This document shows, in pieces, positions 1 to 64,000 of a DNA stretch of 64,000 bases. Position 1 is the stretch's first letter. Each line of letters opens with the position of its first letter. The notes under the pieces were generated by a model that worked only from the letters and a program-made list of their open reading frames with translations, did not search any database and had not been told where the DNA came from. Where the stretch lies: contig NZ_CP021780.1 in the NCBI RefSeq assembly GCF_002192415.1, forward strand, positions 4,278,001 to 4,342,000, written 5' to 3'. The DNA is from Paenibacillus donghaensis (GTDB lineage Bacteria > Bacillota > Bacilli > Paenibacillales > Paenibacillaceae). Made by a program: the position numbers and the translations under genes.

Positions 1-31
1 GTCCCGGCAGCCATCAAACGGCTGCCGGGAC
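1..31. terminator. Strong hairpin, probable transcription terminator
   Basis: A perfect 12-bp inverted repeat (GTCCCGGCAGCC / GGCTGCCGGGAC) with a 7-nt loop lies downstream of the minus-strand gene ending at 93. A T tract for the minus strand would fall before position 1 and cannot be seen, so the terminator call rests on the stem and its position. Confidence 0.6.
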
Positions 32-92
32 TTCTTGTAATCACACGGACTACATGATCCATGCGGATCACTTAGCCATATCTATGGGTAGC

Positions 93-359
93 TTAAGCTG
101 TTTCCAGTACAGGCAACAGGATTTCAAATACCTTGCCGTGCTGAAGAATGGTCAGGCCGCGGGCTTTGTCTCTCATCACAACAACCTCAGGCTTTACGGA
201 CATCCGCTCCAGGTAATGCTCAGGTACGTCGCCGGAATGGCTGATCGTGATGCCTTCAACTTCCTGCTCTTCATTCTCTTCCAGCGGGCTGTCCACTACG
301 CGGTCAAAAATATCGGAAAATACTTCAAAATTATTGGTGTATACAGAAATGCATTTCAT
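93..359 (-). CDS. Conserved small protein of unknown function (88 aa)
   Basis: I do not recognise this protein. It is 88 residues, acidic (a Glu-rich stretch around residues 26-34), soluble, with no signal peptide or membrane segment. It starts 2 nt after the nth stop codon, with a GAGG-like ribosome site inside the nth end, so it is probably translationally coupled and co-transcribed with nth. The hairpin at 1-31 follows it. The ATG start, compact operon position and sensible composition argue for a real gene. Function is unknown. Confidence 0.7.
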   Translation of the reverse strand: MKCISVYTNNFEVFSDIFDRVVDSPLEENEEQEVEGITISHSGDVPEHYLERMSVKPEVVVMRDKARGLTILQHGKVFEILLPVLETA

Positions 360-361
360 CT

Positions 362-1072
362 CTATCCCATCCTCTTCTTCATCTCTAAGTCTTTAACTGC
401 CGGCTGCTTGTTCTTAGTTTTGCTGACTACAGCCGTTTTCATACGTTTCTTGCCTTCCCGGCACACATCGAGCAGCGGACAGACCTGACATTGCGGGTTC
501 TGCGCCTTGCAGTGGTACCTTCCAAAGAAAATCAGCCGGTGATGCGTCAGCGTCCATTCGTCTCGCGGGACCGCCTTCATCAGCTTCTTCTCCACCTCCA
601 GCACCGAATCCTTCCAGCCAGCCAGGGCCAAACGTTTGGATACCCTTTCCACATGGGTATCCACAGCGATGGCCGGCACGCCAAAAGCATTCGAAACCAC
701 GACATTGGCCGTCTTGCGCCCAACACCCGGCAAGGTTACCAGATGATCATGAGCCTGTGGAATTTCGCCGCCGTACTGTTCAATCAGAATGGCGCAGAGG
801 CTCTGAATATGCTTGGCCTTGTTGCGGTACAAGCCGATTCGGCGGATATCTCCCTCCAGCTCCTCTGCCGGAACTGACACATAATCAAGCGGCGTTTTGT
901 ACTTCTGGAACAGGTCTACAGTAACCTTATTGACGGTCGCATCTGTGCATTGGGCAGACAGCAACACCGCGATAGTCAGTTCAAAAGCGTTGCTGTGATT
1001 CAGCTCGCAATGTGCGTCCGGGAACAAGTCACCGATGGTATCCAGAATGTGGCGGACTTGTGATGCATTCAT
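362..1072 (-). CDS. nth: Endonuclease III (DNA glycosylase/AP lyase)
   Basis: Nth removes oxidised pyrimidines and cleaves the abasic site in base excision repair. The 236-aa protein has the helix-hairpin-helix with the catalytic lysine (LPGVGRKTANVV), the catalytic aspartate in VDTHVERVSKRL, and the C-terminal [4Fe-4S] motif C-X6-C-X2-C-X5-C (CKAQNPQCQVCPLLDVC). The ATG is preceded by AGAGGGGG. In B. subtilis nth directly follows dnaD; here dnaD is near 34 kb, so the pair has been separated. An 88-aa gene follows 2 nt downstream. Confidence 0.97.
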   Translation of the reverse strand: MNASQVRHILDTIGDLFPDAHCELNHSNAFELTIAVLLSAQCTDATVNKVTVDLFQKYKTPLDYVSVPAEELEGDIRRIGLYRNKAKHIQSLCAILIEQYGGEIPQAHDHLVTLPGVGRKTANVVVSNAFGVPAIAVDTHVERVSKRLALAGWKDSVLEVEKKLMKAVPRDEWTLTHHRLIFFGRYHCKAQNPQCQVCPLLDVCREGKKRMKTAVVSKTKNKQPAVKDLEMKKRMG

Positions 1073-1212
1073 AAGGTTCCCCCTCTACGGAGCAATAACC
1101 TCCGGTACAATCGCGAGGCGTCTTCTCTGATGTAAGGAAATATAAGCAAAGTATGTATTGTAACGTATAGTTTCATACATTTCAAGCAGATACATGACTG
1201 GCTGTATATTTC

Positions 1213-1252
1213 AAAAAAAACGTCTTGAAGCAGGAAACCCTGATTCAAGACG
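1213..1252 (-). terminator. Rho-independent terminator of the SLH protein gene
   Basis: On the minus strand CGTCTTGAAtCAGG, a short loop, then CCTGcTTCAAGACG is followed directly by eight Ts. It lies 30 nt past the stop of the SLH protein gene. Confidence 0.92.
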
Positions 1253-1281
1253 GTGATTCTCACGGAATTCCACCATTAAGC

Positions 1282-4221
<2,940 letters not shown>

Positions 4222-4254
4222 TAGGTTGTTCCCCTTTCTATATCCCAAAAAAAG

Positions 4255-4923
4255 TTATTGGTTGCTGCCCTTTGTAAATGGATGCTCCAGATCGACATGG
4301 CCCATCAGACTCTCAATCTGCTCGCCATCTACCAGCACTTCGAGGCTCTTGACCTCCGGAAACTGGAAATAGGTCTGGGTCAATGCGCTGATTGCATAAG
4401 CTTCCCCGCCCGCTCCGAGTTGAGCTTCCACCGGTTTGTGGATATCAATCAATACCTGACCGTCGGCAAATTTCAGCGACAACAGCTCAATTTTTTCCCA
4501 CAGCGGTACCAAATCCTTGTTCTCGCTGGTCTGCAGCGCCTTGAAGGCTTCGGTATATTTCTCTGTGTCGTCCGCGAAGCTGATTTCAGCCTTGGCAGGC
4601 ACAAGCTCCATAATCTGTGAATCTGTGTAATACACATCAATGCTCTGGCTCTGCTTCTCGGCCGCTGCAGGTGACGTTTCCGGAGCCGGACTGGCGGTTT
4701 CCGCTGGTGCCGGTGTCTGTGTCGGTGCCGGGGTGCTTTCTGCATCGTTTGAAGCTTCCGGGGCAGTATTGCTGTTGTTCTCGTCGGCACCGCTGGCTAC
4801 AGCCGGTGTAGCCAGGTTCGCTCCGTTATTCGGAGCCGCTGCCGGTTTATCCCCACAGCCGGCGATTACCGCCATCAATAGAATCGCTATACCTGCTGTA
4901 CTTAGTTTAGGTCTGATCATCAT
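4255..4923 (-). CDS. GerMN-domain lipoprotein
   Basis: A 222-aa lipoprotein. The N-terminus MMIRPKLSTAGIAILLMAV is followed by the lipobox IAGC, so it should be anchored outside the membrane at Cys23. A long Ala/Pro/Thr-rich linker (about residues 25-95) leads to a GerMN domain (about 95-220: sigmoidal IMELVPAKAEISF, then LLSLKFADGQVLIDI and SLEVLVDGEQIESL). GerMN domains occur in the spore protein GerM and other cell-envelope proteins. AAAGGAGG precedes the ATG. It sits downstream of two cell-wall amidases and 34 nt before the SLH gene, which suggests an envelope role. The exact function is unknown. Confidence 0.85.
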   Translation of the reverse strand: MMIRPKLSTAGIAILLMAVIAGCGDKPAAAPNNGANLATPAVASGADENNSNTAPEASNDAESTPAPTQTPAPAETASPAPETSPAAAEKQSQSIDVYYTDSQIMELVPAKAEISFADDTEKYTEAFKALQTSENKDLVPLWEKIELLSLKFADGQVLIDIHKPVEAQLGAGGEAYAISALTQTYFQFPEVKSLEVLVDGEQIESLMGHVDLEHPFTKGSNQ

Positions 4924-4947
4924 TCCGCCTCCTTTAGATGAATACAG

Positions 4948-5017
4948 GCAGACAGCTACTGCAAAGCGGCTTAGCCCTGGTTGAAGGGCGCAAGCTGACT
5001 TTGCAGCATATGTCTGC
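4948..5017. repeat. 70-bp imperfect hairpin between amidase and GerMN genes
   Basis: The gap carries nested complementary arms: GCAGACA/TGTCTGC outermost, then CTGCAAAG/CTTTGCAG, then AGCC..CCT / AGGG..GCT near a short loop. There is no T tract directly after it on the minus strand, so it may be a processing or mRNA-stability element, or a weak terminator. Confidence 0.6.
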
Positions 5018-5029
5018 CGCGTACAACAT

Positions 5030-6451
5030 TTATTTCAGTCCGAGATATTCTTTGATTCCTTTGACCATGGAGGCCGCAACCTTGTTCTGCAGCTCTTCTG
5101 TAAACAGCAGCGCCTCATCCTTCTTGTTGCTGAGGTAGCCGATCTCAAGCAGCACCGCAGGCATTTTGGTCTCCCGGATCACATGGAAATTGCCGTAGCG
5201 CACTCCACGGTCGCTGAGTCCGGTTGCCTGAACGAGATATTTGTGCATCACAGCAGCAAATGCCTTGCTCGACTCCCTCTGGTAATAGGTTTCCGTGCCG
5301 CTGGCCGCTGTGGACCCGCTGTTGGAGTGAACAGAAATGAACAGGTCTGCTTGGAGATTATTCGCAATTGCTGCCCGCTCCTTCAGCTCCAGGAAGGTAT
5401 CATCACTGCGGGTCAGCACCACATCAATATTGTTCTCTTGCTTCAGCAGCGCTGCCGCTTTAAGGACGATGGCCAGATTTACATTCTTCTCGTATTTGCC
5501 CGTTACACCCACTGCGCCTGAATCCTTGGCTCCGTGCCCGGCATCCAGCACTACCTGCTTGCGTCCGCTGTTTCCAGGTTGGGTAGTTGTATCCGCAGGA
5601 TTCGCAGCATTTAGGTCAATGACGATCAGCCTGGAGCTGTCATCACCGGAAATATTCACATTATAATTCTTCGCTGAATTTAGGTCGATCACAAAACGAA
5701 CAGTATACGGGCTGGTATTGTAAAGGGAATACCTCACTCCCGATACATCCGGATGACCTGTCACCGCCAGACTGCCGTTCAGATCAGGACTCAATAGCTG
5801 TCCTGTGCCGAACAGGTCCGAGAAGGTGGTATTGGGCAGATCGATTACGATCCGGTTCGGACCCGTAATCTTCGATACTGCGGGATCTGTGTTGCCGCTG
5901 ATGGCAATGCTCAAGCGGTTCTCATTAAAGCTGAGGCCGTTGACCAACGCCAGATTGCTGGTGGTCTCCTCCGAAGGTGTAGCTTCTCCTGTACCTGCTC
6001 CGCCGTTATCTGCGGGTATTTCCGGGGTAATAAGGTCTACGATCTTAGCCGTATTGTCCCAATTGACCGTAAGGCCAAACTGCTCACCGATGAAGCGGAT
6101 CGGCACCAGTGTCGTATCCGTGCGAAGCACTGGAGCTTCGGTCAGAATTAAAGTCTTGTCGTCTACCGATGCTGCCGTCTGATTGACTGCGAGTCTGACA
6201 ATTTTGCCCTCTTGCTCAATAGTAATGGTCTTGCTCTGCTGGTTCCAGCCCACCTTATAACCCAGATTCTCGGCTATCATCCTGAGAGGGACCATAACAG
6301 TGCCATTTACATTCTCTACCTGGGTGTTCTGCCCTGCCTTTAGTTCCTTGCCGTCCAGAACAATCTTGCTGTTCACGGCAGCGGCATGTCCTGTTTGCGG
6401 AATAAACCATACAAACAGCAGCACCAACAGCATACAACCTAATTTCTTCAT
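5030..6451 (-). CDS. N-acetylmuramoyl-L-alanine amidase with copper-amine-oxidase-like and AMIN domains
   Basis: Exported cell-wall hydrolase (473 aa) that cuts the bond between N-acetylmuramic acid and L-alanine of peptidoglycan. Domain order: signal peptide (1-23), copper-amine-oxidase N-terminal-like domain (about 28-140, MVPLRMIAENLG and LVPIRFIGEQFGL), AMIN domain (about 165-275), and zinc amidase_3 domain (about 298-470). The last has metal and catalytic motifs DAGHGAKDSGAVG, YEKNVN, ISVHSNSG and LLEIGYLSN. AGGTGAAGG lies directly before the ATG. A close paralogue is just upstream, suggesting tandem duplication. An ECF-like promoter lies about 80 nt upstream. Confidence 0.95.
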   Translation of the reverse strand: MKKLGCMLLVLLFVWFIPQTGHAAAVNSKIVLDGKELKAGQNTQVENVNGTVMVPLRMIAENLGYKVGWNQQSKTITIEQEGKIVRLAVNQTAASVDDKTLILTEAPVLRTDTTLVPIRFIGEQFGLTVNWDNTAKIVDLITPEIPADNGGAGTGEATPSEETTSNLALVNGLSFNENRLSIAISGNTDPAVSKITGPNRIVIDLPNTTFSDLFGTGQLLSPDLNGSLAVTGHPDVSGVRYSLYNTSPYTVRFVIDLNSAKNYNVNISGDDSSRLIVIDLNAANPADTTTQPGNSGRKQVVLDAGHGAKDSGAVGVTGKYEKNVNLAIVLKAAALLKQENNIDVVLTRSDDTFLELKERAAIANNLQADLFISVHSNSGSTAASGTETYYQRESSKAFAAVMHKYLVQATGLSDRGVRYGNFHVIRETKMPAVLLEIGYLSNKKDEALLFTEELQNKVAASMVKGIKEYLGLK

Positions 6452-6530
6452 CCTTCACCTCTAAGAATCTAGTATTCCGCCCGAGAACGGCGTTCATGAT
6501 GCGTAGCCTGACAACCTTCGACCTCTATTA

Positions 6531-6553
6531 GACGCCTGTAATCCTTAAAAGTT
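6531..6553 (-). promoter_or_regulatory. ECF-sigma-type promoter for the amidase gene
   Basis: On the minus strand GCAAC, followed by TTTT, is separated from CGTCTAATA so that AAC and CGTC are exactly 16 nt apart. AAC-N16-CGTC is the hallmark of extracytoplasmic-function sigma promoters of the Bacillus SigW/SigX/SigV type. It lies about 80 nt before the amidase start, in a 158-nt gap. Which sigma factor acts here cannot be told from this window. Confidence 0.65.
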
Positions 6554-6609
6554 GCGAATATATTCCATAGATTAACCCGAAAGAGTTACCGAATTATTCT
6601 TCCTGCCTG

Positions 6610-8241
6610 CTATAAACCGAGATACTCCTTGATTCCTGCTGCGATTTCTCCAGCCAGCCTGTCCTGCAGAGCTTCGCTGTACAACAAGACGTCATCGCTG
6701 GTATTGGTCAAATATCCTGCCTCCAGCAGCACCGCAGGCATACTCGTTTCCCTTGTCACATGCAGGCTTTTGCTGCGTATTCCGTTATCCTTAAGTCCGG
6801 TTCCCGCCACCAGATGCTTATGCATAATCCGTGCCAGCGGCAGACTGTCACTGCGGGAATAGTAGGTCTCGCTTCCGGTAACCTTGCTCCAATTCTTGAT
6901 CGTAGAAGGCATGGCATTGGCATGCACGGAGACAAACAGACTTGCCTTGGCCGTCTCGGCGATCTTCACACGGTCTGCCAGGCTGAGTGTAATATCCTCT
7001 GAACGGGTATACACCACCTGTACCAGCCCTTCAGCTTCCAGCACAGCTCCCGCCTTGCGGATGACCGCGAAATTAAAGTCCTTTTCCTGCTTCTTGGAGA
7101 CACTGATCGCTCCGGGCTGTGACCCGCCATGACCGGCATCCAGCACAACAACCGGCTTGCCATTCAGAGCCAAGTCTGCCGGGGCTGAGCTTACCGCGTC
7201 TACGTTCAAATCAATGGTTACCAGCCCTGTGGCTGCATCCGTGCTCAGCATATAAGGCTGGTCCGCCAGGGTCTCGATTACAAAGCGTACAGTTGGCGGA
7301 CTGACAGTGAACAGAGCATAACGTATATCAGTGATGCCGGGGTATCCGCTGATATCCAGCTTGCCCTGGTAACCTCCGTTGCTGCCTGCCTGCGGCAGCA
7401 GGCCACTGCCCGTGAAGTCCGCAGCGAAGTTCGCTCCAGGGAAATCCACAACAATCCGGTCAGGACCCGTGATCTTCGTGACGACTGGTGTCACACCGCC
7501 CGAAGCGGCAATGATCAGCTGGTTCTCCGCGAAGATGGCACCTTTGACCAGCGGCGCTTCCACAGCGGTGTTGCCGTCCTGCGGCAGCGGGCTGGCTGAA
7601 GATCCCGGCAGGTATTCGATTGGAGCCGGCGTCTGTGTTGCCGTTCCGTTGACCGGCACCTGACTGGCAGTTGCGCCCGGAGTAGGCGACGGGACAGCGC
7701 TTGGCTGCGGCGTATTCACAGCCAGCTCCGGCGCGCTGGTTCCTGCCGTAGTGCCAAGGCTGCCCGCTTCGGTAACGCTCTCATTCACCGCTGCGCCACT
7801 GCCCGTCAGATACACGGTTTTGTCCTTGTTGTCCCAGCCCACCTTCAGCCCAAATTGCTCCCCGATGAAGCGGATCGGCACAAGTACCGTGCCTCCTGAC
7901 TGTTTCGGGGCGGCGTTAAGGTCCAGACTCACACCGCCTGACGTGGCCTGCTTGCTGCCTACAGCCAGCGCTACACTTTTGCCTGCCTGCTGTACGGTAA
8001 CAACACGCGACTTCTGCTCCCACAGCACCTCAAAGCCCAGATTCTCCACCACAACGCGGATTGGAATCATTACGCTCCCGTCCACATTCTCCAGAACAAT
8101 TCCACTGGGCAGCGGCAGCTCCCGGTTGTCCATAATGATCTTGCCCGGTCCTGCTGCGGCAGCAGCTTCACGGCCAGTGAAGGAAAGCAATAACAGCGGT
8201 AGTAATAATAGCAGCAATACCCTGTAGCTGGTTCTTCTCAT
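6610..8241 (-). CDS. N-acetylmuramoyl-L-alanine amidase (second paralogue)
   Basis: A second exported cell-wall amidase, about 543 aa from the ATG at 8239-8241, chosen because AGAAGGAGAG lies just upstream; the longer frame to 8304 has no such site. It has the same plan as its downstream neighbour: signal peptide (MRRTSYRVLLLLLLPLLLL), copper-amine-oxidase-like domain (MIPIRVVVENLGF, LVPIRFIGEQFGL), a Thr/Pro/Ser-rich linker of about 70 residues absent from the neighbour, AMIN domain, and amidase_3 with DAGHGGSQPGA, EKDFN, VSVHANA and LLEAGYLTN. The leuCD terminator lies between its start and leuD. Confidence 0.94.
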   Translation of the reverse strand: MRRTSYRVLLLLLLPLLLLSFTGREAAAAAGPGKIIMDNRELPLPSGIVLENVDGSVMIPIRVVVENLGFEVLWEQKSRVVTVQQAGKSVALAVGSKQATSGGVSLDLNAAPKQSGGTVLVPIRFIGEQFGLKVGWDNKDKTVYLTGSGAAVNESVTEAGSLGTTAGTSAPELAVNTPQPSAVPSPTPGATASQVPVNGTATQTPAPIEYLPGSSASPLPQDGNTAVEAPLVKGAIFAENQLIIAASGGVTPVVTKITGPDRIVVDFPGANFAADFTGSGLLPQAGSNGGYQGKLDISGYPGITDIRYALFTVSPPTVRFVIETLADQPYMLSTDAATGLVTIDLNVDAVSSAPADLALNGKPVVVLDAGHGGSQPGAISVSKKQEKDFNFAVIRKAGAVLEAEGLVQVVYTRSEDITLSLADRVKIAETAKASLFVSVHANAMPSTIKNWSKVTGSETYYSRSDSLPLARIMHKHLVAGTGLKDNGIRSKSLHVTRETSMPAVLLEAGYLTNTSDDVLLYSEALQDRLAGEIAAGIKEYLGL

Positions 8242-8342
8242 TCTTTTCTCTCCTTCTGCTAATTGTGGACACATAGAGTTGCCGGACACGACACCATTCT
8301 CCAAACTTTTCCTCTCCGAATATGAATATACTGATTATAGCA

Positions 8343-8381
8343 AAAAAACTTCTATTTCCGACAGCCGGAAATAGAAGTTTT
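8343..8381 (-). terminator. Rho-independent terminator after leuD
   Basis: On the minus strand AAAACTTCTATTTCCG, a 5-nt loop and its complement are followed by TTTTTTT. It lies 47 nt downstream of the leuD stop and closes the leuCD operon. The stem has A tracts on the other side and could also work in the plus direction. Confidence 0.93.
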
Positions 8382-8427
8382 GTGTAAAATTTGTAAAACC
8401 TTCTGCTAGACTTCCCGGCCCAGCAGT

Positions 8428-9030
8428 TTAGGAGAACAGCTTGGCTGCATGAAGTTCCTCATAAGCTGTAATCTCGTCCGCATGCTGAAGCGTCAAGCCG
8501 ATATCATCCAGCCCCTGCAGCAGAAACTGGCGGCGGTGCTCATCCAGCTCAAAGGTAATCTCCAAGCCGTAATTGTCGTTCAGCTTGTTATTCTCAAGGT
8601 CAACGGTCAGCTGATATCCATCATGCTCTGCGGTGCGTTTAAACAGCTCATCCACCTGGCTCTCGGACAACTTGATCGGCAGAATCCCATTCTTGAAGCA
8701 GTTATTATAGAAGATATCTGCGTAAGAAGGCGAGATGACGACCTTGAAGCCGTAGTCCAGAATGGCCCAAGGTGCATGCTCCCGGGAGGAGCCGCAGCCG
8801 AAGTTGGCCCGTGAGATCAGCACTGAAGCCCCCTGGTAACGCGGCTTGTTCATCTCGAAAGTTGGATTGTCCTGACCTGCCTCATCAAAACGCCATTCAT
8901 AAAAAAGAAATTGGCCAAACCCGGTACGTTCGATCCGTTTCAGAAACTGCTTTGGTATAATCGCATCCGTATCTACATTAACCCGGTCTACCGGGGCTAC
9001 GATTCCTGTTAACTTTGTAAATGCATCCAT
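8428..9030 (-). CDS. leuD: 3-isopropylmalate dehydratase small subunit
   Basis: Small (swivelling) subunit of isopropylmalate isomerase in leucine synthesis; it works as a LeuC-LeuD heterodimer. At 200 aa it has the family's usual length. Motifs include [19 protein letters not shown] at the start and the substrate-specificity/phosphate region [14 protein letters not shown]. It begins 27 nt after leuC and both share the promoter upstream of leuC. No leuA or leuB lies nearby. Confidence 0.97.
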
Positions 9031-9057
9031 TATATGATCCTCCCGCTTTCTCTTGGT

Positions 9058-10482
9058 CTATACGCTGACAGCTTCGGTCTTGTAATTCCAGTCGCGAATG
9101 TCGGTGAAATGTCCTTCAATCGCAGCCGCTGCCGCCATTGCCGGAGAAACCAGATGGGTGCGTCCGCCGCGTCCCTGGCGTCCTTCAAAGTTGCGGTTCG
9201 AAGTCGAAGCGCAGCGTTGTCCAGGCTGCAGAACATCCGGGTTCATCGCCAGGCACATGCTGCATCCCGCTTCCCGCCATTCGAAACCAGCTTCAGTAAA
9301 GATTCTGTCGAGACCTTCTTTCTCCGCCTGCAGCTTGACCCGGCCGGAGCCTGGTACAACAATCGCAGTCACTTGGGAAGATACCTTGTGTCCTTGGGCT
9401 ACCTGAGCAGCCGCCCGCAGATCCTCAATCCGGCCGTTGGTGCAAGAGCCGATAAACACATAATCAATCGGAATTTCGGAGATCGGCGTGCCTGGAGCCA
9501 GGTCCATATATTCAAGCGCTTTTTCAGCAGCTTTGCGTTCATTCTCGGTAGTGAAATCAGCCGGATTCGGCACGCTGGAGGTAATATCCGCGCCCATGCC
9601 CGGGCTTGTGCCCCAGGTAACCTGCGGAATCAGGGTTTGCACATCAAATTCAAGGGTAGTGTCATATTGTGCACCTTCGTCGCTGACCAGTTGCTTCCAT
9701 CTCTCGACTGCAGCGTCGTAAGCTTCGCCTTGCGGCACATATTCACGTCCACGCAGGTAGTTGAAGGTTGTTTCGTCCGGCGCAATCAGTCCCGCTCTTG
9801 CCCCGCCTTCGATCGACATGTTGCAGACCGTCATGCGCTCTTCCATCGACAGCTCGCGGATCACTTCACCGGTGTATTCAATTACATAACCAGTTGCGAA
9901 ATCCGTGCCGTATTTGGCGATTACGCCCAGGATCAAGTCCTTCGCGGTAACTCCGGGATTGCGTTTGCCGGTGAAACGGATCTCCATCGTCTTGGCCTTG
10001 GACTGCTGCAGACATTGTGTAGCGAGCACATGCTCGACTTCACTGGTACCAATCCCGAACGCCAATGCGCCAAAAGCACCGTGAGTCGAGGTGTGGCTGT
10101 CGCCGCAGACAATTGTTTTGCCTGGATGAGTAAGTCCGATTTCCGGACCCATAACGTGAACGACCCCCTGATCAATGTTGTCCAGATCATACAGCTTCAC
10201 TCCGAAATCGCGGCAGTTCTGCGACAGCGTATCAATCTGCTGCTTGGAGATCGGGTCCTTAATGTTGTAACGGTCGGTAGTCGGCACGTTATGATCCATG
10301 GTTGCGAAAGTAAGCTCCGGACGGCGTACCTTGCGGCCGCTCAGGCGAAGTCCCTCAAAGGCCTGCGGAGAAGTAACCTCATGCACCAGGTGCAGGTCGA
10401 TATACAAAATACTCGGTTTATTGTCCTCTTGATGAATCACGTGATTGTCCCAAATCTTCTCAAACATTGTCTTGTTGCCCAT
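9058..10482 (-). CDS. leuC: 3-isopropylmalate dehydratase large subunit
   Basis: Large [4Fe-4S] subunit of isopropylmalate isomerase, converting 2- to 3-isopropylmalate in leucine synthesis. The 474-aa protein is full length, with the aconitase-family motifs [33 protein letters not shown] (first cluster cysteine) and GCSMCLAMN (the other two). The ATG follows GAGGTGAAACT. First gene of leuCD; the promoter region carries a LysR-type operator-like inverted repeat. Confidence 0.98.
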
Positions 10483-10547
10483 AGTTTCACCTCATTAGTA
10501 GAATCGTTCATTGGAAGAAAGCGTGGAGTCTCTCTTGTATGGTCTAA

Positions 10548-10601
10548 ATATAACATCGGACTGCTTATAATTCCAAGATATGATATCTATAATGGTGATA
10601 G
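10548..10601 (-). promoter_or_regulatory. leuC promoter with LysR-type operator-like repeats
   Basis: On the minus strand TTGGAA (10571-10576) and TTATAT (10548-10553) are 17 bp apart, a good sigma-A promoter. Just upstream are the perfect palindrome AGATATCATATCT (10576-10588) and the dyad CTATCACCATTATAG (10587-10601), which fits the CTAT-N7-ATAG form of LysR-family boxes. This suggests activation of leuCD by a LysR regulator; which one is not shown. Confidence 0.6.
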
Positions 10602-10767
10602 GCTCAGGCTATAAGTTAGGCGGATGGAACAAAAAAATCCGATGAGAAGCGAATCCTACGTGCTCGGCAAAAAGAAGCCGTCAAAGTCCATCTGTCAGGA
10701 ACTATCGACAGTTGCACTTACAATGACAGCTTTCACCGAAGCATTAGCATTAAATGAATTACTTATT

Positions 10768-10792
10768 AAAAAGGGCGCCATGCTCACCACCC
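10768..10792 (-). terminator. Weak terminator after uidA
   Basis: On the minus strand GGGTG, a 10-nt loop and CGCCC are followed by TTTTT. The stem is short. It lies about 37 nt after the uidA stop. I see nothing else certain in 10602-10828; a small plus-strand frame there lacks a good ribosome site. Confidence 0.45.
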
Positions 10793-10828
10793 TGTTTTTA
10801 CATAAAACGATGTTGATACAAGGCTTAA

Positions 10829-12634
10829 TTATTTCTTCTTGTACCCGAAATCCGGTATAGCCGTCCATCTTTTGCGCAGTTCATGAGCCGCGGCTTTAGG
10901 CTTTCGTTCCCGGGTGAAGATCCCTTTTTTGTTACCCTGTACACGGATAATTCCCTGGCTCGTAGCAAAGTCTGCGAAATTCCAAACCTGTTCGCCCACA
11001 AAATCCGTAAACTCGTCGAAAATCTCGTGATTTGCTCTGTAGAACTCCACCTGATATTCTTCCGTGAACATAGTCGGCTCCACATCATGAAGTCCGGCTA
11101 CGGTATCTGTTCCATATTCGGTCATCATCATCGGTTTGCCCGGACAACGCTTGCTCCAAGCTTCAAGTTCAACCCGCAACTTGCCTTTGGCCGATTCAAG
11201 ATCTCCCCCGTCCACATACCAGCCATAATAACGGTTGAAGGCAAGCACATCGATTAGTTCGGATATTTTATCGTTTGCAGGCGAGGCCTCAATATGCGTC
11301 ACCAGGGTAACCGGACGATTCTGCGGATCTTCTTCGCGTATTTGCTCAATCAGCGGCTTAAAGTATTCATAAGCTCCATCCTCATAGGAAGCCGGTTCAT
11401 TGGCCACATTCCACATCACTACACACGGATGGTTCTTATCCCGATTAATCAGTTCGCTAATGACCTGCTGGTGATGCTCAAAGGTTTGTACTTCTTTCCA
11501 AGTATCCTTTTTGGCAATGCCGGTCAACATGACCAGGAAATTGAGATCTAGACCCACAGCTGGAGTTTCATCGATGACGACAAAGCCTTCACGGTCAGCA
11601 AGGCGCATCACTTCTTCTGCATAAGGATAATGCGCGGTACGGAAGGAGTTGGCTCCGGTCCATTTCATCAGATTGAAATCCATGATGTTTGCTGCTTCAT
11701 CCAGGCCTCTACCATGAAAAGGAGTATCTTCATGTTTGCCGTAACCCTTGAAGTAAAACGGTTTGTTGTTGATTAGGAACTGGCCATCCTTCACTTCGAC
11801 CGTCCGCACGCCGAACGGCTGCTCGTATACATCTATAGCTTGACCAGATTGCAGAAGTTCAATCTTTAACGTATACAAATAAGCATTCAATGGCTGCCAA
11901 AGTTTAACATGTGGAATACCGAGTTTGCCAGATACTTCTGTACCGGAAACAAGGGCATTTCCTTCTTCATCCAGCACAGTGACACACACATCGGCTTCTC
12001 CGTTAATGTCAATGCTATAACGGATCAAGCCCAGGCCAGTGTCTCCGTTGTAATCGGTTACGACTGTAACGTCCTGCACGAAGGTTTGGGGCGTGGAGTA
12101 GATTTTGACCGGCCGCTGCAAACCTGCAAAGTTAAAAAAATCAAAGTTCGGTTGATTTTTAATCTTTTTCTTCCCGCCGGGAACTTCAGTCTCAGTGTAA
12201 AGACCTATAGGCAATGTCGTGTAATCCACAATATTGTTGATTGCAACAGTCAAACGATTCTTCCCAGTGTGAATAAAGTCATTGATTACGGTTTCAAATG
12301 GAAGGAAACCACCTGAATGCTCCATAACAAATGTTCCATTAATGTATACTTTTGCTTTATGTGTTGCGGAACCGAATCTAAGTACAAGGCGCTCGTTCAT
12401 GATATTCCGTGGAAGGGTCAGTTCTCTCTCGTACCACACCCAGCCGATATGATTGCGGATCTCTGCACTGACGCCAAGATCATTATAGGCAGAAGGAACC
12501 GCCATGGAGATTGTATCTGTTAACTTGGATTCAAACCATTTCTCGTCAAATCCTACACCTTGATCCAGCTTGAAATTCCATACTCCGTTAAGATCATATA
12601 AACTGCGGGTTTCAGTCATAATTGGATACAGCAC
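10829..12634 (-). CDS. uidA: Beta-glucuronidase (GH2)
   Basis: Cytoplasmic glycoside hydrolase family 2 enzyme that frees D-glucuronate from beta-glucuronides. The GTG at 12632-12634 is preferred because GGGAG lies 8 nt upstream, and the resulting start ([16 protein letters not shown]) aligns with E. coli UidA. It has sugar-binding, immunoglobulin-like and TIM-barrel domains. The acid/base glutamate lies in MWNVANEP (about 410) and the nucleophile in MMTEYGTD (about 505). Length of about 601 aa matches UidA. It lies 49 nt after a GH3 gene, downstream of a sugar ABC importer, so it probably processes imported glucuronides. It could accept galacturonides, as some GH2 relatives do. Confidence 0.93.
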
Positions 12635-12683
12635 AAGCAGCACTCCCTATCTAAATAGTTGTTATCGTTTAAAGCACGCTATA

Positions 12684-14951
12684 CTACTCCGCAACCAGCG
12701 CGTTCAATTCACGCAAATCCTCGGCCAAATCCGCCTCGGTATATTTGCCCTGACCGAAGCCGATCATCGCACGCAGCGGCATATATTTCATCATGGCGAG
12801 GAACATTTCCGGATTATTCTCCATTGCATCCTCCATGCCAAAGATGCCGCTGTATTTCTTGGCCTTCTCGGCGGTCAACGGGTTATCCAGCAGGTCTCCG
12901 ACCGTGGTGTTACGGTGGAAGCTTATGGCAATCTTCGTTGTCGAAGTTACCGAAAGCGAAGATGAGAGCCGTATATCCCGTGATGAAGAGCCGACGGCGA
13001 TGTTGAACGTTCCGCTTTCCACATGCCAGTCGGCCAGCTTCACATTGTAATAGGCAAAAGCGCGCTTATTCAGGGTAAAGGACACTTCGCGCTGTTCCCC
13101 CGGCTGCAGCTCCAGCTTCTGGAAGCCCTTAAGCTCCTGCAGCGGGCGGATGACACTGCTCTCCACGTCACTGACATAGAGCTGCACCACCTCTTTGCCT
13201 GTCCGGCTGCCGGTATTCTTGACGGTCACCGTTACCTCTACTACATCCGTGTCACTGATGCTGCTCTTGTCCAGTTTCAGACCGCTGTACTCGAATTTCG
13301 TATAGCTTAGTCCAAAGCCGAAGGGGAATAGCGGCTCGATTTCTTTTTTATCATAATAGCGGTAGCCGACGAACAGCCCTTCCTTGTATTCCACAATATC
13401 GCCTTCACCGGGGAAATTCAGAAATGACGGATTGTCGCTCAGCTTCTGCGGGAACGTCTCAGCCAGCTTGCCGCTTGGGCTTACTACACCGAAGAGCAGA
13501 TCGGCAATCGCGCCGCCAAAAGCTTGCCCGCCGAGATAACCTTCCAGAACAGCCTTTGTGTGACTCAGCCAAGGCATCTCAATCGGAGCGCCGTTGCTCA
13601 GCACCACGATAATATGGTCCTGCACTTCGGCTACAGCCTCGATCAGCGCCTTATGGCTCTCTGGCAGCGACAGATGGCTGCGGTCATAACCCTCCGATTC
13701 ATAGCTGTCGGGTAGCCCAAGGAACAATACCGCAGCATCTGCGCCTTGCGCCGTTTCCTGTGCTTCCTTCAGCAGCACATCGCTGATTTCATCGCTCTCC
13801 AGGTCATAGCCCTGCGCATACAGGAAGCTTGCGGAACCGCCTGCCACCGCCTGCATTTCGGCAAACGCATCATCCAGCTTCGTCGGATTGACATGCGAGC
13901 TGCCTCCACCCTGATAACGCGGCTTTTTGGCGAATTCGCCGATAATGGCAAGCGTGCCTGTCTTGGCAAGCGGCAGAATGCTGTCTTCGTTTCTCAGCAG
14001 CACCATGCTTTCCCGGGCCACCTTACGTGCCAGCGCATGATGCTGCTCCAGATCGAAGGTCGCATTCTCCTTGCGGCTCTCCACTCTTTTGAAAATAAAG
14101 GACAGCAGCCGTTCCACAGCCTGATCCAGTGTCTTCATGGACAACTCACCGCTGTTCACTGCAGCCACGATTCTGGCATCGCCAATACCTCCGCTCGACG
14201 GCATCTCCAGCTCAAGCCCGGCCTGCAGCGCCTTCACCCGTTCATTGACCGCTCCCCAGTCGGATACGACGAAGCCCTCAAAGCCCCAATCCTCTCTAAG
14301 CACCTTCGTCAGCAGCGTTTCACTTTCGGAAGCGAATTCACCATTCAGCTGATTATAAGAGCACATTACACTCCAGGGCTGGCTATGTGTCACTGCGCCT
14401 TCGAAGCTGGCCAGATAAATTTCCCGCAGCGTACGCTCATCAATTATGGCATTGGTGGACATTCTGCGGTGCTCCTGGTTGTTGGCGGCAAAATGCTTCA
14501 GCGAAGTGCCCACGCCCTGGCTCTGCACTCCATTGATATGGCTGGAAGCCATTTCCGCTGATAAATACGGGTCTTCCGAGAAATATTCGAAGTTCCGCCC
14601 GTTCAGCGGTGAACGCTTAATATTGGTTCCCGGTCCAAGAAGGACGGCCACATCCTCCGCCTGGCACTCCTCGCCGAGCGCCTCGCCCACCTGCTGAATC
14701 AGCTCACGGTCCCAGGAAGACGCAAGACCAGCTGCGGATGGAAAGCAGGTTGCGGGTACGCTATTATGAAGTCCGAGATGGTCGGCGCTCCCTTGCTGCT
14801 TCCGCAGTCCATGGGGTCCGTCGGTTAGCATCAGCGATGGAATGCCCAGCCGCCCGATGCCTTTGGTATGCCAGAAATCCAGCCCGGAGCATAGTCCGGC
14901 CTTTTCTTCCAGTGTCATTTGCGTAATGAGGTTTGAAATGTTGATTGTCAT
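12684..14951 (-). CDS. Glycoside hydrolase family 3 (beta-glucosidase-like)
   Basis: GH3 enzyme of about 755 aa, probably releasing terminal beta-linked sugars. The ATG at 14949-14951 has GAGGAGG upstream; the frame extends to 14987 without such support. The N-terminal TIM barrel has the nucleophile in [10 protein letters not shown] (about Asp227) and the substrate loop [23 protein letters not shown]. The alpha/beta sandwich and C-terminal fibronectin-III-like domain (about 590-670, [21 protein letters not shown]) follow. The last 80 residues form an extra helical tail seen in some GH3 proteins. There is no signal peptide, so it acts inside the cell. It pairs with uidA 49 nt downstream. Substrate cannot be fixed from sequence; beta-glucoside or beta-xyloside are the usual ones. 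Confidence 0.92.
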
Positions 14952-15115
14952 AATAAGCCTCCTCGAAATCGGTTTAACTATTCCCATCTTGAAAATTTCA
15001 TTATTCTTAAGCTTCCTGCAGAGCTTGGGACTGGCGGAGTAATCATGATCGGCCCTTCACTGGCGCGTCGATATTGCGAAGATTGTTATCACAACCTCAG
15101 CAGCGAGAAAGAGGT

Positions 15116-15141
15116 CAAGAGTAGTGTTTATTCTACTCTTG
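15116..15141. repeat. Short hairpin in the GH3-transporter gap
   Basis: CAAGAGTAG and CTACTCTTG form a perfect 9-bp stem with an 8-nt loop in the 288-bp gap 14952-15239. There is no T tract, so it is a weak candidate for ending or stabilising the transporter mRNA. I see no gene in the gap and no clear sigma-A promoter for the GH3 gene. Confidence 0.35.
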
Positions 15142-15239
15142 GCCGTAGTGGATACAACTTATGACTTTCCATAACCTCTTCTCCTTAAAGCGGCTTGTCC
15201 AAGCTCCCTTAGTCCTTCTCTTGATTGCGAGTTGAAGAA

Positions 15240-16583
15240 TCAGGATTTAGAATCAATAATTTTCTGTATTTTCTTTTGTGTATTCTGGATGGTAGATTCT
15301 ATATCTTTGTTTGAAAGCATCATTTTATCAAACTCCTCCAGGAGTACTTTCTCAAGCTCAGCATGATAAGGCACTGCCGTGGCTGTAGTAGTAGACTTGG
15401 TATTCTCCAGAACATAGAGCAGGGATGCTTTATCAATCATTTCCGGATTTTTGCTGCCTGCGATGATCCGGTCGACCACATCATTCAGATCGGCTTTTTT
15501 CCAGGACGGGATATTCTTCCCTTGCAGAACAATACCTTCGGTGGAGAACCAGCGGATGAAGGTGTACGCTTCCTCTTTATGTTTGGATTTACTGTATACA
15601 CTCAGTACATCCCCACTGACATTCGCAGATATCGGATCTTCAGCATTCAGCTTGGGAAGCGGAGCAAACACGGTCTTAAAGCTGGCAGGAATGGTGTCAG
15701 TCCCTCCTGTTTCCGGAATAAGGAATGAGCCCGTTACAAGCATGCTTGTATCCTGATTGAAATATTGCGGTCTGTAATTCAGCTTCTGGCTGACAACCTC
15801 CGAATACGGTGTAGCGGAACCTTCCGCCTCTCCCTGAAGACGCAGCTCAAACGACTTGCGCATGTATGGATTGTCAATATTAGCCTTCAACCCATCATCT
15901 GTTGTCAGATTAGAATTAGCAGATTGACCGAAGTTCTGAACAAGATATCCATATTGAATCCAACTGTGAAAATAGGTGCCATACCGGGTTTTTCCGCCAT
16001 CTGTTTTGGTCATGGCTTTGGCGTACTCCATATACTGATCCCAGGTCCAGTCTTTCGGCAGCTCGAGTCCCGCTTCTTTCAGATGATTCTCATTGATAAT
16101 AACCAGACCCTGGGAGGACTTGCCGGGTAATCCATATACCTTACCGTCAATTTTGGTATCGGCCGTATATTCATCCGCGAAATTAATTCCGTCTTTAGCC
16201 AAAAAATCATCCAGCGGTTCGATCATGCCCAGCTCTGCCCGTTGGGACAGATACGTCATGTTGCTGAACATGATAATATCCAGATCATCTCCGCCGGCAA
16301 CTGCAAGATCGAGCTTCTTGTAAAATTCGTTGGAGTTGTTATCCTCAGCAGAAGCAAACTCCACTTTGATGTTCGGATGCTGTTTTTCAAATTCCGCAAT
16401 GACTACATCCCAATTATCCATTTTTTCCGCATACCAGTTGCTCAGCTTAATGGTAACCACTTCATTCGATTTCTCTCCGGCATTGGAAGCAGCCCCTTCA
16501 TCCGACTTGGCAGCACCGCACCCCGAAACCAGCAAGGATAACAGCGGTACAATGATGAATAATTTCTGTTTCGCTTTAAACAT
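15240..16583 (-). CDS. Sugar ABC transporter substrate-binding lipoprotein
   Basis: Extracellular binding protein of a CUT1 carbohydrate importer. The 447-aa protein starts with a lipoprotein signal (KLFIIVPLLSLLVSGC, lipobox LVSGC). The mature part has typical solute-binding protein family 1 features: VTIKLSNWYAEKMDNWDVVIAEF near the start, LAVAGGDDLDIIMFSN and YGLPGKSSQGLVIINE. It is the last gene of a permease-permease-binding protein unit on the minus strand, 27 nt after the second permease. No ATPase gene accompanies it, so a shared MsmK-type ATPase elsewhere is likely. The enzymes next door suggest an oligosaccharide or glucuronide ligand. Confidence 0.94.
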   Translation of the reverse strand: MFKAKQKLFIIVPLLSLLVSGCGAAKSDEGAASNAGEKSNEVVTIKLSNWYAEKMDNWDVVIAEFEKQHPNIKVEFASAEDNNSNEFYKKLDLAVAGGDDLDIIMFSNMTYLSQRAELGMIEPLDDFLAKDGINFADEYTADTKIDGKVYGLPGKSSQGLVIINENHLKEAGLELPKDWTWDQYMEYAKAMTKTDGGKTRYGTYFHSWIQYGYLVQNFGQSANSNLTTDDGLKANIDNPYMRKSFELRLQGEAEGSATPYSEVVSQKLNYRPQYFNQDTSMLVTGSFLIPETGGTDTIPASFKTVFAPLPKLNAEDPISANVSGDVLSVYSKSKHKEEAYTFIRWFSTEGIVLQGKNIPSWKKADLNDVVDRIIAGSKNPEMIDKASLLYVLENTKSTTTATAVPYHAELEKVLLEEFDKMMLSNKDIESTIQNTQKKIQKIIDSKS

Positions 16584-16610
16584 GATAAAACCCCCTGTAG
16601 TGAAATTAGT

Positions 16611-17441
16611 CTAGCCTTTGACACTTCCCATAGCAACTCCCTCAATCACCTGCTTCTGGCCAATCATAAAGATGATTAATAGAGGCAGAATGGCTGAAAC
16701 AGCACCCGCCATCATTAATGAGTAGAATTCACCACTGAAATCAGCGAATTTCCGGATACCCAGCTGCAAGGTAAACAAAGAATCGGAACGAAGAAAAATC
16801 AGCGGATTCTGGTAATCATTCCAGGTCCATATAAAGCGGAGAATCATATAAGTTGCAAGGGCTGGCTGCACCAAAGGCATGGCAATCCGGCTAAATATTG
16901 TCCAATGACCCGCTGCATCAATCCGTGCCGATTCAATAATTTCATCATGGATTCCAAGGAAAAACTGTCTGAGCAAAAAGGTTCCCAGCACACCTGAAGA
17001 GGCAAGCAGCACAAGACCTATATGACTGTCAAACAGTCCAAGCCAGCGATACATAATAAATTGCGGAACGAGAATGGCTTGTGTAGGAATCATAAATGTA
17101 GCTAAGACAAGCAGGAATAAAGTATCCCGTCCTTTAAAAATAACTTTTGAGAATCCGTAGGCTGCCATGGCGGAAATAATCAATGATAGCGCTGTCGACA
17201 TCAAGGTTACCTTTGTACTATTCCAGTAATAAAGGGTGAACGGCACGGCTCCCGCCCATACCTGCCTGTAATTCTCAACCATATTCCATTTCGTTGGAAT
17301 CCACTGAATCGGATACTTCATAACGTCAAGCTCCGGCTTAAAGGATGCGGAGAGCATCCATAAGAAAGGCATAATAAACAGTATCCCTGCAAATCCCATG
17401 CACAGTGTCACAATAACGCGGCTAAGCTTGATCGATCGCAT
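16611..17441 (-). CDS. Sugar ABC transporter permease (MalG-like)
   Basis: Inner-membrane permease of the same importer, about 276 aa from the ATG at 17439-17441, which follows AGGAGGTTTATAC; the longer frame overlaps the preceding gene and lacks this site. Six membrane segments are predicted by eye. The cytoplasmic EAA loop that contacts the ATPase is present (EIIESARIDAAGHWTIFSRIAMPLVQPAL), and the C-terminus (IEGVAMGSVKG) is typical of MalG-type permeases. It lies 11 nt after the other permease. Confidence 0.95.
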   Translation of the reverse strand: MRSIKLSRVIVTLCMGFAGILFIMPFLWMLSASFKPELDVMKYPIQWIPTKWNMVENYRQVWAGAVPFTLYYWNSTKVTLMSTALSLIISAMAAYGFSKVIFKGRDTLFLLVLATFMIPTQAILVPQFIMYRWLGLFDSHIGLVLLASSGVLGTFLLRQFFLGIHDEIIESARIDAAGHWTIFSRIAMPLVQPALATYMILRFIWTWNDYQNPLIFLRSDSLFTLQLGIRKFADFSGEFYSLMMAGAVSAILPLLIIFMIGQKQVIEGVAMGSVKG

Positions 17442-17452
17442 GTATAAACCTC

Positions 17453-18397
17453 CTAGTAGTTGACCCATTTCTTTTGTCCGACCCATTGAATCAAGGTCAC
17501 CAGCAGGATGAGAATCAGAAGAATAATTCCCATTGCAGATGCATAACCCGACTCCAGGTTAATAAAAGCAACCTCGTATAGATAAAATACAATCACTGAG
17601 GTTGAACCTGCCGGTCCACCGTTGGTCAACACCATAATCAGATCAAACACTTTGAATGATCCAACAATTCCTGTAATTAACAGGAAGAAAGAGGTAGGAG
17701 ATAGCAAAGGCAACGTGATTCTGAAGAATTGTCTCAGCGGTGAAGCACCGTCCACATCAGCGGCTTCATACAAATCCCGTGAAATATTCTGCAGCCCAGC
17801 CAGATAAATAACCATGTTAAAGCCTAGCGAAGTCCACACCATAATAATCATGACCGAGATCAGAGCAAACTTGGGGTCCGCTAACCACAGGGGAGGATTC
17901 TCCACACCTACAGACCTGAGAAATCCATTGATAGGACCATTGTTGGGGTGATACAGCACTCTCCACAATAATGCAATGGCCACAAAGCTCGAAATGAAGG
18001 GCATGAAATAAATCACTTTGAAAAATGTTTTGAAATACGTCGCTTTATTGATTAATGCTGCTAGAACTAAAGCCAGAAACATCGCTACCGGTACTACTGC
18101 AATCATAATAAGGTTGTTAATCAACGAACGATGAAAGGATTCATCCTGCATCAGCCTTGTATAATTGTCTATTCCAACAAAATGAAATCCTTCAATTCCG
18201 GACACAAAATTCCAATCCGAAAAACTAATCACACCGGATAAGAGAATTGGAATGATAACTAAGGTTGTCGTTAGAATGAGCATGGGGGAAATAAATAAAT
18301 ACCCCGCAATGTTGTCATAAGAAGATTGCTTGCGCATTCTACGAGTTCCTACATTTCCAAATCGCTTAACAGCCCCTTTTTTAGGAATAACCTCCAT
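17453..18397 (-). CDS. Sugar ABC transporter permease (MalF/UgpA-like)
   Basis: First gene of the importer operon, about 314 aa. The ATG at 18395-18397 follows ACGAGGTG; an in-frame extension to 18457 would run into the promoter. Six membrane segments start at about residue 33 (AGYLFISPMLILTTTLVII). The EAA loop is DLYEAADVDGASPLRQFFRITLPLLSP. It is transcribed divergently from the YesM-type kinase gene, the usual layout for a two-component system that induces a sugar importer. Confidence 0.95.
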   Translation of the reverse strand: MEVIPKKGAVKRFGNVGTRRMRKQSSYDNIAGYLFISPMLILTTTLVIIPILLSGVISFSDWNFVSGIEGFHFVGIDNYTRLMQDESFHRSLINNLIMIAVVPVAMFLALVLAALINKATYFKTFFKVIYFMPFISSFVAIALLWRVLYHPNNGPINGFLRSVGVENPPLWLADPKFALISVMIIMVWTSLGFNMVIYLAGLQNISRDLYEAADVDGASPLRQFFRITLPLLSPTSFFLLITGIVGSFKVFDLIMVLTNGGPAGSTSVIVFYLYEVAFINLESGYASAMGIILLILILLVTLIQWVGQKKWVNY

Positions 18398-18427
18398 TTT
18401 TTCACCTCGTTTTATTTTTGTATCTTC

Positions 18428-18445
18428 ATTATAAAAGCGCTCCCT
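18428..18445 (-). promoter_or_regulatory. Promoter -10 and cre-like site upstream of the sugar importer
   Basis: On the minus strand TATAAT (18428-18433) lies 30 nt before the permease start. Next to it TAAAAGCGCTCCCT (plus strand, 18432-18445) matches the CcpA catabolite-responsive element TGNAANCGNWNNCA except at two positions. No good -35 is seen (TGCGGA at the 17-bp position), which fits a promoter needing an activator such as the adjacent YesN-type regulator. The element assignment is inference. Confidence 0.45.
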
Positions 18446-18586
18446 TTCGTTCCGCATGCAACGAATTTATCTATACCAAAAAGTTTGTATGCTATTATTT
18501 TTTCTGAAATGAAAAATTTGTTGGATGAGGTTTGCAGCAAAATAAAGTACCATGATCTTGTGAATGTCTATTAATGGGGGAAACTA

Positions 18587-20374
18587 ATGAAAAATAAACA
18601 TAGGTTAAGTCAATTGTCCTTCCGACAAAAGCTTATACTAACCTCTATCGCATGCCTGGTTATACCAACAATAGGTATGCTGTATATTACTATTATTTAT
18701 TCCAAACTTATTATCCGGGAACATTCATTAGAAAAAGCAACGCAATCTTTAGTGATTGTACAATCCCAAATTAATGTCATCTTTGAAGAGATGGTGTCGG
18801 TCTCGAATTTTGTCCATTTCGATCCGGAAATTAAAAACTTGCTGGAAGAGGCAAAAACAAACCCGGTTGCCGCGAGAACCCTTACGAATCGTCTGGAACA
18901 AGTGGCAGGCGACACCCTTGATTTGCGTATCACTCTTCTTGACAAGAATGGACATGCTTTTTCTGATTATTCTTTCTATGACTTTGACCCGCGTAAATTT
19001 ATTGAAAAAAACTGGTTTTCAAAATTGGAACAGCTCTCACCGTATGACACTTTATTTTTAGGGGCAGAAGCAAATTATCTGTCTTCACTTGCGTCTGATA
19101 AGTCGTTTGTATTCATGACGGCACGAGCCTTAAGAGAGGGAACTAAGACGCCCCCCTATGCTTATCTTATTGTCAGCCGCAGTGAAGCTTCCATTCGTGA
19201 GCGCTTTGCTTCTATGGAGGAAGATGTCTACTTGCTGAATGAAACTCAAACCATTCTTTCTAATCGAAACCAAGCCCTGATTGGTTCAAATTTCAATACT
19301 ATATTGCCTATAGCTGAGCCAGTCTTCCCTGATATTGTAGAATTCAAGAATGAGAATCAGCTCCTCCTCTCACTACCGCTTAAATACGCAAAATGGAGGT
19401 TAGTCAGCGTAGCTCCGTATGAACAGCTGACTGAAAGATTGAACGGAATCAATCGAACAGGCTTATTATTACAAGCCATTTTCGCCATTAGCTTTTTATT
19501 CGCTTTAACTTATCTTTTGAGAAAATTTACCAAGCCGGTGTTTGTCCTAGGAAAGGTAGCTCGCAGAGTGGAAGCAGGTGATATGATGGTGCGCTCTAAT
19601 ATTCGGGGAAGTGACGAAATAGGCAGCCTGGGATTCTCTTTTGATAAAATGCTTGACCGTATACAACTCATGCTTAAGCAGGTGGAAATGGAGCAGGAAT
19701 TAAAACGCCAGGCTGAGATTGCGATGCTGCAAGCCCAAATTAATCCTCATTTTCTATTTAACGTTCTAAGCTCGATCCGGCTAAAGTTATTAATGAAACA
19801 TGATGAAGAAAACGCTTTTATCATCAACTCCTTATCATCGATGCTGAGGGCCAGTTTTTCAAACCAGGAAGAATTTGTCTCAATCGCTTATGAGCTCGAG
19901 TCCGCCAAGCAATACATGGAGTTAATGAGATTTACCATGAGATATCCCACAGACTCTGTAGTGAATGTGAACATAGATTTACTTTTAGAAACTCTTCCAC
20001 GGTTTATTCTACAGCCTGTTATAGAGAATGCTTATAAGCATGGCTTCGTACAGGGCGGAGGCAGGATTATCATTTCCATCGAGAAAATAAAATCTATGCT
20101 TAAAATAAGGGTGGAAGATAACGGAACTGGAATGGATGAGAATACGTTGACTGCATTAATTCATCATATTAAACAGCAGGATCTAGAGATAGAGACCTTG
20201 CAAATTGTAGAGACCGATATAAACTCACCATTTCACGGCATCGGATTAATTAACGTCTATCAGCGATTGAAACTAATATACGGGGACAGTTTTAAAATGA
20301 ACATTGAAAGCATACATGGGCACCGTACAACCGTAGAACTAGTACTACCTTTAAAACGAATAGGAGGGAATTGA
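18587..20374 (+). CDS. YesM-type sensor histidine kinase
   Basis: Membrane sensor kinase (595 aa) that probably senses the sugar taken up by the adjacent importer. Membrane segment at about 18-38, extracellular sensor domain up to about 285, second membrane segment (LLLQAIFAISFLFALTYLL), HAMP linker (about 310-365), and phospho-acceptor histidine in QINPHFLFN (about His387). The ATPase domain has the N box LQPVIENAYKHGF and glycine motif VEDNGTGM. GGGGGAAAC precedes the ATG. The next gene, its response regulator, starts 1 nt after this stop. Base composition is more A+T rich than in most of the window. Confidence 0.95.
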   Translation: MKNKHRLSQLSFRQKLILTSIACLVIPTIGMLYITIIYSKLIIREHSLEKATQSLVIVQSQINVIFEEMVSVSNFVHFDPEIKNLLEEAKTNPVAARTLTNRLEQVAGDTLDLRITLLDKNGHAFSDYSFYDFDPRKFIEKNWFSKLEQLSPYDTLFLGAEANYLSSLASDKSFVFMTARALREGTKTPPYAYLIVSRSEASIRERFASMEEDVYLLNETQTILSNRNQALIGSNFNTILPIAEPVFPDIVEFKNENQLLLSLPLKYAKWRLVSVAPYEQLTERLNGINRTGLLLQAIFAISFLFALTYLLRKFTKPVFVLGKVARRVEAGDMMVRSNIRGSDEIGSLGFSFDKMLDRIQLMLKQVEMEQELKRQAEIAMLQAQINPHFLFNVLSSIRLKLLMKHDEENAFIINSLSSMLRASFSNQEEFVSIAYELESAKQYMELMRFTMRYPTDSVVNVNIDLLLETLPRFILQPVIENAYKHGFVQGGGRIIISIEKIKSMLKIRVEDNGTGMDENTLTALIHHIKQQDLEIETLQIVETDINSPFHGIGLINVYQRLKLIYGDSFKMNIESIHGHRTTVELVLPLKRIGGN

Positions 20375-20375
20375 A

Positions 20376-21983
20376 TTGGTATATAAAGTAGTATTAGCCG
20401 ATGATCACTTTCCTGTATTGGAATATTTAAGTACCTGTATTCCCTGGGATACCTTGGGTCTTGAATTGTCCGCCTCGTGCTCTGATGGCAAACAGGCATG
20501 GGAAGCCTGCTTGCTGCACCAACCCGATATACTATTGACAGATATCGGCATGCCGGCGATGGATGGATTGGAATTAATCCAGAAGGCTCGAGAAGTTAAT
20601 CCCCAACTTCAGACTATTATATTGTCCTGCCATGGGGAATTTGAATATGCCCAAAAGGCTGTGAAATTAAATGTTTCAGAATATATATTGAAAGAAAGTC
20701 TTCAAATAGAGCATGTGATTTCTGTATTGACTGAGGCGGTTTCCCGTTTAGAGGTTAAAATGATATCCAAAAATAATTACCTCAAATTAGAGAAGCTGGT
20801 CACTCAAAACCACTCTGCTATCCGGACCAGGTATATTCGTATGTTCGTTGAGCAACCGGTTTGGGATGAAACAGTGTGGTTCAAGCAAGCCGAGATTATG
20901 GGGATCCAGCTTCAAAAAGGAATTCCATACTTGCCAGTTTTAGCAATCCCGGAACGCTCCTATGAACTGGAAAGACGTTTCGGAGGGATTGTGAACATGC
21001 AGTTCGTAATTGATAATGTGTTACAAGAATTCCTGGAGATAGACGGAATCGTCCAATTCGCTATAACAGAACGGCAGTTCATACTGTTCATCCCATTTCC
21101 GCGTATTATTATTCGAAATCTCCATGAGGATTTTAGAAATAAATTTCAGCATGTACAAAAGATGTCGAAACTTCACTTACGTATGGGTATTTCTTTTTTT
21201 TACGGCGATGCCACTCAAAGCCTTATCGAACTAAAAAAACAGATTCAAGCCTTACTAGATGCCCAATCTTTGCGCTTTTATGCTGCTGAGGGAGCAATTA
21301 TGAAGCTAGAACCCGTTAAGACGACAAACGAGGACCTATTTATTCATTACTCTGAAATACTTCAGCAGCTAAGAGACTGCATCCAAAATGAGGATAATAC
21401 CCGAATTTCCACTACTGTCACTGATATAAAAAATTATATCGGAGCCAAGAAATATCCGGTAGAAAGCGTAAAAAGCTGGTTACTCAAAATGGTTATGGAA
21501 TTGGAATTAAAATATATCGTTATGCAAAACTTTGTTAATAATTTCAACAGTGAAATGCATCAGCGCTATATACGAGAATTTGAAACACTCGATCAATTAA
21601 TGGAATGGCTTGAAGGATTTTTGAAAGATAAAATATTGATGTTAAGTTCCATGTGGAAGCAAAATATTAGAAAAGAAGTTGCCGAAGCGAAGCGTTATGT
21701 CATGAATCATATGGGTGAGAAGGTAGGAATGGAAGAAATGGCGAAATGTCTTGGCCTGAACCCTACTCATTTTAGTCGGTTATTTAAATTAGATACTGGC
21801 CTCACTTTCATTGAGTTTGTTACCAGAATAAAAATGGAGCGTGCTCAGGATCTATTAAATCAAACTAACCTCACCATTGTAGATATTGCAGAGCAGTTAG
21901 GGTATGACAATGCCAGTTATTTCATAAAACTCTTCCGTAACTTCTCTGGTGTGACTCCTGTAGAATTCCGAAAATCCATCTAA
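20376..21983 (+). CDS. YesN-type response regulator with AraC-family DNA-binding domain
   Basis: Partner of the kinase upstream; 535 aa. It starts at TTG 20376-20378, preceded by AGGAGGGAA, 1 nt after the kinase stop. The receiver domain (1-120) begins YKVVLADDHF and has the phosphorylated aspartate in LLTDIGMPAMDG (about Asp54). A long middle region (about 130-420) of unknown fold is usual for YesN proteins. The C-terminal AraC helix-turn-helix pair (about 430-535) ends LGYDNASYFIKLFRNFSGVTPVEFRKS. It probably activates the divergent importer and glycosidase genes. Confidence 0.95.
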   Translation: MVYKVVLADDHFPVLEYLSTCIPWDTLGLELSASCSDGKQAWEACLLHQPDILLTDIGMPAMDGLELIQKAREVNPQLQTIILSCHGEFEYAQKAVKLNVSEYILKESLQIEHVISVLTEAVSRLEVKMISKNNYLKLEKLVTQNHSAIRTRYIRMFVEQPVWDETVWFKQAEIMGIQLQKGIPYLPVLAIPERSYELERRFGGIVNMQFVIDNVLQEFLEIDGIVQFAITERQFILFIPFPRIIIRNLHEDFRNKFQHVQKMSKLHLRMGISFFYGDATQSLIELKKQIQALLDAQSLRFYAAEGAIMKLEPVKTTNEDLFIHYSEILQQLRDCIQNEDNTRISTTVTDIKNYIGAKKYPVESVKSWLLKMVMELELKYIVMQNFVNNFNSEMHQRYIREFETLDQLMEWLEGFLKDKILMLSSMWKQNIRKEVAEAKRYVMNHMGEKVGMEEMAKCLGLNPTHFSRLFKLDTGLTFIEFVTRIKMERAQDLLNQTNLTIVDIAEQLGYDNASYFIKLFRNFSGVTPVEFRKSI

Positions 21984-22170
21984 TTATTAACTCAACTTTC
22001 GCAGCTCAAATTCCAAACAAACCCTTGAAATTCAGTTCCCAGTTTCAACCTTTGCACGAAAATGCAGGGAGTAATATCCAGCCTCAACAATCAATAGTAA
22101 GCCCCCAGCTAATAGGTTATACTTATAAGCACGTAGACTTTATCGTGATAACTAAGGAGTTTGATTCCAA

Positions 22171-23082
22171 GTGGAACTTAGACAATTGCAATACGCGCTG
22201 CAGATTGCGGCGGAGCGGAATTTCTCGCGGGCAGCGGAGAAGCTGCATATCGCGCAGCCTTCACTCAGCCAACAGCTATCCAAGCTGGAGAAGGAGCTCG
22301 GGGTGATGCTGTTCCAGCGCAATACCAGCTCAGTGGAGCTGACCCATGCCGGTTCGAAATTCGTCGAGCAGGCACAGATTATTATCGATGCTGTGGAACT
22401 GCTGCGCCAGGAAATGTCGGATATCTCCCAGCTGCGCACAGGCCGCGTCGTGGTGGGGAGCATGCCGATCACAGGGGCGCATCTGCTGCCCCATGTGCTG
22501 CCTGCTTTTAAGGAGAAATATCCTGAAGTGGAAATCACGTTGCTGGAGGACTCCTCGATGAATCTGGAGAAGCTGACCGCGAGTGGACAGACCGATCTTA
22601 GCCTGCTCTCCCTGCCGCTGGAGGTGCCTTCGCTGGCCTATGAGGTGCTGGGACAGGAACGGATTGATCTGGCCGTGCCGCCGATGCACCGCTTGGCAAG
22701 CCGCAGTGCAGGGGATATCCGCACCTCACTGGAGGAGCTGAAGGAGGAGCCGTTTATTGTGCTGAAGGAAGGCCAAGGCTTCCGCAAAATGACGATAGAG
22801 CTGTGCCGCAAAGCCGGCTTTGAGCCTCGTGTTGTGTTCGAGAGCAACAATATGGAGACCGTGCAGTCGCTGGTAGCGACAGGCATGGGCGTTACGCTGG
22901 TGCCGCATTTCATCGCGCGTGCGCCGCGCAGCGAGTTCGTTCCGGTCTATCTGCCGCTGGCCGAGCCTGTGCCGGGGCGAACCCTGGTTGTCGCCTACCG
23001 GCGCGGACGTTACCTGTCCAAGGCTGCAGAAGCTTTTATCGAAACCTTCAAACAGACGGTAGCCGGGCTTGGTAAGGACTAG
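22171..23082 (+). CDS. LysR-family transcriptional regulator
   Basis: A 303-aa regulator. The N-terminal winged helix-turn-helix is clear (MELRQLQYALQIAAERNFSRAAEKLHIAQPSLSQQLSKLE), followed by the effector-binding domain (about 90-300) of the CynR/OxyR-like group. It starts at GTG 22171, with AAGGAG 12 nt upstream. The 187-bp gap before it shows no gene or terminator I can support. Its target is unknown; the operator-like site before leuC is the only LysR-type box I noticed in the window, but no link can be shown. Confidence 0.93.
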   Translation: MELRQLQYALQIAAERNFSRAAEKLHIAQPSLSQQLSKLEKELGVMLFQRNTSSVELTHAGSKFVEQAQIIIDAVELLRQEMSDISQLRTGRVVVGSMPITGAHLLPHVLPAFKEKYPEVEITLLEDSSMNLEKLTASGQTDLSLLSLPLEVPSLAYEVLGQERIDLAVPPMHRLASRSAGDIRTSLEELKEEPFIVLKEGQGFRKMTIELCRKAGFEPRVVFESNNMETVQSLVATGMGVTLVPHFIARAPRSEFVPVYLPLAEPVPGRTLVVAYRRGRYLSKAAEAFIETFKQTVAGLGKD

Positions 23083-23141
23083 GCTATACGCAAACAGACA
23101 GCTCCGGAAATTCCGAAACTGCCTGCCGCTAAGCTCATATG

Positions 23142-23339
23142 TTATGTTCGACGATTATGCACTGTAATCAACCGGTTCTGGTCGTCAGAGAGACGGGCTG
23201 TTTTCTCGCTCACTGGCCCTTGGTCTACGGGGGCGCCAGTCTTGTCCTCCACAAAATCACGGGTCACCTGATTCTGGAACTCTGCCGATTCAGTGGTATT
23301 GTGATTCTGTTCCTGCTGAACATGGTCGTTTTCAGCCAA
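23142..23339 (-). CDS. Small acidic hydrophilic protein of unknown function (65 aa)
   Basis: I do not recognise this protein. It starts at TTG 23337-23339 with a strong GGAGG 9 nt upstream. It is hydrophilic, rich in Glu, Gln, Asn and Asp, has no cysteine, and is probably disordered. Upstream lie a perfect 18-bp palindrome and a sigma-B-like promoter, suggesting a stress- or stage-specific gene. It converges with the LysR gene and diverges from proBA. Confidence 0.65.
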   Translation of the reverse strand: MAENDHVQQEQNHNTTESAEFQNQVTRDFVEDKTGAPVDQGPVSEKTARLSDDQNRLITVHNRRT

Positions 23340-23352
23340 TTTTATCCACCTC

Positions 23353-23370
23353 CAGGTAACCGGTTACCTG
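23353..23370. promoter_or_regulatory. Perfect palindrome CAGGTAACCGGTTACCTG, possible operator
   Basis: An 18-bp perfect palindrome lies directly upstream of the ribosome site of the small acidic protein gene and just downstream of its likely promoter. That position fits a repressor operator or the start of a 5' hairpin. The regulator is unknown. Confidence 0.45.
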
Positions 23371-23374
23371 TATT

Positions 23375-23399
23375 TTACCCGAAACCCGCAATAATAAAC
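23375..23399 (-). promoter_or_regulatory. Sigma-B-like promoter of the small acidic protein gene
   Basis: On the minus strand GTTTAT (23394-23399) and GGGTAA (23375-23380) are 13 bp apart. This closely resembles the general-stress consensus GTTTAA-N12-14-GGGTAT known from Bacillus. Whether this organism has a matching sigma factor cannot be seen here. Confidence 0.4.
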
Positions 23400-23446
23400 A
23401 TAAATCTCACAGCACCGGAATCCCGCTGCACCGCAGTAATATTCCT

Positions 23447-23475
23447 TTGCAAACCGCCTGGCCGCGTGGTATTCT
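23447..23475 (+). promoter_or_regulatory. Sigma-A promoter of the proBA operon
   Basis: TTGCAA (23447-23452) and TATTCT (23470-23475) are 17 bp apart, just upstream of the T-box leader. Transcription should start near 23482. Confidence 0.65.
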
Positions 23476-23482
23476 AAAGTTC

Positions 23483-23731
23483 AAATAGTGAAACGTGAAG
23501 ACGGGACCAAGTAAGAATGAAATAAATGCCGCGTAACAGAGAGTGAATTCCGCCAGGCTGAGAGAATTTACCGCGCTTTCGTTCCGAACCCTACCCCCGA
23601 GCGGCCTGTACCCTGCAGGACGGATTCTCCCGTTATGAGCAATGAAGTCGGATGAACCCTCATCAATGAAGGTGGTACCGCGGAAGCTTCCAGCTTTCGT
23701 CCTTTGCTAAGTCTTAGGATGGGGGCTTTTT
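23483..23731 (+). promoter_or_regulatory. T-box riboswitch (proline) upstream of proB
   Basis: Leader RNA that reads uncharged tRNA and controls readthrough into proBA. The conserved T-box AAGGTGGTACCGCG lies at 23669-23682. Its TGGT would pair with the tRNA acceptor end, consistent with an A discriminator base. A terminator follows: AGCTTTCGTCC (23692-23702) pairs with GGATGGGGGCT (23717-23727), then TTTTT. The likely specifier is CCT (23590-23592) in the context GAACCCTAC, a proline codon followed by A, which fits the genes downstream. Exact 5' end and stem I were not folded by computation. Confidence 0.9.
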
Positions 23732-23786
23732 GTCATTTTCAGGGATAAGATCAATCTGGTATGCATCCATTCTATTAAGGAAGTGA

Positions 23787-24896
23787 ATGACAGTGACGAC
23801 ACGAATCGTGGTCAAAATCGGCAGCAGCTCGCTCTCCGGTCCTGAAGGCGGACTGAAACGGGAAGCCGTGGTTTTCTTTGCCGCAGAGCTTGCCGCGCTG
23901 CGGAGAGACGGGTGTGAGGTGCTGCTGGTTACCTCGGGGGCTGTGGCCGCCGGGTTCCGCAGCATCGGCTACGCGCAGCGCCCACGGCTGCTGCATGAGA
24001 AACAGGCTGCGGCCGCGGTGGGTCAGGTGCTGCTGATGCAGGCCTATCAGGAAGCGCTCGCGCTGCATGGGATAGCCACCGCACAGATTCTGCTGACCCG
24101 CACCGACTTTTGCAGCCGCCGGGCGATGAACAACGCGGTGATGACGGTTGAGGAATTGCTTCGGCAGGGGGCCATTCCAATATTCAACGAGAATGACACG
24201 GTCTCCGTCGATGAGCTGAAATTCGGGGACAATGATACCCTGTCAGCGCTGGTCGCCAACCTGCTCAAAGCCTCCAAGCTGCTGGTCCTGACCGATATGG
24301 ACGGGCTCTACAGCGGCGACCCGCGCAAGCACCCGGAGGCGGTACGGTATGCATCCGTCGAGGAGATTACGCCGGAGATTTATGCGGTGGCTGGCGGGGC
24401 CGGCTCCAGCGTAGGGACCGGAGGCATGCGCTCCAAGATTGACGCCGCCAAGATCGCTACACGCGGCGGGGTACCTGTGTTTGTCGGCCGGGTAACGGAG
24501 CCGGGCGACCTGGCGCTGGCCGCGGCCGGTGAAGGCCGGGGAACTTATTTTGCCACCACCTCAGCCTCCTTACCGGTCAAAAAACAATGGCTGGGCTTCA
24601 TGTCCACCCCGCTCGGCTCCATTTACATCGACGACGGAGCCGTCGAAGCACTGCTGCATGGCGGTCACAGCCTGCTCCCTGTCGGGGTCAAGCGGATCGA
24701 AGGCAGCTTCCACGCAGGAGATGTGGTTGAGGTACTCGGGCCTGACACCCAGCTGCTTGGCCGAGGGATTGTGAATTACGATGATGCCCAGCTCCAGCAA
24801 GTGCAGGGACTCAGCAGCAGCCAGATCGTGCCGAAGCTGGGCGAAGTGCACCGCCTGGAGGTTATCCACCGTGATGAATGGATTACACTGAGGTAA
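23787..24896 (+). CDS. proB: Glutamate 5-kinase
   Basis: First step of proline synthesis: phosphorylates glutamate to glutamyl-5-phosphate. The 369-aa protein has the amino-acid kinase domain (TRIVVKIGSSSLSG at the N-terminus, NENDTVSVDEL, FGDNDTLSALVA, GTGGMRSKIDAAKIA) and a C-terminal PUA domain (about 275-365). The ATG follows AAGGAAGTG. It is controlled by the proline T-box upstream. A 363-bp gap with a class-1 repeat element separates it from proA. Confidence 0.97.
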   Translation: MTVTTRIVVKIGSSSLSGPEGGLKREAVVFFAAELAALRRDGCEVLLVTSGAVAAGFRSIGYAQRPRLLHEKQAAAAVGQVLLMQAYQEALALHGIATAQILLTRTDFCSRRAMNNAVMTVEELLRQGAIPIFNENDTVSVDELKFGDNDTLSALVANLLKASKLLVLTDMDGLYSGDPRKHPEAVRYASVEEITPEIYAVAGGAGSSVGTGGMRSKIDAAKIATRGGVPVFVGRVTEPGDLALAAAGEGRGTYFATTSASLPVKKQWLGFMSTPLGSIYIDDGAVEALLHGGHSLLPVGVKRIEGSFHAGDVVEVLGPDTQLLGRGIVNYDDAQLQQVQGLSSSQIVPKLGEVHRLEVIHRDEWITLR

Positions 24897-24956
24897 TCAG
24901 GGACTTTCAGAGCGAATTGGTGCGATTGGGGTGGCCTTAGGTATCGTTTTTTCGGG

Positions 24957-25147
24957 AAATAGATGCGAAAGTGCAACTAATTTCACCCGGATCGCTAACT
25001 TGCGGGCAAATAAGTGCGAAAGTGCAACTAATTTCGAGTAAATCAAGCCTCTTACGCTCAAACGCTCAAATTAGATGCCTTATCGCACTTATTCCCTCCA
25101 AAACCGAAAAAACCAGCCAATTAGATGCGTTTTCGCAACTAATTGGG
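24957..25147. repeat. Class-1 hairpin-motif element, intact copy (between proB and proA)
   Basis: Four hairpin motifs: two forward (TGCGAAAGTGCA cores at 24964 and 25015) and two inverted (TGCCTTATCGCA at 25076, TGCGTTTTCGCA at 25126), each flanked by AATTAG/CTAATT-like arms. Core spacing is 51, 61 and 50 bp. It shares order and spacers with copies at 27933, 41283 and 52265. It fills most of the 363-bp proB-proA gap and has no reading frame worth keeping. It may affect proA expression, since it lies inside the operon. Confidence 0.85.
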
Positions 25148-25259
25148 CGGAGTGAATAGTTGGCAGGGCTGCAGAGCAATTGTTGGACCTCTCCTACTCT
25201 GAGATCTGGCAGCAAGTGAAATGATTCGTTATTATAGAAGAAACAAGGAGGAACCGGTA

Positions 25260-26507
25260 ATGAGTGAAGTAGTGAGCAAAACCACATTAGCCAAAGGTAC
25301 CACAGGAATATTGGCCGGCCTGACCACTGAGCAGAAGAACGATGCGCTGCTGACCATGGCTGAGGCACTCCGCAGCGAGTCCGTTTCTATTATTGCCGCT
25401 AATAGGGAGGATCTGGAGCGCGGACGCCAGAATGGAACACCTGAATCCCTGCTGGACCGGCTCGCGCTGGATGAGGCCCGCATTCAGGTGATTGCGGAAG
25501 GCCTGCAGCAAATTGCCGCCCTGCCTGATCCGGTAGGCGATACGCTGGAAACGCTGAAGCGTCCGAACGGCCTGTCGATCGAGAAAATCCGTGTTCCGCT
25601 TGGCGTCATCGGCATCATCTATGAAGCCCGGCCCAACGTAACTGTAGATGCAGCCGGACTGTGCCTGAAGACAGGCAATGCAGTTGTGCTGCGCGGCGGC
25701 TCCTCTGCCCTCTCCTCCAACCGCAGAATCGTAGAGGTGCTGCACGCGGCTCTGGCCGGTACTGCCATGCCGCCCCACGCGCTGCAGCTGATCGAAGATC
25801 CAAACCGCTCCTCTGTGGATGAAATGCTGAAGCTTAACGGGTTGCTTGACGTCATCATTCCGCGCGGCGGCAGCTCGCTGATCCAGAATGTGGTGATGAA
25901 TGCAACGGTGCCGGTCATTGAGACCGGAGCGGGCATCTGCCACACCTATCTGGATGCCAGCGCCCAGCCCCGCATGGCGCAGGAGATCAGCCTGAACGCC
26001 AAAGCACAGCGGCCTTCGGTCTGCAATGCGATGGAAACACTGCTCGTTCACCGCGATTATGCGCGTGAGCAGCTGCTGCCACTGGCGGAAGCATTCCGCG
26101 ATGTCCACGTGGAGCTGCGCGGCTGCGCGGAGACGGTAGCCCTCGTCCCTTGGGCTCTGCCTGCTACACTGGAGGATTACGCGACGGAATACAACGATTA
26201 TATCCTCAACATTAAGGTTGTCAGTGGCACGGAAGAAGCCATGCAGCACATTGCCCAATATGGCACACAGCATTCCGAATGTATTGTAACCGAAGACAGC
26301 GGCAATGCTGCCCGCTTCCTGCAGGAGATGGACGCAGCCGTGGTCTATCACAACGCCTCCACCCGTTTTACCGATGGCTTCGAATTCGGCTTCGGTGCCG
26401 AGATCGGCATCAGCACACAGAAGCTGCACGCCCGTGGGCCAATGGGTCTGCCCGCGCTGACTTCAACCAAATACAAAATATACGGCACCGGGCAAATCCG
26501 GGGGTAA
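25260..26507 (+). CDS. proA: Glutamate-5-semialdehyde dehydrogenase (gamma-glutamyl phosphate reductase)
   Basis: Second step of proline synthesis: NADPH-dependent reduction of glutamyl-5-phosphate. About 415 aa from the ATG at 25260, which follows AGGAGGAACCGGTA; an upstream in-frame start at 25221 lacks a site. Motifs: GVIGIIYEARPNVTVDAA, LRGGSSALSSN, and the catalytic-cysteine region ETGAGICHTYLDASA (AGIC). Full length for the family. It is separated from proB by a repeat element and followed 40 nt later by proC. Confidence 0.97.
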   Translation: MSEVVSKTTLAKGTTGILAGLTTEQKNDALLTMAEALRSESVSIIAANREDLERGRQNGTPESLLDRLALDEARIQVIAEGLQQIAALPDPVGDTLETLKRPNGLSIEKIRVPLGVIGIIYEARPNVTVDAAGLCLKTGNAVVLRGGSSALSSNRRIVEVLHAALAGTAMPPHALQLIEDPNRSSVDEMLKLNGLLDVIIPRGGSSLIQNVVMNATVPVIETGAGICHTYLDASAQPRMAQEISLNAKAQRPSVCNAMETLLVHRDYAREQLLPLAEAFRDVHVELRGCAETVALVPWALPATLEDYATEYNDYILNIKVVSGTEEAMQHIAQYGTQHSECIVTEDSGNAARFLQEMDAAVVYHNASTRFTDGFEFGFGAEIGISTQKLHARGPMGLPALTSTKYKIYGTGQIRG

Positions 26508-26547
26508 ACAATTCATACAGCCGTCCAAAACCAAGGAGGATTCACTC

Positions 26548-27414
26548 ATGTGCCAGCAATCTACAGTACCTCTTCTCGACCATAATATTGTTTTCTACGG
26601 CGCAGGCTCAATGGCTGAAGCGATAGTCCGCGGGATGATCAACCGCAACGTCGTTGCTTCCGGCAAAATTGTGATGCTGAACCGCAGCAGCAGCGAACGG
26701 CTGGCCGAACTGCGCAGCCGCTATGGCATCGTTGGCACCAACGACCCTGCCCACAAAACTGAGCATCTGCGCACCTCCCCCGTAATCGTGCTGGCGATGA
26801 AACCCAAGGACGCCGCCGAAGCCTTGCGTGAGCTGGGACAGCTGCTGTCCCCGGACCAGCTTGTGATTTCAGTCATCGCCGGATTAAACATCCGTACGAT
26901 ACAGGGGCTCCTCGGTACCAAGCAGCCTGTAGTCCGCACTATGCCCAATACCTCCAGCTCCATTGGCCTGGGCGCGACAGGGCTGGCGTTCTCTAAAGAG
27001 GTTGAAGAGCAAAGCCGCAGACTGGCACTGAATATCTTCGAAGCGGTGGGTACCACGACCGTGATTGACGAGGAGCGGATGGAGACACTGACCGGGATCT
27101 CCGGCAGCGGCCCTGCTTATATCTACTATATGATGGAAGCGATGATCGCAGCCGGTATCCGCGGCGGACTGCCGCTGGAACAGAGCACCGAGCTTACCGT
27201 ACAGACGGTGCTGGGAGCCGCGCGGATGGTACAGCAGACCGGTGAAGAACCGGCAGCCCTGCGCAAAAAAGTAACCTCGCCAAATGGCTCCACCCAGGCG
27301 GCGCTGGAGGTGCTGGAGCGCGGCGACTTCTTCGAAACCGTAATCGCCGCTGTGAACCGCTGCGCGGAACGCTCGCGGGAGATGGGCTCGGCACTGGAGA
27401 AAGAGCTGTCATAG
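26548..27414 (+). CDS. proC: Pyrroline-5-carboxylate reductase
   Basis: Last step of proline synthesis. The 288-aa protein has the nucleotide-binding start IVFYGAGSMAEAIVRGM and the family signature GISGSGPAYIYYMMEAM, with TSPNGSTQAALEVLE near the end. The first ten residues (CQQSTVPLLD) form a short extension, but AAGGAGGATTCACTC before this ATG supports it. It completes a proBAC cluster under T-box control and is followed by a terminator at 27511. Confidence 0.96.
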   Translation: MCQQSTVPLLDHNIVFYGAGSMAEAIVRGMINRNVVASGKIVMLNRSSSERLAELRSRYGIVGTNDPAHKTEHLRTSPVIVLAMKPKDAAEALRELGQLLSPDQLVISVIAGLNIRTIQGLLGTKQPVVRTMPNTSSSIGLGATGLAFSKEVEEQSRRLALNIFEAVGTTTVIDEERMETLTGISGSGPAYIYYMMEAMIAAGIRGGLPLEQSTELTVQTVLGAARMVQQTGEEPAALRKKVTSPNGSTQAALEVLERGDFFETVIAAVNRCAERSREMGSALEKELS

Positions 27415-27510
27415 CTGCAGCTTTAAGAGCAGAAAACAGCTGTACATCATTTGCGCTGCAATGCAATCCTAAATATAATACCCAAATACTCGCCTGCAGG
27501 TGAGTATGAA

Positions 27511-27551
27511 GAACGGCTGCCGTCCGTGTGGGGATGGCAGCCGTTTCTTCT
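27511..27551 (+). terminator. Terminator after proC
   Basis: AACGGCTGCC (27512-27521) and GGCAGCCGTT (27536-27545) form a 10-bp perfect stem followed by TCTTCT. It closes the proBAC transcript about 100 nt after proC. Confidence 0.85.
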
Positions 27552-27654
27552 ACTTCGGCTTATGGAGATGATATGGGGGAAGCTGAGGGGAACGTAGTGC
27601 TTTTCTAGGCGAATTAGATGAGTTAGCCGTTATTCTTAGGTCCATTGAGGAATT

Positions 27655-27830
27655 AGAGGGATTTATCCCTTATTTTTACTCCAATGTGCCTCTGTACACT
27701 AAATTTATGGGATATATCCCTTATTTTCACTCCAATGTGCCTCTGTACGCTAAATTTATGGGATATATCCCTTATTTTCACTCAGATATAGCTCAGTGCG
27801 CTGAATTTATGGGATTTATCCCTTATTTTC
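27655..27830. repeat. 51-bp tandem repeat, four copies
   Basis: Four copies of a 51-bp unit start with a palindrome GGGAT(A/T)TATCCC at 27658, 27709, 27760 and 27811, each followed by CTTATTTT. The spacing is exactly 51 bp three times. No protein-coding frame is supported. It lies between proC and the next operon, 100 bp before a class-1 element that also uses 51-bp spacing. The stretch 27552-27654 shows nothing else clear. Confidence 0.9.
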
Positions 27831-27932
27831 GCGCTCTAGCCCCCTAATGGACTGGAGTCCTCTATATGCAGCAATTCTGAACGTTGAACAACATCGAGCA
27901 CATCCAGCACATCCAGCACAACGATCCGACCT

Positions 27933-28123
27933 GATTAAGTGCAAAACTGCACTTAATCTCGGGCGATTCGATGACTTTCAACTAATTAAGTGCAGATGTG
28001 CATCTAATCCAGCCCATTTGAGCGAAACCCCCTCCTACGTATGAATTTAGTTGTACTTTCGACACTTATTTCTTCATCATCCCACATTTGGGCGGAATTA
28101 AGTGCTGATTCGCAACTAATTTG
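27933..28123. repeat. Class-1 hairpin-motif element, diverged intact copy
   Basis: Four motifs with core TGC/TGT positions at 27940, 27991, 28052 and 28103, spaced 51, 61 and 51 bp. The first is a perfect dyad ATTAAGTGC-AAAACT-GCACTTAAT. Sequence has drifted from the copy at 24957 but spacing and arm pattern are kept. It lies just downstream of the ABC permease gene (stop at 28143) and downstream of proC. Confidence 0.75.
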
Positions 28124-28142
28124 CTGTAGAAAGAGGCAGATA

Positions 28143-30485
28143 TCACTTGTTAACCATCTGCACAATTTCCAGGCGGCCGATACGTTTGACAGGTCCTATT
28201 ACGGACACCATAGCGGTTACCAGGGTCAGCCCCAGAATAATGCCCAGCATGTCCAGCGGCACCTCCCAGTCAAACCCCCATCGTTCGGTTATAACGATGG
28301 TATATAAATAATAATGCAATGGAATCCCAATGGAGCAACCGGCCAGACACCCGCTGAATGCATAAGCCGCGGCTTCAGCGGCCACCATGCGGCGCAGCTG
28401 TTTAACGGTCATCCCGACTGCGCGCATCACGCCATAGTGATAGATTCTGCCGGTTACACTGGTGTTCATGCTGTTGACAATGTTGAACACGGTTATCAGA
28501 GCAATAATAACCAGAAATCCATAGGTGAAGATCGCAAAGGAAGAGAACATCGCTTGTACCTCCGAATTGCTCTGCCGCTGATCTGAGACCTGTACCGCAG
28601 GCTGGATCCCGACAACCAGGTCCCTCAGCGCTGTGACGGTGTCGTCACCACCCGCCCGGTCAAGCTGCACATCGATTGCCCCATAATCCTGAGCGCCTGC
28701 GAGTGCCGTGAAGGTTGACTCCGAGCCAATCAGTACAAACACTCCTGGCACCCGGCGAAAAGCGCTGGATGATAATATCCCTGCGACCCTCACCTCATGC
28801 TCACCGGATGGAAATTTCAAATGAATCGTATCGCCTATCTTCCATGCAAGCTCAGCAGATTCTACCACCAGCACACTATTCTTCACTTCTTCTACTTCCC
28901 GAACACTTCCCTTGATCAGCTGCTTCCTGGCCCAGTAGAACTGCTGCTCCTCATAAGAGATCAGATTGATGCTGGCTTCTCCTGCAGCTGAACGAGTAGA
29001 TATTTCACTCATGTTCTTGCGCCCATAGATCTTGCTTACATCAGGAACAACCTTAATCCTTTCCATTAATGCAGAGCTTAATGAAGCCTTGCCGGCAGGG
29101 CTGACCAAGGAAACATCAGGAGTACCCGGCTTCAGCGGAATAAGCGCATGGGACATTAACTGCACCAGAATGCTGAAGCCGAGAAACAGGACAATGCTGA
29201 CAGCAAAAGAACCGGTGAGCAGCATAATATTCTTTGGGCTGGCAAAAGCATGCCGCAGTCCCATGGCTACTTCAACACGGACATGCTTCGTTTGCGCAGC
29301 CCTTGCTGATTGCGCTAGAGATTGTGTGTCCAAATTTCCGGTGACCGCGCTAAGCGGTGATATTCTGGCTGCCTTTCTGCTCGGGGCAAGTGAAGCCGCA
29401 ATCACTGTGATGAACCCGGTCAAGCTTCCGCCCATCCAACTGATCCAGCTGATTCCAAACAGCGGCATCTCCTGAAAGAAGCCAGGGTTTACAGCCCTCA
29501 AGTATGCGGATGCTGACCAGACGATCACCGTTCCGACCACAATTCCGAGCGGAATGCCGCGCAGGCTGAAACGAATTCCCTCCAGCAGCACGAATCTGCG
29601 GACTTGGGCCTTCGAAGCCCCCAGACAGCGCAGCAGTCCGAAGAACTGGGTCCGTTCCAGAACGCTCATATTGAAGCTGCTGGCGATCATCAGCACGCCT
29701 GCTGCCAGAACCAGCACGGACAGTATGCCCGCTGCTGTGTAGAGCTGAAGCAGATAACTCTCCCGGCTCTGTCCAATTAACCCTAGCAGCCTGGTATTCT
29801 CAACCACCTGCTGGTCATCCAGCATTAACTGCTGTTTGATTTGTTTTATGGCTGACTGCATATCCGTTCTTTTTTTAAACTGTACCAGATATTGCCTGGA
29901 GTCTTCATTCTTGCCCTCAAGAGTCGGATTCTCCCCATAAGCCACTACAAGCCCATGACCATCCGCCTTCTTCAGGCTGCCGAAATCACGATAAACCCCT
30001 ACAACGGTGTATTCCTGGCTGCTTCCCTCCGACATATTAACGGAGATACGCGTATCCAGCGCAAACGAGAATTGCTCCATAGCCTGACGGTCCAGCATCA
30101 CTTCTCCGCGCTTCTGTGGAAAATGTCCTTCTGCGGGATCAAGTCCCATCGCTCCAGCCATTTCTGGTTCGATCCCTATAACAGACAGCGGTTTGCCATG
30201 CAGGGTATAACCTTTAGCAGCACTGCTGCCGATCCAGCCTGATACGCCCACATCCACCCTGCTGCCGATCAGCTTGGCGGCATCAACGCTTATTCCCTTC
30301 AGCATGACGTGATAGTTGCCGCCGGATTTGATCGTAGTGGCAATCTGAGTGCGTATCTCCATATCCGCCATTCCAAAAATAGTAGTCACCAGGCAGACAG
30401 CTACCGCAATGCACAGCAAGGTAATCCGGTTCTTCTTCCGGTTCACAACACCCTGCTGCTTAATCAGCCCCAGATAGCTGTTCAT
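28143..30485 (-). CDS. ABC transporter permease, FtsX/MacB type
   Basis: Large membrane protein (780 aa) that works with the ATPase gene overlapping its start by 4 nt. There is one membrane segment near the N-terminus (ITLLCIAVAVCLVTTIF), a large extracellular domain, an FtsX core (about 255-390), a second N-terminal-like segment (about 430) with another extracellular domain, and a final FtsX core (about 650-780). Such duplicated FtsX permeases export or remove lipoproteins, peptides or antibiotics, or act as mechanical signal transducers. It is downstream of a response regulator, histidine kinase and ATPase on the same strand, so the cluster is probably self-controlled. Substrate unknown. 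Confidence 0.92.
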   Translation of the reverse strand: MNSYLGLIKQQGVVNRKKNRITLLCIAVAVCLVTTIFGMADMEIRTQIATTIKSGGNYHVMLKGISVDAAKLIGSRVDVGVSGWIGSSAAKGYTLHGKPLSVIGIEPEMAGAMGLDPAEGHFPQKRGEVMLDRQAMEQFSFALDTRISVNMSEGSSQEYTVVGVYRDFGSLKKADGHGLVVAYGENPTLEGKNEDSRQYLVQFKKRTDMQSAIKQIKQQLMLDDQQVVENTRLLGLIGQSRESYLLQLYTAAGILSVLVLAAGVLMIASSFNMSVLERTQFFGLLRCLGASKAQVRRFVLLEGIRFSLRGIPLGIVVGTVIVWSASAYLRAVNPGFFQEMPLFGISWISWMGGSLTGFITVIAASLAPSRKAARISPLSAVTGNLDTQSLAQSARAAQTKHVRVEVAMGLRHAFASPKNIMLLTGSFAVSIVLFLGFSILVQLMSHALIPLKPGTPDVSLVSPAGKASLSSALMERIKVVPDVSKIYGRKNMSEISTRSAAGEASINLISYEEQQFYWARKQLIKGSVREVEEVKNSVLVVESAELAWKIGDTIHLKFPSGEHEVRVAGILSSSAFRRVPGVFVLIGSESTFTALAGAQDYGAIDVQLDRAGGDDTVTALRDLVVGIQPAVQVSDQRQSNSEVQAMFSSFAIFTYGFLVIIALITVFNIVNSMNTSVTGRIYHYGVMRAVGMTVKQLRRMVAAEAAAYAFSGCLAGCSIGIPLHYYLYTIVITERWGFDWEVPLDMLGIILGLTLVTAMVSVIGPVKRIGRLEIVQMVNK

Positions 30486-31165
30486 TCCGCCCGTCCTCCC
30501 AGATCGGTCAGTCTGCCGTCGGTAACTCGCAGCACCCGGTCCGCAGACGAGGTCATATTCATATTGTGCGTAATCATCAGGATCGTCTGTTGATAACGCC
30601 TGGAAGCTGCCTTCAACAGAGCAACCACCTCATCGCTGTTTCTGCTGTCCAGATTCCCGGTCGGTTCATCCGCCAAGATGAGCATGGGGCGAGTGATCAG
30701 TGCCCGGCCAATCGCCACCCGCTGCTGCTGACCTCCCGACAGCTGGCGAGGGAGGTGGCTGCGCCGCTCCAGCAAACCCAGAACGCTGAGAATTTCCTCA
30801 ACCACCTCCGGCTCCGGCTTCTGATAATCCAGCAGGAGAGGGAAAGTGATATTCTGTTCTACCGTCAGCTCCGGGATCAAATTGTAAGCCTGAAAGATAA
30901 ATCCAATATTGCGGCGACGGAATATCGTCAGCTTCTCTTCCTTCATCGCAAAGATATCTTTGCCGTCGATCAGCACTTTACCCGAGGTAGGCGTGTCCAG
31001 CGCGCCTAATGTGTTCAGTAGGGTGCTTTTGCCGGAACCAGATTCACCGACGACAGCCACAAACTCTCCTTTGGTTACAGAGAAAGAAACCTCCTTGAGC
31101 GCTTCAATGCTGGTATCTCCGCTTCCGTAGATTTTGCTAACCTTATTAACTTCTAATAGCTCCAT
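30482..31165 (-). CDS. ABC transporter ATP-binding protein (LolD/MacB type)
   Basis: ATPase of 227 aa for the FtsX-type permease that follows with a 4-nt overlap. Walker [13 protein letters not shown]-loop FIFQAYNL, signature [15 protein letters not shown], Walker [14 protein letters not shown] and the H-loop MITHNMN are all intact. AGGTGGCATAGGAT precedes the ATG. It lies 65 nt after the histidine kinase gene. Confidence 0.97.
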
Positions 31166-31230
31166 ATCCTATGCCACCTTTCGTTACGGTTAGCATAACC
31201 TGCCTATCTTACTGCGAGATGTATTCATTC

Positions 31231-32484
31231 TTACAATCTAGTAAGCTTCACAAAGTTCATCGTGAATACACACCCGCTGCCTGGCTCACTCTCCACAGAG
31301 AGACTCCCGCCAAAAGCCTCCACTATGGATTTCGTCACTGGCAGACCCAAACCAGTTCCATCGATCTCCTGTGCGAAGCGGCTTCTGTAAAACCGCTTGA
31401 AGATGTGATGCAGATCTTGAGGGTGAATCCCTTTCCCGTCATCCTGAAACCGGATAGTGACCAGAGCAGGCGTCTCTCTCCAGCAGACATGGATCCGGCC
31501 ACCGGCTGCGGTATGCTCCAGAGCATTTTTCAGCAGATTCCCTGCTGCTTCCGCCATCCATGCCGCATCGCAATACAGGATCGTAGCCTCCGGCCCCTGC
31601 AAAGTGATTGTTTTGCGCTCCTGCTGTGCAGAGGCTTCATATTGAAGCATAGTCTCCTGCAGCAGCTGCTGAAGCTGATAAGGTTGCTTGTCCATCTTTA
31701 CCGTTCCGGCATCCAGCTTGGTAATCCTGAGCAGATTGTCAATCAGCCTCTCCATTCGTTGCAGCGAGGCTGTGGTCTGCAGTGAAAATTTGCGTACAAC
31801 ATCAGGGTTGTTAGCATCCTCAAGGATGATTTCGTTGTACATACTCAGCGCGGCCAACGGGGTTTTTAGCTGATGAGAGATATCTTCCAACGTATTCTTC
31901 AGGAAAGCCTTGCGCTCCTGCTCTGCTTGAACATGGGCATGCAGCGAGGTAGCCAGTTCATTGACTGCCGTGAAGAACTGGTACAGACTGCCTTCCTTCT
32001 CACAGTCCAGCCTTGAGGCCGTATTCCCCCGCATAAAAGCTACAACCACCGTCTGAGCATCCTCCAGCGTGTTTTGCTGCCGCTTGAAGTAGAACAGAAA
32101 CGGTAGCAGGATCAAGCAGGCACCCAATACTGCCCACAGGATATTGCCAAGCAAGAGCCGGGTCCGCAGTTGATCCGCTTCCGGCAGCACCTCCCGCCCT
32201 GTTTCAGACGTATACCCCTGCCCCGACAAGAACTTGCGTCCGGTGAACGATTGCGCTGCAGAAGCTTCCCCCGAATAGGCGGCCGCAACCTCAGTCTCTC
32301 TGATTCCATGCTCCAGCAGATAGCCAGCTATCCGGTAATCACGTTCGATCAGCTTGGTCTCCAGCCCATGAAGGGCAATCTGTGAATTCAGCAGACCCGC
32401 CAGCAGCAGAACAAGCGGAACTGCAGCCAGCACCCCAAACAAGCGGCGCACATCCATATTGGTAAAAATTGAAAATCTGTTCAT
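31231..32484 (-). CDS. Sensor histidine kinase of the ABC transporter cluster
   Basis: Membrane kinase, about 417 aa from the ATG at 32482-32484, which has AGGGGAG upstream and overlaps the response-regulator stop by 4 nt (ATGA). Membrane segments at about 15-35 and 145-165 enclose an extracellular sensor of about 110 residues. A HAMP-like region is followed by the phospho-acceptor motif DISHQLKTPLAALSMY and ATPase boxes NLLKNALEHT, FQDDGKGI and GTGLGLPVTKSIV. It is likely to sense the compound handled by the adjacent exporter. Confidence 0.95.
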   Translation of the reverse strand: MNRFSIFTNMDVRRLFGVLAAVPLVLLLAGLLNSQIALHGLETKLIERDYRIAGYLLEHGIRETEVAAAYSGEASAAQSFTGRKFLSGQGYTSETGREVLPEADQLRTRLLLGNILWAVLGACLILLPFLFYFKRQQNTLEDAQTVVVAFMRGNTASRLDCEKEGSLYQFFTAVNELATSLHAHVQAEQERKAFLKNTLEDISHQLKTPLAALSMYNEIILEDANNPDVVRKFSLQTTASLQRMERLIDNLLRITKLDAGTVKMDKQPYQLQQLLQETMLQYEASAQQERKTITLQGPEATILYCDAAWMAEAAGNLLKNALEHTAAGGRIHVCWRETPALVTIRFQDDGKGIHPQDLHHIFKRFYRSRFAQEIDGTGLGLPVTKSIVEAFGGSLSVESEPGSGCVFTMNFVKLTRL

Positions 32485-33173
32485 CGGCTGCTCCCCTGTT
32501 TCCATTTGTAGCCTACTCCGCGAACGGTAAGCAGGAATTGCGGCTCATTGGGGGTGCGCTCTATCTTGGTTCTGAGCCTGCGTATATAAACGGACAGTGT
32601 GTTGTCATCTACAAATTCGCCATGTCCATCCCACAATTTCTGCAGAATGGCCGCACGTTCAAGGATGATATCCGGGTGTTTCATCAGGTAACAGAGCAGC
32701 TTGTATTCCGCAGCAGTCAATTCCAGCGGCTGTCCATCCTGGATCACACGGTGGGTCAGCAGCTCGATCAGGATACCATTGGAACTCAGCACAGTCCCTG
32801 CTTCCTGATAAGCAAGCGTCCTGCGAAGCAGCGCCTTCATGCGGGAGAACAGCTCATTCAGTTTAAACGGTTTAGTGATATAATCATCGCCCCCAATATC
32901 AAGCCCCATTACTATATTCACCTCTTCGTCGGATGCAGTAAGAAAGATGATCGGCACCGCTGAATTGCTCCGCACTTTCCGGCACAGCTCAAACCCCGTT
33001 CCATCGGGCAAGACCAGGTCCAGAACCAGTAGATCATATGTATGTTGTGAATATAAGGTCATCGCATCTGCTACGGTACGGGCTGTATCCACTGCATAAC
33101 CATTTTTCTTCATTGCATATTCCAATCCGTCTATTAAGCTGAGATCGTCCTCGACCAAAAGAATAGTTATCAC
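32481..33173 (-). CDS. OmpR-family response regulator of the ABC transporter cluster
   Basis: First gene of a four-gene minus-strand unit (regulator, kinase, ATPase, permease). About 230 aa. The GTG at 33171-33173 is preferred because GGAGG lies 10 nt upstream; the in-frame GTG at 33182 sits too close to that site. The receiver domain has VEDDLSLIDGLEYA and the phosphorylated aspartate in DLLVLDLVLPDGTG. The C-terminal winged helix is complete, ending RTKIERTPNEPQFLLTVRGVGYKW. Confidence 0.96.
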   Translation of the reverse strand: MITILLVEDDLSLIDGLEYAMKKNGYAVDTARTVADAMTLYSQHTYDLLVLDLVLPDGTGFELCRKVRSNSAVPIIFLTASDEEVNIVMGLDIGGDDYITKPFKLNELFSRMKALLRRTLAYQEAGTVLSSNGILIELLTHRVIQDGQPLELTAAEYKLLCYLMKHPDIILERAAILQKLWDGHGEFVDDNTLSVYIRRLRTKIERTPNEPQFLLTVRGVGYKWKQGSSR

Positions 33174-33270
33174 GCTGCACACTCCTCCAATTCACCAACT
33201 TCACTAGACTCCCAGAGAATATCTGGAAGAAATCCTTTTTATTCATCATAACACCACCATACCGCAAGAA

Positions 33271-33312
33271 GAAACGGCTTCACCGTCCTCTGAAAGAGGC
33301 GGCATCCGTTTC
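33271..33312. repeat. Nested hairpin repeat, copy 1
   Basis: GAAACGG and CCGTTTC enclose further pairs (CCTCT/AGAGG inside). A second copy at 51579-51620 keeps every stem with different bases at several paired positions. It lies in the gap between the response regulator start and dnaD, separate from the dnaD terminator at 33352. Confidence 0.65.
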
Positions 33313-33351
33313 TGCGAGAAATAGAAGGATAATTTATGGCGCTTATATTTA

Positions 33352-33394
33352 CAAAAAAACCGTGCTCCCCCGGTAAAACTAAGGGTGCACGGTT
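33352..33394 (-). terminator. Rho-independent terminator after dnaD
   Basis: On the minus strand AACCGTGCACCC pairs with GGGAGCACGGTT and is followed by TTTTT. It lies 14 nt after the dnaD stop and ends the asnS-dnaD transcript. Confidence 0.9.
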
Positions 33395-33407
33395 ATTCCT
33401 AACCTAT

Positions 33408-34178
33408 TTATCTTCCGCCGCTGCGGAATTTCTGCGAATAAGTCTTCACATCCTGGGCATTCTTCACCCGGTTGCGGGCCCATTCCAGCAGAATCCGGTC
33501 AATGTAGCGGAAGTGCAGCTTGCCTGCAAATACGGATTCCTTCAGTGCCAGCAAGATCAGCTCCTCCGGGTACCGGTCCTGATCCACCCAGCCAGAGATC
33601 GTCTCGCATTCCATTGGAGACAACGGCCGGCCGAACTCCTTCTCGAAGATGCTGAACAGGCTGCGGCCTTGCTCAGCCTCCCTGGCTTGCACAGGCGGAG
33701 CAGATGTGCCGTATCCGCCTGCAGGCGCGGCAGCACCGGAATGATGCGCCGCAGCCCGCAGGTCCGGCGTACCGCCGGATCTGCTAGTCTGATCACCCGC
33801 AGATTCCTGGCGCAGCACAGCCAGATAAGTGCCTAACTTGCCGTACAAGCCCGTGAAATTGTAGCGCTCATAGTGGATATCGCGCAGCTCGTCGTTATCC
33901 CCATCGATGCTGATGAAACCTTCCTTCATCAGCTTCTGCAGTTCACCGGCAATCACGGAGATGCTGCGTCCGGTTACAGTCTGCAATTCCTCCAGCGAAG
34001 GGAATTCAATCCCCTCCACCTGACGGAAGGAGAGCAGGTGGATCAGCAGCATGGCTTCACTGCCGCTGAGGCCCAGCTTGCGGTAATGCTTCAGCAGCGC
34101 ATATGGAATGACGGCCATTCCGTTCTCCAGACCGAAGGCAGCGCCTTCGCTCCAGGTACTCCATTCTTTGCCGTCCAT
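33408..34178 (-). CDS. dnaD: DNA replication initiation protein DnaD
   Basis: Primosome protein that helps DnaA and DnaB load the replicative helicase in low-GC Gram-positives. The 256-aa protein has an N-terminal winged helix (about 20-120, LGLSGSEAMLLIHLL and LQTVTGRSISVIAGELQKL) and a C-terminal DnaD/DnaB2 domain (about 180-250, FEKEFGRPLSPMECETISGWVD, ILLALKESVFAGKLHFRYIDRILLEW). An unusually long Ala/Gly-rich linker joins them. AGGGGG precedes the ATG, and it lies 18 nt after asnS as in Bacillus. Unlike B. subtilis, nth does not follow. Confidence 0.95.
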   Translation of the reverse strand: MDGKEWSTWSEGAAFGLENGMAVIPYALLKHYRKLGLSGSEAMLLIHLLSFRQVEGIEFPSLEELQTVTGRSISVIAGELQKLMKEGFISIDGDNDELRDIHYERYNFTGLYGKLGTYLAVLRQESAGDQTSRSGGTPDLRAAAHHSGAAAPAGGYGTSAPPVQAREAEQGRSLFSIFEKEFGRPLSPMECETISGWVDQDRYPEELILLALKESVFAGKLHFRYIDRILLEWARNRVKNAQDVKTYSQKFRSGGR

Positions 34179-34196
34179 AGAAGACCCCCTTATCCC

Positions 34197-35492
34197 TTAC
34201 GGGTAGAGACGGTACAGTGTACGAGGGAATGGAATAGTCTCGCGTACATGGTCAAGGCCGCAGATCCAAGCTACCGTGCGTTCCAATCCAAGACCGAAGC
34301 CGGAATGGGGCACTGAACCGTAGGTCCGCAGGTCCATGTACCATTTGTACGTGTCCAGCGAAAGGTTATGTTCCTTGAAACGTTCTTCCAGCAAAGCCGG
34401 ATCGTCGATCCGCTGGGAGCCGCCAATAATCTCACCATATCCTTCAGGTGCGATCATATCGGCGCACAGCACCACTTCAGGACGGTTCGGATCTGGCTTC
34501 ATATAGAAGGCCTTGAAGGAGGCCGGGTAATGCGTAATGAAGACTGGCTTGTCATATTCCTGGGCAATCGCCGTCTCATGCGGAGCACCGAAGTCCTCGC
34601 CCCAGGCGATTTCGAATTCCTTATCGTTCAGGAATTTAATCGCTTCATCGTACGTGATGCGCGGGAATGGCGCCTTGATATTCTCCAGCTTGGAGATATC
34701 GCGGCCAACCGCTTCCAGCTCAGCGCGGCAGTTGGTCAATACAGACTGCACTACGTGGCTGATGAACTCTTCCTGCACCTTCAGACTCTCTTCATGATCG
34801 GTAAAGGCCATTTCCGGCTCGATCATCCAGAACTCGATCAGGTGGCGGCGGGTCTTGGATTTCTCCGCCCGGAAAGTTGGACCGAAGGAGTACACCTTGC
34901 CCAGCGCCATTGCAGCAGCTTCCATATAGAGCTGGCCGCTCTGCGTCAGGTAGGCATCCTCTTCAAAATACTTCGTGTGGAACAGGTTGGTCGTTCCTTC
35001 TGCCGAAGTAGGCGTCAGGATCGGCGGATCTACCATCGTAAATCCGTTCTGATCGAAAAACTGCTGCACCGCACGGATAATCTCCGCACGGATTACCAAC
35101 ACTGCCCGCTGCTTCGCAGAGCGGAGCCACAAGTGACGGTGATCCATCAGGAAATCTACACCATGCTCCTTGTTCGTAATTGGATAATTCTCGGTCAGAT
35201 GCAGCACTTCAATGCCGGTTACCGTCATTTCGAAGCCGGATTGGCTACGCGGTTCTTCACGGATCACGCCGGTTACATACAGCGAGCTCTCCTGGGTAAG
35301 ACTCTTGGCATCATCCCATACCTGCTCAGGCACCTCGGATTTCACCACCACACCCTGGATATAACCTGTGCCATCGCGGAGCTGCAGGAACTGGATTTTG
35401 CCGCTGGAGCGCTTGTTATTGACCCAACAGCCGATAACAACCGTTTCTCCAACATGTTCATTTACGTTTTTGATTACACTCTTGTTAGCCAT
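34197..35492 (-). CDS. asnS: Asparaginyl-tRNA synthetase
   Basis: Class II aminoacyl-tRNA synthetase charging tRNA-Asn. The 431-aa protein has an N-terminal OB-fold anticodon-binding domain (about 15-110) and class II motifs: motif 2 [24 protein letters not shown], motif 3 [27 protein letters not shown]. The ATG follows AGAGGAGAG. It heads the asnS-dnaD pair. In B. subtilis aspB and ypmB lie just upstream; here ackA and other genes intervene. Confidence 0.97.
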
Positions 35493-35513
35493 GCCTGAAA
35501 TCTCTCCTCTAGT

Positions 35514-36722
35514 TTAGCCTTGAATTCCTTGCACAATACGGTGTGTATCCCGTGCAATGACAAGTTCTTCATTGGTAGGTACGATAAGCACCTGCACCTT
35601 GGAGTCGGCTGTAGAGATGCGGCGCGGATCGCCGGAGCGGATCTTGTTGGCTTCCGCATCCAATTCGATGCCAAGGAATGTCAGATTATTCAGCACCTTC
35701 TCGCGCAGCAGCGAAGCATTCTCGCCGACGCCCGCTGTGAAGACGATCACGTCGACACCGTTCATTGCCGCTGTATAAGAGCCGATGTACTTGCGCAGAC
35801 GGTACTCATACATGTCAAAAGCCAGCGTAGAGTTAGGCTCGCCCTTCTCTGCACCATCGATAATATCGCGCATGTCGCTGCTCACGCCGGAAATCGCCAG
35901 CAGTCCGCTGTGCTTGTTCAGCATGGAGTTGACTTCGCCCACCGACAGCTCTTCCTTGTTCATAACATATGGTACGATAGCCGGATCAAGGTCACCGCTG
36001 CGTGTACCCATCATCAGGCCTTCCAGCGGAGTCATACCCATGGAAGTATCCACTGATACACCGCCCTGTACAGCCGTTACGCTGGCACCGTTACCGATGT
36101 GGCAGGTAATGATCTTGAGGTCTTCAAGCGGGCGTTCCAGATAATCCGCAGCCAACGAGCTTACGAACTCATGGGAAGTGCCATGCGCGCCATAGCGGCG
36201 AACCTTATATTTGTTGTACAGCACTCTCGGAATCGCGTACATATACGCCTTCTCAGGCATGGTCTGGTGGAACGCTGTATCGAATACAACCACCTGGGGA
36301 ACGCCAGGCATGTTAATCTCGGTAGCTGTGATCCCCATCATGGCAGCCGGGTTATGCAGCGGAGCCAGATCAAACAGTTGACGAATCTTGGTCTTGGCTT
36401 CGGCGTCCACATAAGCGGAGTCTTTGAAGAATTCACCGCCATGTACGACACGGTGTCCTACCGCATTGATCTCATCAATCGATTCCAGCACGCCATGTTC
36501 CTTGTCGGTCAGACAAGCAAGCACCTTGCGGATCGCTGTATTGTGCTCAAGAATTTCGCTGACTTCTGTAACTTCCTGTTTGCCCGTTGGCTTGTGGTTC
36601 AGGATGGAGGAATCCATCCCAATTCGTTCTACCAGACCTTTGGCCAGCACAGATTCGTCAGTCATGTTATACAGCTGGTATTTCAATGAGGAACTTCCTG
36701 AGTTAATTACTAGAATATTCAT
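35514..36722 (-). CDS. ackA: Acetate kinase
   Basis: Interconverts acetyl phosphate and acetate with ADP/ATP. The 402-aa protein starts with the family signature MNILVINSGSSSLKYQL, and has VVHGG, ITCHIGNGASVTAVQGG, the catalytic region around DTSMGMTPLEGLMMGTRSGDLDP, and FTAGVGENASLLRE. It overlaps the end of the preceding dehydrogenase gene by 4 nt, so the two are co-transcribed and translationally coupled. Confidence 0.97.
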   Translation of the reverse strand: MNILVINSGSSSLKYQLYNMTDESVLAKGLVERIGMDSSILNHKPTGKQEVTEVSEILEHNTAIRKVLACLTDKEHGVLESIDEINAVGHRVVHGGEFFKDSAYVDAEAKTKIRQLFDLAPLHNPAAMMGITATEINMPGVPQVVVFDTAFHQTMPEKAYMYAIPRVLYNKYKVRRYGAHGTSHEFVSSLAADYLERPLEDLKIITCHIGNGASVTAVQGGVSVDTSMGMTPLEGLMMGTRSGDLDPAIVPYVMNKEELSVGEVNSMLNKHSGLLAISGVSSDMRDIIDGAEKGEPNSTLAFDMYEYRLRKYIGSYTAAMNGVDVIVFTAGVGENASLLREKVLNNLTFLGIELDAEANKIRSGDPRRISTADSKVQVLIVPTNEELVIARDTHRIVQGIQG

Positions 36723-37591
36723 ACACGGTCACCATCCTTGTCGTACTTGAAGAATCCTTCGCCCGATTTCATGCCCAGCTGTCCTGCCCGCACCATCTTC
36801 TTCAGAATTGTAGAAGGGCGGTATTTCAGTTCGCCGTATTCGCGGAACATCTGCTCCAGTGCAGCCAGCACCGAATCCAGACCGAAGCGGTCTGCCATTT
36901 CGAACGGGCCATATTGGAACTGATAGCCGATACGCATTGCATCGTCGATATCCTCAGGAGTAGCGACACCTTCCTGCAGCACATGCAGGGCTTCATTGAT
37001 GAACAGGCAAATGAGACGTGAAGTTACAAATCCGGGGGATTCGTAGATCATAACGCCTTTTTTCTCCACAATCTCATCTACAAAAGCCTTGGTATCTTCA
37101 AAAGTGGCATCTGAAGTCTTCAGTCCGCGGACGATTTCGACCAGATCCACCTTGGCAACGGGATATATGAAATGCATGCCAATTACACGCTCCGGGTACA
37201 TGGTCGAGCTGGCAAGCTCTGTCAAGCTGAGCGTTGAGGTGTTGCTGGCAAGAATGATATGGCTTGGACACACTTGGTCAAGCTGATTGAATACCTTCTG
37301 TTTCGCTTCCAGATCTTCGGTGATGGTCTCAATAACCATGTCACAAGAGCTGAGCTCAGCGAAATGTGTCACCTTCTGGATACGGCTGAGAATCAGTTTC
37401 TTCTCGGCCTGGGTAATCGCCCATTTCTCCAGCTGTTTGTCGAGACTGGTCTCGATCATATCGTAGGAGTAGTTAAGTCTTTCTGCAGTTTTCTCCACCA
37501 GCATTACATCCAGGCCTTTGGCTGCCAGCATTTCGGCAATCCCCTGACCCATTGTGCCACCGCCGATGACACCTATTTTCTTAAAATTCAT
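36719..37591 (-). CDS. 3-hydroxybutyryl-CoA dehydrogenase (3-hydroxyacyl-CoA dehydrogenase family)
   Basis: NAD(P)-dependent dehydrogenase of 290 aa, comparable to Hbd/MmgB. N-terminal Rossmann fold GVIGGGTMGQGIAEML, signature around ERVIGMHFIYPVAKVDLVEIV with the catalytic histidine, and C-terminal domain PGFVTSRLICLFINEALHVLQEG. GGATGGAGA precedes the ATG. With ackA downstream it may join short-chain acyl-CoA metabolism to acetate production. No thiolase or crotonase gene is nearby, so pathway direction is uncertain. Confidence 0.93.
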   Translation of the reverse strand: MNFKKIGVIGGGTMGQGIAEMLAAKGLDVMLVEKTAERLNYSYDMIETSLDKQLEKWAITQAEKKLILSRIQKVTHFAELSSCDMVIETITEDLEAKQKVFNQLDQVCPSHIILASNTSTLSLTELASSTMYPERVIGMHFIYPVAKVDLVEIVRGLKTSDATFEDTKAFVDEIVEKKGVMIYESPGFVTSRLICLFINEALHVLQEGVATPEDIDDAMRIGYQFQYGPFEMADRFGLDSVLAALEQMFREYGELKYRPSTILKKMVRAGQLGMKSGEGFFKYDKDGDRV

Positions 37592-37701
37592 AAAAAAGTC
37601 TCCATCCTTTCAGGTATCTATACTTGAGTATTGTACCTTGTCTGTCGTAAAGATTGATATAGCCCGACATATAATGATATCTTAGCATGCCTGAAAAGTA
37701 A

Positions 37702-37734
37702 AAAAAAATAACCGGCATAAAGAATTATGCCGGT
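37702..37734 (-). terminator. Terminator overlapping the stop codon of the FtsH-like gene
   Basis: On the minus strand ACCGGCATAA and TTATGCCGGT form a perfect 10-bp stem with a 4-nt loop, followed by TATTTTTTTTT. The first arm contains the last two codons and the TAA stop of the FtsH-like gene, so coding end and terminator are fused. Confidence 0.93.
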
Positions 37735-39227
37735 AAAAGGATACTGTCACTAAATTGACAACGAAATTGCTCTCCGGAGAGGACTTCTTCCTTCATTAAA
37801 ATGTCAAGGCAGTAATCAAACACGTTTCGCTGCTTCTCCAGCAGTTCATTGGTGCGGACCATCAGCTCATCCAGAATCTTGCTGTTCTCCTTCATTAGCT
37901 CTTCGGTGGTGACCATTTCCAGCTTGGCGATCCCCAGCGAGGTCAGGCCTGACTTCATCATCGTCTCCACAATGCTGAGCGCCTGGTCGAAATCCCCACG
38001 CGAGCCTGTACTGCGCCCGCCGTAATAGAGCTCCTCTGCGGACGCTCCGCCAAGTGCGATCATGATCTGATCCTCCAGGTAATCCTTCGTGTAGAGATAT
38101 TGCTCGACCTGTGGATTGTGACGCACATAACCAAGTGCCTGGCCGCGCGGTGTCAGTGTAACCTGGCTGACGCTGCCGGGACGCAGCATTTCGGCCATAA
38201 TTGCATGCCCCAACTCATGGATGGCGACCCGCTTCTTCTCTTCCTGGTTGGTCTCGCGGTCTGTCTTCTCACCCATCATCACCTTGTCGATCGCCATCGA
38301 CAGATGGCGCTGCTCCACTTCGCTCAGGTTCTCGCGCATCATGTAAATTGCCGCTTCGTTCATGACGCTCTCCAGCTGCGCTCCCGAGAAGCCGTAGGCT
38401 TCCTCAGCGATTCTGTCCAGACTTACCTCAGCATGCAGCGGCTTGTTCTTGGCATGCAGGTCCAGAATCGACTTACGGCCTTTCTTGTCCGGCATATCCA
38501 CTTGAATATGACGGTCGAAGCGGCCCGGTCGCGTTAAAGCCGAATCCAGCATCTCCTTGCGGTTAGTGGCGGCCACCAGCAGAATCCGCGGGGCTTCATT
38601 ATTGTAAATTCCGTCCATCTCGGTCAGCAGCTGATTAAGTGTCTGGTCGTATTCCCGCTGCTGCCCGCCTTCCCGTTTGCCGCCAATCACATCGATCTCA
38701 TCGATGAAGATAATCGCGCTCTCCTTGTTCTCCTTCAACGCACGTGTACGCGCATCCCGGAACAGGTCACGCACCCGTCCGGCGCCGACACCGACATACA
38801 TCTCCACGAACTCACTGCCGGAAGCCGCTACAAAAACAGAATCGGTGTAGTGGGCAGCAGCCTTGGCCATCAGCGTCTTCCCGGTTCCCGGAGGGCCTGT
38901 AAGCAGAATTCCCTTCAAGGGCCGGATACCGAACTTGCTGATCTCCTCATGCCGGATCAGGAAATCCAGCGCTTCACGCAGCTCCTGCTTGGCATGATCC
39001 TGGCCGCCGATTTCTTCAAAGGTCAGCTTGGAGGGACCGCTCTTCTTGCGTTTCTTGTCCGCTCCGGCGTTGACGGTCATTCCGCCGCGCAAGTGGGCGA
39101 TGATCAACAGCGCACCGATCATTCCTCCAGCGATAATGATAGGAAAGATATTGATTCCGACAAAAGCCATAAAAATCAGCAGTACGGGCACAAACCCGGC
39201 AATGATTTCTTTACTCCACTTAGGCAT
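37725..39227 (-). CDS. FtsH-like AAA+ membrane metalloprotease, short form
   Basis: Membrane-bound ATP-dependent zinc protease relative of FtsH (500 aa). Two adjoining membrane segments (about 8-47) have no extracellular domain between them, unlike classic FtsH of about 640 aa. The AAA domain has Walker A GPPGTGKT (about 111-118), Walker B IIFIDEID and the arginine-finger region ALTRPGRFDRH. The M41 protease domain has HELGH (about 336-340) and the third-ligand region GDFDQALSIVE. The C-terminus is shorter than in FtsH. It overlaps the preceding membrane-protein gene by 8 nt, which suggests a partner. The cell's main FtsH is probably elsewhere. Confidence 0.92.
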   Translation of the reverse strand: MPKWSKEIIAGFVPVLLIFMAFVGINIFPIIIAGGMIGALLIIAHLRGGMTVNAGADKKRKKSGPSKLTFEEIGGQDHAKQELREALDFLIRHEEISKFGIRPLKGILLTGPPGTGKTLMAKAAAHYTDSVFVAASGSEFVEMYVGVGAGRVRDLFRDARTRALKENKESAIIFIDEIDVIGGKREGGQQREYDQTLNQLLTEMDGIYNNEAPRILLVAATNRKEMLDSALTRPGRFDRHIQVDMPDKKGRKSILDLHAKNKPLHAEVSLDRIAEEAYGFSGAQLESVMNEAAIYMMRENLSEVEQRHLSMAIDKVMMGEKTDRETNQEEKKRVAIHELGHAIMAEMLRPGSVSQVTLTPRGQALGYVRHNPQVEQYLYTKDYLEDQIMIALGGASAEELYYGGRSTGSRGDFDQALSIVETMMKSGLTSLGIAKLEMVTTEELMKENSKILDELMVRTNELLEKQRNVFDYCLDILMKEEVLSGEQFRCQFSDSILLPA

Positions 39228-39762
39228 TATTCCATACCCCCATCGTAGCCGGCTGCCGCGGCAAAATAATAACCTTGCTCTCTTCGCCGCTGCTAAGGCT
39301 TACGTATACATTTTTTTCATCAATTTCAGTGGTCGCAACTATATCGCTATACTCAGAGTATTGCTGTTTAAGCATATCCAGCTTGCTGGGGATCAGTGTA
39401 TACTTGCGGCTCTCCATCGCTTCGGCCACCGAGAACATCGCTTTGTCCCAGTATTCATCCAGCAGAGCATTGGAGTGCTGCTCCACATCCAGCTTCAACG
39501 TCCGGCCTTCGATGACCGACTTGCCTTCAGCGGATACATACTGCATCAGCTCACGTAATTTAGTGCCAGGCTGCAAATCCAGTTTCAAAGTGACCTCACT
39601 GCGGTTAATAGATATTTGAGAATTCTTTACTCCCTGATATTGTGACACAATCTTCTGAAGCGGCTCCTGCAGGGCAAATTGCCGGTACAAGAACCATCCG
39701 CCGAACAACAGAGCAGCTGACAGTACAGACGTTAGCAGTATAGGTACAAGACGCAGTTTCAA
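39220..39762 (-). CDS. Single-pass membrane protein of unknown function, partner of the FtsH-like protease
   Basis: I do not recognise a family. About 180 aa from TTG 39760-39762, which follows GAGGAGG by 8 nt; the frame extends 6 codons further upstream but that start would sit on the ribosome site itself. One membrane segment lies near the N-terminus (LVPILLTSVLSAALLFGGWF), then about 150 residues outside, with alternating beta-like and helical stretches and no cysteines. Its end overlaps the start of the FtsH-like gene by 8 nt, so a substrate, adaptor or regulator role for that protease is plausible. TATAAT lies about 30 nt upstream. Confidence 0.8.
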   Translation of the reverse strand: MKLRLVPILLTSVLSAALLFGGWFLYRQFALQEPLQKIVSQYQGVKNSQISINRSEVTLKLDLQPGTKLRELMQYVSAEGKSVIEGRTLKLDVEQHSNALLDEYWDKAMFSVAEAMESRKYTLIPSKLDMLKQQYSEYSDIVATTEIDEKNVYVSLSSGEESKVIILPRQPATMGVWNNA

Positions 39763-39841
39763 GAAACGTCCTCCTCTCAAAAATGGGAAATCTATTATAC
39801 TTCTAAAATTATATCAGCATGTCCAGTGCTTTTCCGAGACT

Positions 39842-39861
39842 GACATGCTCTTAAGCATGTC
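39842..39861. promoter_or_regulatory. Inverted repeat GACATGCT-CTTA-AGCATGTC, possible operator
   Basis: Perfect 8-bp arms with a 4-nt loop, and a further half-site AGCATGTC near 39816, in the 273-bp divergent gap between the FtsH-like operon and the LD-carboxypeptidase gene. The position fits shared control. No known regulator is recognised. Confidence 0.4.
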
Positions 39862-39963
39862 TAAGTACAAATAGTAGTATATCATATGCGTATATACGAA
39901 ATCGAAAAAAGATGTGAATATATTTAAAATTTTCAGTTCTAATTTTTTCCTTATCTCTCCTTT

Positions 39964-39992
39964 TTGTACCTTAGCCGGCAATCTTGTTATAC
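39964..39992 (+). promoter_or_regulatory. Sigma-A promoter of the LD-carboxypeptidase gene
   Basis: TTGTAC (39964-39969) and TTATAC (39987-39992) are 17 bp apart, about 44 nt upstream of the start codon. Confidence 0.65.
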
Positions 39993-40035
39993 TAAGGAAT
40001 GCTGTACTATTTTATCGGCTGAACCGGAGGCAATT

Positions 40036-41049
40036 ATGATTAAATATCCGTATTTGGAACCAAACACAACCATCGGCGTAACCGCCCCTTCCTCCGGATT
40101 GAAGACAGAGCTTCATCCCTGGATGCATGCTGCAACCAGCCGTCTGAAGGCACAAGGCTACGTAGTGAACTGCGGTGAGACCGTATGGACCGAACAGAAG
40201 GCCAAATCGGCGCCTGCGCATATACGCGCAACGGAACTAAACGCCATGCTGACCGATGACAGCACCGGACTGATCTTCCCTCCCTGGGGCGGGGAGCTGC
40301 TGATTGAGACACTGGAGCATCTGAATCTGGAAGCCATCAAGCCGAAGTGGGTGCTGGGATACTCAGATATCAGCGTACTGCTGCTGGCGATCACCCTGCG
40401 GACGGGCATAGCCACGGCGCACGGCACCAATCTCGTCGATTTAAGAGGTGAGACTGATGATGAGACTACCGCGATGTGGCAGTCCATCTTAACTACCAAG
40501 ACTGGAGAGTCGATTGTCCAGCACTCCTCTGCAGCGTATCAGAAGGAATGGCCGGAGACGCCCTCTCCTACGGTTTTTAAGCTGACAGAGCCTACCGCCT
40601 GGAGAAGTATGTCAGGCGCCCCTGTCCGCATGCAGGGACGGCTGCTGGGCGGCTGCATCGATGTGATCCGGCATTTGATTGGCACCCCTTTCGGGGATGT
40701 CCGGCGTTTCCGCGAACAATTCATCAGTAATGAACCCATTGTATGGTTTCTGGAGAATTGCGAGCTGAATACCGTCGACCTACGCAGATCACTGGTGCAG
40801 ATGAAATTGGCAGGATGGTTTAAGCATTGCGCGGGTATTATGTTCGGCAGAAGCCCTGCCAACCGGCCTGTCGACGGCTATACTGCAGAGGATGTGTATG
40901 CAGATGTCGCTGCCGAGCTTCAGCTTCCGGTCATCTATGATATCGATTGCGGGCATGTGCCACCACAGCTTACTCTGATCAACGGTGCTTATGCCGAGAT
41001 TGAAGTCGCGAACGGCAGCGGCACGGTCCGTCAGACGTTCCGCCCATAG
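40036..41049 (+). CDS. LD-carboxypeptidase (peptidase family S66, LdcA/MccF-like)
   Basis: Serine peptidase that trims muropeptides between L- and D-residues in wall recycling, or in the MccF branch cleaves microcin-type compounds. About 337 aa from ATG 40036, preceded by GGAGG; the longer frame would start inside the promoter. The nucleophile lies in LGYSDISVLL, the catalytic glutamate probably in LENCELNTVDLRRSL, and the histidine in DIDCGHVPPQLTL. There is no signal peptide, so it acts in the cytoplasm. It has its own promoter and a bidirectional terminator. Which branch it belongs to cannot be settled by eye. Confidence 0.93.
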   Translation: MIKYPYLEPNTTIGVTAPSSGLKTELHPWMHAATSRLKAQGYVVNCGETVWTEQKAKSAPAHIRATELNAMLTDDSTGLIFPPWGGELLIETLEHLNLEAIKPKWVLGYSDISVLLLAITLRTGIATAHGTNLVDLRGETDDETTAMWQSILTTKTGESIVQHSSAAYQKEWPETPSPTVFKLTEPTAWRSMSGAPVRMQGRLLGGCIDVIRHLIGTPFGDVRRFREQFISNEPIVWFLENCELNTVDLRRSLVQMKLAGWFKHCAGIMFGRSPANRPVDGYTAEDVYADVAAELQLPVIYDIDCGHVPPQLTLINGAYAEIEVANGSGTVRQTFRP

Positions 41050-41096
41050 CTGCGTTAACGACTGATACCGCAGGACTTTCGCTAACCCGGCAAACA

Positions 41097-41138
41097 AAAA
41101 GAGACATACAAACTACTGTTAGTTTGTATGTCTCTTTT
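41097..41138. terminator. Bidirectional terminator after the LD-carboxypeptidase gene
   Basis: AAAAGAGACATACAAAC (41097-41113) and GTTTGTATGTCTCTTTT (41122-41138) form a perfect 17-bp stem with A and T tracts on both sides. Confidence 0.95.
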
Positions 41139-41299
41139 ATTGTATATTGAGTATTACATTCCTCAAAGGGAACCCGCTGCTTGTCTTTTAGGGCTGGTTG
41201 ATCAGACTGTCACTTGCGTGCAATATGGGTTACTACTTAGGACCCAGCGAGTGTTTATAAGGTAGCCTTGGAAGGTTCGGAGCAAATAGATGCGAAAGT

Positions 41300-41581
41300 G
41301 GTTACTACTTAGGACCCCAGCCATTCCCAAGTAGGTTTGTGCCTTCGGAGTAGTACAACAGAGGTGGCTATGGGGAAAAACTACCGTTAATACCTGGCTC
41401 ATGCTCGATTGTCGTGGCTTATAGGGAAAAGTGACCACTACATCGTCCATTTAGGGCTTTTCGGAGCGGATAGGATCTCATTAGTGGTAAAAATTCCCTA
41501 TAAGCTCGCCAGAACGCCCAACCTTCGTCCAACTAGCGGTAGAATTTCCCTATCATTCCTCACTGGACCTAAGTAGTAACC
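41300..41581. mobile_element. 282-bp MITE-like element (element A) in a class-1 hairpin loop
   Basis: Ends are GGTTACTACTTAGG and its exact complement CCTAAGTAGTAACC. The 6-bp GAAAGT is duplicated at 41294-41299 and 41582-41587; it is the loop of the class-1 hairpin TGC-GAAAGT-GCA. Inside are four copies of a GGGAAAA..TACC..TAA motif, two forward (GGG near 41373 and 41424) and two inverted (CCC near 41496 and 41548), 51-52 bp apart within each pair. There is no reading frame. It is colinear with the reverse complement of the element at 51921. Confidence 0.8.
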
Positions 41582-41648
41582 GAAAGTGCAACTAAATTCG
41601 AGTAAATCAAGCGTCTTACGCTCAAATGCCCAAATTAGATGTATTATT

Positions 41649-42076
41649 GGTTACTACTTAGGCCCCCCTGGTGTTCCTTGTGTTACTCGTCCGAGCCTGT
41701 CCTACCACACCGCGCGACAAGGAGGCTAAGCATAACAAAGGAAGGCTGTCGCCGGTAACCAGCGCTTAACTTTCAGACTACTAACGGACTCAGGAGCCTC
41801 TATTTGCTGTAAAAAGGCTGTTTTGCAGGTCTAACGGACTCAGGAGCCCCTATTCAAGCCGAAACTCACTAGTTAAGGCCTGTTTTTCCGATATAGAGGC
41901 TATGCGGTCCGTTACATTCCAAACCAGCGCAGAAATGAGGAAATTGGAGCTATACGGTCCGTTAGGACGTAGGTTACCTGAAGTTCGGGTGGGGGAGGGT
42001 TTGGATTACGGTAGTGCGATCCCCTTACCTTCGCAAGTAAACCTTCTATATCCTCGCAGGGTCCTAAGTAGTTACT
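41649..42076. mobile_element. 428-bp MITE-like element (element B) in a class-1 hairpin loop
   Basis: It starts GGTTACTACTTAGG and ends CCTAAGTAGTTACT (two mismatches in the terminal repeat), flanked by ATTATT at 41643-41648 and 42077-42082. The core differs from element A. It carries two forward copies of CTAACGGACTCAGGAGCC (41781, 41831; 50 bp apart) and two inverted copies of TA(T/C)GGTCCGTTA type (near 41904 and 41954; 50 bp apart). There is no supportable reading frame. Confidence 0.75.
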
Positions 42077-42298
42077 ATTATTGCATCTATTTCCTCCAAA
42101 ACGGAAAAAATCCGCCCATTAGATGCATATTCGCAACTAAATCTCCAAAACTGCTCAATAGGACTGCCAGCCAGCGATAAGTCCACTGACAAACTCAGTT
42201 ATCGGCTCCAAAAGCAGCAATGCGGATATCACGATTCCCGCTGCAGAGGCTCTGGTTCTGCTCTTCATTATACAAATCTCCTCCAATAATAAAAATTA

Positions 42299-42817
42299 CT
42301 ATTGCTGTGGCAGATTATACCCCTCACCGATTTCGGTTCCGTCGGCGAAGCGGAAGAACTTGTAATGATAGATTCCTTCCTGCTGGTAGAACAGCTGCCA
42401 CACATATTCTCCGTTAAACACGCCCGGCAGCAGCCGCTCCACCTTGATGCCGGGAAGCTGCGACTTGATGATAGCGCGGACCTGCTCCTCCGAGGTTCCC
42501 TTGCTGATCTCTTCGCCGTACACGGCGTTCTCGCCTTCCGCAGCTGTGCCTCCGGGCAGGAAGCGGACCCACACCATCAGCTCTTGTCCGGCAGCATTGT
42601 TCCCGGTCAGCACCCAATAGATTGCTTCTTCACCCCAGACGGATTTCTGCGCTTTGGATATTTCGGTTAGTCCGGCCTGGGTTCGGGCAATATCCTCGGC
42701 AATTTGCTGCTCGCCCCATTGAGATTTCATGATATAGGCATAGAACTGGATTAATCCCACTACCAGGAGCACAATCAGTACCGATCCCAGCAGGATCCAT
42801 TTTCTCCTTTTCTTCAA
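42299..42817 (-). CDS. tseB: TseB/YpmB-like cell-wall elongation protein (DUF5590)
   Basis: Single-pass membrane protein, 172 aa: basic start MKKRRKW, membrane segment ILLGSVLIVLLVVGLIQFYAY, then an extracellular domain with two cystatin/PepSY-like repeats (SVWGEEAIYWVLTGNN, VWVRFLPGG, GEYVWQLFYQQEGIYHYKFFRFADG). B. subtilis YpmB/TseB supports PBP2A in rod-shaped elongation. Position between dinG and asnS matches Bacillus gene order, although rex and a deaminase gene lie between it and dinG here and aspB is missing. Confidence 0.85.
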   Translation of the reverse strand: MKKRRKWILLGSVLIVLLVVGLIQFYAYIMKSQWGEQQIAEDIARTQAGLTEISKAQKSVWGEEAIYWVLTGNNAAGQELMVWVRFLPGGTAAEGENAVYGEEISKGTSEEQVRAIIKSQLPGIKVERLLPGVFNGEYVWQLFYQQEGIYHYKFFRFADGTEIGEGYNLPQQ

Positions 42818-42857
42818 GGTACAGCTCCCTTTCTTACAGCCTTATACGGCCTCTTAG

Positions 42858-44168
42858 TTATCGTTTCAGCAGACTCTCGAAGGTCTCCTGTGCCTTGCGG
42901 CGGATGGCTTCCTCATCTAATGTCAGGCAGGCGCCATGCTTCACGACCTGCTTGCCGTCCACCCAGACATGCTCCACGTCCCTGGCACTCGCGGAGTACA
43001 CTGCATGCGAGAGCAGGTCACTGTGAGGCAGCAGATGCGGCTGATCGATATCCAGCGCAATGAAGTCGGCCTTCATTCCCACCGCAAGCCGGCCCACATC
43101 CTTCAGGAACAAAGAGGCTGCACCATATTCCGTCGCCATACGCAGCGCCTCCGGGGCCGGAACCGCCGTCGGATCGCCGCTGATGCCTTTATGAAGCAGC
43201 GCCGCCAGGCGCATCTCCTCGAACAGATCGAGGTTGTTGTTGCTTGCCGCACTGTCTGTGCCCAACGACACCTTGACGCCTGCCTGCTGCAGGTCGACCA
43301 CCCGGGCGATTCCGCTCGCCAGCTTCAGGTTGCTGCCAGGATTATGGGACACGCCGACTTCATGGCGGGCCAGAATGGCGATCTCCTCGTCATTCAGATG
43401 AACGCCGTGCGCCACTAGTGAAGGGCGGGTGAAGAGGCCCAGCTTCTCCAGATGCTGCACAGGACGCAGACCGTATTCCGCGACATTCTGCTCGACCTCA
43501 CGTTTCGTCTCCGACATATGCGTATGCATCGGCAGATCATAATCATGCGCCGCCTGCACAAACTTCATGATATAATCCGGCGGACAGGTATACGGCGCAT
43601 GCGGAGAGAGCATCGTCGTAATCCGTCCGCCCGCCGCACCGTTCCAGTCACGGGCAAACTGCACCGCTCCAGCCAGCTTGCTGCTCTGCTCTTGCGGAGG
43701 GCAATGGCCCAGGACACCACGCGTCAGAACCGCGCGGATACCCGACAGCTCCGCCACTTCAGCTACGCGGTCCATATGGATATACATATCAAGGAAGGTT
43801 GTAGTCCCGCCTTTGAGCATCTCCAGAACGGACAGAGAAGTGCCCCAGTATATATCCTCGGCAGTAAATTTTGCTTCCATCGGCCACATTTTGTCCCTCA
43901 GCCATACCTGCAGGGCAAGATCGTCGCCATATCCGCGCAGCAGCGACATCGCCGCATGACCATGCGTATTGACCAGGCCTGGCAGAAACAACAGCCGGCT
44001 GCCATCCACAATAGTTGTTGTACCGGCTCCGGCTTCAGACCAAGGCTCATCTGTACCTATGTAAGTGATGGTGCCGTCTTCTATACTCATATATCCTTGC
44101 AGAACCGGTTTCTCCGCTCCCGGAATCAGAAATCGTCCGTTTCGGATGAGCGTCCTATTGCTGCTCAT
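42858..44168 (-). CDS. mtaD: 5-methylthioadenosine/S-adenosylhomocysteine deaminase (amidohydrolase)
   Basis: Metal-dependent cytoplasmic deaminase of the TrzN/ATZ-like amidohydrolase group, acting on MTA or SAH. About 436 aa from ATG 44166-44168, preceded by GAGGTG; the frame runs on to 44252 without support. Motifs: LVNTHGHAAMSLLRGYGDDL (metal HxH), HMSETKREVEQN, SLVAHGVHLNDEEI, SLGTDSAASNNNLDLFEEM. Its start overlaps the rex end by 14 nt, so the two are coupled. It could instead deaminate a related purine; the family contains several specificities. Confidence 0.88.
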   Translation of the reverse strand: MSSNRTLIRNGRFLIPGAEKPVLQGYMSIEDGTITYIGTDEPWSEAGAGTTTIVDGSRLLFLPGLVNTHGHAAMSLLRGYGDDLALQVWLRDKMWPMEAKFTAEDIYWGTSLSVLEMLKGGTTTFLDMYIHMDRVAEVAELSGIRAVLTRGVLGHCPPQEQSSKLAGAVQFARDWNGAAGGRITTMLSPHAPYTCPPDYIMKFVQAAHDYDLPMHTHMSETKREVEQNVAEYGLRPVQHLEKLGLFTRPSLVAHGVHLNDEEIAILARHEVGVSHNPGSNLKLASGIARVVDLQQAGVKVSLGTDSAASNNNLDLFEEMRLAALLHKGISGDPTAVPAPEALRMATEYGAASLFLKDVGRLAVGMKADFIALDIDQPHLLPHSDLLSHAVYSASARDVEHVWVDGKQVVKHGACLTLDEEAIRRKAQETFESLLKR

Positions 44169-44820
44169 TGACCGGCACCTCTTCCGCATCTTCCTTTCCG
44201 TCATGCAGATAATAAGCCAGACTCTGCAGGTCCGTTGTGAAATCCGCGGCATGAATCCGCACGTTGGCCGGGGTTCTGAGGATTACCGGAGCGAAGTTAA
44301 GAATCGCTTCAATTCCGGCTCCGACCAGGATATCCGCCACATTCTGTGCTTCCGTATCCGGTACTGTAATAATTCCGATGCGGATACCCTGGGCGCGGAT
44401 GGTACTATCCAGCTCTTCCATCGGCTGCACGGTCAGGGAGTTGATGTTCTGCCCGATCTTGGGCGTATAGGAATCGAACACCGCCGTAATCTTCATGGTA
44501 TCCTTCAAATATGCATTGTAGTTGGACAAGGCGTGGCCCAGATTACCGGCCCCCACCAGCGCCACATTGATCTGCTGGTCCAGCTTGAGGATATGACGGA
44601 TCTTCTCAATCAGGTAAGAGACATCATAGCCAATGCCTTTGCGGCCAAAATCGCCAAAATAAGCCAGATCCTTGCGGATCTGGGCCGGGTTGAGATCCAG
44701 CTTCTGTCCCAGCTCCTGGGACGAAACGGTAGCGATCTCGCGTTTCAGGAGATCGTTCAGGAAACGCAAGTATACAGGCAGTCTGCGGACCACCGCCTCT
44801 GATATTTTATCCGATTTCAT
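44155..44820 (-). CDS. rex: Redox-sensing transcriptional repressor Rex
   Basis: Represses fermentation and respiration genes when NADH is low. The ATG at 44818-44820 follows TTAGGAGGAGAAC and gives 221 aa, the usual length. The N-terminal winged helix KISEAVVRRLPVYLRFLNDLL and TVSSQELGQKLDLNPAQIRKDLAYFGDFGRKGIGY is very typical. The Rossmann domain has ALVGAGNLGHAL for NAD(H). No clear Rex operator was found directly upstream. ackA and qcrABC are plausible regulon members, but no operator was found for them either. Confidence 0.97.
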   Translation of the reverse strand: MKSDKISEAVVRRLPVYLRFLNDLLKREIATVSSQELGQKLDLNPAQIRKDLAYFGDFGRKGIGYDVSYLIEKIRHILKLDQQINVALVGAGNLGHALSNYNAYLKDTMKITAVFDSYTPKIGQNINSLTVQPMEELDSTIRAQGIRIGIITVPDTEAQNVADILVGAGIEAILNFAPVILRTPANVRIHAADFTTDLQSLAYYLHDGKEDAEEVPVNEQQ

Positions 44821-44878
44821 GTGTTCTCCTCCTAAATTATATTGGGTACAACAGTTAAACGTTAGGAGTAGTGCGGCG

Positions 44879-47740
44879 TCAGCTGACGCCGCCTTCCTCC
44901 AGCCACTCGGCGATGCGGGGAACCATCTGATCTGTCCGCATATGCTCCATCTTCGGGCCGGGCAGTGAATATAAGAAATACTTGCCATAATAGGACTCAA
45001 TGACTCTCGTATCATAAACAATGACAATGCCGCGGTCCTGTGCGGTCCGCACAAGTCTGCCGAAACCCTGCTTGAAGCGGATAACCGCCTGGGGAACGGA
45101 CAGCTTCATAAACGGGTTCTTCTTCTGGGCCTGCAGCAGCTCCGCTTTGGCTTCAGCAAGCGGATGATTGGGCGGCTGGAAGGGCAACCTTACGATGGCC
45201 AGACAAGTCAGCGCCTCTCCGGGAATATCCACGCCTTCCCAGAAGCTGCTGGTGCCCAGCAGCACCGAAGCCGAGCTGTCCTGGAAACGGCGGATCAGCT
45301 TGCTGCGGCTGCCACCCTCCACGCCTTGCCCCAGTACACTGATCTCCTTGGAGGCCAGCGCCTCCTTCAGCGGATCATACACCTGACGCAGCATCCGGTA
45401 GGAGGTGAACAAGACCATCATCCGCCCTCTGGTAGCTTCTGCCGCTTCAGCCAGCGACTGTACCAGGGTATTCACGAAGCGCGCGTCTCCCACGCTGCCC
45501 TTGACGCTTGGGAAGTCACGCGGAATAACCAGCAAGGCCTGCTCGCGGTACTTAAACGGCGAAGGCAGCAGCACGGTCTTCAGGCGTCCTTCCTCTGCCG
45601 TCTCGTTCAGACCCAGATTATCGATCATGAACTGGAACGATTTGTCCACCGACAAGGTGGCAGAAGTCAGCACGATGCTCTTCTTCTTATCGAAGAACAG
45701 CTCCTTCAGCTGGGAGCTGACGTCTACAGGCACAGCGTACATCTGCAAGGATTTGCTGCGGTAGTTTCCGTTCGCTTCCAGCCAGTAGACGATGTTGTCA
45801 TCGTTCAGCCCCATGAAGAAACGCACCTGCTCCCGGATTCCAGCCAGATCCTTGAACAACCCGCTGATATCCGTGACCAGCCCGTCGGCAGAGGACTGCC
45901 CCTCCTGCTCGCGCATGTCGCTGAGCATCTTGTCACCCTTGCGGATGATGTCACTGAGGGCAAGGTACATGCCGTTCTCCAGCTTCGTCAGCTCATCCCA
46001 GTCATTCGGTTTGCTGCCAGGCACCAGGCGAAGCACCAGCTGACCGGCTTCCCCTGCTCCCGCATCGCTGCGTTCAGGCAGCAGCGCAAACAGCTTCTCG
46101 CTCAGTGTATCCCAGCTCTCCTTAACGGTAAGCAGATCAGGATACAGTGTGTCTATCGTCAGGCTCCATTCCGAAGCCTGTTCTGAGCCGGAGGACTGCA
46201 GAATTTGGCGCAGCGCCGGAAGCTGGCCGTTCTTGCTATCTTTGTAGAGCCGCAAGAGGGTGTGCTGCACGGTGAAATGCTTCATATGCATGCCGAGATG
46301 TTTACCTGCCACGTCCTCCAGATGATGTGCCTCGTCTATAACCAGATGCTCATAGGCGGGAAGAAGCTGGTGCCCTGCTTTCACATCGGCAAACAGCTTG
46401 GAGTGATTAGTGACCACCACATCGGCAATGCCGGCCTCGTGTTTGGCCCGGTGATAATAACATTTGCGGAACCATGGGCAGGAACGGCCCTGGCAGGAAT
46501 CCGTATCGCTGGCAACCGTCTCCCAGAAATCCCCGCCCCGGCCGCTGAGGTTAAGCTCCTCGTCGTCACCCGACTCGGTCTGGGTCAACCAGACCATCAT
46601 CTGAGCCGCGATCAGCGCATCTTCTCTTGGACTGACGAAATCTCTTTTGTTTATTCTATGTTCAAACTTGCGAAGACACAAATAATGGCCTCTTCCCTTA
46701 AACACCGCAGCCTTGAACGGAAACGGGACCACCTGCGTCAACAGGGGGATATCCCGTTCGCGCAATTGATCCTGCAGATTGATGGTATGGGTGCTGACCA
46801 TCACCTTCTCCCCGCTGCGCACGCTCTGATAGATGGCAGGCAGCAGATAGCCCAGCGACTTGCCGGTTCCGGTTCCTGCCTCGATCAGCATATGCTTGTC
46901 TTCCGCCAGGGCCGCCATCACCTCGGCAATCATGATATCCTGGGCTTCGCGGCTCTCATAATGCGGCAGGGTTTCCTTAAGAAGCCGGGTCACCTCTTCC
47001 ATATATTCTGTGAAGGAGAGCTTCAGCAGCGGATTGGGGTCGCTCTCGGCTCTCGGTGGTGCAAGCTCCGCCCAGTCGCCAACAGCCAGCGCCAACTGAC
47101 GGTAGAAGGTCAGTCCATTCTCGGGCTGGAAGGTCTCCATCTCCCGCTCATGCAGCAGTCCGTCGAAATACCAGCCCAGATCACTGTCCTGCCCGCTAAG
47201 CAGCTCGCTGATTCTCTGAATCGTCAGTAGGGGAAGCTCATACAGCTCCTCAATGCATTTCAGCAGGATCAGCGCAGTAGCCAGCGCGTCACTGTCCGCC
47301 TGGTGCGGACGCTCATGCTCCACGCCGAAGTTCGCGCTGACCGCGCCAAGCTGATAGGAGGTCAGGGAAGGGAAGCAAATCTTCAGGAAATCTATCGTAT
47401 CTAAAATCCGCCCCTGAAACGGCAAATACCCGCAGCGGTCAAGCGCATTCTGTAAAAAATGAAAATCAAAGGCCACGTTGTGCCCTACAAGCACTACGTC
47501 ATCCAGCAGCGGCACGAGCTCCATCATCATCTCGTCCAGCTCTGGCGCATCCTGCACATCGTTATCGGTTATACCTGTCAGACCCGTAATAAAAGAAGGA
47601 ATCGGTGTTCCGGGCTTGACAAAGGAACCATACACCCGGGAGATGGTCCGGTCTTCTTCAATTATGGCCAGGCCAACCTGGATGATCTCACCCACGGATT
47701 GGGTGCCCGTTGTTTCGAAATCAAGCACGGCAAATTTCAT
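44879..47740 (-). CDS. dinG: DinG-family exonuclease/helicase-like protein
   Basis: 953 aa. The N-terminal DEDDh exonuclease domain (about 1-170) starts FAVLDFETTGTQSVGE and is close to DnaQ. The C-terminal superfamily 2 helicase-like part has Walker A EAGTGTGKSLGY, DEAH box VIDEAHHLED and C-terminal motifs SFWEGVDIPGEAL and QGFGRLVRT. Four cysteines (YLCLRK, SCQGRSCPWFRKC) could hold an iron-sulphur cluster as in E. coli DinG. B. subtilis DinG is reported to act mainly as an exonuclease, so helicase activity should not be assumed. AAAGGGAAT precedes the ATG. Confidence 0.94.
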   Translation of the reverse strand: MKFAVLDFETTGTQSVGEIIQVGLAIIEEDRTISRVYGSFVKPGTPIPSFITGLTGITDNDVQDAPELDEMMMELVPLLDDVVLVGHNVAFDFHFLQNALDRCGYLPFQGRILDTIDFLKICFPSLTSYQLGAVSANFGVEHERPHQADSDALATALILLKCIEELYELPLLTIQRISELLSGQDSDLGWYFDGLLHEREMETFQPENGLTFYRQLALAVGDWAELAPPRAESDPNPLLKLSFTEYMEEVTRLLKETLPHYESREAQDIMIAEVMAALAEDKHMLIEAGTGTGKSLGYLLPAIYQSVRSGEKVMVSTHTINLQDQLRERDIPLLTQVVPFPFKAAVFKGRGHYLCLRKFEHRINKRDFVSPREDALIAAQMMVWLTQTESGDDEELNLSGRGGDFWETVASDTDSCQGRSCPWFRKCYYHRAKHEAGIADVVVTNHSKLFADVKAGHQLLPAYEHLVIDEAHHLEDVAGKHLGMHMKHFTVQHTLLRLYKDSKNGQLPALRQILQSSGSEQASEWSLTIDTLYPDLLTVKESWDTLSEKLFALLPERSDAGAGEAGQLVLRLVPGSKPNDWDELTKLENGMYLALSDIIRKGDKMLSDMREQEGQSSADGLVTDISGLFKDLAGIREQVRFFMGLNDDNIVYWLEANGNYRSKSLQMYAVPVDVSSQLKELFFDKKKSIVLTSATLSVDKSFQFMIDNLGLNETAEEGRLKTVLLPSPFKYREQALLVIPRDFPSVKGSVGDARFVNTLVQSLAEAAEATRGRMMVLFTSYRMLRQVYDPLKEALASKEISVLGQGVEGGSRSKLIRRFQDSSASVLLGTSSFWEGVDIPGEALTCLAIVRLPFQPPNHPLAEAKAELLQAQKKNPFMKLSVPQAVIRFKQGFGRLVRTAQDRGIVIVYDTRVIESYYGKYFLYSLPGPKMEHMRTDQMVPRIAEWLEEGGVS

Positions 47741-47795
47741 TATAAGTTCTATTCCCTTTCACTTGAGGCTCTTTATCAGCATAACAGAAGTTGCG

Positions 47796-47834
47796 AAAAA
47801 AGGCGATGCACCCCGGTCTTCGCGGATGCATCGC
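47796..47834 (-). terminator. Terminator after the TPR protein gene
   Basis: On the minus strand GCGATGCA pairs with TGCATCGC and is followed by CTTTTTT. It lies 21 nt after the stop of the TPR gene and separates it from dinG. Confidence 0.88.
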
Positions 47835-47854
47835 TTAAGAGGAGAAACCTATGA

Positions 47855-48499
47855 TTACAAAAGCTCAACCAACTGATTTCCAAATTGCAGCTTGCCTCCC
47901 CGCCTGCGGCACACCTCCAGATTGACTGGTGGCTCCGGCAGAGCGGGGTCATGCTGCAGGGAGAGATCAAATAGTTCCCTTGCTTCGCCAAAGCGCTCCT
48001 GAGTGGCTCTGATGCACCCCATGGCGTTATAGATCATCGCCTTCAGCTTGGCTTCCCGGATCAGGGCCAGCATATGGTCCAGATGCCTCCAAGCGCTCTC
48101 CCCTTCACCTTCCTGCAGATAAGCCATCGCCAGATACAGACGGGCAGCCAGACTATCCGGGTGCCGTGCAATCACTTCCTTAAACTGGTCAATACATTTA
48201 CGGTACATTAGCAGCTTGTAGTAGCCCTGTCCACGGACAAAGGCATCCATTGACAGCTCTGCAGCCTCCAATGGCGGCTCCGGGCTGTCTTCAGGCTCCA
48301 GCGTGAAATCGGCCTGCTCCCGGAACTGGCTGAGCTTCTCGGCGAAGAGCAGCCATTCGTCCATCACGTTATCACTTAGCCGGTGCAGCATATTGTATTT
48401 GCATAAAAGCTCGTTTCGGCGGGCACCCTCCGCAGTAGGGTAATCAGTTACGATCTCACGAAGCACCTTATTCATTTCAGCAAACAAATGTTGAAACAC
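47855..48499 (-). CDS. Tetratricopeptide-repeat protein of unknown function
   Basis: About 214 aa from GTG 48497-48499, which follows GAGGTGGGG; the frame extends to an ATG at 48553 without a ribosome site. The C-terminal half contains TPR-like helical pairs (YYKLLMYRKCIDQFKEVIARHPDSLAARLYLAMAYLQEGE and AMGCIRATQERFGEARELFDLSLQHDPALPEPPVNLEV). The N-terminal half is helical and acidic. There is no signal or membrane segment. It lies between panDCB and dinG and has its own terminator. Partner unknown. Confidence 0.85.
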   Translation of the reverse strand: MFQHLFAEMNKVLREIVTDYPTAEGARRNELLCKYNMLHRLSDNVMDEWLLFAEKLSQFREQADFTLEPEDSPEPPLEAAELSMDAFVRGQGYYKLLMYRKCIDQFKEVIARHPDSLAARLYLAMAYLQEGEGESAWRHLDHMLALIREAKLKAMIYNAMGCIRATQERFGEARELFDLSLQHDPALPEPPVNLEVCRRRGGKLQFGNQLVELL

Positions 48500-48612
48500 G
48501 GGACCACCCCACCTCACTGAAGATGAAATCAGCTTAAGCTTGCCTGACTTCATTTTCTGCGAGAACGGGTACTTTCATCCCTGCCAATCAATACATGACT
48601 GAAGCGCACGAA

Positions 48613-48996
48613 TTAGACAATCGTAGCATGGAGCTCATGATCGGCCAGCTTCACTGCGTGGTTATGCTCATCGACGAACACAACGGTTGGCTTATGAGCA
48701 GCCAGCTCCTCCGAGGACAGCATGGCATAAGAAATAATAATTACGGTGTCGCCCGGATGTACGAGCCTCGCTGCAGCACCGTTCAGGCAGATCACACCGC
48801 TTCCGCGCGGGCCAGGAATCACATAAGTTTCCAGACGGGAGCCGTTGTTATTGTCGACAATCTGGACCTTCTCATTCTCCAGCAGATCAGCTGCTTCCAT
48901 CAGATTCTCATCTATGGTAATGCTGCCCACATAATTCAGATTCGCTTCGGTCACCGTCGCACGGTGGATCTTGGATTTCATCATATGTCTAAACAA
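48613..48996 (-). CDS. panD: Aspartate 1-decarboxylase
   Basis: Makes beta-alanine for pantothenate; a pyruvoyl enzyme that cleaves itself. TTG 48994-48996 is preferred because AAGGAGG lies 9 nt upstream and the product ([20 protein letters not shown]) is then 127 aa, the family's usual length. The self-cleavage site is NYVG-SITID. The active-site region [23 protein letters not shown] is intact. It overlaps the panC end by 8 nt and is last in panBCD. Confidence 0.97.
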
Positions 48997-49879
48997 GTGC
49001 AGCAGCCTCCTTCGGAATAAATACATTGTTGTCGATCAGGCGGGTTCTGCCGAACTTAACGGCAAGCGCCATAATAATCTCTCCGGGCACTGAAGCCAGA
49101 GTTTCGTTGTCTCCCAGGTTCTCCAGATCGGGAAAAGTTAATACTTCGGCATAATCAATCTCGGCAAGACGAGAGGTTGAAATCTCAGATACCAGCACCT
49201 GGCGCACTTCGGATGCGGTTCTCGCCCGGCCATCCAGAATGGCCTCGCGCGCAGCACGGAGCGAACGGGACAATACCAGCGCCTCTTCCCGCTGTTCTCC
49301 AGACAGATACACATTGCGCGAGCTAAGCGCAAGGCCATCGGCCTCACGGACAATCGGACAAGCGACAATTTCTACCGGCATGTTCAGGTCGGATACCATC
49401 CGGCGCAGCACAGCCACCTGCTGGGCATCCTTCAGTCCGAAGAACGCATAATCCGGCTGCACCATATGCAGCAGCTTGCTGACTACGGTAGTCACGCCGT
49501 CAAAATGTCCGGGACGCGAAGCCCCGCACAGCTGCGTAGTTAATGAAGCCACTGAAACTGTAGTACGGATCGCCTGCGGATACATTTCCTCTACAGTGGG
49601 AATAAACACGATATCTGCGCCTTCGCGCTCGGCAAGCTCCAGATCCCGCTGCTCATCGCGCGGATAGGAGGCGAAGTCTTCATTGGGACCAAACTGCAGC
49701 GGATTGACGAAAATGCTCATCACTACCGTGTTGCTCAGCTCTCCGGCCCGCCGCAGCAGGCTGGCATGTCCTTCATGCAAATAACCCATCGTTGGCACAA
49801 ATCCAATGGGGCTGTGGCCCCCGCTCCGCATATATTCCAGCGCTTCGCGCAGCTGCTCTACAGTTCTGACCACTCTCAT
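48989..49879 (-). CDS. panC: Pantothenate synthetase (pantoate-beta-alanine ligase)
   Basis: Joins pantoate and beta-alanine with ATP to give pantothenate. The 296-aa protein has the HIGH-like motif [70 protein letters not shown] and the KMSK-like region ALSSRNVYL. Its start overlaps the panB stop by 1 nt, with GGAGCG inside panB, so translation is coupled. Confidence 0.98.
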
Positions 49880-50751
49880 TATGATTTCGCTCCTTTGGTT
49901 ACGGCAGCGCCGTATAGGGATTCCAGCACACTTTCATCGGCGCCGAATACATGGCTCTCCTCCGGAAAAGTACGCTGCTTGACCTCCTGCACATACTGGC
50001 TGATCCCCTCACGGATCAGGCTGCCTATATCGGCATAGGTTTTGACAAAACGTTTCTCCCGGTAATCCGCCGTGTAGCGCAGCAGGTCATGATAGACCAG
50101 CACCTGACCGTCGCAATAACGGCCTGCACCAATGCCAATGGTTGGGATCGAAAGCGCTTTGGAGATGGCCGCTGCCACCTCTTCGGTCACCAGCTCCAGC
50201 AAAATGGCAAAAGCCCCGGCCGCTTCCAGCGCCAGCGCCTCATCCATCAGCCGCTGGGCATCCTTGGCATCCTTGCCCTGGATGCGGTAGCCGCCGATCA
50301 TGTTGACCGACTGCGGGGTAAGCCCGATATGGCCCATAACGGGAACTCCGGCCGCAGCCAGTGCAGATACGGTGGAGCAGATTTCCAGGCCGCCTTCCAT
50401 CTTGACGGCGTGGGCCCCCCCTTCCTGCATCAGGCGGCGGACGCCGCGCAGGGTCTCGTCAATACTTCCGTGATAGGTCATAAACGGCATGTCCGCCAAA
50501 ATAAACGTATGCTGTGCTGCCCGGGTGACGGAGCGGGTATGATACACCATGTCATCTATGGTTACCGGCAGGGTGCTGTCATAGCCCAGCACTACATTTC
50601 CCAGCGAATCGCCGACCAGAATCAGGTCGATTCCTGCTTCTTCGGCCAACCGGGCCGAAGGATAATCATAAGCGGTCAGCATGCTCAGCGGCACACCTTC
50701 CGTTTTCATTTTTTTCATTTTGACAATATTTAACGCCTGCTTGTTTGCCAT
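49879..50751 (-). CDS. panB: 3-methyl-2-oxobutanoate hydroxymethyltransferase
   Basis: First committed step of pantothenate synthesis (ketopantoate formation from ketoisovalerate). The 290-aa protein has the metal and substrate motifs ILVGDSLGNVVLGYDSTLPVT, VKMEGG, PVMGHIGLTPQSVNMIGGYRIQGK and IPTIGIGAGRYCDGQVLVYHDLL. It leads panBCD and is preceded by a structured leader with an intrinsic terminator, so the operon is probably controlled by attenuation. Confidence 0.98.
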   Translation of the reverse strand: MANKQALNIVKMKKMKTEGVPLSMLTAYDYPSARLAEEAGIDLILVGDSLGNVVLGYDSTLPVTIDDMVYHTRSVTRAAQHTFILADMPFMTYHGSIDETLRGVRRLMQEGGAHAVKMEGGLEICSTVSALAAAGVPVMGHIGLTPQSVNMIGGYRIQGKDAKDAQRLMDEALALEAAGAFAILLELVTEEVAAAISKALSIPTIGIGAGRYCDGQVLVYHDLLRYTADYREKRFVKTYADIGSLIREGISQYVQEVKQRTFPEESHVFGADESVLESLYGAAVTKGAKS

Positions 50752-50797
50752 TGCTCTCCATTCCCCTTTTCCCAGTTAAATACGCGTAAACGCGCAA

Positions 50798-51016
50798 ACA
50801 AAAAAACCTCTTAGCATGTTCCGCTAAAAAGGTCCGAAGGGCAAAAAAGAGTCACTCGCGATCGTCCCTTCTGTCTCGGTCCTTACGGCTCAGAGCAGAA
50901 TCCAACGTAACCGTCAAACGCAGTTATGATGGTGCATCCCAATAACAAATTCTTGATTATTCCATTTACAGCAAGAGTACAGCTCGACATTCGATACCGC
51001 CTCTGCCGCTAGTATA
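50798..51016 (-). promoter_or_regulatory. panB leader RNA with attenuator terminator (candidate pan motif)
   Basis: On the minus strand a TATACT -10 (51011-51016, weak -35) precedes a leader of about 250 nt. It contains candidate stems (CGGTTACG with CGTA-AGG-ACCG; GAAGGG with CCCTTC) and ends in CCTTTTTAGC/GCTAAGAGG followed by TTTTTTT (50798-50832), a terminator before the panB ribosome site. A small dyad CGCGTTTACGCG lies at 50783-50794. The pan RNA motif is known upstream of panB in Firmicutes; assignment to it is inference, as I could not fold or align it. Confidence 0.5.
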
Positions 51017-51252
51017 CCAAAAAAAATGGAGAAATACACTAAAAAATCGATCCCTCCCAAACCCTCCCTTCCAAGGGAGGGTTTGGGAGGGCTGCACCCT
51101 CTGGACACCCGCAAGCTTGGCGAATGAGCCTGGCGGTACTGTGATTAGGTGGGTGGGGTGGAAAGATCGCTTATCCCTACGGGACCGCTTGAACGCCGCG
51201 GGGCTGGCCTGCTCTCCCTGACGGGATGCACGGCCGGGGGGGAAGTTCAAAG

Positions 51253-51535
51253 GCAGGCTGTTCCTTCGGAATGCGCAAGACTCTAAGAGCGAAAGCGGGC
51301 TGTTCCTTCGGAATGCGCAAGACCTTAAGGGCGAAAGCGGGCTGCTCCTTCGGAATGCGCAAGACCTTAAGGGCGAAAGCAGGCTGTTCCTTCGGAATGC
51401 GCAAGACCTTAAGGGCGAAAGCGGGCTGTTCCTTCGGAATGCGCAAGACCTTAAGGCCGAAAGCGGGCTGTTCCTTCGGAATGCGCAAGACCTTAAGGGC
51501 GAAAGCGGGCTGTTCCTCCGGAATGCGCAAGATCT
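51253..51535. repeat. 42-bp tandem repeat, seven copies
   Basis: The string TTCCTTCGG recurs at 51261, 51303, 51345 (TCC variant), 51387, 51429, 51471 and 51513, exactly 42 bp apart. Each unit has a small TTCC-TTC-GGAA hairpin and most have CCTTAAGG. The period is a multiple of three, so long frames stay open on both strands, but none has a convincing ribosome site. It lies in the 1.87-kb gene-free gap between panB and birA. Confidence 0.92.
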
Positions 51536-51578
51536 AATCCACAACAAAAGAAAATCATTATTTGCTATACAACAAGAA

Positions 51579-51620
51579 AAAACGGTTTCGCCATCCTCTG
51601 CAAGAGGTGGCATCCGTTTT
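51579..51620. repeat. Nested hairpin repeat, copy 2
   Basis: Second copy of the element at 33271: outer stem AAACGG/CCGTTT, inner CCTCT/AGAGG and GCC/GGC pairs, with A and T tracts on the two sides so it could end transcription in either direction. Confidence 0.65.
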
Positions 51621-51661
51621 TTCGAGGAATTAGTATATTTCAACTGAAACCTGTGATAGGA

Positions 51662-52210
51662 GGCAATTAAGTGCGATTTCAGCCGAAACGTCCATCAGCA
51701 GACGAATACGTGCAAATCTGGTTACTGCTTAGGCCCTGGCGAGGATGTAGGGCAGCGACACCGTCAAGAAGCTTCAGAGTAAATTAGATGCGAAACTGCA
51801 ACTAATTTTTGCTGCAAACCCTGTCAGGGAGCAAATAAGTGCGAAACTGGTTACTACTTAGGTTCTTGCCAGGAATTTAGAGTCTGCCCTGGAACTTTTC
51901 GAGTAATTTGATGGGAAACTGGTTACTCCTTAGGGCCAGTCAGGATGTGTAGGGAAATTCTACCGCTAATTGTACGAAAGTTGGGGAATCTCATGAGAGG
52001 ATAGGGAGTTTCTACCACTAATGACACCCTATGGGCTCCAAAATGCCCTCGATAGACGATTTAGTGGTAACTTTTCCCTATATGCCATAGATTATCGATC
52101 ATTAGCCCTTAATTAACGGTAGTTTTTCCCCATAGCCACCTATATTTTTCTCTTTCGATGGCGCCAATCTGCTTGGGGAAGGCCCGAGTCCTAAGCAGTA
52201 ATCGAAACTG
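51662..52210. repeat. Class-1 motif array with element ends, interrupted
   Basis: Forward class-1 motif cores lie at 51672, 51711, 51789, 51840 and 51912. The 51789-51840 pair is 51 bp apart. Those at 51711, 51840 and 51912 run into GGTTACTACTTAGG-type ends at 51719, 51849 and 51921. The last one is the left end of a complete 283-bp element. The 51840-51912 distance (72 bp) equals that of 41219-41291, so the two islands share a composite ancestor. No gene is supported. Confidence 0.7.
51921..52203. mobile_element. 283-bp MITE-like element (element C)
   Basis: Ends GGTTACTCCTTAGG and CCTAAGCAGTAATC, flanked by GAAACT at 51915-51920 and 52204-52209. It aligns along its whole length, almost without gaps, with the reverse complement of element A (282 bp). 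By eye the first 120 positions match at roughly 75-80%. Four internal motifs are placed two forward (GGG at 51952 and 52004) and two inverted (CCC at 52076 and 52128), 52 bp apart in each pair. There is no reading frame. Confidence 0.8.
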
Positions 52211-52264
52211 CAACTAAATTCAGCTGAAACATCAATGTAGAGTGTTGCATAAGAGCTTTCAGAG

Positions 52265-52455
52265 AATTAGATGCGAATCTGCATTTAATTTCAGCTGAAA
52301 TTCCTGTTAGCGGAGAAATAAGTGCGAATCTGCAACTATTTTCAAGGAAAACGTTTGTTTAACGCTCAAAACTCGAAATTAGATGCGTATTCGCACTTAT
52401 TTGCTCCAAAACAGAAAAAATCGGTGAATTAGGTGCGTTTTCGCACTTAAATCGC
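52265..52455. repeat. Class-1 hairpin-motif element, intact copy (upstream of the birA end)
   Basis: Forward cores TGCGAATCTGCA at 52272 and 52323, inverted cores TGCGTATTCGCA at 52384 and TGCGTTTTCGCA at 52434. Spacing 51, 61 and 50 bp is identical to the copy at 24957, with recognisable spacer similarity (CTCCAAAAC.GAAAAAA between the inverted pair). Confidence 0.85.
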
Positions 52456-52512
52456 TGGCTGGACTAAGGTGGTGTTCAAGAAATCACATCTTGGATGCTC
52501 CTATCTTATGGA

Positions 52513-52579
52513 GACCTAAGCAGCAACCCGTTTCGCAACTAAATGTTCGGCTCCTTAAAGGAGTCCTAAGTAGTAACCG
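52513..52579. repeat. Two unpaired right ends of the inserted-element family
   Basis: CCTAAGCAGCAACC (from 52515) and CCTAAGTAGTAACC (from 52565) lie 50 bp apart, each joined to a class-1 half motif (CGTTTCGCAACTAAAT; GAAACTGCA). The second has the same GAAACT flank as the left end at 51849, so an older, larger nested insertion is possible. A short GGGG/CCCC hairpin before birA (52598-52613) has no T tract. Confidence 0.6.
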
Positions 52580-52624
52580 AAACTGCAAGGACATATCGCA
52601 TACAGGGGTTGTAGCACCCCGCTG

Positions 52625-53425
52625 TCATATTAGTTCAATCTCACCTGAACACACACTGCTCACCGTTCCATCCGGCCCCTGAAGCAGCAGAAACCCCTGC
52701 TCATCCATGCCTACAGCGATTCCTTTTCGTCTGCCCTCAGGGCTGTTTGTCGCAATCTGACGGCCCAGCGTAACCGACATCGCTTCCCAGCGGAGCTGGA
52801 CCGGAGCGAAGCCACGCTCCAGATACAGCGTGTATAGAGCCTCCAGCTCGGCAAGCACCACACCAGCCAGCACGGAACGGTCCACGGGTCGGCCTCCGCG
52901 TTCCAGCAGCAGCGAGGTGCCGACACCACGAAGCTCCTCGGGATAATCGTCTGCGTCCAGATTCACCGCAATGCCAATGCCCGCGATACAGTAGTGCAGC
53001 TCGCCCTCATGGAGAGAGGATTCAAGCAGGATGCCGCAGATTTTGCGGCCGCCAGCCAGCAGGTCGTTGGGCCATTTAATCCCGGCCTCCACCCCGCTGA
53101 CCTTGCGGATTGCAGTGCATACGGCTACCCCGGCCAGCAGTGTCAGCTGGGGGGTCAGCAGCAGCGGCAGCTGCGGCCGGAGCACAACACTCATCCAGAT
53201 GCCTTTGCCCTTCGGAGAATGCCATTTGCGGCCCATCCGGCCCCTGCCGCCGGTCTGTTCCTCCGCTATAACCGCCGTTCCTTCCGGTGCGCCGCTCTCC
53301 GCCAGCTGCTTCGCTTCCTCCTGGGTGGAGAGCACGCTCTCCAGCAGATGCACCTTGCCGCTCCAGCAGGACGCAGCGGTCTCTCTGTCGATTGTCGCCG
53401 GAGACAAGGCTTCATAGCTGTTCAT
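52625..53425 (-). CDS. birA: Biotin-[acetyl-CoA-carboxylase] ligase lacking the DNA-binding domain
   Basis: Attaches biotin to the carboxylase carrier protein. About 266 aa from ATG 53423-53425, preceded by AAGGA at 9 nt. The catalytic domain is complete: STQEEAKQLAESGAPEGTAVIAEEQTGGRGRMGRKWHSP (biotin/ATP loop GRGRMGRKW), IKWPNDLLAGGRKICGILLES and the C-terminal SH3-like domain. B. subtilis BirA is about 325 aa with an N-terminal winged helix that represses biotin genes; that domain is absent here and cca occupies the space upstream. So the protein is probably an enzyme only. It overlaps the cca end by 14 nt. Confidence 0.95.
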   Translation of the reverse strand: MNSYEALSPATIDRETAASCWSGKVHLLESVLSTQEEAKQLAESGAPEGTAVIAEEQTGGRGRMGRKWHSPKGKGIWMSVVLRPQLPLLLTPQLTLLAGVAVCTAIRKVSGVEAGIKWPNDLLAGGRKICGILLESSLHEGELHYCIAGIGIAVNLDADDYPEELRGVGTSLLLERGGRPVDRSVLAGVVLAELEALYTLYLERGFAPVQLRWEAMSVTLGRQIATNSPEGRRKGIAVGMDEQGFLLLQGPDGTVSSVCSGEIELI

Positions 53426-54716
53426 GTTCAATCATCCTTTTCGCTTCCTGCAGCAGGGATTGGTTGTCGTTTCGGATGTCGCCGCAGGCGGCCGCATGAA
53501 GCAGGCCGCTTAAGATCGCCCCGACCCACGGGCCGGGGCGTCTCTGCAATGCCTGCGCCAGCTCGCCACCGCTCACGGCGAGCTGCGCCAGCGTGGACAG
53601 CGGCATCTCCGCTGTCCAGCTCTGCGCCGCCACGCGCAGCGGCGGCGCATCCGGGGCAGCGGCGTCCCGCTCCGCCGCAGGCAGCGCCGCCAGCACGGTC
53701 AGCCAGCCTGCGGCGGCTTCCGTGCCATGGCGCAGCACGGCGGCGATCCAGCGCCGCCGCAGGGCCTCTGTGCCGCCGGGTTCCCCGGGCGGCACCTCCA
53801 GCAGCGCGGTCCACGCTTCGCGGACGCGCAGCACTCCGGCGACGGCGCTACGCGTCGCCCCCGGGAACGTCCATGCCCGCAGCAATCCGTCGGCCTCCTC
53901 GGCCGGGGTGCCCAGGGCATGGAGCAGCAGCGCCCACCGCAGATGGGCGCTCTGCAGTTCCCCGATCCCGGACACCCCGGCGGCGGCTGCCGCCAGGGTG
54001 CTTCCGGTCCAGGGGAACGGGGCTTTGCCGCGCGGCAGCAGCCCGCTGCGCGACAGCAGACCCAGGCCGCGCACAGGATGCGGCCCCTCCACGATGCGCT
54101 CCAGCTCCGCGCGCACGCGCTCTGCGGCAATATGCGCCAGCAGGTCACGCTGGCGCAGCAGCCCCCGCCACGTGTTCTTGGCGATGGCGAAATCCAGCAC
54201 TGCCGCGAAGCGCAGGCAGCGCAGCATCCTCAGCGCATCCTCCTCGAAGCGCTCGCGCGCGTCGCCTACGCAGCGGATGCGGCCGAGCTCCAAATCCCGC
54301 TCGCCGCCGAACGGGTCTACCAGCAGGCCATCCGGCCCGCAGCAGATCGCATTGATCGTGAAATCGCGGCGGCGCAGATCCTCCGTCACATCAGTAACAA
54401 AGCTCACCTGCTCCGGACGGCGATGATCGGCATACCCACTCTCGGTGCGGTAGGTGGTCACCTCAAACCCTTGGCCGTCCTCCAGCACCGTGACCGTACC
54501 ATGCGCAATCCCGGTGGGAATTACGCGGGGGAACAGCGCAGTCACTTCATCCGGGTGGGCGGAGGTTGTAATATCCATATCATGCACCGGCCTGCCCAGC
54601 AGCTCATCGCGAATGCATCCGCCTACCCAATAGGCTTCATGACCGCTGCGAATCAGTCCGGTGATCACCTTCTCTGCTGCCGCCGCCATGGCGGCAGGGG
54701 CCATTGTCCATTCCAT
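53412..54716 (-). CDS. cca: CCA tRNA nucleotidyltransferase
   Basis: Adds or repairs the 3' CCA of tRNAs. About 434 aa from ATG 54714-54716, preceded by AAGGAG. The catalytic head has YWVGGCIRDELLGRPVHDMDITTSA (metal aspartates in DMD), RRDFTINAI and DPFGGERDLELGRIRCVGD, then ERFEEDALRMLRCLRFAA (nucleotide selection region). The C-terminal part is Ala/Arg-rich and its DNA (about 53,500-54,270) is visibly richer in G+C than neighbouring genes. It lies between bshA and birA as in B. subtilis. Confidence 0.95.
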   Translation of the reverse strand: MEWTMAPAAMAAAAEKVITGLIRSGHEAYWVGGCIRDELLGRPVHDMDITTSAHPDEVTALFPRVIPTGIAHGTVTVLEDGQGFEVTTYRTESGYADHRRPEQVSFVTDVTEDLRRRDFTINAICCGPDGLLVDPFGGERDLELGRIRCVGDARERFEEDALRMLRCLRFAAVLDFAIAKNTWRGLLRQRDLLAHIAAERVRAELERIVEGPHPVRGLGLLSRSGLLPRGKAPFPWTGSTLAAAAAGVSGIGELQSAHLRWALLLHALGTPAEEADGLLRAWTFPGATRSAVAGVLRVREAWTALLEVPPGEPGGTEALRRRWIAAVLRHGTEAAAGWLTVLAALPAAERDAAAPDAPPLRVAAQSWTAEMPLSTLAQLAVSGGELAQALQRRPGPWVGAILSGLLHAAACGDIRNDNQSLLQEAKRMIEHEQL

Positions 54717-54726
54717 CCTGTACTCC

Positions 54727-55886
54727 TTACCCCCGGACGGCATCCATCCGGGTTACCTTGCGACCCAGCACACGGTAATAGATATCTTCATATTGATTGG
54801 TAATAACGTCCCTGCTGAAATCATTGCAGGAACGCTCCAGACAGGCTATGCGGAACCGTTCCGCCAGCTGATCGTCCGAGAGGATGCGGATCGCATAGTC
54901 CGCCATCGCAGCCGTATCGCCGATCGGAGCCAGGAATCCGGTCTTGCCATGCTGGATCAGCTCGGGAATCCCTCCGGTCTGAGAGCCAACCGTTGGCACA
55001 CCGCAAGCCATCGCTTCCAGGGCTACCAGACCGAAGCTCTCCTTCTCCGAAGGCAGCAGCAGCAGATCGGCCATCGAGATCACCTGGGCAATCTCGTCCT
55101 GCTTGCCGAGGAAGCGCACCTTGTCCTCCAGGCCCATCTCATTGATTTTGGCCTGGATCTTGGGCAGCTCGGGACCTTCACCCACCAGCAGAAGCCGGGA
55201 AGGCAGCTCCTTGCTGACCTTCGCAAAAATATCCACCACATCCTGCACCCGCTTCACCGGTCGGAAGTTGGAAATATGCATCAGGATCTTCTCATCCGGG
55301 TAGCGAAGTCCCCGCGCAGATTCGATACATCCCGGGGGTAATAGACGCGTTTGTCCACAAAATTGTATGTCAGATCAATATCCCTTGTAATATCAAGCGC
55401 TCTCCGCGTCTCGTTGATGAGATCCTGGGAGACTGCAGTCACCGCATCACTCTCATTTATGCCAAGCCGAATCAGGTCTTTGAGCGATTCATCCTGGCCC
55501 AGCACCGTAATATCAGTACCATGAAGTGTGGTGACGACCTTCATATCGTTGCCTAGCATTTGCTTAGCAAGGAATGCACACACCGCGTGAGGAACCGCAT
55601 AATGCACATGAAGCAGATCCAGGTCCTGCATTTTGGCCACCTGGGCCATCTTTGTTGCCAGTGCCAGATCATAAGGGGGATAGCGAAACACATAATAATC
55701 GTTGACCTCAACCTCATGGTAGAAAATGTTCTTCTGAAACGTCCCCAGCCGGAATGGGACACTGTGTGTTATAAAATGGACCTCATGGCCCTTTTCGGCC
55801 AGCAGCTTGCCCAATTCAGTCGCCACTACACCCGAACCGCCAAGAGACGGATAACAGGTAATGCCTATTTTTAACAACCGATCCAT
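54727..55886 (-). pseudogene. bshA: N-acetyl-alpha-D-glucosaminyl L-malate synthase, split by a frameshift
   Basis: BshA makes GlcNAc-malate, the first step of bacillithiol synthesis. The N-terminal half (55281-55886, [19 protein letters not shown] to about [12 protein letters not shown]) and the C-terminal half (54727-55281, MHISNFRPVKRVQDVVDIF onward, with EKESFGLVALEAMACGVPTVGS) join in different frames. Adding one C to the CCC run at 55298-55300 restores [16 protein letters not shown] and a full-length protein of about 386 aa. Both halves are otherwise intact, so this is a recent mutation or a sequencing error in a short homopolymer. bshB1 remains intact 348 nt away. Confidence 0.85.
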
Positions 55887-55922
55887 CGCCCTGTCTCCTT
55901 CTTTGACTGAATAGTATATAAC

Positions 55923-56228
55923 TTATATTAACCGCGCTGTTCCTGCAGGATCGCCTTTAAGAAGGTAATTACCGCCGTCTTCCAGCCAAATCGTATAATC
56001 CAGAGGCTGCCTCCGGCACCATGCAACAGAATAATTTTGGAGTGTTGCTCCTGCCACAGGCAGCCTGTCAATATGAATGTCCCCGCGCTCCCATGCCCAC
56101 CATTCTTCCGAGGGCAGACGGTCTGCGGTCAGCCGAATCTCTTCGGGGAAAAATCTCTGAACCTTCTGCCAATAGAGTACAGACTCATTATACGATAACT
56201 TGGAGCGCCGAGAAGAGGAAGATGACAT
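55923..56228 (-). CDS. Small protein of unknown function between bshB1 and bshA (101 aa)
   Basis: I do not recognise this protein. It is 101 residues, Ser/Arg-rich at the N-terminus (MSSSSSRRSK), Trp-rich (YWQKV, EEWWAWERGD, IWLEDGG), soluble, with one cysteine. Its ATG is 5 nt past the bshB1 stop, with AGGAAG inside bshB1, so it is likely co-transcribed with the bacillithiol genes. The second half (DYTIWLEDGGNYLLKGDPAG) could be a small beta-sheet domain. Role unknown. Confidence 0.75.
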   Translation of the reverse strand: MSSSSSRRSKLSYNESVLYWQKVQRFFPEEIRLTADRLPSEEWWAWERGDIHIDRLPVAGATLQNYSVAWCRRQPLDYTIWLEDGGNYLLKGDPAGTARLI

Positions 56229-56233
56229 TCAGC

Positions 56234-56947
56234 TCACTTCTTCCTGGCAGTACCGGTTACAAACAGATCCACAGTGTGCGGGATCTTGGTTGCAAACGCC
56301 TCTGCATACGGAATGAGCCTCCGTTGCCCCAGCAGCATGTCCCTGGCACGGACCCGTTCTATATACCCTTCGTTCAAGGGCGTAGACACTGTATCCTCGC
56401 CGTCAATCTTCTGAAACTGTGAAATATAGCAGGACAAAGCCTGCTCCTTAAGCGCGTACTCCCCTGTCACATCGACAAGCAAATCGGTCCGGCCCGTATC
56501 ATTAATGAAATAAAAATACAGCTGCGGAGCCGGTACCGCTAGCTTGTCCGGCATATATTTGCGCAGCTTGGCATTAAAAACCGCTTCCTCCACCAGCTTG
56601 CTGCAGGCCATATGATCCGGGTGACGGTCCTCCCAGTAGGGCGCGAACACAATATCCGGCGCGAAGCGGCGGATCTCTGCCGTCACGGCAGCTATCTGTT
56701 CAGGACTTCCATTAAGTCCGCGATCAGGCAGTCCCAGATTGGTACGAACCGCCGCTCCGAGAATATCCGCAGCCTGTTGCGCTTCCTCTTTGCGCCGTTC
56801 CACTGTGCCGTTGGAGGACATCTCTGCAGCGGTCAGATCGCATAAACCCACTTTAAGTCCTGCTGCGGTATGTTTGGCAATCGTCCCGGCCATGCCGATC
56901 TCGGCATCGTCCGCATGGGCGCCGAAGACCAGAATATCCAGCTTCAT
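56234..56947 (-). CDS. bshB1: Bacillithiol biosynthesis deacetylase BshB1
   Basis: Zinc deacetylase that removes acetyl from GlcNAc-malate in bacillithiol synthesis. The 237-aa protein has the LmbE/PIG-L motifs [18 protein letters not shown] (zinc and catalytic Asp), [23 protein letters not shown] (zinc His) and family residues [18 protein letters not shown] and NLGLPDRGL. It overlaps the mgsA end by 4 nt. Its substrate maker bshA is frameshifted in this sequence. Confidence 0.95.
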
Positions 56948-57366
56948 TCGTCCACACCCGGCTTGTACTTATGTACCAGGTCGCGCCAGGCGAAATCGCC
57001 GCGGTCAATCGCCTTGACGAGAATTTCGGCGGTGGCAATATTGGTGGCTACCGGAATGCCATATACATCGCACAAGCGTAGCAGTGCCGTAATATCCGGT
57101 TCATGCGGCTGAGCCATGAGCGGATCACGCAGGAACACAATCAAGTCCAACTCGTCGGTCGCCACCATGGAGCCGATCTGCTGATCCCCGCCCAACGGTC
57201 CAGACATATAACGGTGAATCGACAGCTTGGTTGCCTCCATAATCCGAAGTCCGGTCGTGCCGGTGGAATACAGCTGGTGCCCATGGAATACATGCTCATA
57301 GGCTGTAACAAAATTAACCATTTCTTCTTTTTTGCGGTCATGTGCAATAAAAGCAATCTTCATCAT
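56944..57366 (-). CDS. mgsA: Methylglyoxal synthase
   Basis: Converts dihydroxyacetone phosphate to methylglyoxal, relieving phosphate stress. The 140-aa protein has [15 protein letters not shown], the phosphate-binding [11 protein letters not shown] and the catalytic [29 protein letters not shown]. It lies between dapB and bshB1 as in B. subtilis; bacillithiol is used to detoxify methylglyoxal, which makes the pairing sensible. It starts 17 nt after dapB. Confidence 0.97.
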
Positions 57367-57383
57367 GTTCTTCGCTCTCCCGT

Positions 57384-58187
57384 CTACTCTATAAAATGCT
57401 CAAAACCATACACCAGGCCGGTGTATTGCATAACCTTCTGAATCCCAATTTTGACCCCAGGCATATATCCTGCACGCTCATAGGAATCATGGCGGATCTT
57501 CAAGCTCTGGCCGTAGCCGCCAAAAATAACTTCCTCCTGGGCAAAGATACCAGGCAGACGCACACTGTGAATGCGGAAGCCATTGTAATAACCGCCCCGC
57601 GCGCCTTCAATGGTTTCTTCTTCCTTCGGGTTGCCTTGGCGCAGCTCGCTGCGCATCTCCGAAATCATCTCCGCGGTCTTGATTGCGGTTCCCGAAGGGG
57701 CATCCAGCTTCTGGTCGCCATGATATTCGATAATCTCCAGATGAGGGAAATACTTCGAAGCCTGAGCTGCAAATTTCATCATTAGAATAGCCCCAATCGA
57801 GAAGTTAGGCGCGATTAGCCCGCCGATTCCCCGTTCCTGGCATTGCTTGTCCAACTCGCTGATCTGCTCCGGCGTAAAACCAGTAGTCCCGATGACAGGG
57901 CGCACCCCGTATTTGATAGCCAGTACCGTATTATCGTAAACCGATTGCGGAGTGGTGAAATCAACCAGGACATCGCCATCGCCTGAAGCGAGGGCAGCCT
58001 CCAGATCTGCGGTAACCGCAATCCCGGCTTCTTCGAGGCCAACAAGCCGGCCGGCATCCATATCCTTGGCAGAACGGTCTATGGCTGCCACCAGCTCCAG
58101 CTCTTGATCTTCAAGAACCAGCTTCACAACTTCTTTGCCCATTCTTCCGCCTGCACCGGACACAATAACCCTGATTCTTTTACTCAT
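57384..58187 (-). CDS. dapB: 4-hydroxy-tetrahydrodipicolinate reductase
   Basis: Second step of the diaminopimelate/lysine branch, also feeding spore dipicolinate. The 267-aa protein has the Rossmann motif [39 protein letters not shown] and the substrate-binding signature [25 protein letters not shown]. Its start is 33 nt after the TPR gene, in the same direction. Confidence 0.98.
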
Positions 58188-58220
58188 TTGAATTCAGCCT
58201 CGCTTTCACTGGTTGTGTAG

Positions 58221-58742
58221 TTACTGCATGTAGTTTTGCAATGATTTCTGGAGTTCCTTCATTAACTGGTGCAGTCCAGAATCGTCCGGATGCAGGGACA
58301 TCACCTCTTTAAGCACAGAGATGGCTTCCAGATGCTCATTCAGGCGGCTATGCGCGATTGCCAGCCAGACATAGGCATCTCCATATAAAGGGTCAAGCGA
58401 TATCGCTTCTTTCAATAGAGTAACCGGATGATACGGATTGCGCCCGCCTTCCGCTTCGTCCTCCAGCAGCCGCTTCGCCGCCTGCACCAGCATTAGCGCC
58501 TGAAGATGCTGCAGATGCAGCTTATATTCAGGTTTGGTTCCATCCAGCTTCACTGCCGCGCGGGCATGAAGTGCCGCTTTATCCAGCATGCCGCTACGGG
58601 CATAGGTAATGGAGCAGCGGTATCTGACCTCGGCGTCGCCCGGACTGGCGGCAATGGCTGCCTCGAAGCAGACAATGGCCTCGGCGAAGTCACTGCGCAG
58701 GATTGACCGGTAAGCTTCTTTTACATAATCCTTCTCATTCAT
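58221..58742 (-). CDS. Tetratricopeptide-repeat protein of unknown function
   Basis: About 173 aa from ATG 58740-58742, preceded by TGAGGATGG; the frame runs on to 58826 without support. It consists of TPR helical pairs (YRSILRSDFAEAIVCFEAAIAASPGDAEVRYRCSITYARSG, AALHARAAVKLDGTKPEYKLHL, LKEAISLDPLYGDAYVWLAIAHSRLNEHLEAISVL). It is cytoplasmic, with no other domain. It sits between the MazG-like gene and dapB in one minus-strand unit. Partner unknown. Confidence 0.87.
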   Translation of the reverse strand: MNEKDYVKEAYRSILRSDFAEAIVCFEAAIAASPGDAEVRYRCSITYARSGMLDKAALHARAAVKLDGTKPEYKLHLQHLQALMLVQAAKRLLEDEAEGGRNPYHPVTLLKEAISLDPLYGDAYVWLAIAHSRLNEHLEAISVLKEVMSLHPDDSGLHQLMKELQKSLQNYMQ

Positions 58743-58801
58743 ATACACACCATCCTCACGGCTAAAACCCGTTCGTTTGGTACAGCATATGATATAGAAG
58801 C

Positions 58802-59131
58802 CTAATCTGTGTCTTTCTTCGTCCAACGCTCGGCGTCCCTGGTGCCAAACTTATGCATCACCTTGTTATGCGCTTCCGTCAGGTCAATGCCAAGCGAATT
58901 GGCAAAACAAATGGTGATAAACAGAATATCGCCCAGTTCAAGCTCAATGGAATTGTCGGCTTCATCCGCTTTCTTCGGCTTCTCGCCGAACTGGTGGTTG
59001 ACTTCACGCGCCAGCTCCCCGACTTCCTCGGACATGCGGGCCATCATGGACAGCGGACTGAAATATCCTTCCTTGAACTGCGATATATAAGCATCTACTT
59101 CGCGCTGAATGTCACTAAGGCTTTTATCCAT
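58802..59131 (-). CDS. MazG-like nucleotide pyrophosphohydrolase (YpjD-like)
   Basis: Small MazG-family protein expected to hydrolyse a nucleoside triphosphate to monophosphate and pyrophosphate. About 109 aa from ATG 59129-59131, matching B. subtilis YpjD; a TTG at 59155 is also in frame, and the AGGGGG near it leaves the start slightly uncertain. Metal-binding motif EEVGELAREVNHQFGEKPKK, then ELGDILFITICFANSLGIDLTEAHNKVMHKFGTRD. Located next to dapB and ypjC as in Bacillus. Confidence 0.92.
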   Translation of the reverse strand: MDKSLSDIQREVDAYISQFKEGYFSPLSMMARMSEEVGELAREVNHQFGEKPKKADEADNSIELELGDILFITICFANSLGIDLTEAHNKVMHKFGTRDAERWTKKDTD

Positions 59132-59233
59132 AAAATGTTTGTTCGCCCCCTGCAAGTTCTTGCCTTCTGTTTGCCCCTATGTTATCGTAAAGACGTTTTG
59201 AAGACAAATCTTTTTTGAATTTGAGGGATTTCT

Positions 59234-60103
59234 ATGAATTCATCCAAAATGATATCCATTGGCAAAAGCGCTGCCCCCATTATGCTCGGCACCGCAGTAT
59301 ACGCGTTTGGGTTGCTGTATTTCATTATTCCCAACCAACTAATGGAAGGCGGAGTAACCGGGATTACGCTGCTGCTTAATTATGCGCTTAACATTCCTGT
59401 CTTCCTGACCACCCTGCTGCTGAATCTGCCGCTCTTCTGGCTGGGCTGGAAGGTGCTTGGCGCTGGGCAGATTGCTTATACTGGCATAGGGATCGGCAGT
59501 CTGACCTTTTTTCTCTGGCTGTTCGAGCGGATGATCGCTGCCGGCTGGATCGTGCCTTTTACCACGGAGCATGATTTCATCCTGGCTGCTCTTTATGCCG
59601 GAGTCACGCTGGGACTGGGGTTGGGTATCGTCTTCCGCTTCGGGGGAACCACCGGAGGGGTCGATATTGTCGCCCGCATCCTGGGCCGGAAATTTGGCTG
59701 GAGCATGGGCCAGATTATTCTGGCTGTCGACGTCATTATTATCGGTGCATCGCTGTTTTATATCCCCAGGGAGAAAATATTGTATACACTCGTTGCCGTA
59801 TTTATTGCCTCACGGGTAATCGACTTTATCCAGGAGGGGGCTTATGCCGCCAAAGCCTTTACGATTATCAGCGACGCCTCTCCGCAGATTGCCGACCTGA
59901 TCACGGCCGAGATGGACCGGGGCGTGACGCTTATCCCAGCCATCGGCGCTTATTCCAAACAAGCCAAGCATATGGTCTATTGTGTCGTATCCCGTTCGGA
60001 GATCCGCCGGCTCAGCCTGCTGGTCAAATCGATCGATCCCCAGGCCTTCGTCATTATCAGTGACGTACATGACGTGCATGGTGAAGGCTTCCGGCAGACC
60101 TGA
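59234..60103 (+). CDS. ypjC: YitT-family membrane protein (YpjC)
   Basis: Integral membrane protein, 289 aa, with five or six membrane segments in the first 210 residues (YitT/DUF161) and a C-terminal soluble DUF2179 domain (about 215-285, KAFTIISDASPQIADLITAEMDRGVTLIPAIGAYSKQAKHMVYCVV). The signature GGVTGITLLLNY is near the start. Function of the family is not settled. It is the only plus-strand gene in the 42-64 kb block and ends at a bidirectional terminator. Confidence 0.92.
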   Translation: MNSSKMISIGKSAAPIMLGTAVYAFGLLYFIIPNQLMEGGVTGITLLLNYALNIPVFLTTLLLNLPLFWLGWKVLGAGQIAYTGIGIGSLTFFLWLFERMIAAGWIVPFTTEHDFILAALYAGVTLGLGLGIVFRFGGTTGGVDIVARILGRKFGWSMGQIILAVDVIIIGASLFYIPREKILYTLVAVFIASRVIDFIQEGAYAAKAFTIISDASPQIADLITAEMDRGVTLIPAIGAYSKQAKHMVYCVVSRSEIRRLSLLVKSIDPQAFVIISDVHDVHGEGFRQT

Positions 60104-60147
60104 GGGCTGCCTTTCGCATTAGTAAACTACATAACTCCCGATAACGC

Positions 60148-60187
60148 AAAAAGAGTGCGACTGATCATCAGCCTGCACCCTTTTCTG
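60148..60187. terminator. Bidirectional terminator between ypjC and ypjB
   Basis: AAAAAGAGTGC and GCACCCTTTT form a stem with A and T tracts on either side, placed between two converging genes. Confidence 0.75.
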
Positions 60188-60224
60188 CATTCGCCCCTAG
60201 CGAAGCAGCGGTTATGCCGCCTGT

Positions 60225-61088
60225 CTATACCGTCTTCCATTCTGAGTTCTCACCACGGTATTTGCGGAAGCCCGTGTACACCAGCGCGCTTATAATGAAG
60301 CCTGCCGCCAGCAGCCCCCAGATTCCATAGGACTGCGGAGAGAGCGGCAGCGACAGGGCCGGCTCATCCTTTTCCTTGCCGAACATGACCCTCGCCGCCT
60401 CCTGGCCGTACGAGACAATCTCCAGCAGCCGGGTCCGGTCCGGCTTATGGGCGGCAGCCGGAACTCCGGCAGCATAGGAGAGCCAGGTATCGAAGGCGCT
60501 TACCACCTCGGGTTTGCTCGAAATAATCACTGCAGGCCGGATATTGTCATATCGGCTCTGCAGCCGTTCCAGCGCCGCCTTCCAGCCCTCCTGATCACCC
60601 GCTGCCGCGCTCTGCTCCATCTTGCCCAGATCCTCACGCACCAGCTTGTAATATTGCTGCCACATCGGCTGCCCCGGATGATTCAGGCTGTTGGCCGCCA
60701 GCCGCAGCTTAGCTGCAGCCGCCTCCGAGCGCTCCTTGGAGAACTGGACGCTGGCCACCTCAGCCTTCAGATCCATAATTACGGCTGACAACGCATGAAT
60801 GCCCTCCACAGACGTCATTCCCTCGAACGAGGAAGAGACGACAATCTGTGAGATCTTGTCGCTCTCCTGCCTGATCTTGGCCAGGTCGCCTGCCAGCACA
60901 TAATCATACAGTGCTTCAGCCGCCTGCTCCAAGCGCTGAGCCCCGCTGCTGCCTCCGATCACCGCCGGTTCACTTCCGGAAGCTGCGGCTTCTGCATCTT
61001 GCGAAACAGAGGCCGCAGCATGGCCCGTACCGGCCAGCAGCCAGAGAAGCAGCAGCCCCATCCACCAATAAGTTCTCCTGCCCGGCAT
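60225..61088 (-). CDS. ypjB: Sporulation protein YpjB
   Basis: Exported membrane-anchored protein, 287 aa: signal segment TYWWMGLLLLWLLAGTGHAAAS, a helical extracellular domain (about 40-245) and a C-terminal membrane segment (YGIWGLLAAGFIISALVYTGF) with a short basic tail. It matches the YpjB family by layout and by position between ypjA and ypjC/dapB. In B. subtilis ypjB is linked to sporulation; molecular role unknown. Confidence 0.88.
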   Translation of the reverse strand: MPGRRTYWWMGLLLLWLLAGTGHAAASVSQDAEAAASGSEPAVIGGSSGAQRLEQAAEALYDYVLAGDLAKIRQESDKISQIVVSSSFEGMTSVEGIHALSAVIMDLKAEVASVQFSKERSEAAAAKLRLAANSLNHPGQPMWQQYYKLVREDLGKMEQSAAAGDQEGWKAALERLQSRYDNIRPAVIISSKPEVVSAFDTWLSYAAGVPAAAHKPDRTRLLEIVSYGQEAARVMFGKEKDEPALSLPLSPQSYGIWGLLAAGFIISALVYTGFRKYRGENSEWKTV

Positions 61089-61143
61089 GAGACATCCCCT
61101 CCTACCTTAAATCTATGGCGGGGGGACAAGGGATAGAACCTGC

Positions 61144-61794
61144 CTAAGGCCTGCTGCTCCGGTAAGGCAGCCGCGAATGAACCGGCTTGTATCTGCCGCT
61201 GAACACCCAGGCCAGCCCGGTGCTGAAGGCTGTAAGTAGAAGAGTCAAATATTGCACCTGTACCACGTCGTCATCCAGCACACCGGGCAGCCAAGGATAG
61301 ACGCCGAAGGAGTAATCGATAAAATCATTGGCTAAGGTCCAGAACAGGGCCAGCGGCAGCATTCTGCGGTAAGCGAAGAAACGTGCGTACAGCAACGCCT
61401 CGACCGCCATCCCCGTATGGGAGACGACCAGCATCCAATCCTTCCAGTTCAGCACATCTCCCTGGGCAGCGCCGGCAAAAATAATACCCACCGCCCAGAT
61501 CCCGTATTTGACAGAGGTGAGCACAGCCAGCGCTTCGACCAGCTCACGGATCACCGTTCCTGCAATACTCTTCGGCGGATAGAGCAGCAGCAGCAGCGCC
61601 AGAGTAAAGAACAGGCTTGCCGTTGGACTATCCGGAACAAAAGGCAGCAGCCAGAGCGGAGAGCTGGCCGCCGTTGCCTCCATCTGATCGCCGTACCATA
61701 TATAGCCATAGATGGTGCCGAGGAGATTGACGATAAACAACAGCCAAATGATTCCCCGGTTTTTAAACAGTTTCTCAAACCAATGAACTGCCAT
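61144..61794 (-). CDS. ypjA: DUF1405 membrane protein YpjA
   Basis: Integral membrane protein of 216 aa with about six membrane segments and no large soluble domain. N-terminal WFEKLFKNRGIIWLLFIVNLLGTIYGYIWYGDQM and the polar motif FWTLANDFIDYSFGVYPWLP are characteristic of the DUF1405/YpjA family. It lies between qcrC and ypjB as in B. subtilis. Function unknown; the neighbourhood suggests a link to respiration or sporulation. Confidence 0.9.
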   Translation of the reverse strand: MAVHWFEKLFKNRGIIWLLFIVNLLGTIYGYIWYGDQMEATAASSPLWLLPFVPDSPTASLFFTLALLLLLYPPKSIAGTVIRELVEALAVLTSVKYGIWAVGIIFAGAAQGDVLNWKDWMLVVSHTGMAVEALLYARFFAYRRMLPLALFWTLANDFIDYSFGVYPWLPGVLDDDVVQVQYLTLLLTAFSTGLAWVFSGRYKPVHSRLPYRSSRP

Positions 61795-61842
61795 TTCTTA
61801 ATTTTGACCTCCCGAATTTGCAGGCTTGTCCTGCGCACAGGC

Positions 61843-61872
61843 AAAAACCTGACCGCAGGCACGATCAGGTTT
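61843..61872 (-). terminator. Terminator after qcrC
   Basis: On the minus strand AAACCTGA pairs with TCAGGTTT and is followed by a T run. It lies 15 nt after the qcrC stop and closes qcrABC before ypjA. Confidence 0.88.
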
Positions 61873-61886
61873 GCGTTAACATCATT

Positions 61887-62768
61887 TTACTGTTGACTTT
61901 TTTGTTTGGCAAGCCAGCCTGCAAGACTGTCGATGTCCTGCTCTGTGAGACCCGCGCCCAGGGCCGTCTCCTGCATAGGGGGCATCTGTCCCTGCCCCTC
62001 TTTAATTATAGTAAGAATGGCCGCCTTGTCATGGGTATCACCCACACCGCGCAGCGAAGGAGCACCTCCGGCTCCTTTCATATCGGCAGCATGGCAGGCG
62101 ATGCAGGTCGCCTGCTTGAACAGTGCCATCGCCGGATCATCCTTATCAACAATGGCAATTTCTTTGGTCTGTATAGCACTGGTAGTGGGCAAACCCTTGG
62201 CACGTTTCTCCGCCGCCTGCTCCTCACGCTGCACATCCTCCGGAATCTGGTTGGTCTCGGCCATTTCATGCTTGTATTCCGTCCAGGCAGTGTTGGTCAG
62301 ATACACAATGGCCGCCAGTGACAGGAACATCAGCGAGGAGGCAATGGGCCTGCGGTAGAAGCGGCGTTCTTTGCCCGTATCGAGGAAGGGGGCAAGCAGC
62401 AGCGCTCCGAAAGCGACACCGGTTACGCCAAGTGTGCCGAGCACGATATAATCACCAGAAGCATACGGGAGCTTCAGGTATTGGTAGAGAAACAGAAAAT
62501 ACCAGTCCGGAATAGGAATGACCGTGGCACTGGGATTAGCCGGGAATCCGAGCGGAGCCGCTTCGGAAATCGTCAGCACCAGGATTCCAACCAGCACAAC
62601 TACACCGACCATCCACTCTTTTAATAGAAAGTTGGGGATAAAAGCCTCCGATTTGCCGGGATACGCCGAATAATCGGGCGGTGAGATAAAGCCGCTGCCC
62701 CGGCGGACCCTGGAGTCCCCGACATAGACGATTTTTTCCTTGGAGTTATCTCCCTTTCCATGCGCCAT
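61887..62768 (-). CDS. qcrC: Menaquinol:cytochrome c reductase, cytochrome b/c subunit
   Basis: Third subunit of the bc-type respiratory complex. The 293-aa protein joins a subunit IV-like part with three membrane segments (WMVGVVVLVGILVLTISEAAPLG, YIVLGTLGVTGVAFGALLLAPFL, ASSLMFLSLAAIVYLT) to a C-terminal cytochrome c domain with the haem motif CIACH and a distal Met in QMPPMQE. GGAGGAGG precedes the ATG. It lies 31 nt after qcrB. This fusion is typical of Bacillales. Confidence 0.97.
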   Translation of the reverse strand: MAHGKGDNSKEKIVYVGDSRVRRGSGFISPPDYSAYPGKSEAFIPNFLLKEWMVGVVVLVGILVLTISEAAPLGFPANPSATVIPIPDWYFLFLYQYLKLPYASGDYIVLGTLGVTGVAFGALLLAPFLDTGKERRFYRRPIASSLMFLSLAAIVYLTNTAWTEYKHEMAETNQIPEDVQREEQAAEKRAKGLPTTSAIQTKEIAIVDKDDPAMALFKQATCIACHAADMKGAGGAPSLRGVGDTHDKAAILTIIKEGQGQMPPMQETALGAGLTEQDIDSLAGWLAKQKSQQ

Positions 62769-62799
62769 CCGATTTCCTCCTCCTTCGCCTGAGCCCTGT

Positions 62800-63471
62800 T
62801 TAGAGCGGCCCCGATATTCCCTGCTTGCGGATCATCACAAAGTGTCCAACCAGCAGAATCAGCAGCACCGCAGGCAGGAAAAACACATGCAGCGCAAAAA
62901 ACCGGGTCAACGTCTGCGCACCCACGATACCGCCGCCCTGCATCAGCTCCTTCAGCACCGGTCCCATCACCGGCACGGAGTTGGCAATTTCCAGCGTAAC
63001 CTTGGTGGCGAAATAGGCCTTGTTGTCCCACGGCAGCAGATATCCGGTCAGGCCAAGACCCAGCATAACGAAAAAGATCAGCATACCCACTACCCAGTTC
63101 ATCTCGCGCGGCGCCTTGTAGGAGCCGGTGAAGAACACCCGCATCGTATGCAGGAACATCATCACAATGACCAGGCTGGCGCCCCAGTGATGCATACCGC
63201 GCACTATTTTGCCGGAGGCTACCTTGGTCTGCAGATATTCCACGCTGGCATACGCATTGATAATATCCGGCACATAATACATGGTCAGGAACATGCCCGA
63301 CAGAATCTGAATAACGGTGATGAAGAAGGTGAGGCCGCCAAAGCAATACACAAAAGCTGAGAAGTGATGGGCAGGGTTGACATGCTCCGGGACCTCATGG
63401 TCGGCAACATCTCTCCAGATCGGCGTAATGTCCAGACGTTCATCAATCCAGTTGTAGACATTCTTAAACAT
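62800..63471 (-). CDS. qcrB: Menaquinol:cytochrome c reductase, cytochrome b subunit
   Basis: Cytochrome b6-like subunit of 223 aa with four membrane segments and two bis-His haem sites (histidines in GMHHWGASLVIVMMFLHTMR and LTRFFALHVFFLPAVLLILLVGHF). The cysteine in FVYCFGG matches the residue that binds the extra haem covalently in B. subtilis QcrB and b6f complexes. It starts 6 nt after qcrA. Confidence 0.97.
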   Translation of the reverse strand: MFKNVYNWIDERLDITPIWRDVADHEVPEHVNPAHHFSAFVYCFGGLTFFITVIQILSGMFLTMYYVPDIINAYASVEYLQTKVASGKIVRGMHHWGASLVIVMMFLHTMRVFFTGSYKAPREMNWVVGMLIFFVMLGLGLTGYLLPWDNKAYFATKVTLEIANSVPVMGPVLKELMQGGGIVGAQTLTRFFALHVFFLPAVLLILLVGHFVMIRKQGISGPL

Positions 63472-63477
63472 CGGAAT

Positions 63478-64000
63478 CTACGCCTCCTTCCTGGCTACTG
63501 TGTTGGGAATAATATCGCCCAGCAGTACCCAGCCATTTTCAATTTTCGTTTTGTACTGGTCAAGCGGCTTCGGCGACACAATCAGATTCTTGCCCAGCTT
63601 GGTATACCTGGCTCCGTGGCAGGGACAATGGTATTCATCAGGATAAGCCTTATTATTATTCCAGCCAACGGTGCATCCGAGGTGTTTGCAGATCGGTGAA
63701 AGCGCATAAATATCTCCATTCGCCTCTTTGCGGATCCATGCGGTCAGCGTTGCTGTACTGGCATACCATCCGTCTTGCTGGTGCAGCTCAAAGGTAAACT
63801 CCTGCGGCTCTTCGGTAATTTGGCCGGCCTCCGCTACCTTGATAAATTCACCGGCGCCTTTTTTATGTAGAATCGGGTCCACGGCGAAATGGATCATCGG
63901 TAGAAGAGCACCCATACCCATGAAGGCTGAAGCTCCCCCGAGTGTGTACGTTAGGAATTGGCGGCGCGACATCTCATTACGGCTGGGCGGCTGGGCTTCA
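63478..64000 (-). CDS. qcrA: Menaquinol:cytochrome c reductase, Rieske iron-sulphur subunit (5' end outside window)
   Basis: Rieske subunit of the bc complex. The visible part has SRRQFLTYTLGGASAFMGMG (Tat-like twin-arginine and membrane segment) and the [2Fe-2S] ligands in CKHLGC and CPCHGARY. An ATG lies at 63970-63972, but it has no ribosome site, and the frame stays open to the window edge with plausible residues (EAQPPSRNE). The true start is therefore probably just beyond 64000, and the gene is marked partial. It is first of qcrABC. Confidence 0.93.
   Translation of the reverse strand, partial: EAQPPSRNEMSRRQFLTYTLGGASAFMGMGALLPMIHFAVDPILHKKGAGEFIKVAEAGQITEEPQEFTFELHQQDGWYASTATLTAWIRKEANGDIYALSPICKHLGCTVGWNNNKAYPDEYHCPCHGARYTKLGKNLIVSPKPLDQYKTKIENGWVLLGDIIPNTVARKEA

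Follow-up and report, generated by a model that had tools for sequence, protein, structure and literature searches.

The two inserts that interrupt a class-1 palindromic repeat in Paenibacillus donghaensis are very probably non-autonomous MITEs of the ISBst12-type IS66 family, moved in trans by a single-ORF transposase with a preference for palindromes. The window, the whole stretch of 64,000 nucleotides analysed here, spans 4278001-4342000 of a one-contig 8.54-Mb genome, and the nest lies between two convergent ORFs at 39964-41049 (+) and 42299-42817 (-). The class-1 host opens with the left terminal repeat GTTACTACTTAGG at 41229..41241 (+) and has only three palindromes, the first occupied by element A, the second by element B and the third uninterrupted (ATTAGATGC-ATATTC-GCAACTAAA, 42118..42141); a search of 42121-42420 at up to four mismatches revealed no right host end. 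Element A, a class-2 MITE of 280 bp with terminal repeats that agree at 13/13 positions, occupies 41301..41580 (+) and is flanked by the target duplication CGAAAGTG, the left copy at 41293..41300 within host palindrome 1 and the right copy at 41581..41588. Three of its four class-2 units were found as inverted repeats within 41417..41553 (41417-41440, 41482-41505 and 41534-41553). Element B, a class-3 MITE of 426 bp bounded by GTTACTACTTAGG and GTAACTACTTAGG, occupies 41650..42075 (+) between copies of TATTATTG at 41642..41649, within host palindrome 2, and at 42076..42083; its array of two direct and two inverted class-3 units, spaced 50-61-50 bp, covers 41781..41965. No plasmid match to 41300-42076 was found.

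Both inserts and their flanks thus lie where a first-pass annotation of the sequence had placed them, as two insertions into separate palindromes of a single class-1 element. Its spacing arithmetic also holds, in that the palindromes return to spacings of 61 and 50 bp once each insert is subtracted together with one copy of the duplication. The proposed insertion with target duplication is borne out as well, with a duplication of 8 bp (CGAAAGTG, TATTATTG) instead of the 6 bp originally read; the earlier sums were unaffected because 282+6 equals 280+8 and 428+6 equals 426+8. The GG-type end described at that stage must be replaced by the 13-bp end GTTACTACTTAGG, since targets are mostly TGC-N6-GCA and the outer G on the left and outer C on the right are therefore target bases. 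The separation of A and B from the class-1 element as different kinds likewise gives way, as the host itself begins with the same end.

The length of the duplication was examined in 66 pairs of ends matched on the inner six bases only, which avoids bias toward either reading. The two copies agree in 90.9% of pairs at base 0 and in 93.9% at base 7, and in 4.5% at each of the positions immediately outside, -1 and +8. Agreement persists where base 0 is other than C (15/18) and where base 7 is other than G (7/9). This offset profile rules out a 6-bp duplication with GGTTAC ends. Element B displays the 8-bp duplication directly, with TATTATTG on both sides, and the one odd base at its right end is target DNA, explained by the 8-bp reading.

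A genome-wide search for the ends, suggested in the same annotation, recovers TAGATGC-N6-GGTTACTACTTAGG at up to two mismatches 131+132 times, compared with 0 for the reversed control. Within the window, GGTTACTACTTAGG matches 14 times at up to three mismatches, against 2.34 (sd 1.65) in shuffled sequence; the ends are not due to chance. The exact 13-bp end is present in 142+165 copies in this genome and in at most 19 copies per genome in 18 others checked, and one scan gave three named records with these ends, all from Paenibacillus. Insertions were validated in a sample of 120 stretches of 20 kb, 60 picked for exact ends (L011-L070) and 60 drawn at random (L122-L181), which together with the window cover 2.464 of 8.54 Mb. 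The 78 validated pairs were sorted by BLAST into 20 of class-1, 12 of class-2 (A-like), 42 of class-3 (B-like) and four rows of IS66 elements, one of these a composite; 56 of the 78 are exact across 8 bp.

The search for a full-length transposon with the same ends, likewise proposed in the first-pass annotation, leads to three IS66-family elements of the ISBst12 type. A protein search of the genome returns three close IS66 genes, two of them identical and one at 86%, together with one distant relative at 26%. Both distinct proteins score above cut-off for PF03050 and NF033517, and the third copy is 100% identical to one of them. Each element is filled by a single ORF of the TnpC type, 501 and 509 aa in elements of 1603 and 1627 bp; the ORF reaches into the right end, and the remaining ORFs are antisense overlaps. 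All three close copies have the same ends, an exact 8-bp duplication and a TGC-N6-GCA class-1 target, and one copy resides inside a class-1 element that is itself seated in a palindrome (a 1919-bp pair). Terminal bases held in common with one IS66 copy extend to 26 and 18 exactly for B-like MITEs and to 18 for A, and window B aligns with an IS66 copy over 20 terminal bases at 95%. A and B, in turn, are small, are devoid of a transposase ORF, bear the termini of an autonomous element and are flanked by a target duplication, as is characteristic of MITEs. These features suggest mobilisation in trans by the IS66 transposase. Against this, only three close IS66 genes are available for hundreds of ends, and two of these encode identical proteins.

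Genes of the IS256, IS4-like and IS110 types also occur between such ends and were considered as movers. MITE sequence resumes with short overlaps on either side of these genes, so they were discounted as later arrivals in MITEs. An IS110-family gene lies in a B-type MITE near the fourth class-3 unit at two loci (L035:17326-19549 and L013:10320-12440), the copies being 97% identical. Apparent secondary insertions also occur at L021:9945-11673 and L039:17855-19688, where an A-type MITE contains an IS256-family gene and a related MITE an IS4-type gene. Identity with an IS1397-type (IS3 family) element was also rejected, the shared ends belonging to IS66 elements.

The preference for class-1 palindromes proposed in the initial annotation is evident across the validated insertions. 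When the target halves are joined, 51 of 78 read TGC-N6-GCA, 10 contain one half and 17 contain neither. With one-base variants allowed, palindromes account for 55/78 sites, and 47 of these 55 have a neighbour at array spacing. Among validated insertions from the random stretches alone, only 6/10 are in palindromes, all six with neighbours, a share that counts against the favoured explanation. Both halves or one half of the core are present for 12/12 class-2, 36/42 class-3 and 9/20 class-1 elements. The 17 core-less targets have T at -6 in 28/34 half-sites and A at -5 in 20/34, and they outscore 2397 neighbouring positions, with 0/20000 resamples as high. Part of the mean target preference could stem from better survival of old insertions in non-coding palindromes.

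What the transposase recognises bears on the earlier suggestion of loop targeting as a structural phenomenon. Recognition of an extruded hairpin, as a cruciform or single strand cut at its loop, would fit the observations that the cut falls at the centre of a palindrome in most targets, and that in one other genome (G325) the target is still a palindrome despite a quite different stem sequence. Such a mechanism is nonetheless improbable. In 17/78 targets the inner stem is absent but the outer TA-R and an A/T-rich centre recur; the inner stem is thus dispensable, and reading of sequence becomes likelier than recognition of a hairpin. Furthermore, the loop-closing pair lies within the duplication, and the palindromes fold unevenly as single-stranded DNA, with z values relative to shuffles of -2.7, -0.1, 0.0 and -6.5, such that only two of the four sampled fold beyond the shuffles. 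Loop targeting in the structural sense is accordingly not supported.

Two further explanations fare worse. Insertion might be random or weakly selective, with copies in arrays over-represented because selection removed the others; the arrays do offer non-coding landing sites, and the window nest indeed sits between two convergent ORFs. The insertions, however, coincide with one base position of the palindrome rather than falling just anywhere in an array, and TA-R is seen again both outside arrays and in other genomes, which leaves this account very unlikely. It is harder still to credit that A and B never inserted at all, the arrays having grown them or the spacing being coincidental. Recurrence of loop sequences lends that idea some basis, in that 3.5% of control pairs drawn across loci match at 7 or all 8 bases, but the 78 pairs match across 8 bp with sharp edges, A-like and B-like elements occupy many different places, and uninterrupted arrays are common. 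In the favoured mechanism, insertion by an IS66 transposase that itself probably reads the target, the enzyme would cut with a stagger of 8 bp (9 bp in some relatives) at a preferred target that would be symmetric, with TA-R at -6 to -4 and its mirror image opposite; the best fit would come from TTAGATGC-N6-GCAACTAA palindromes. The elements may benefit from landing in non-coding DNA.

The association recurs in other genera. IS66 matches at E<=1e-110 are found in 15/295 genomes of the family, the source genome included, and 30 loci were examined. In 18 of these, an 8-bp duplication accompanies the 13-bp end or a close variant of it (three in the source genome, for one of which the pair found is the outer composite, and 15 in nine other genomes). 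Of the other 12, six show 9-bp duplications, distributed over G325 (three), G301 (two) and G158 (one), and in six no duplication of 6-11 bp was found. Among loci from other genomes, with L183 included, duplications are of 8 bp in 15/24 and of 9 bp in 6/24. One such copy, in Paenibacillus sp. 32O-W DE0098 (L093), is a 1605-bp element with the same ends and the duplication CAATTTTC.

Palindromes phased at approximately 51/61 bp host 11/21 of the duplication-flanked IS66 copies in other genomes. The copies in G247 (4/4) and G323 (3/3) occupy TGY-N6-GCA palindromes whose neighbours lie 50, 51, 61 or 111-112 bp away. In G325 (3/3; L185, L195 and L201), 9-bp duplications occur in a palindrome with a stem unlike TGC-N6-GCA, with similar palindromes 51 or 102 bp away; for one G301 copy, palindromes lie at +51 and +102. 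At random positions in the same loci, the frequency is 0.13% for a centred palindrome with such a neighbour and 7.9% for a neighbour alone, under a strict palindrome score that misses several TGC targets too. The eight remaining 8-bp copies show neither palindrome nor neighbours, and TGC-array matches are absent from six of the seven genomes concerned. The seventh, G180, has 12, yet its single resolved IS66 copy lies elsewhere, an observation that counts against array targeting. These eight copies outside TGC arrays have TA-R in 6/16 half-sites (flanks 3.9%, P 2e-5), and the 9-bp copies have it in 12/12 (flanks 2.8%), three of the six being near-identical targets from one genome.

Some of the class-1 arrays themselves travel inside MITEs with the same ends. 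At up to two mismatches, ends flank both sides of 22/41 four-palindrome arrays in the end-chosen stretches and 6/20 in the random ones; at up to four mismatches these counts rise to 32/41 and 8/20. The reversed-end control gives 0 and 0 at the stricter threshold and 2 and 0 at the looser one (chosen and random, respectively). Only part of the class-1 arrays therefore travel in MITEs of the IS66-ended family, and because that part bears IS66-type ends, the family nests in itself, such copies being expected to spread more landing sites. Elsewhere in the window, an intact class-1 array of four palindromes spaced 51-61-50 (24958..25144) has no family ends within 130 bp at up to four mismatches. 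At 51720..52578, class-1 and class-2 elements form a second, tangled nest that bears several ends, and repetition of loops makes end pairing there ambiguous. The Rfam pan motif RF01749 is matched at 50867-51003 (-) with 41.3 bits, relative to a gathering score of 36.2.

The arrays have a fixed geometry. Spacings in the source genome and in a second genome, G007, were listed without fixing them beforehand. Class-1 neighbours closer than 100 bp are separated by 50, 51, 60 or 61 bp in 168/168 cases in end-chosen stretches, and the 60 random stretches give 50 (22), 51 (24), 61 (23) and 62 (1), 70/70 in total. Class-3 units follow 50-61-50 in 30/30 elements with four matches in order, and class-2 units 50-52 and 61 in 8/8. 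In G007, spacings below 150 are 50 (15), 51 (28), 60 (1) and 61 (18), with four others once each; its arrays have different stems, and the genome contains no exact family end. Arrays of more than four units, for example 51-61-51-51-50, occur there at L107 and L119, and some arrays at L104-L119 are, by eye in the alignment, apparently flanked by another inverted repeat near CATTATGAAATGGATTC. A search pattern that fixes only the 51 and 61 spacings finds TGC-N6-GCA arrays in 80/295 genomes of the family, distributed over 15/19 genera; the reversed pattern gives two matches in total. In G323 and G126, a fourth unit outside the search pattern is located at 162-163 in 14/20 fetched arrays, and in alignments from G007, G323 and G126 the arrays form part of larger repeats that vary in extent. 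The spacing of 61 exceeds 50.5 by one turn of the helix, suggestive of proteins bound on one face of the DNA.

Rfam gives no match across the intact array of the window. A Y1/RAYT transposase was rejected as array mover: the Y1 domain (PF01797) is present in 12/21 genomes searched, is absent from the three array-rich genomes G210, G231 and G200 and does not track the arrays. The chances are roughly even that the arrays constitute a distinct bacterial repeat, typically two forward and two reverse palindromes locked at 50/51-61-50/51 with one additional helical turn in the inverted pair, its geometry kept across Paenibacillaceae and its stem varying by genome and array class, as expected if a multi-site protein complex organises them; ISBst12-type IS66 elements land there and, in this genome, also carry them.

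Partial parallels exist among known systems. ISDge4 of Deinococcus geothermalis, an IS66-family member of the ISBst12 group, is described as having one ORF, ends like GTnACTnCTnAG and an 8-bp direct repeat (PMC12898284). The present elements resemble it in their single-ORF transposase, similar ends and 8-bp repeat; they differ in that hundreds of non-coding MITEs here bear the ends, insertion is palindrome-centred and some relatives generate 9 bp. The analogy drawn in the first-pass annotation with insertion sequences that strike REP palindromes is apt, in that both land specifically in dispersed extragenic palindromes. IS1397, ISKpn1, IS621 and others target REP/BIME palindromes, and the palindrome-landing families listed are IS3, IS110, IS4, IS256 and IS5, the term IS66 being absent from that paper (PMC1525189). 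In contrast to those systems, it is mostly MITEs that insert here, and they partly bring palindromes along. Like REP/BIME sequences, the arrays are clusters of regularly spaced imperfect palindromes and possibly non-autonomous mobile units (PMC2817692). The regular spacing is shared, whereas the alternating orientation of REP/BIME units is replaced by two forward and then two reverse units at 50/51-61-50/51 bp, and a cognate RAYT is lacking, Y1 (PF01797) being absent from three array-rich genomes.

Among the matches listed in open-licence PubMed Central, neither IS66-derived MITEs in Paenibacillus nor arrays of this kind are described, which does not prove that no description exists. The findings would add IS66 to the families linked with extragenic palindromes, and they make a target consensus available for a transposition assay. 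They reveal a family whose non-autonomous copies partly spread new landing sites, and they expose a palindrome array with fixed spacings in 15 of the 19 genera of the family sampled.
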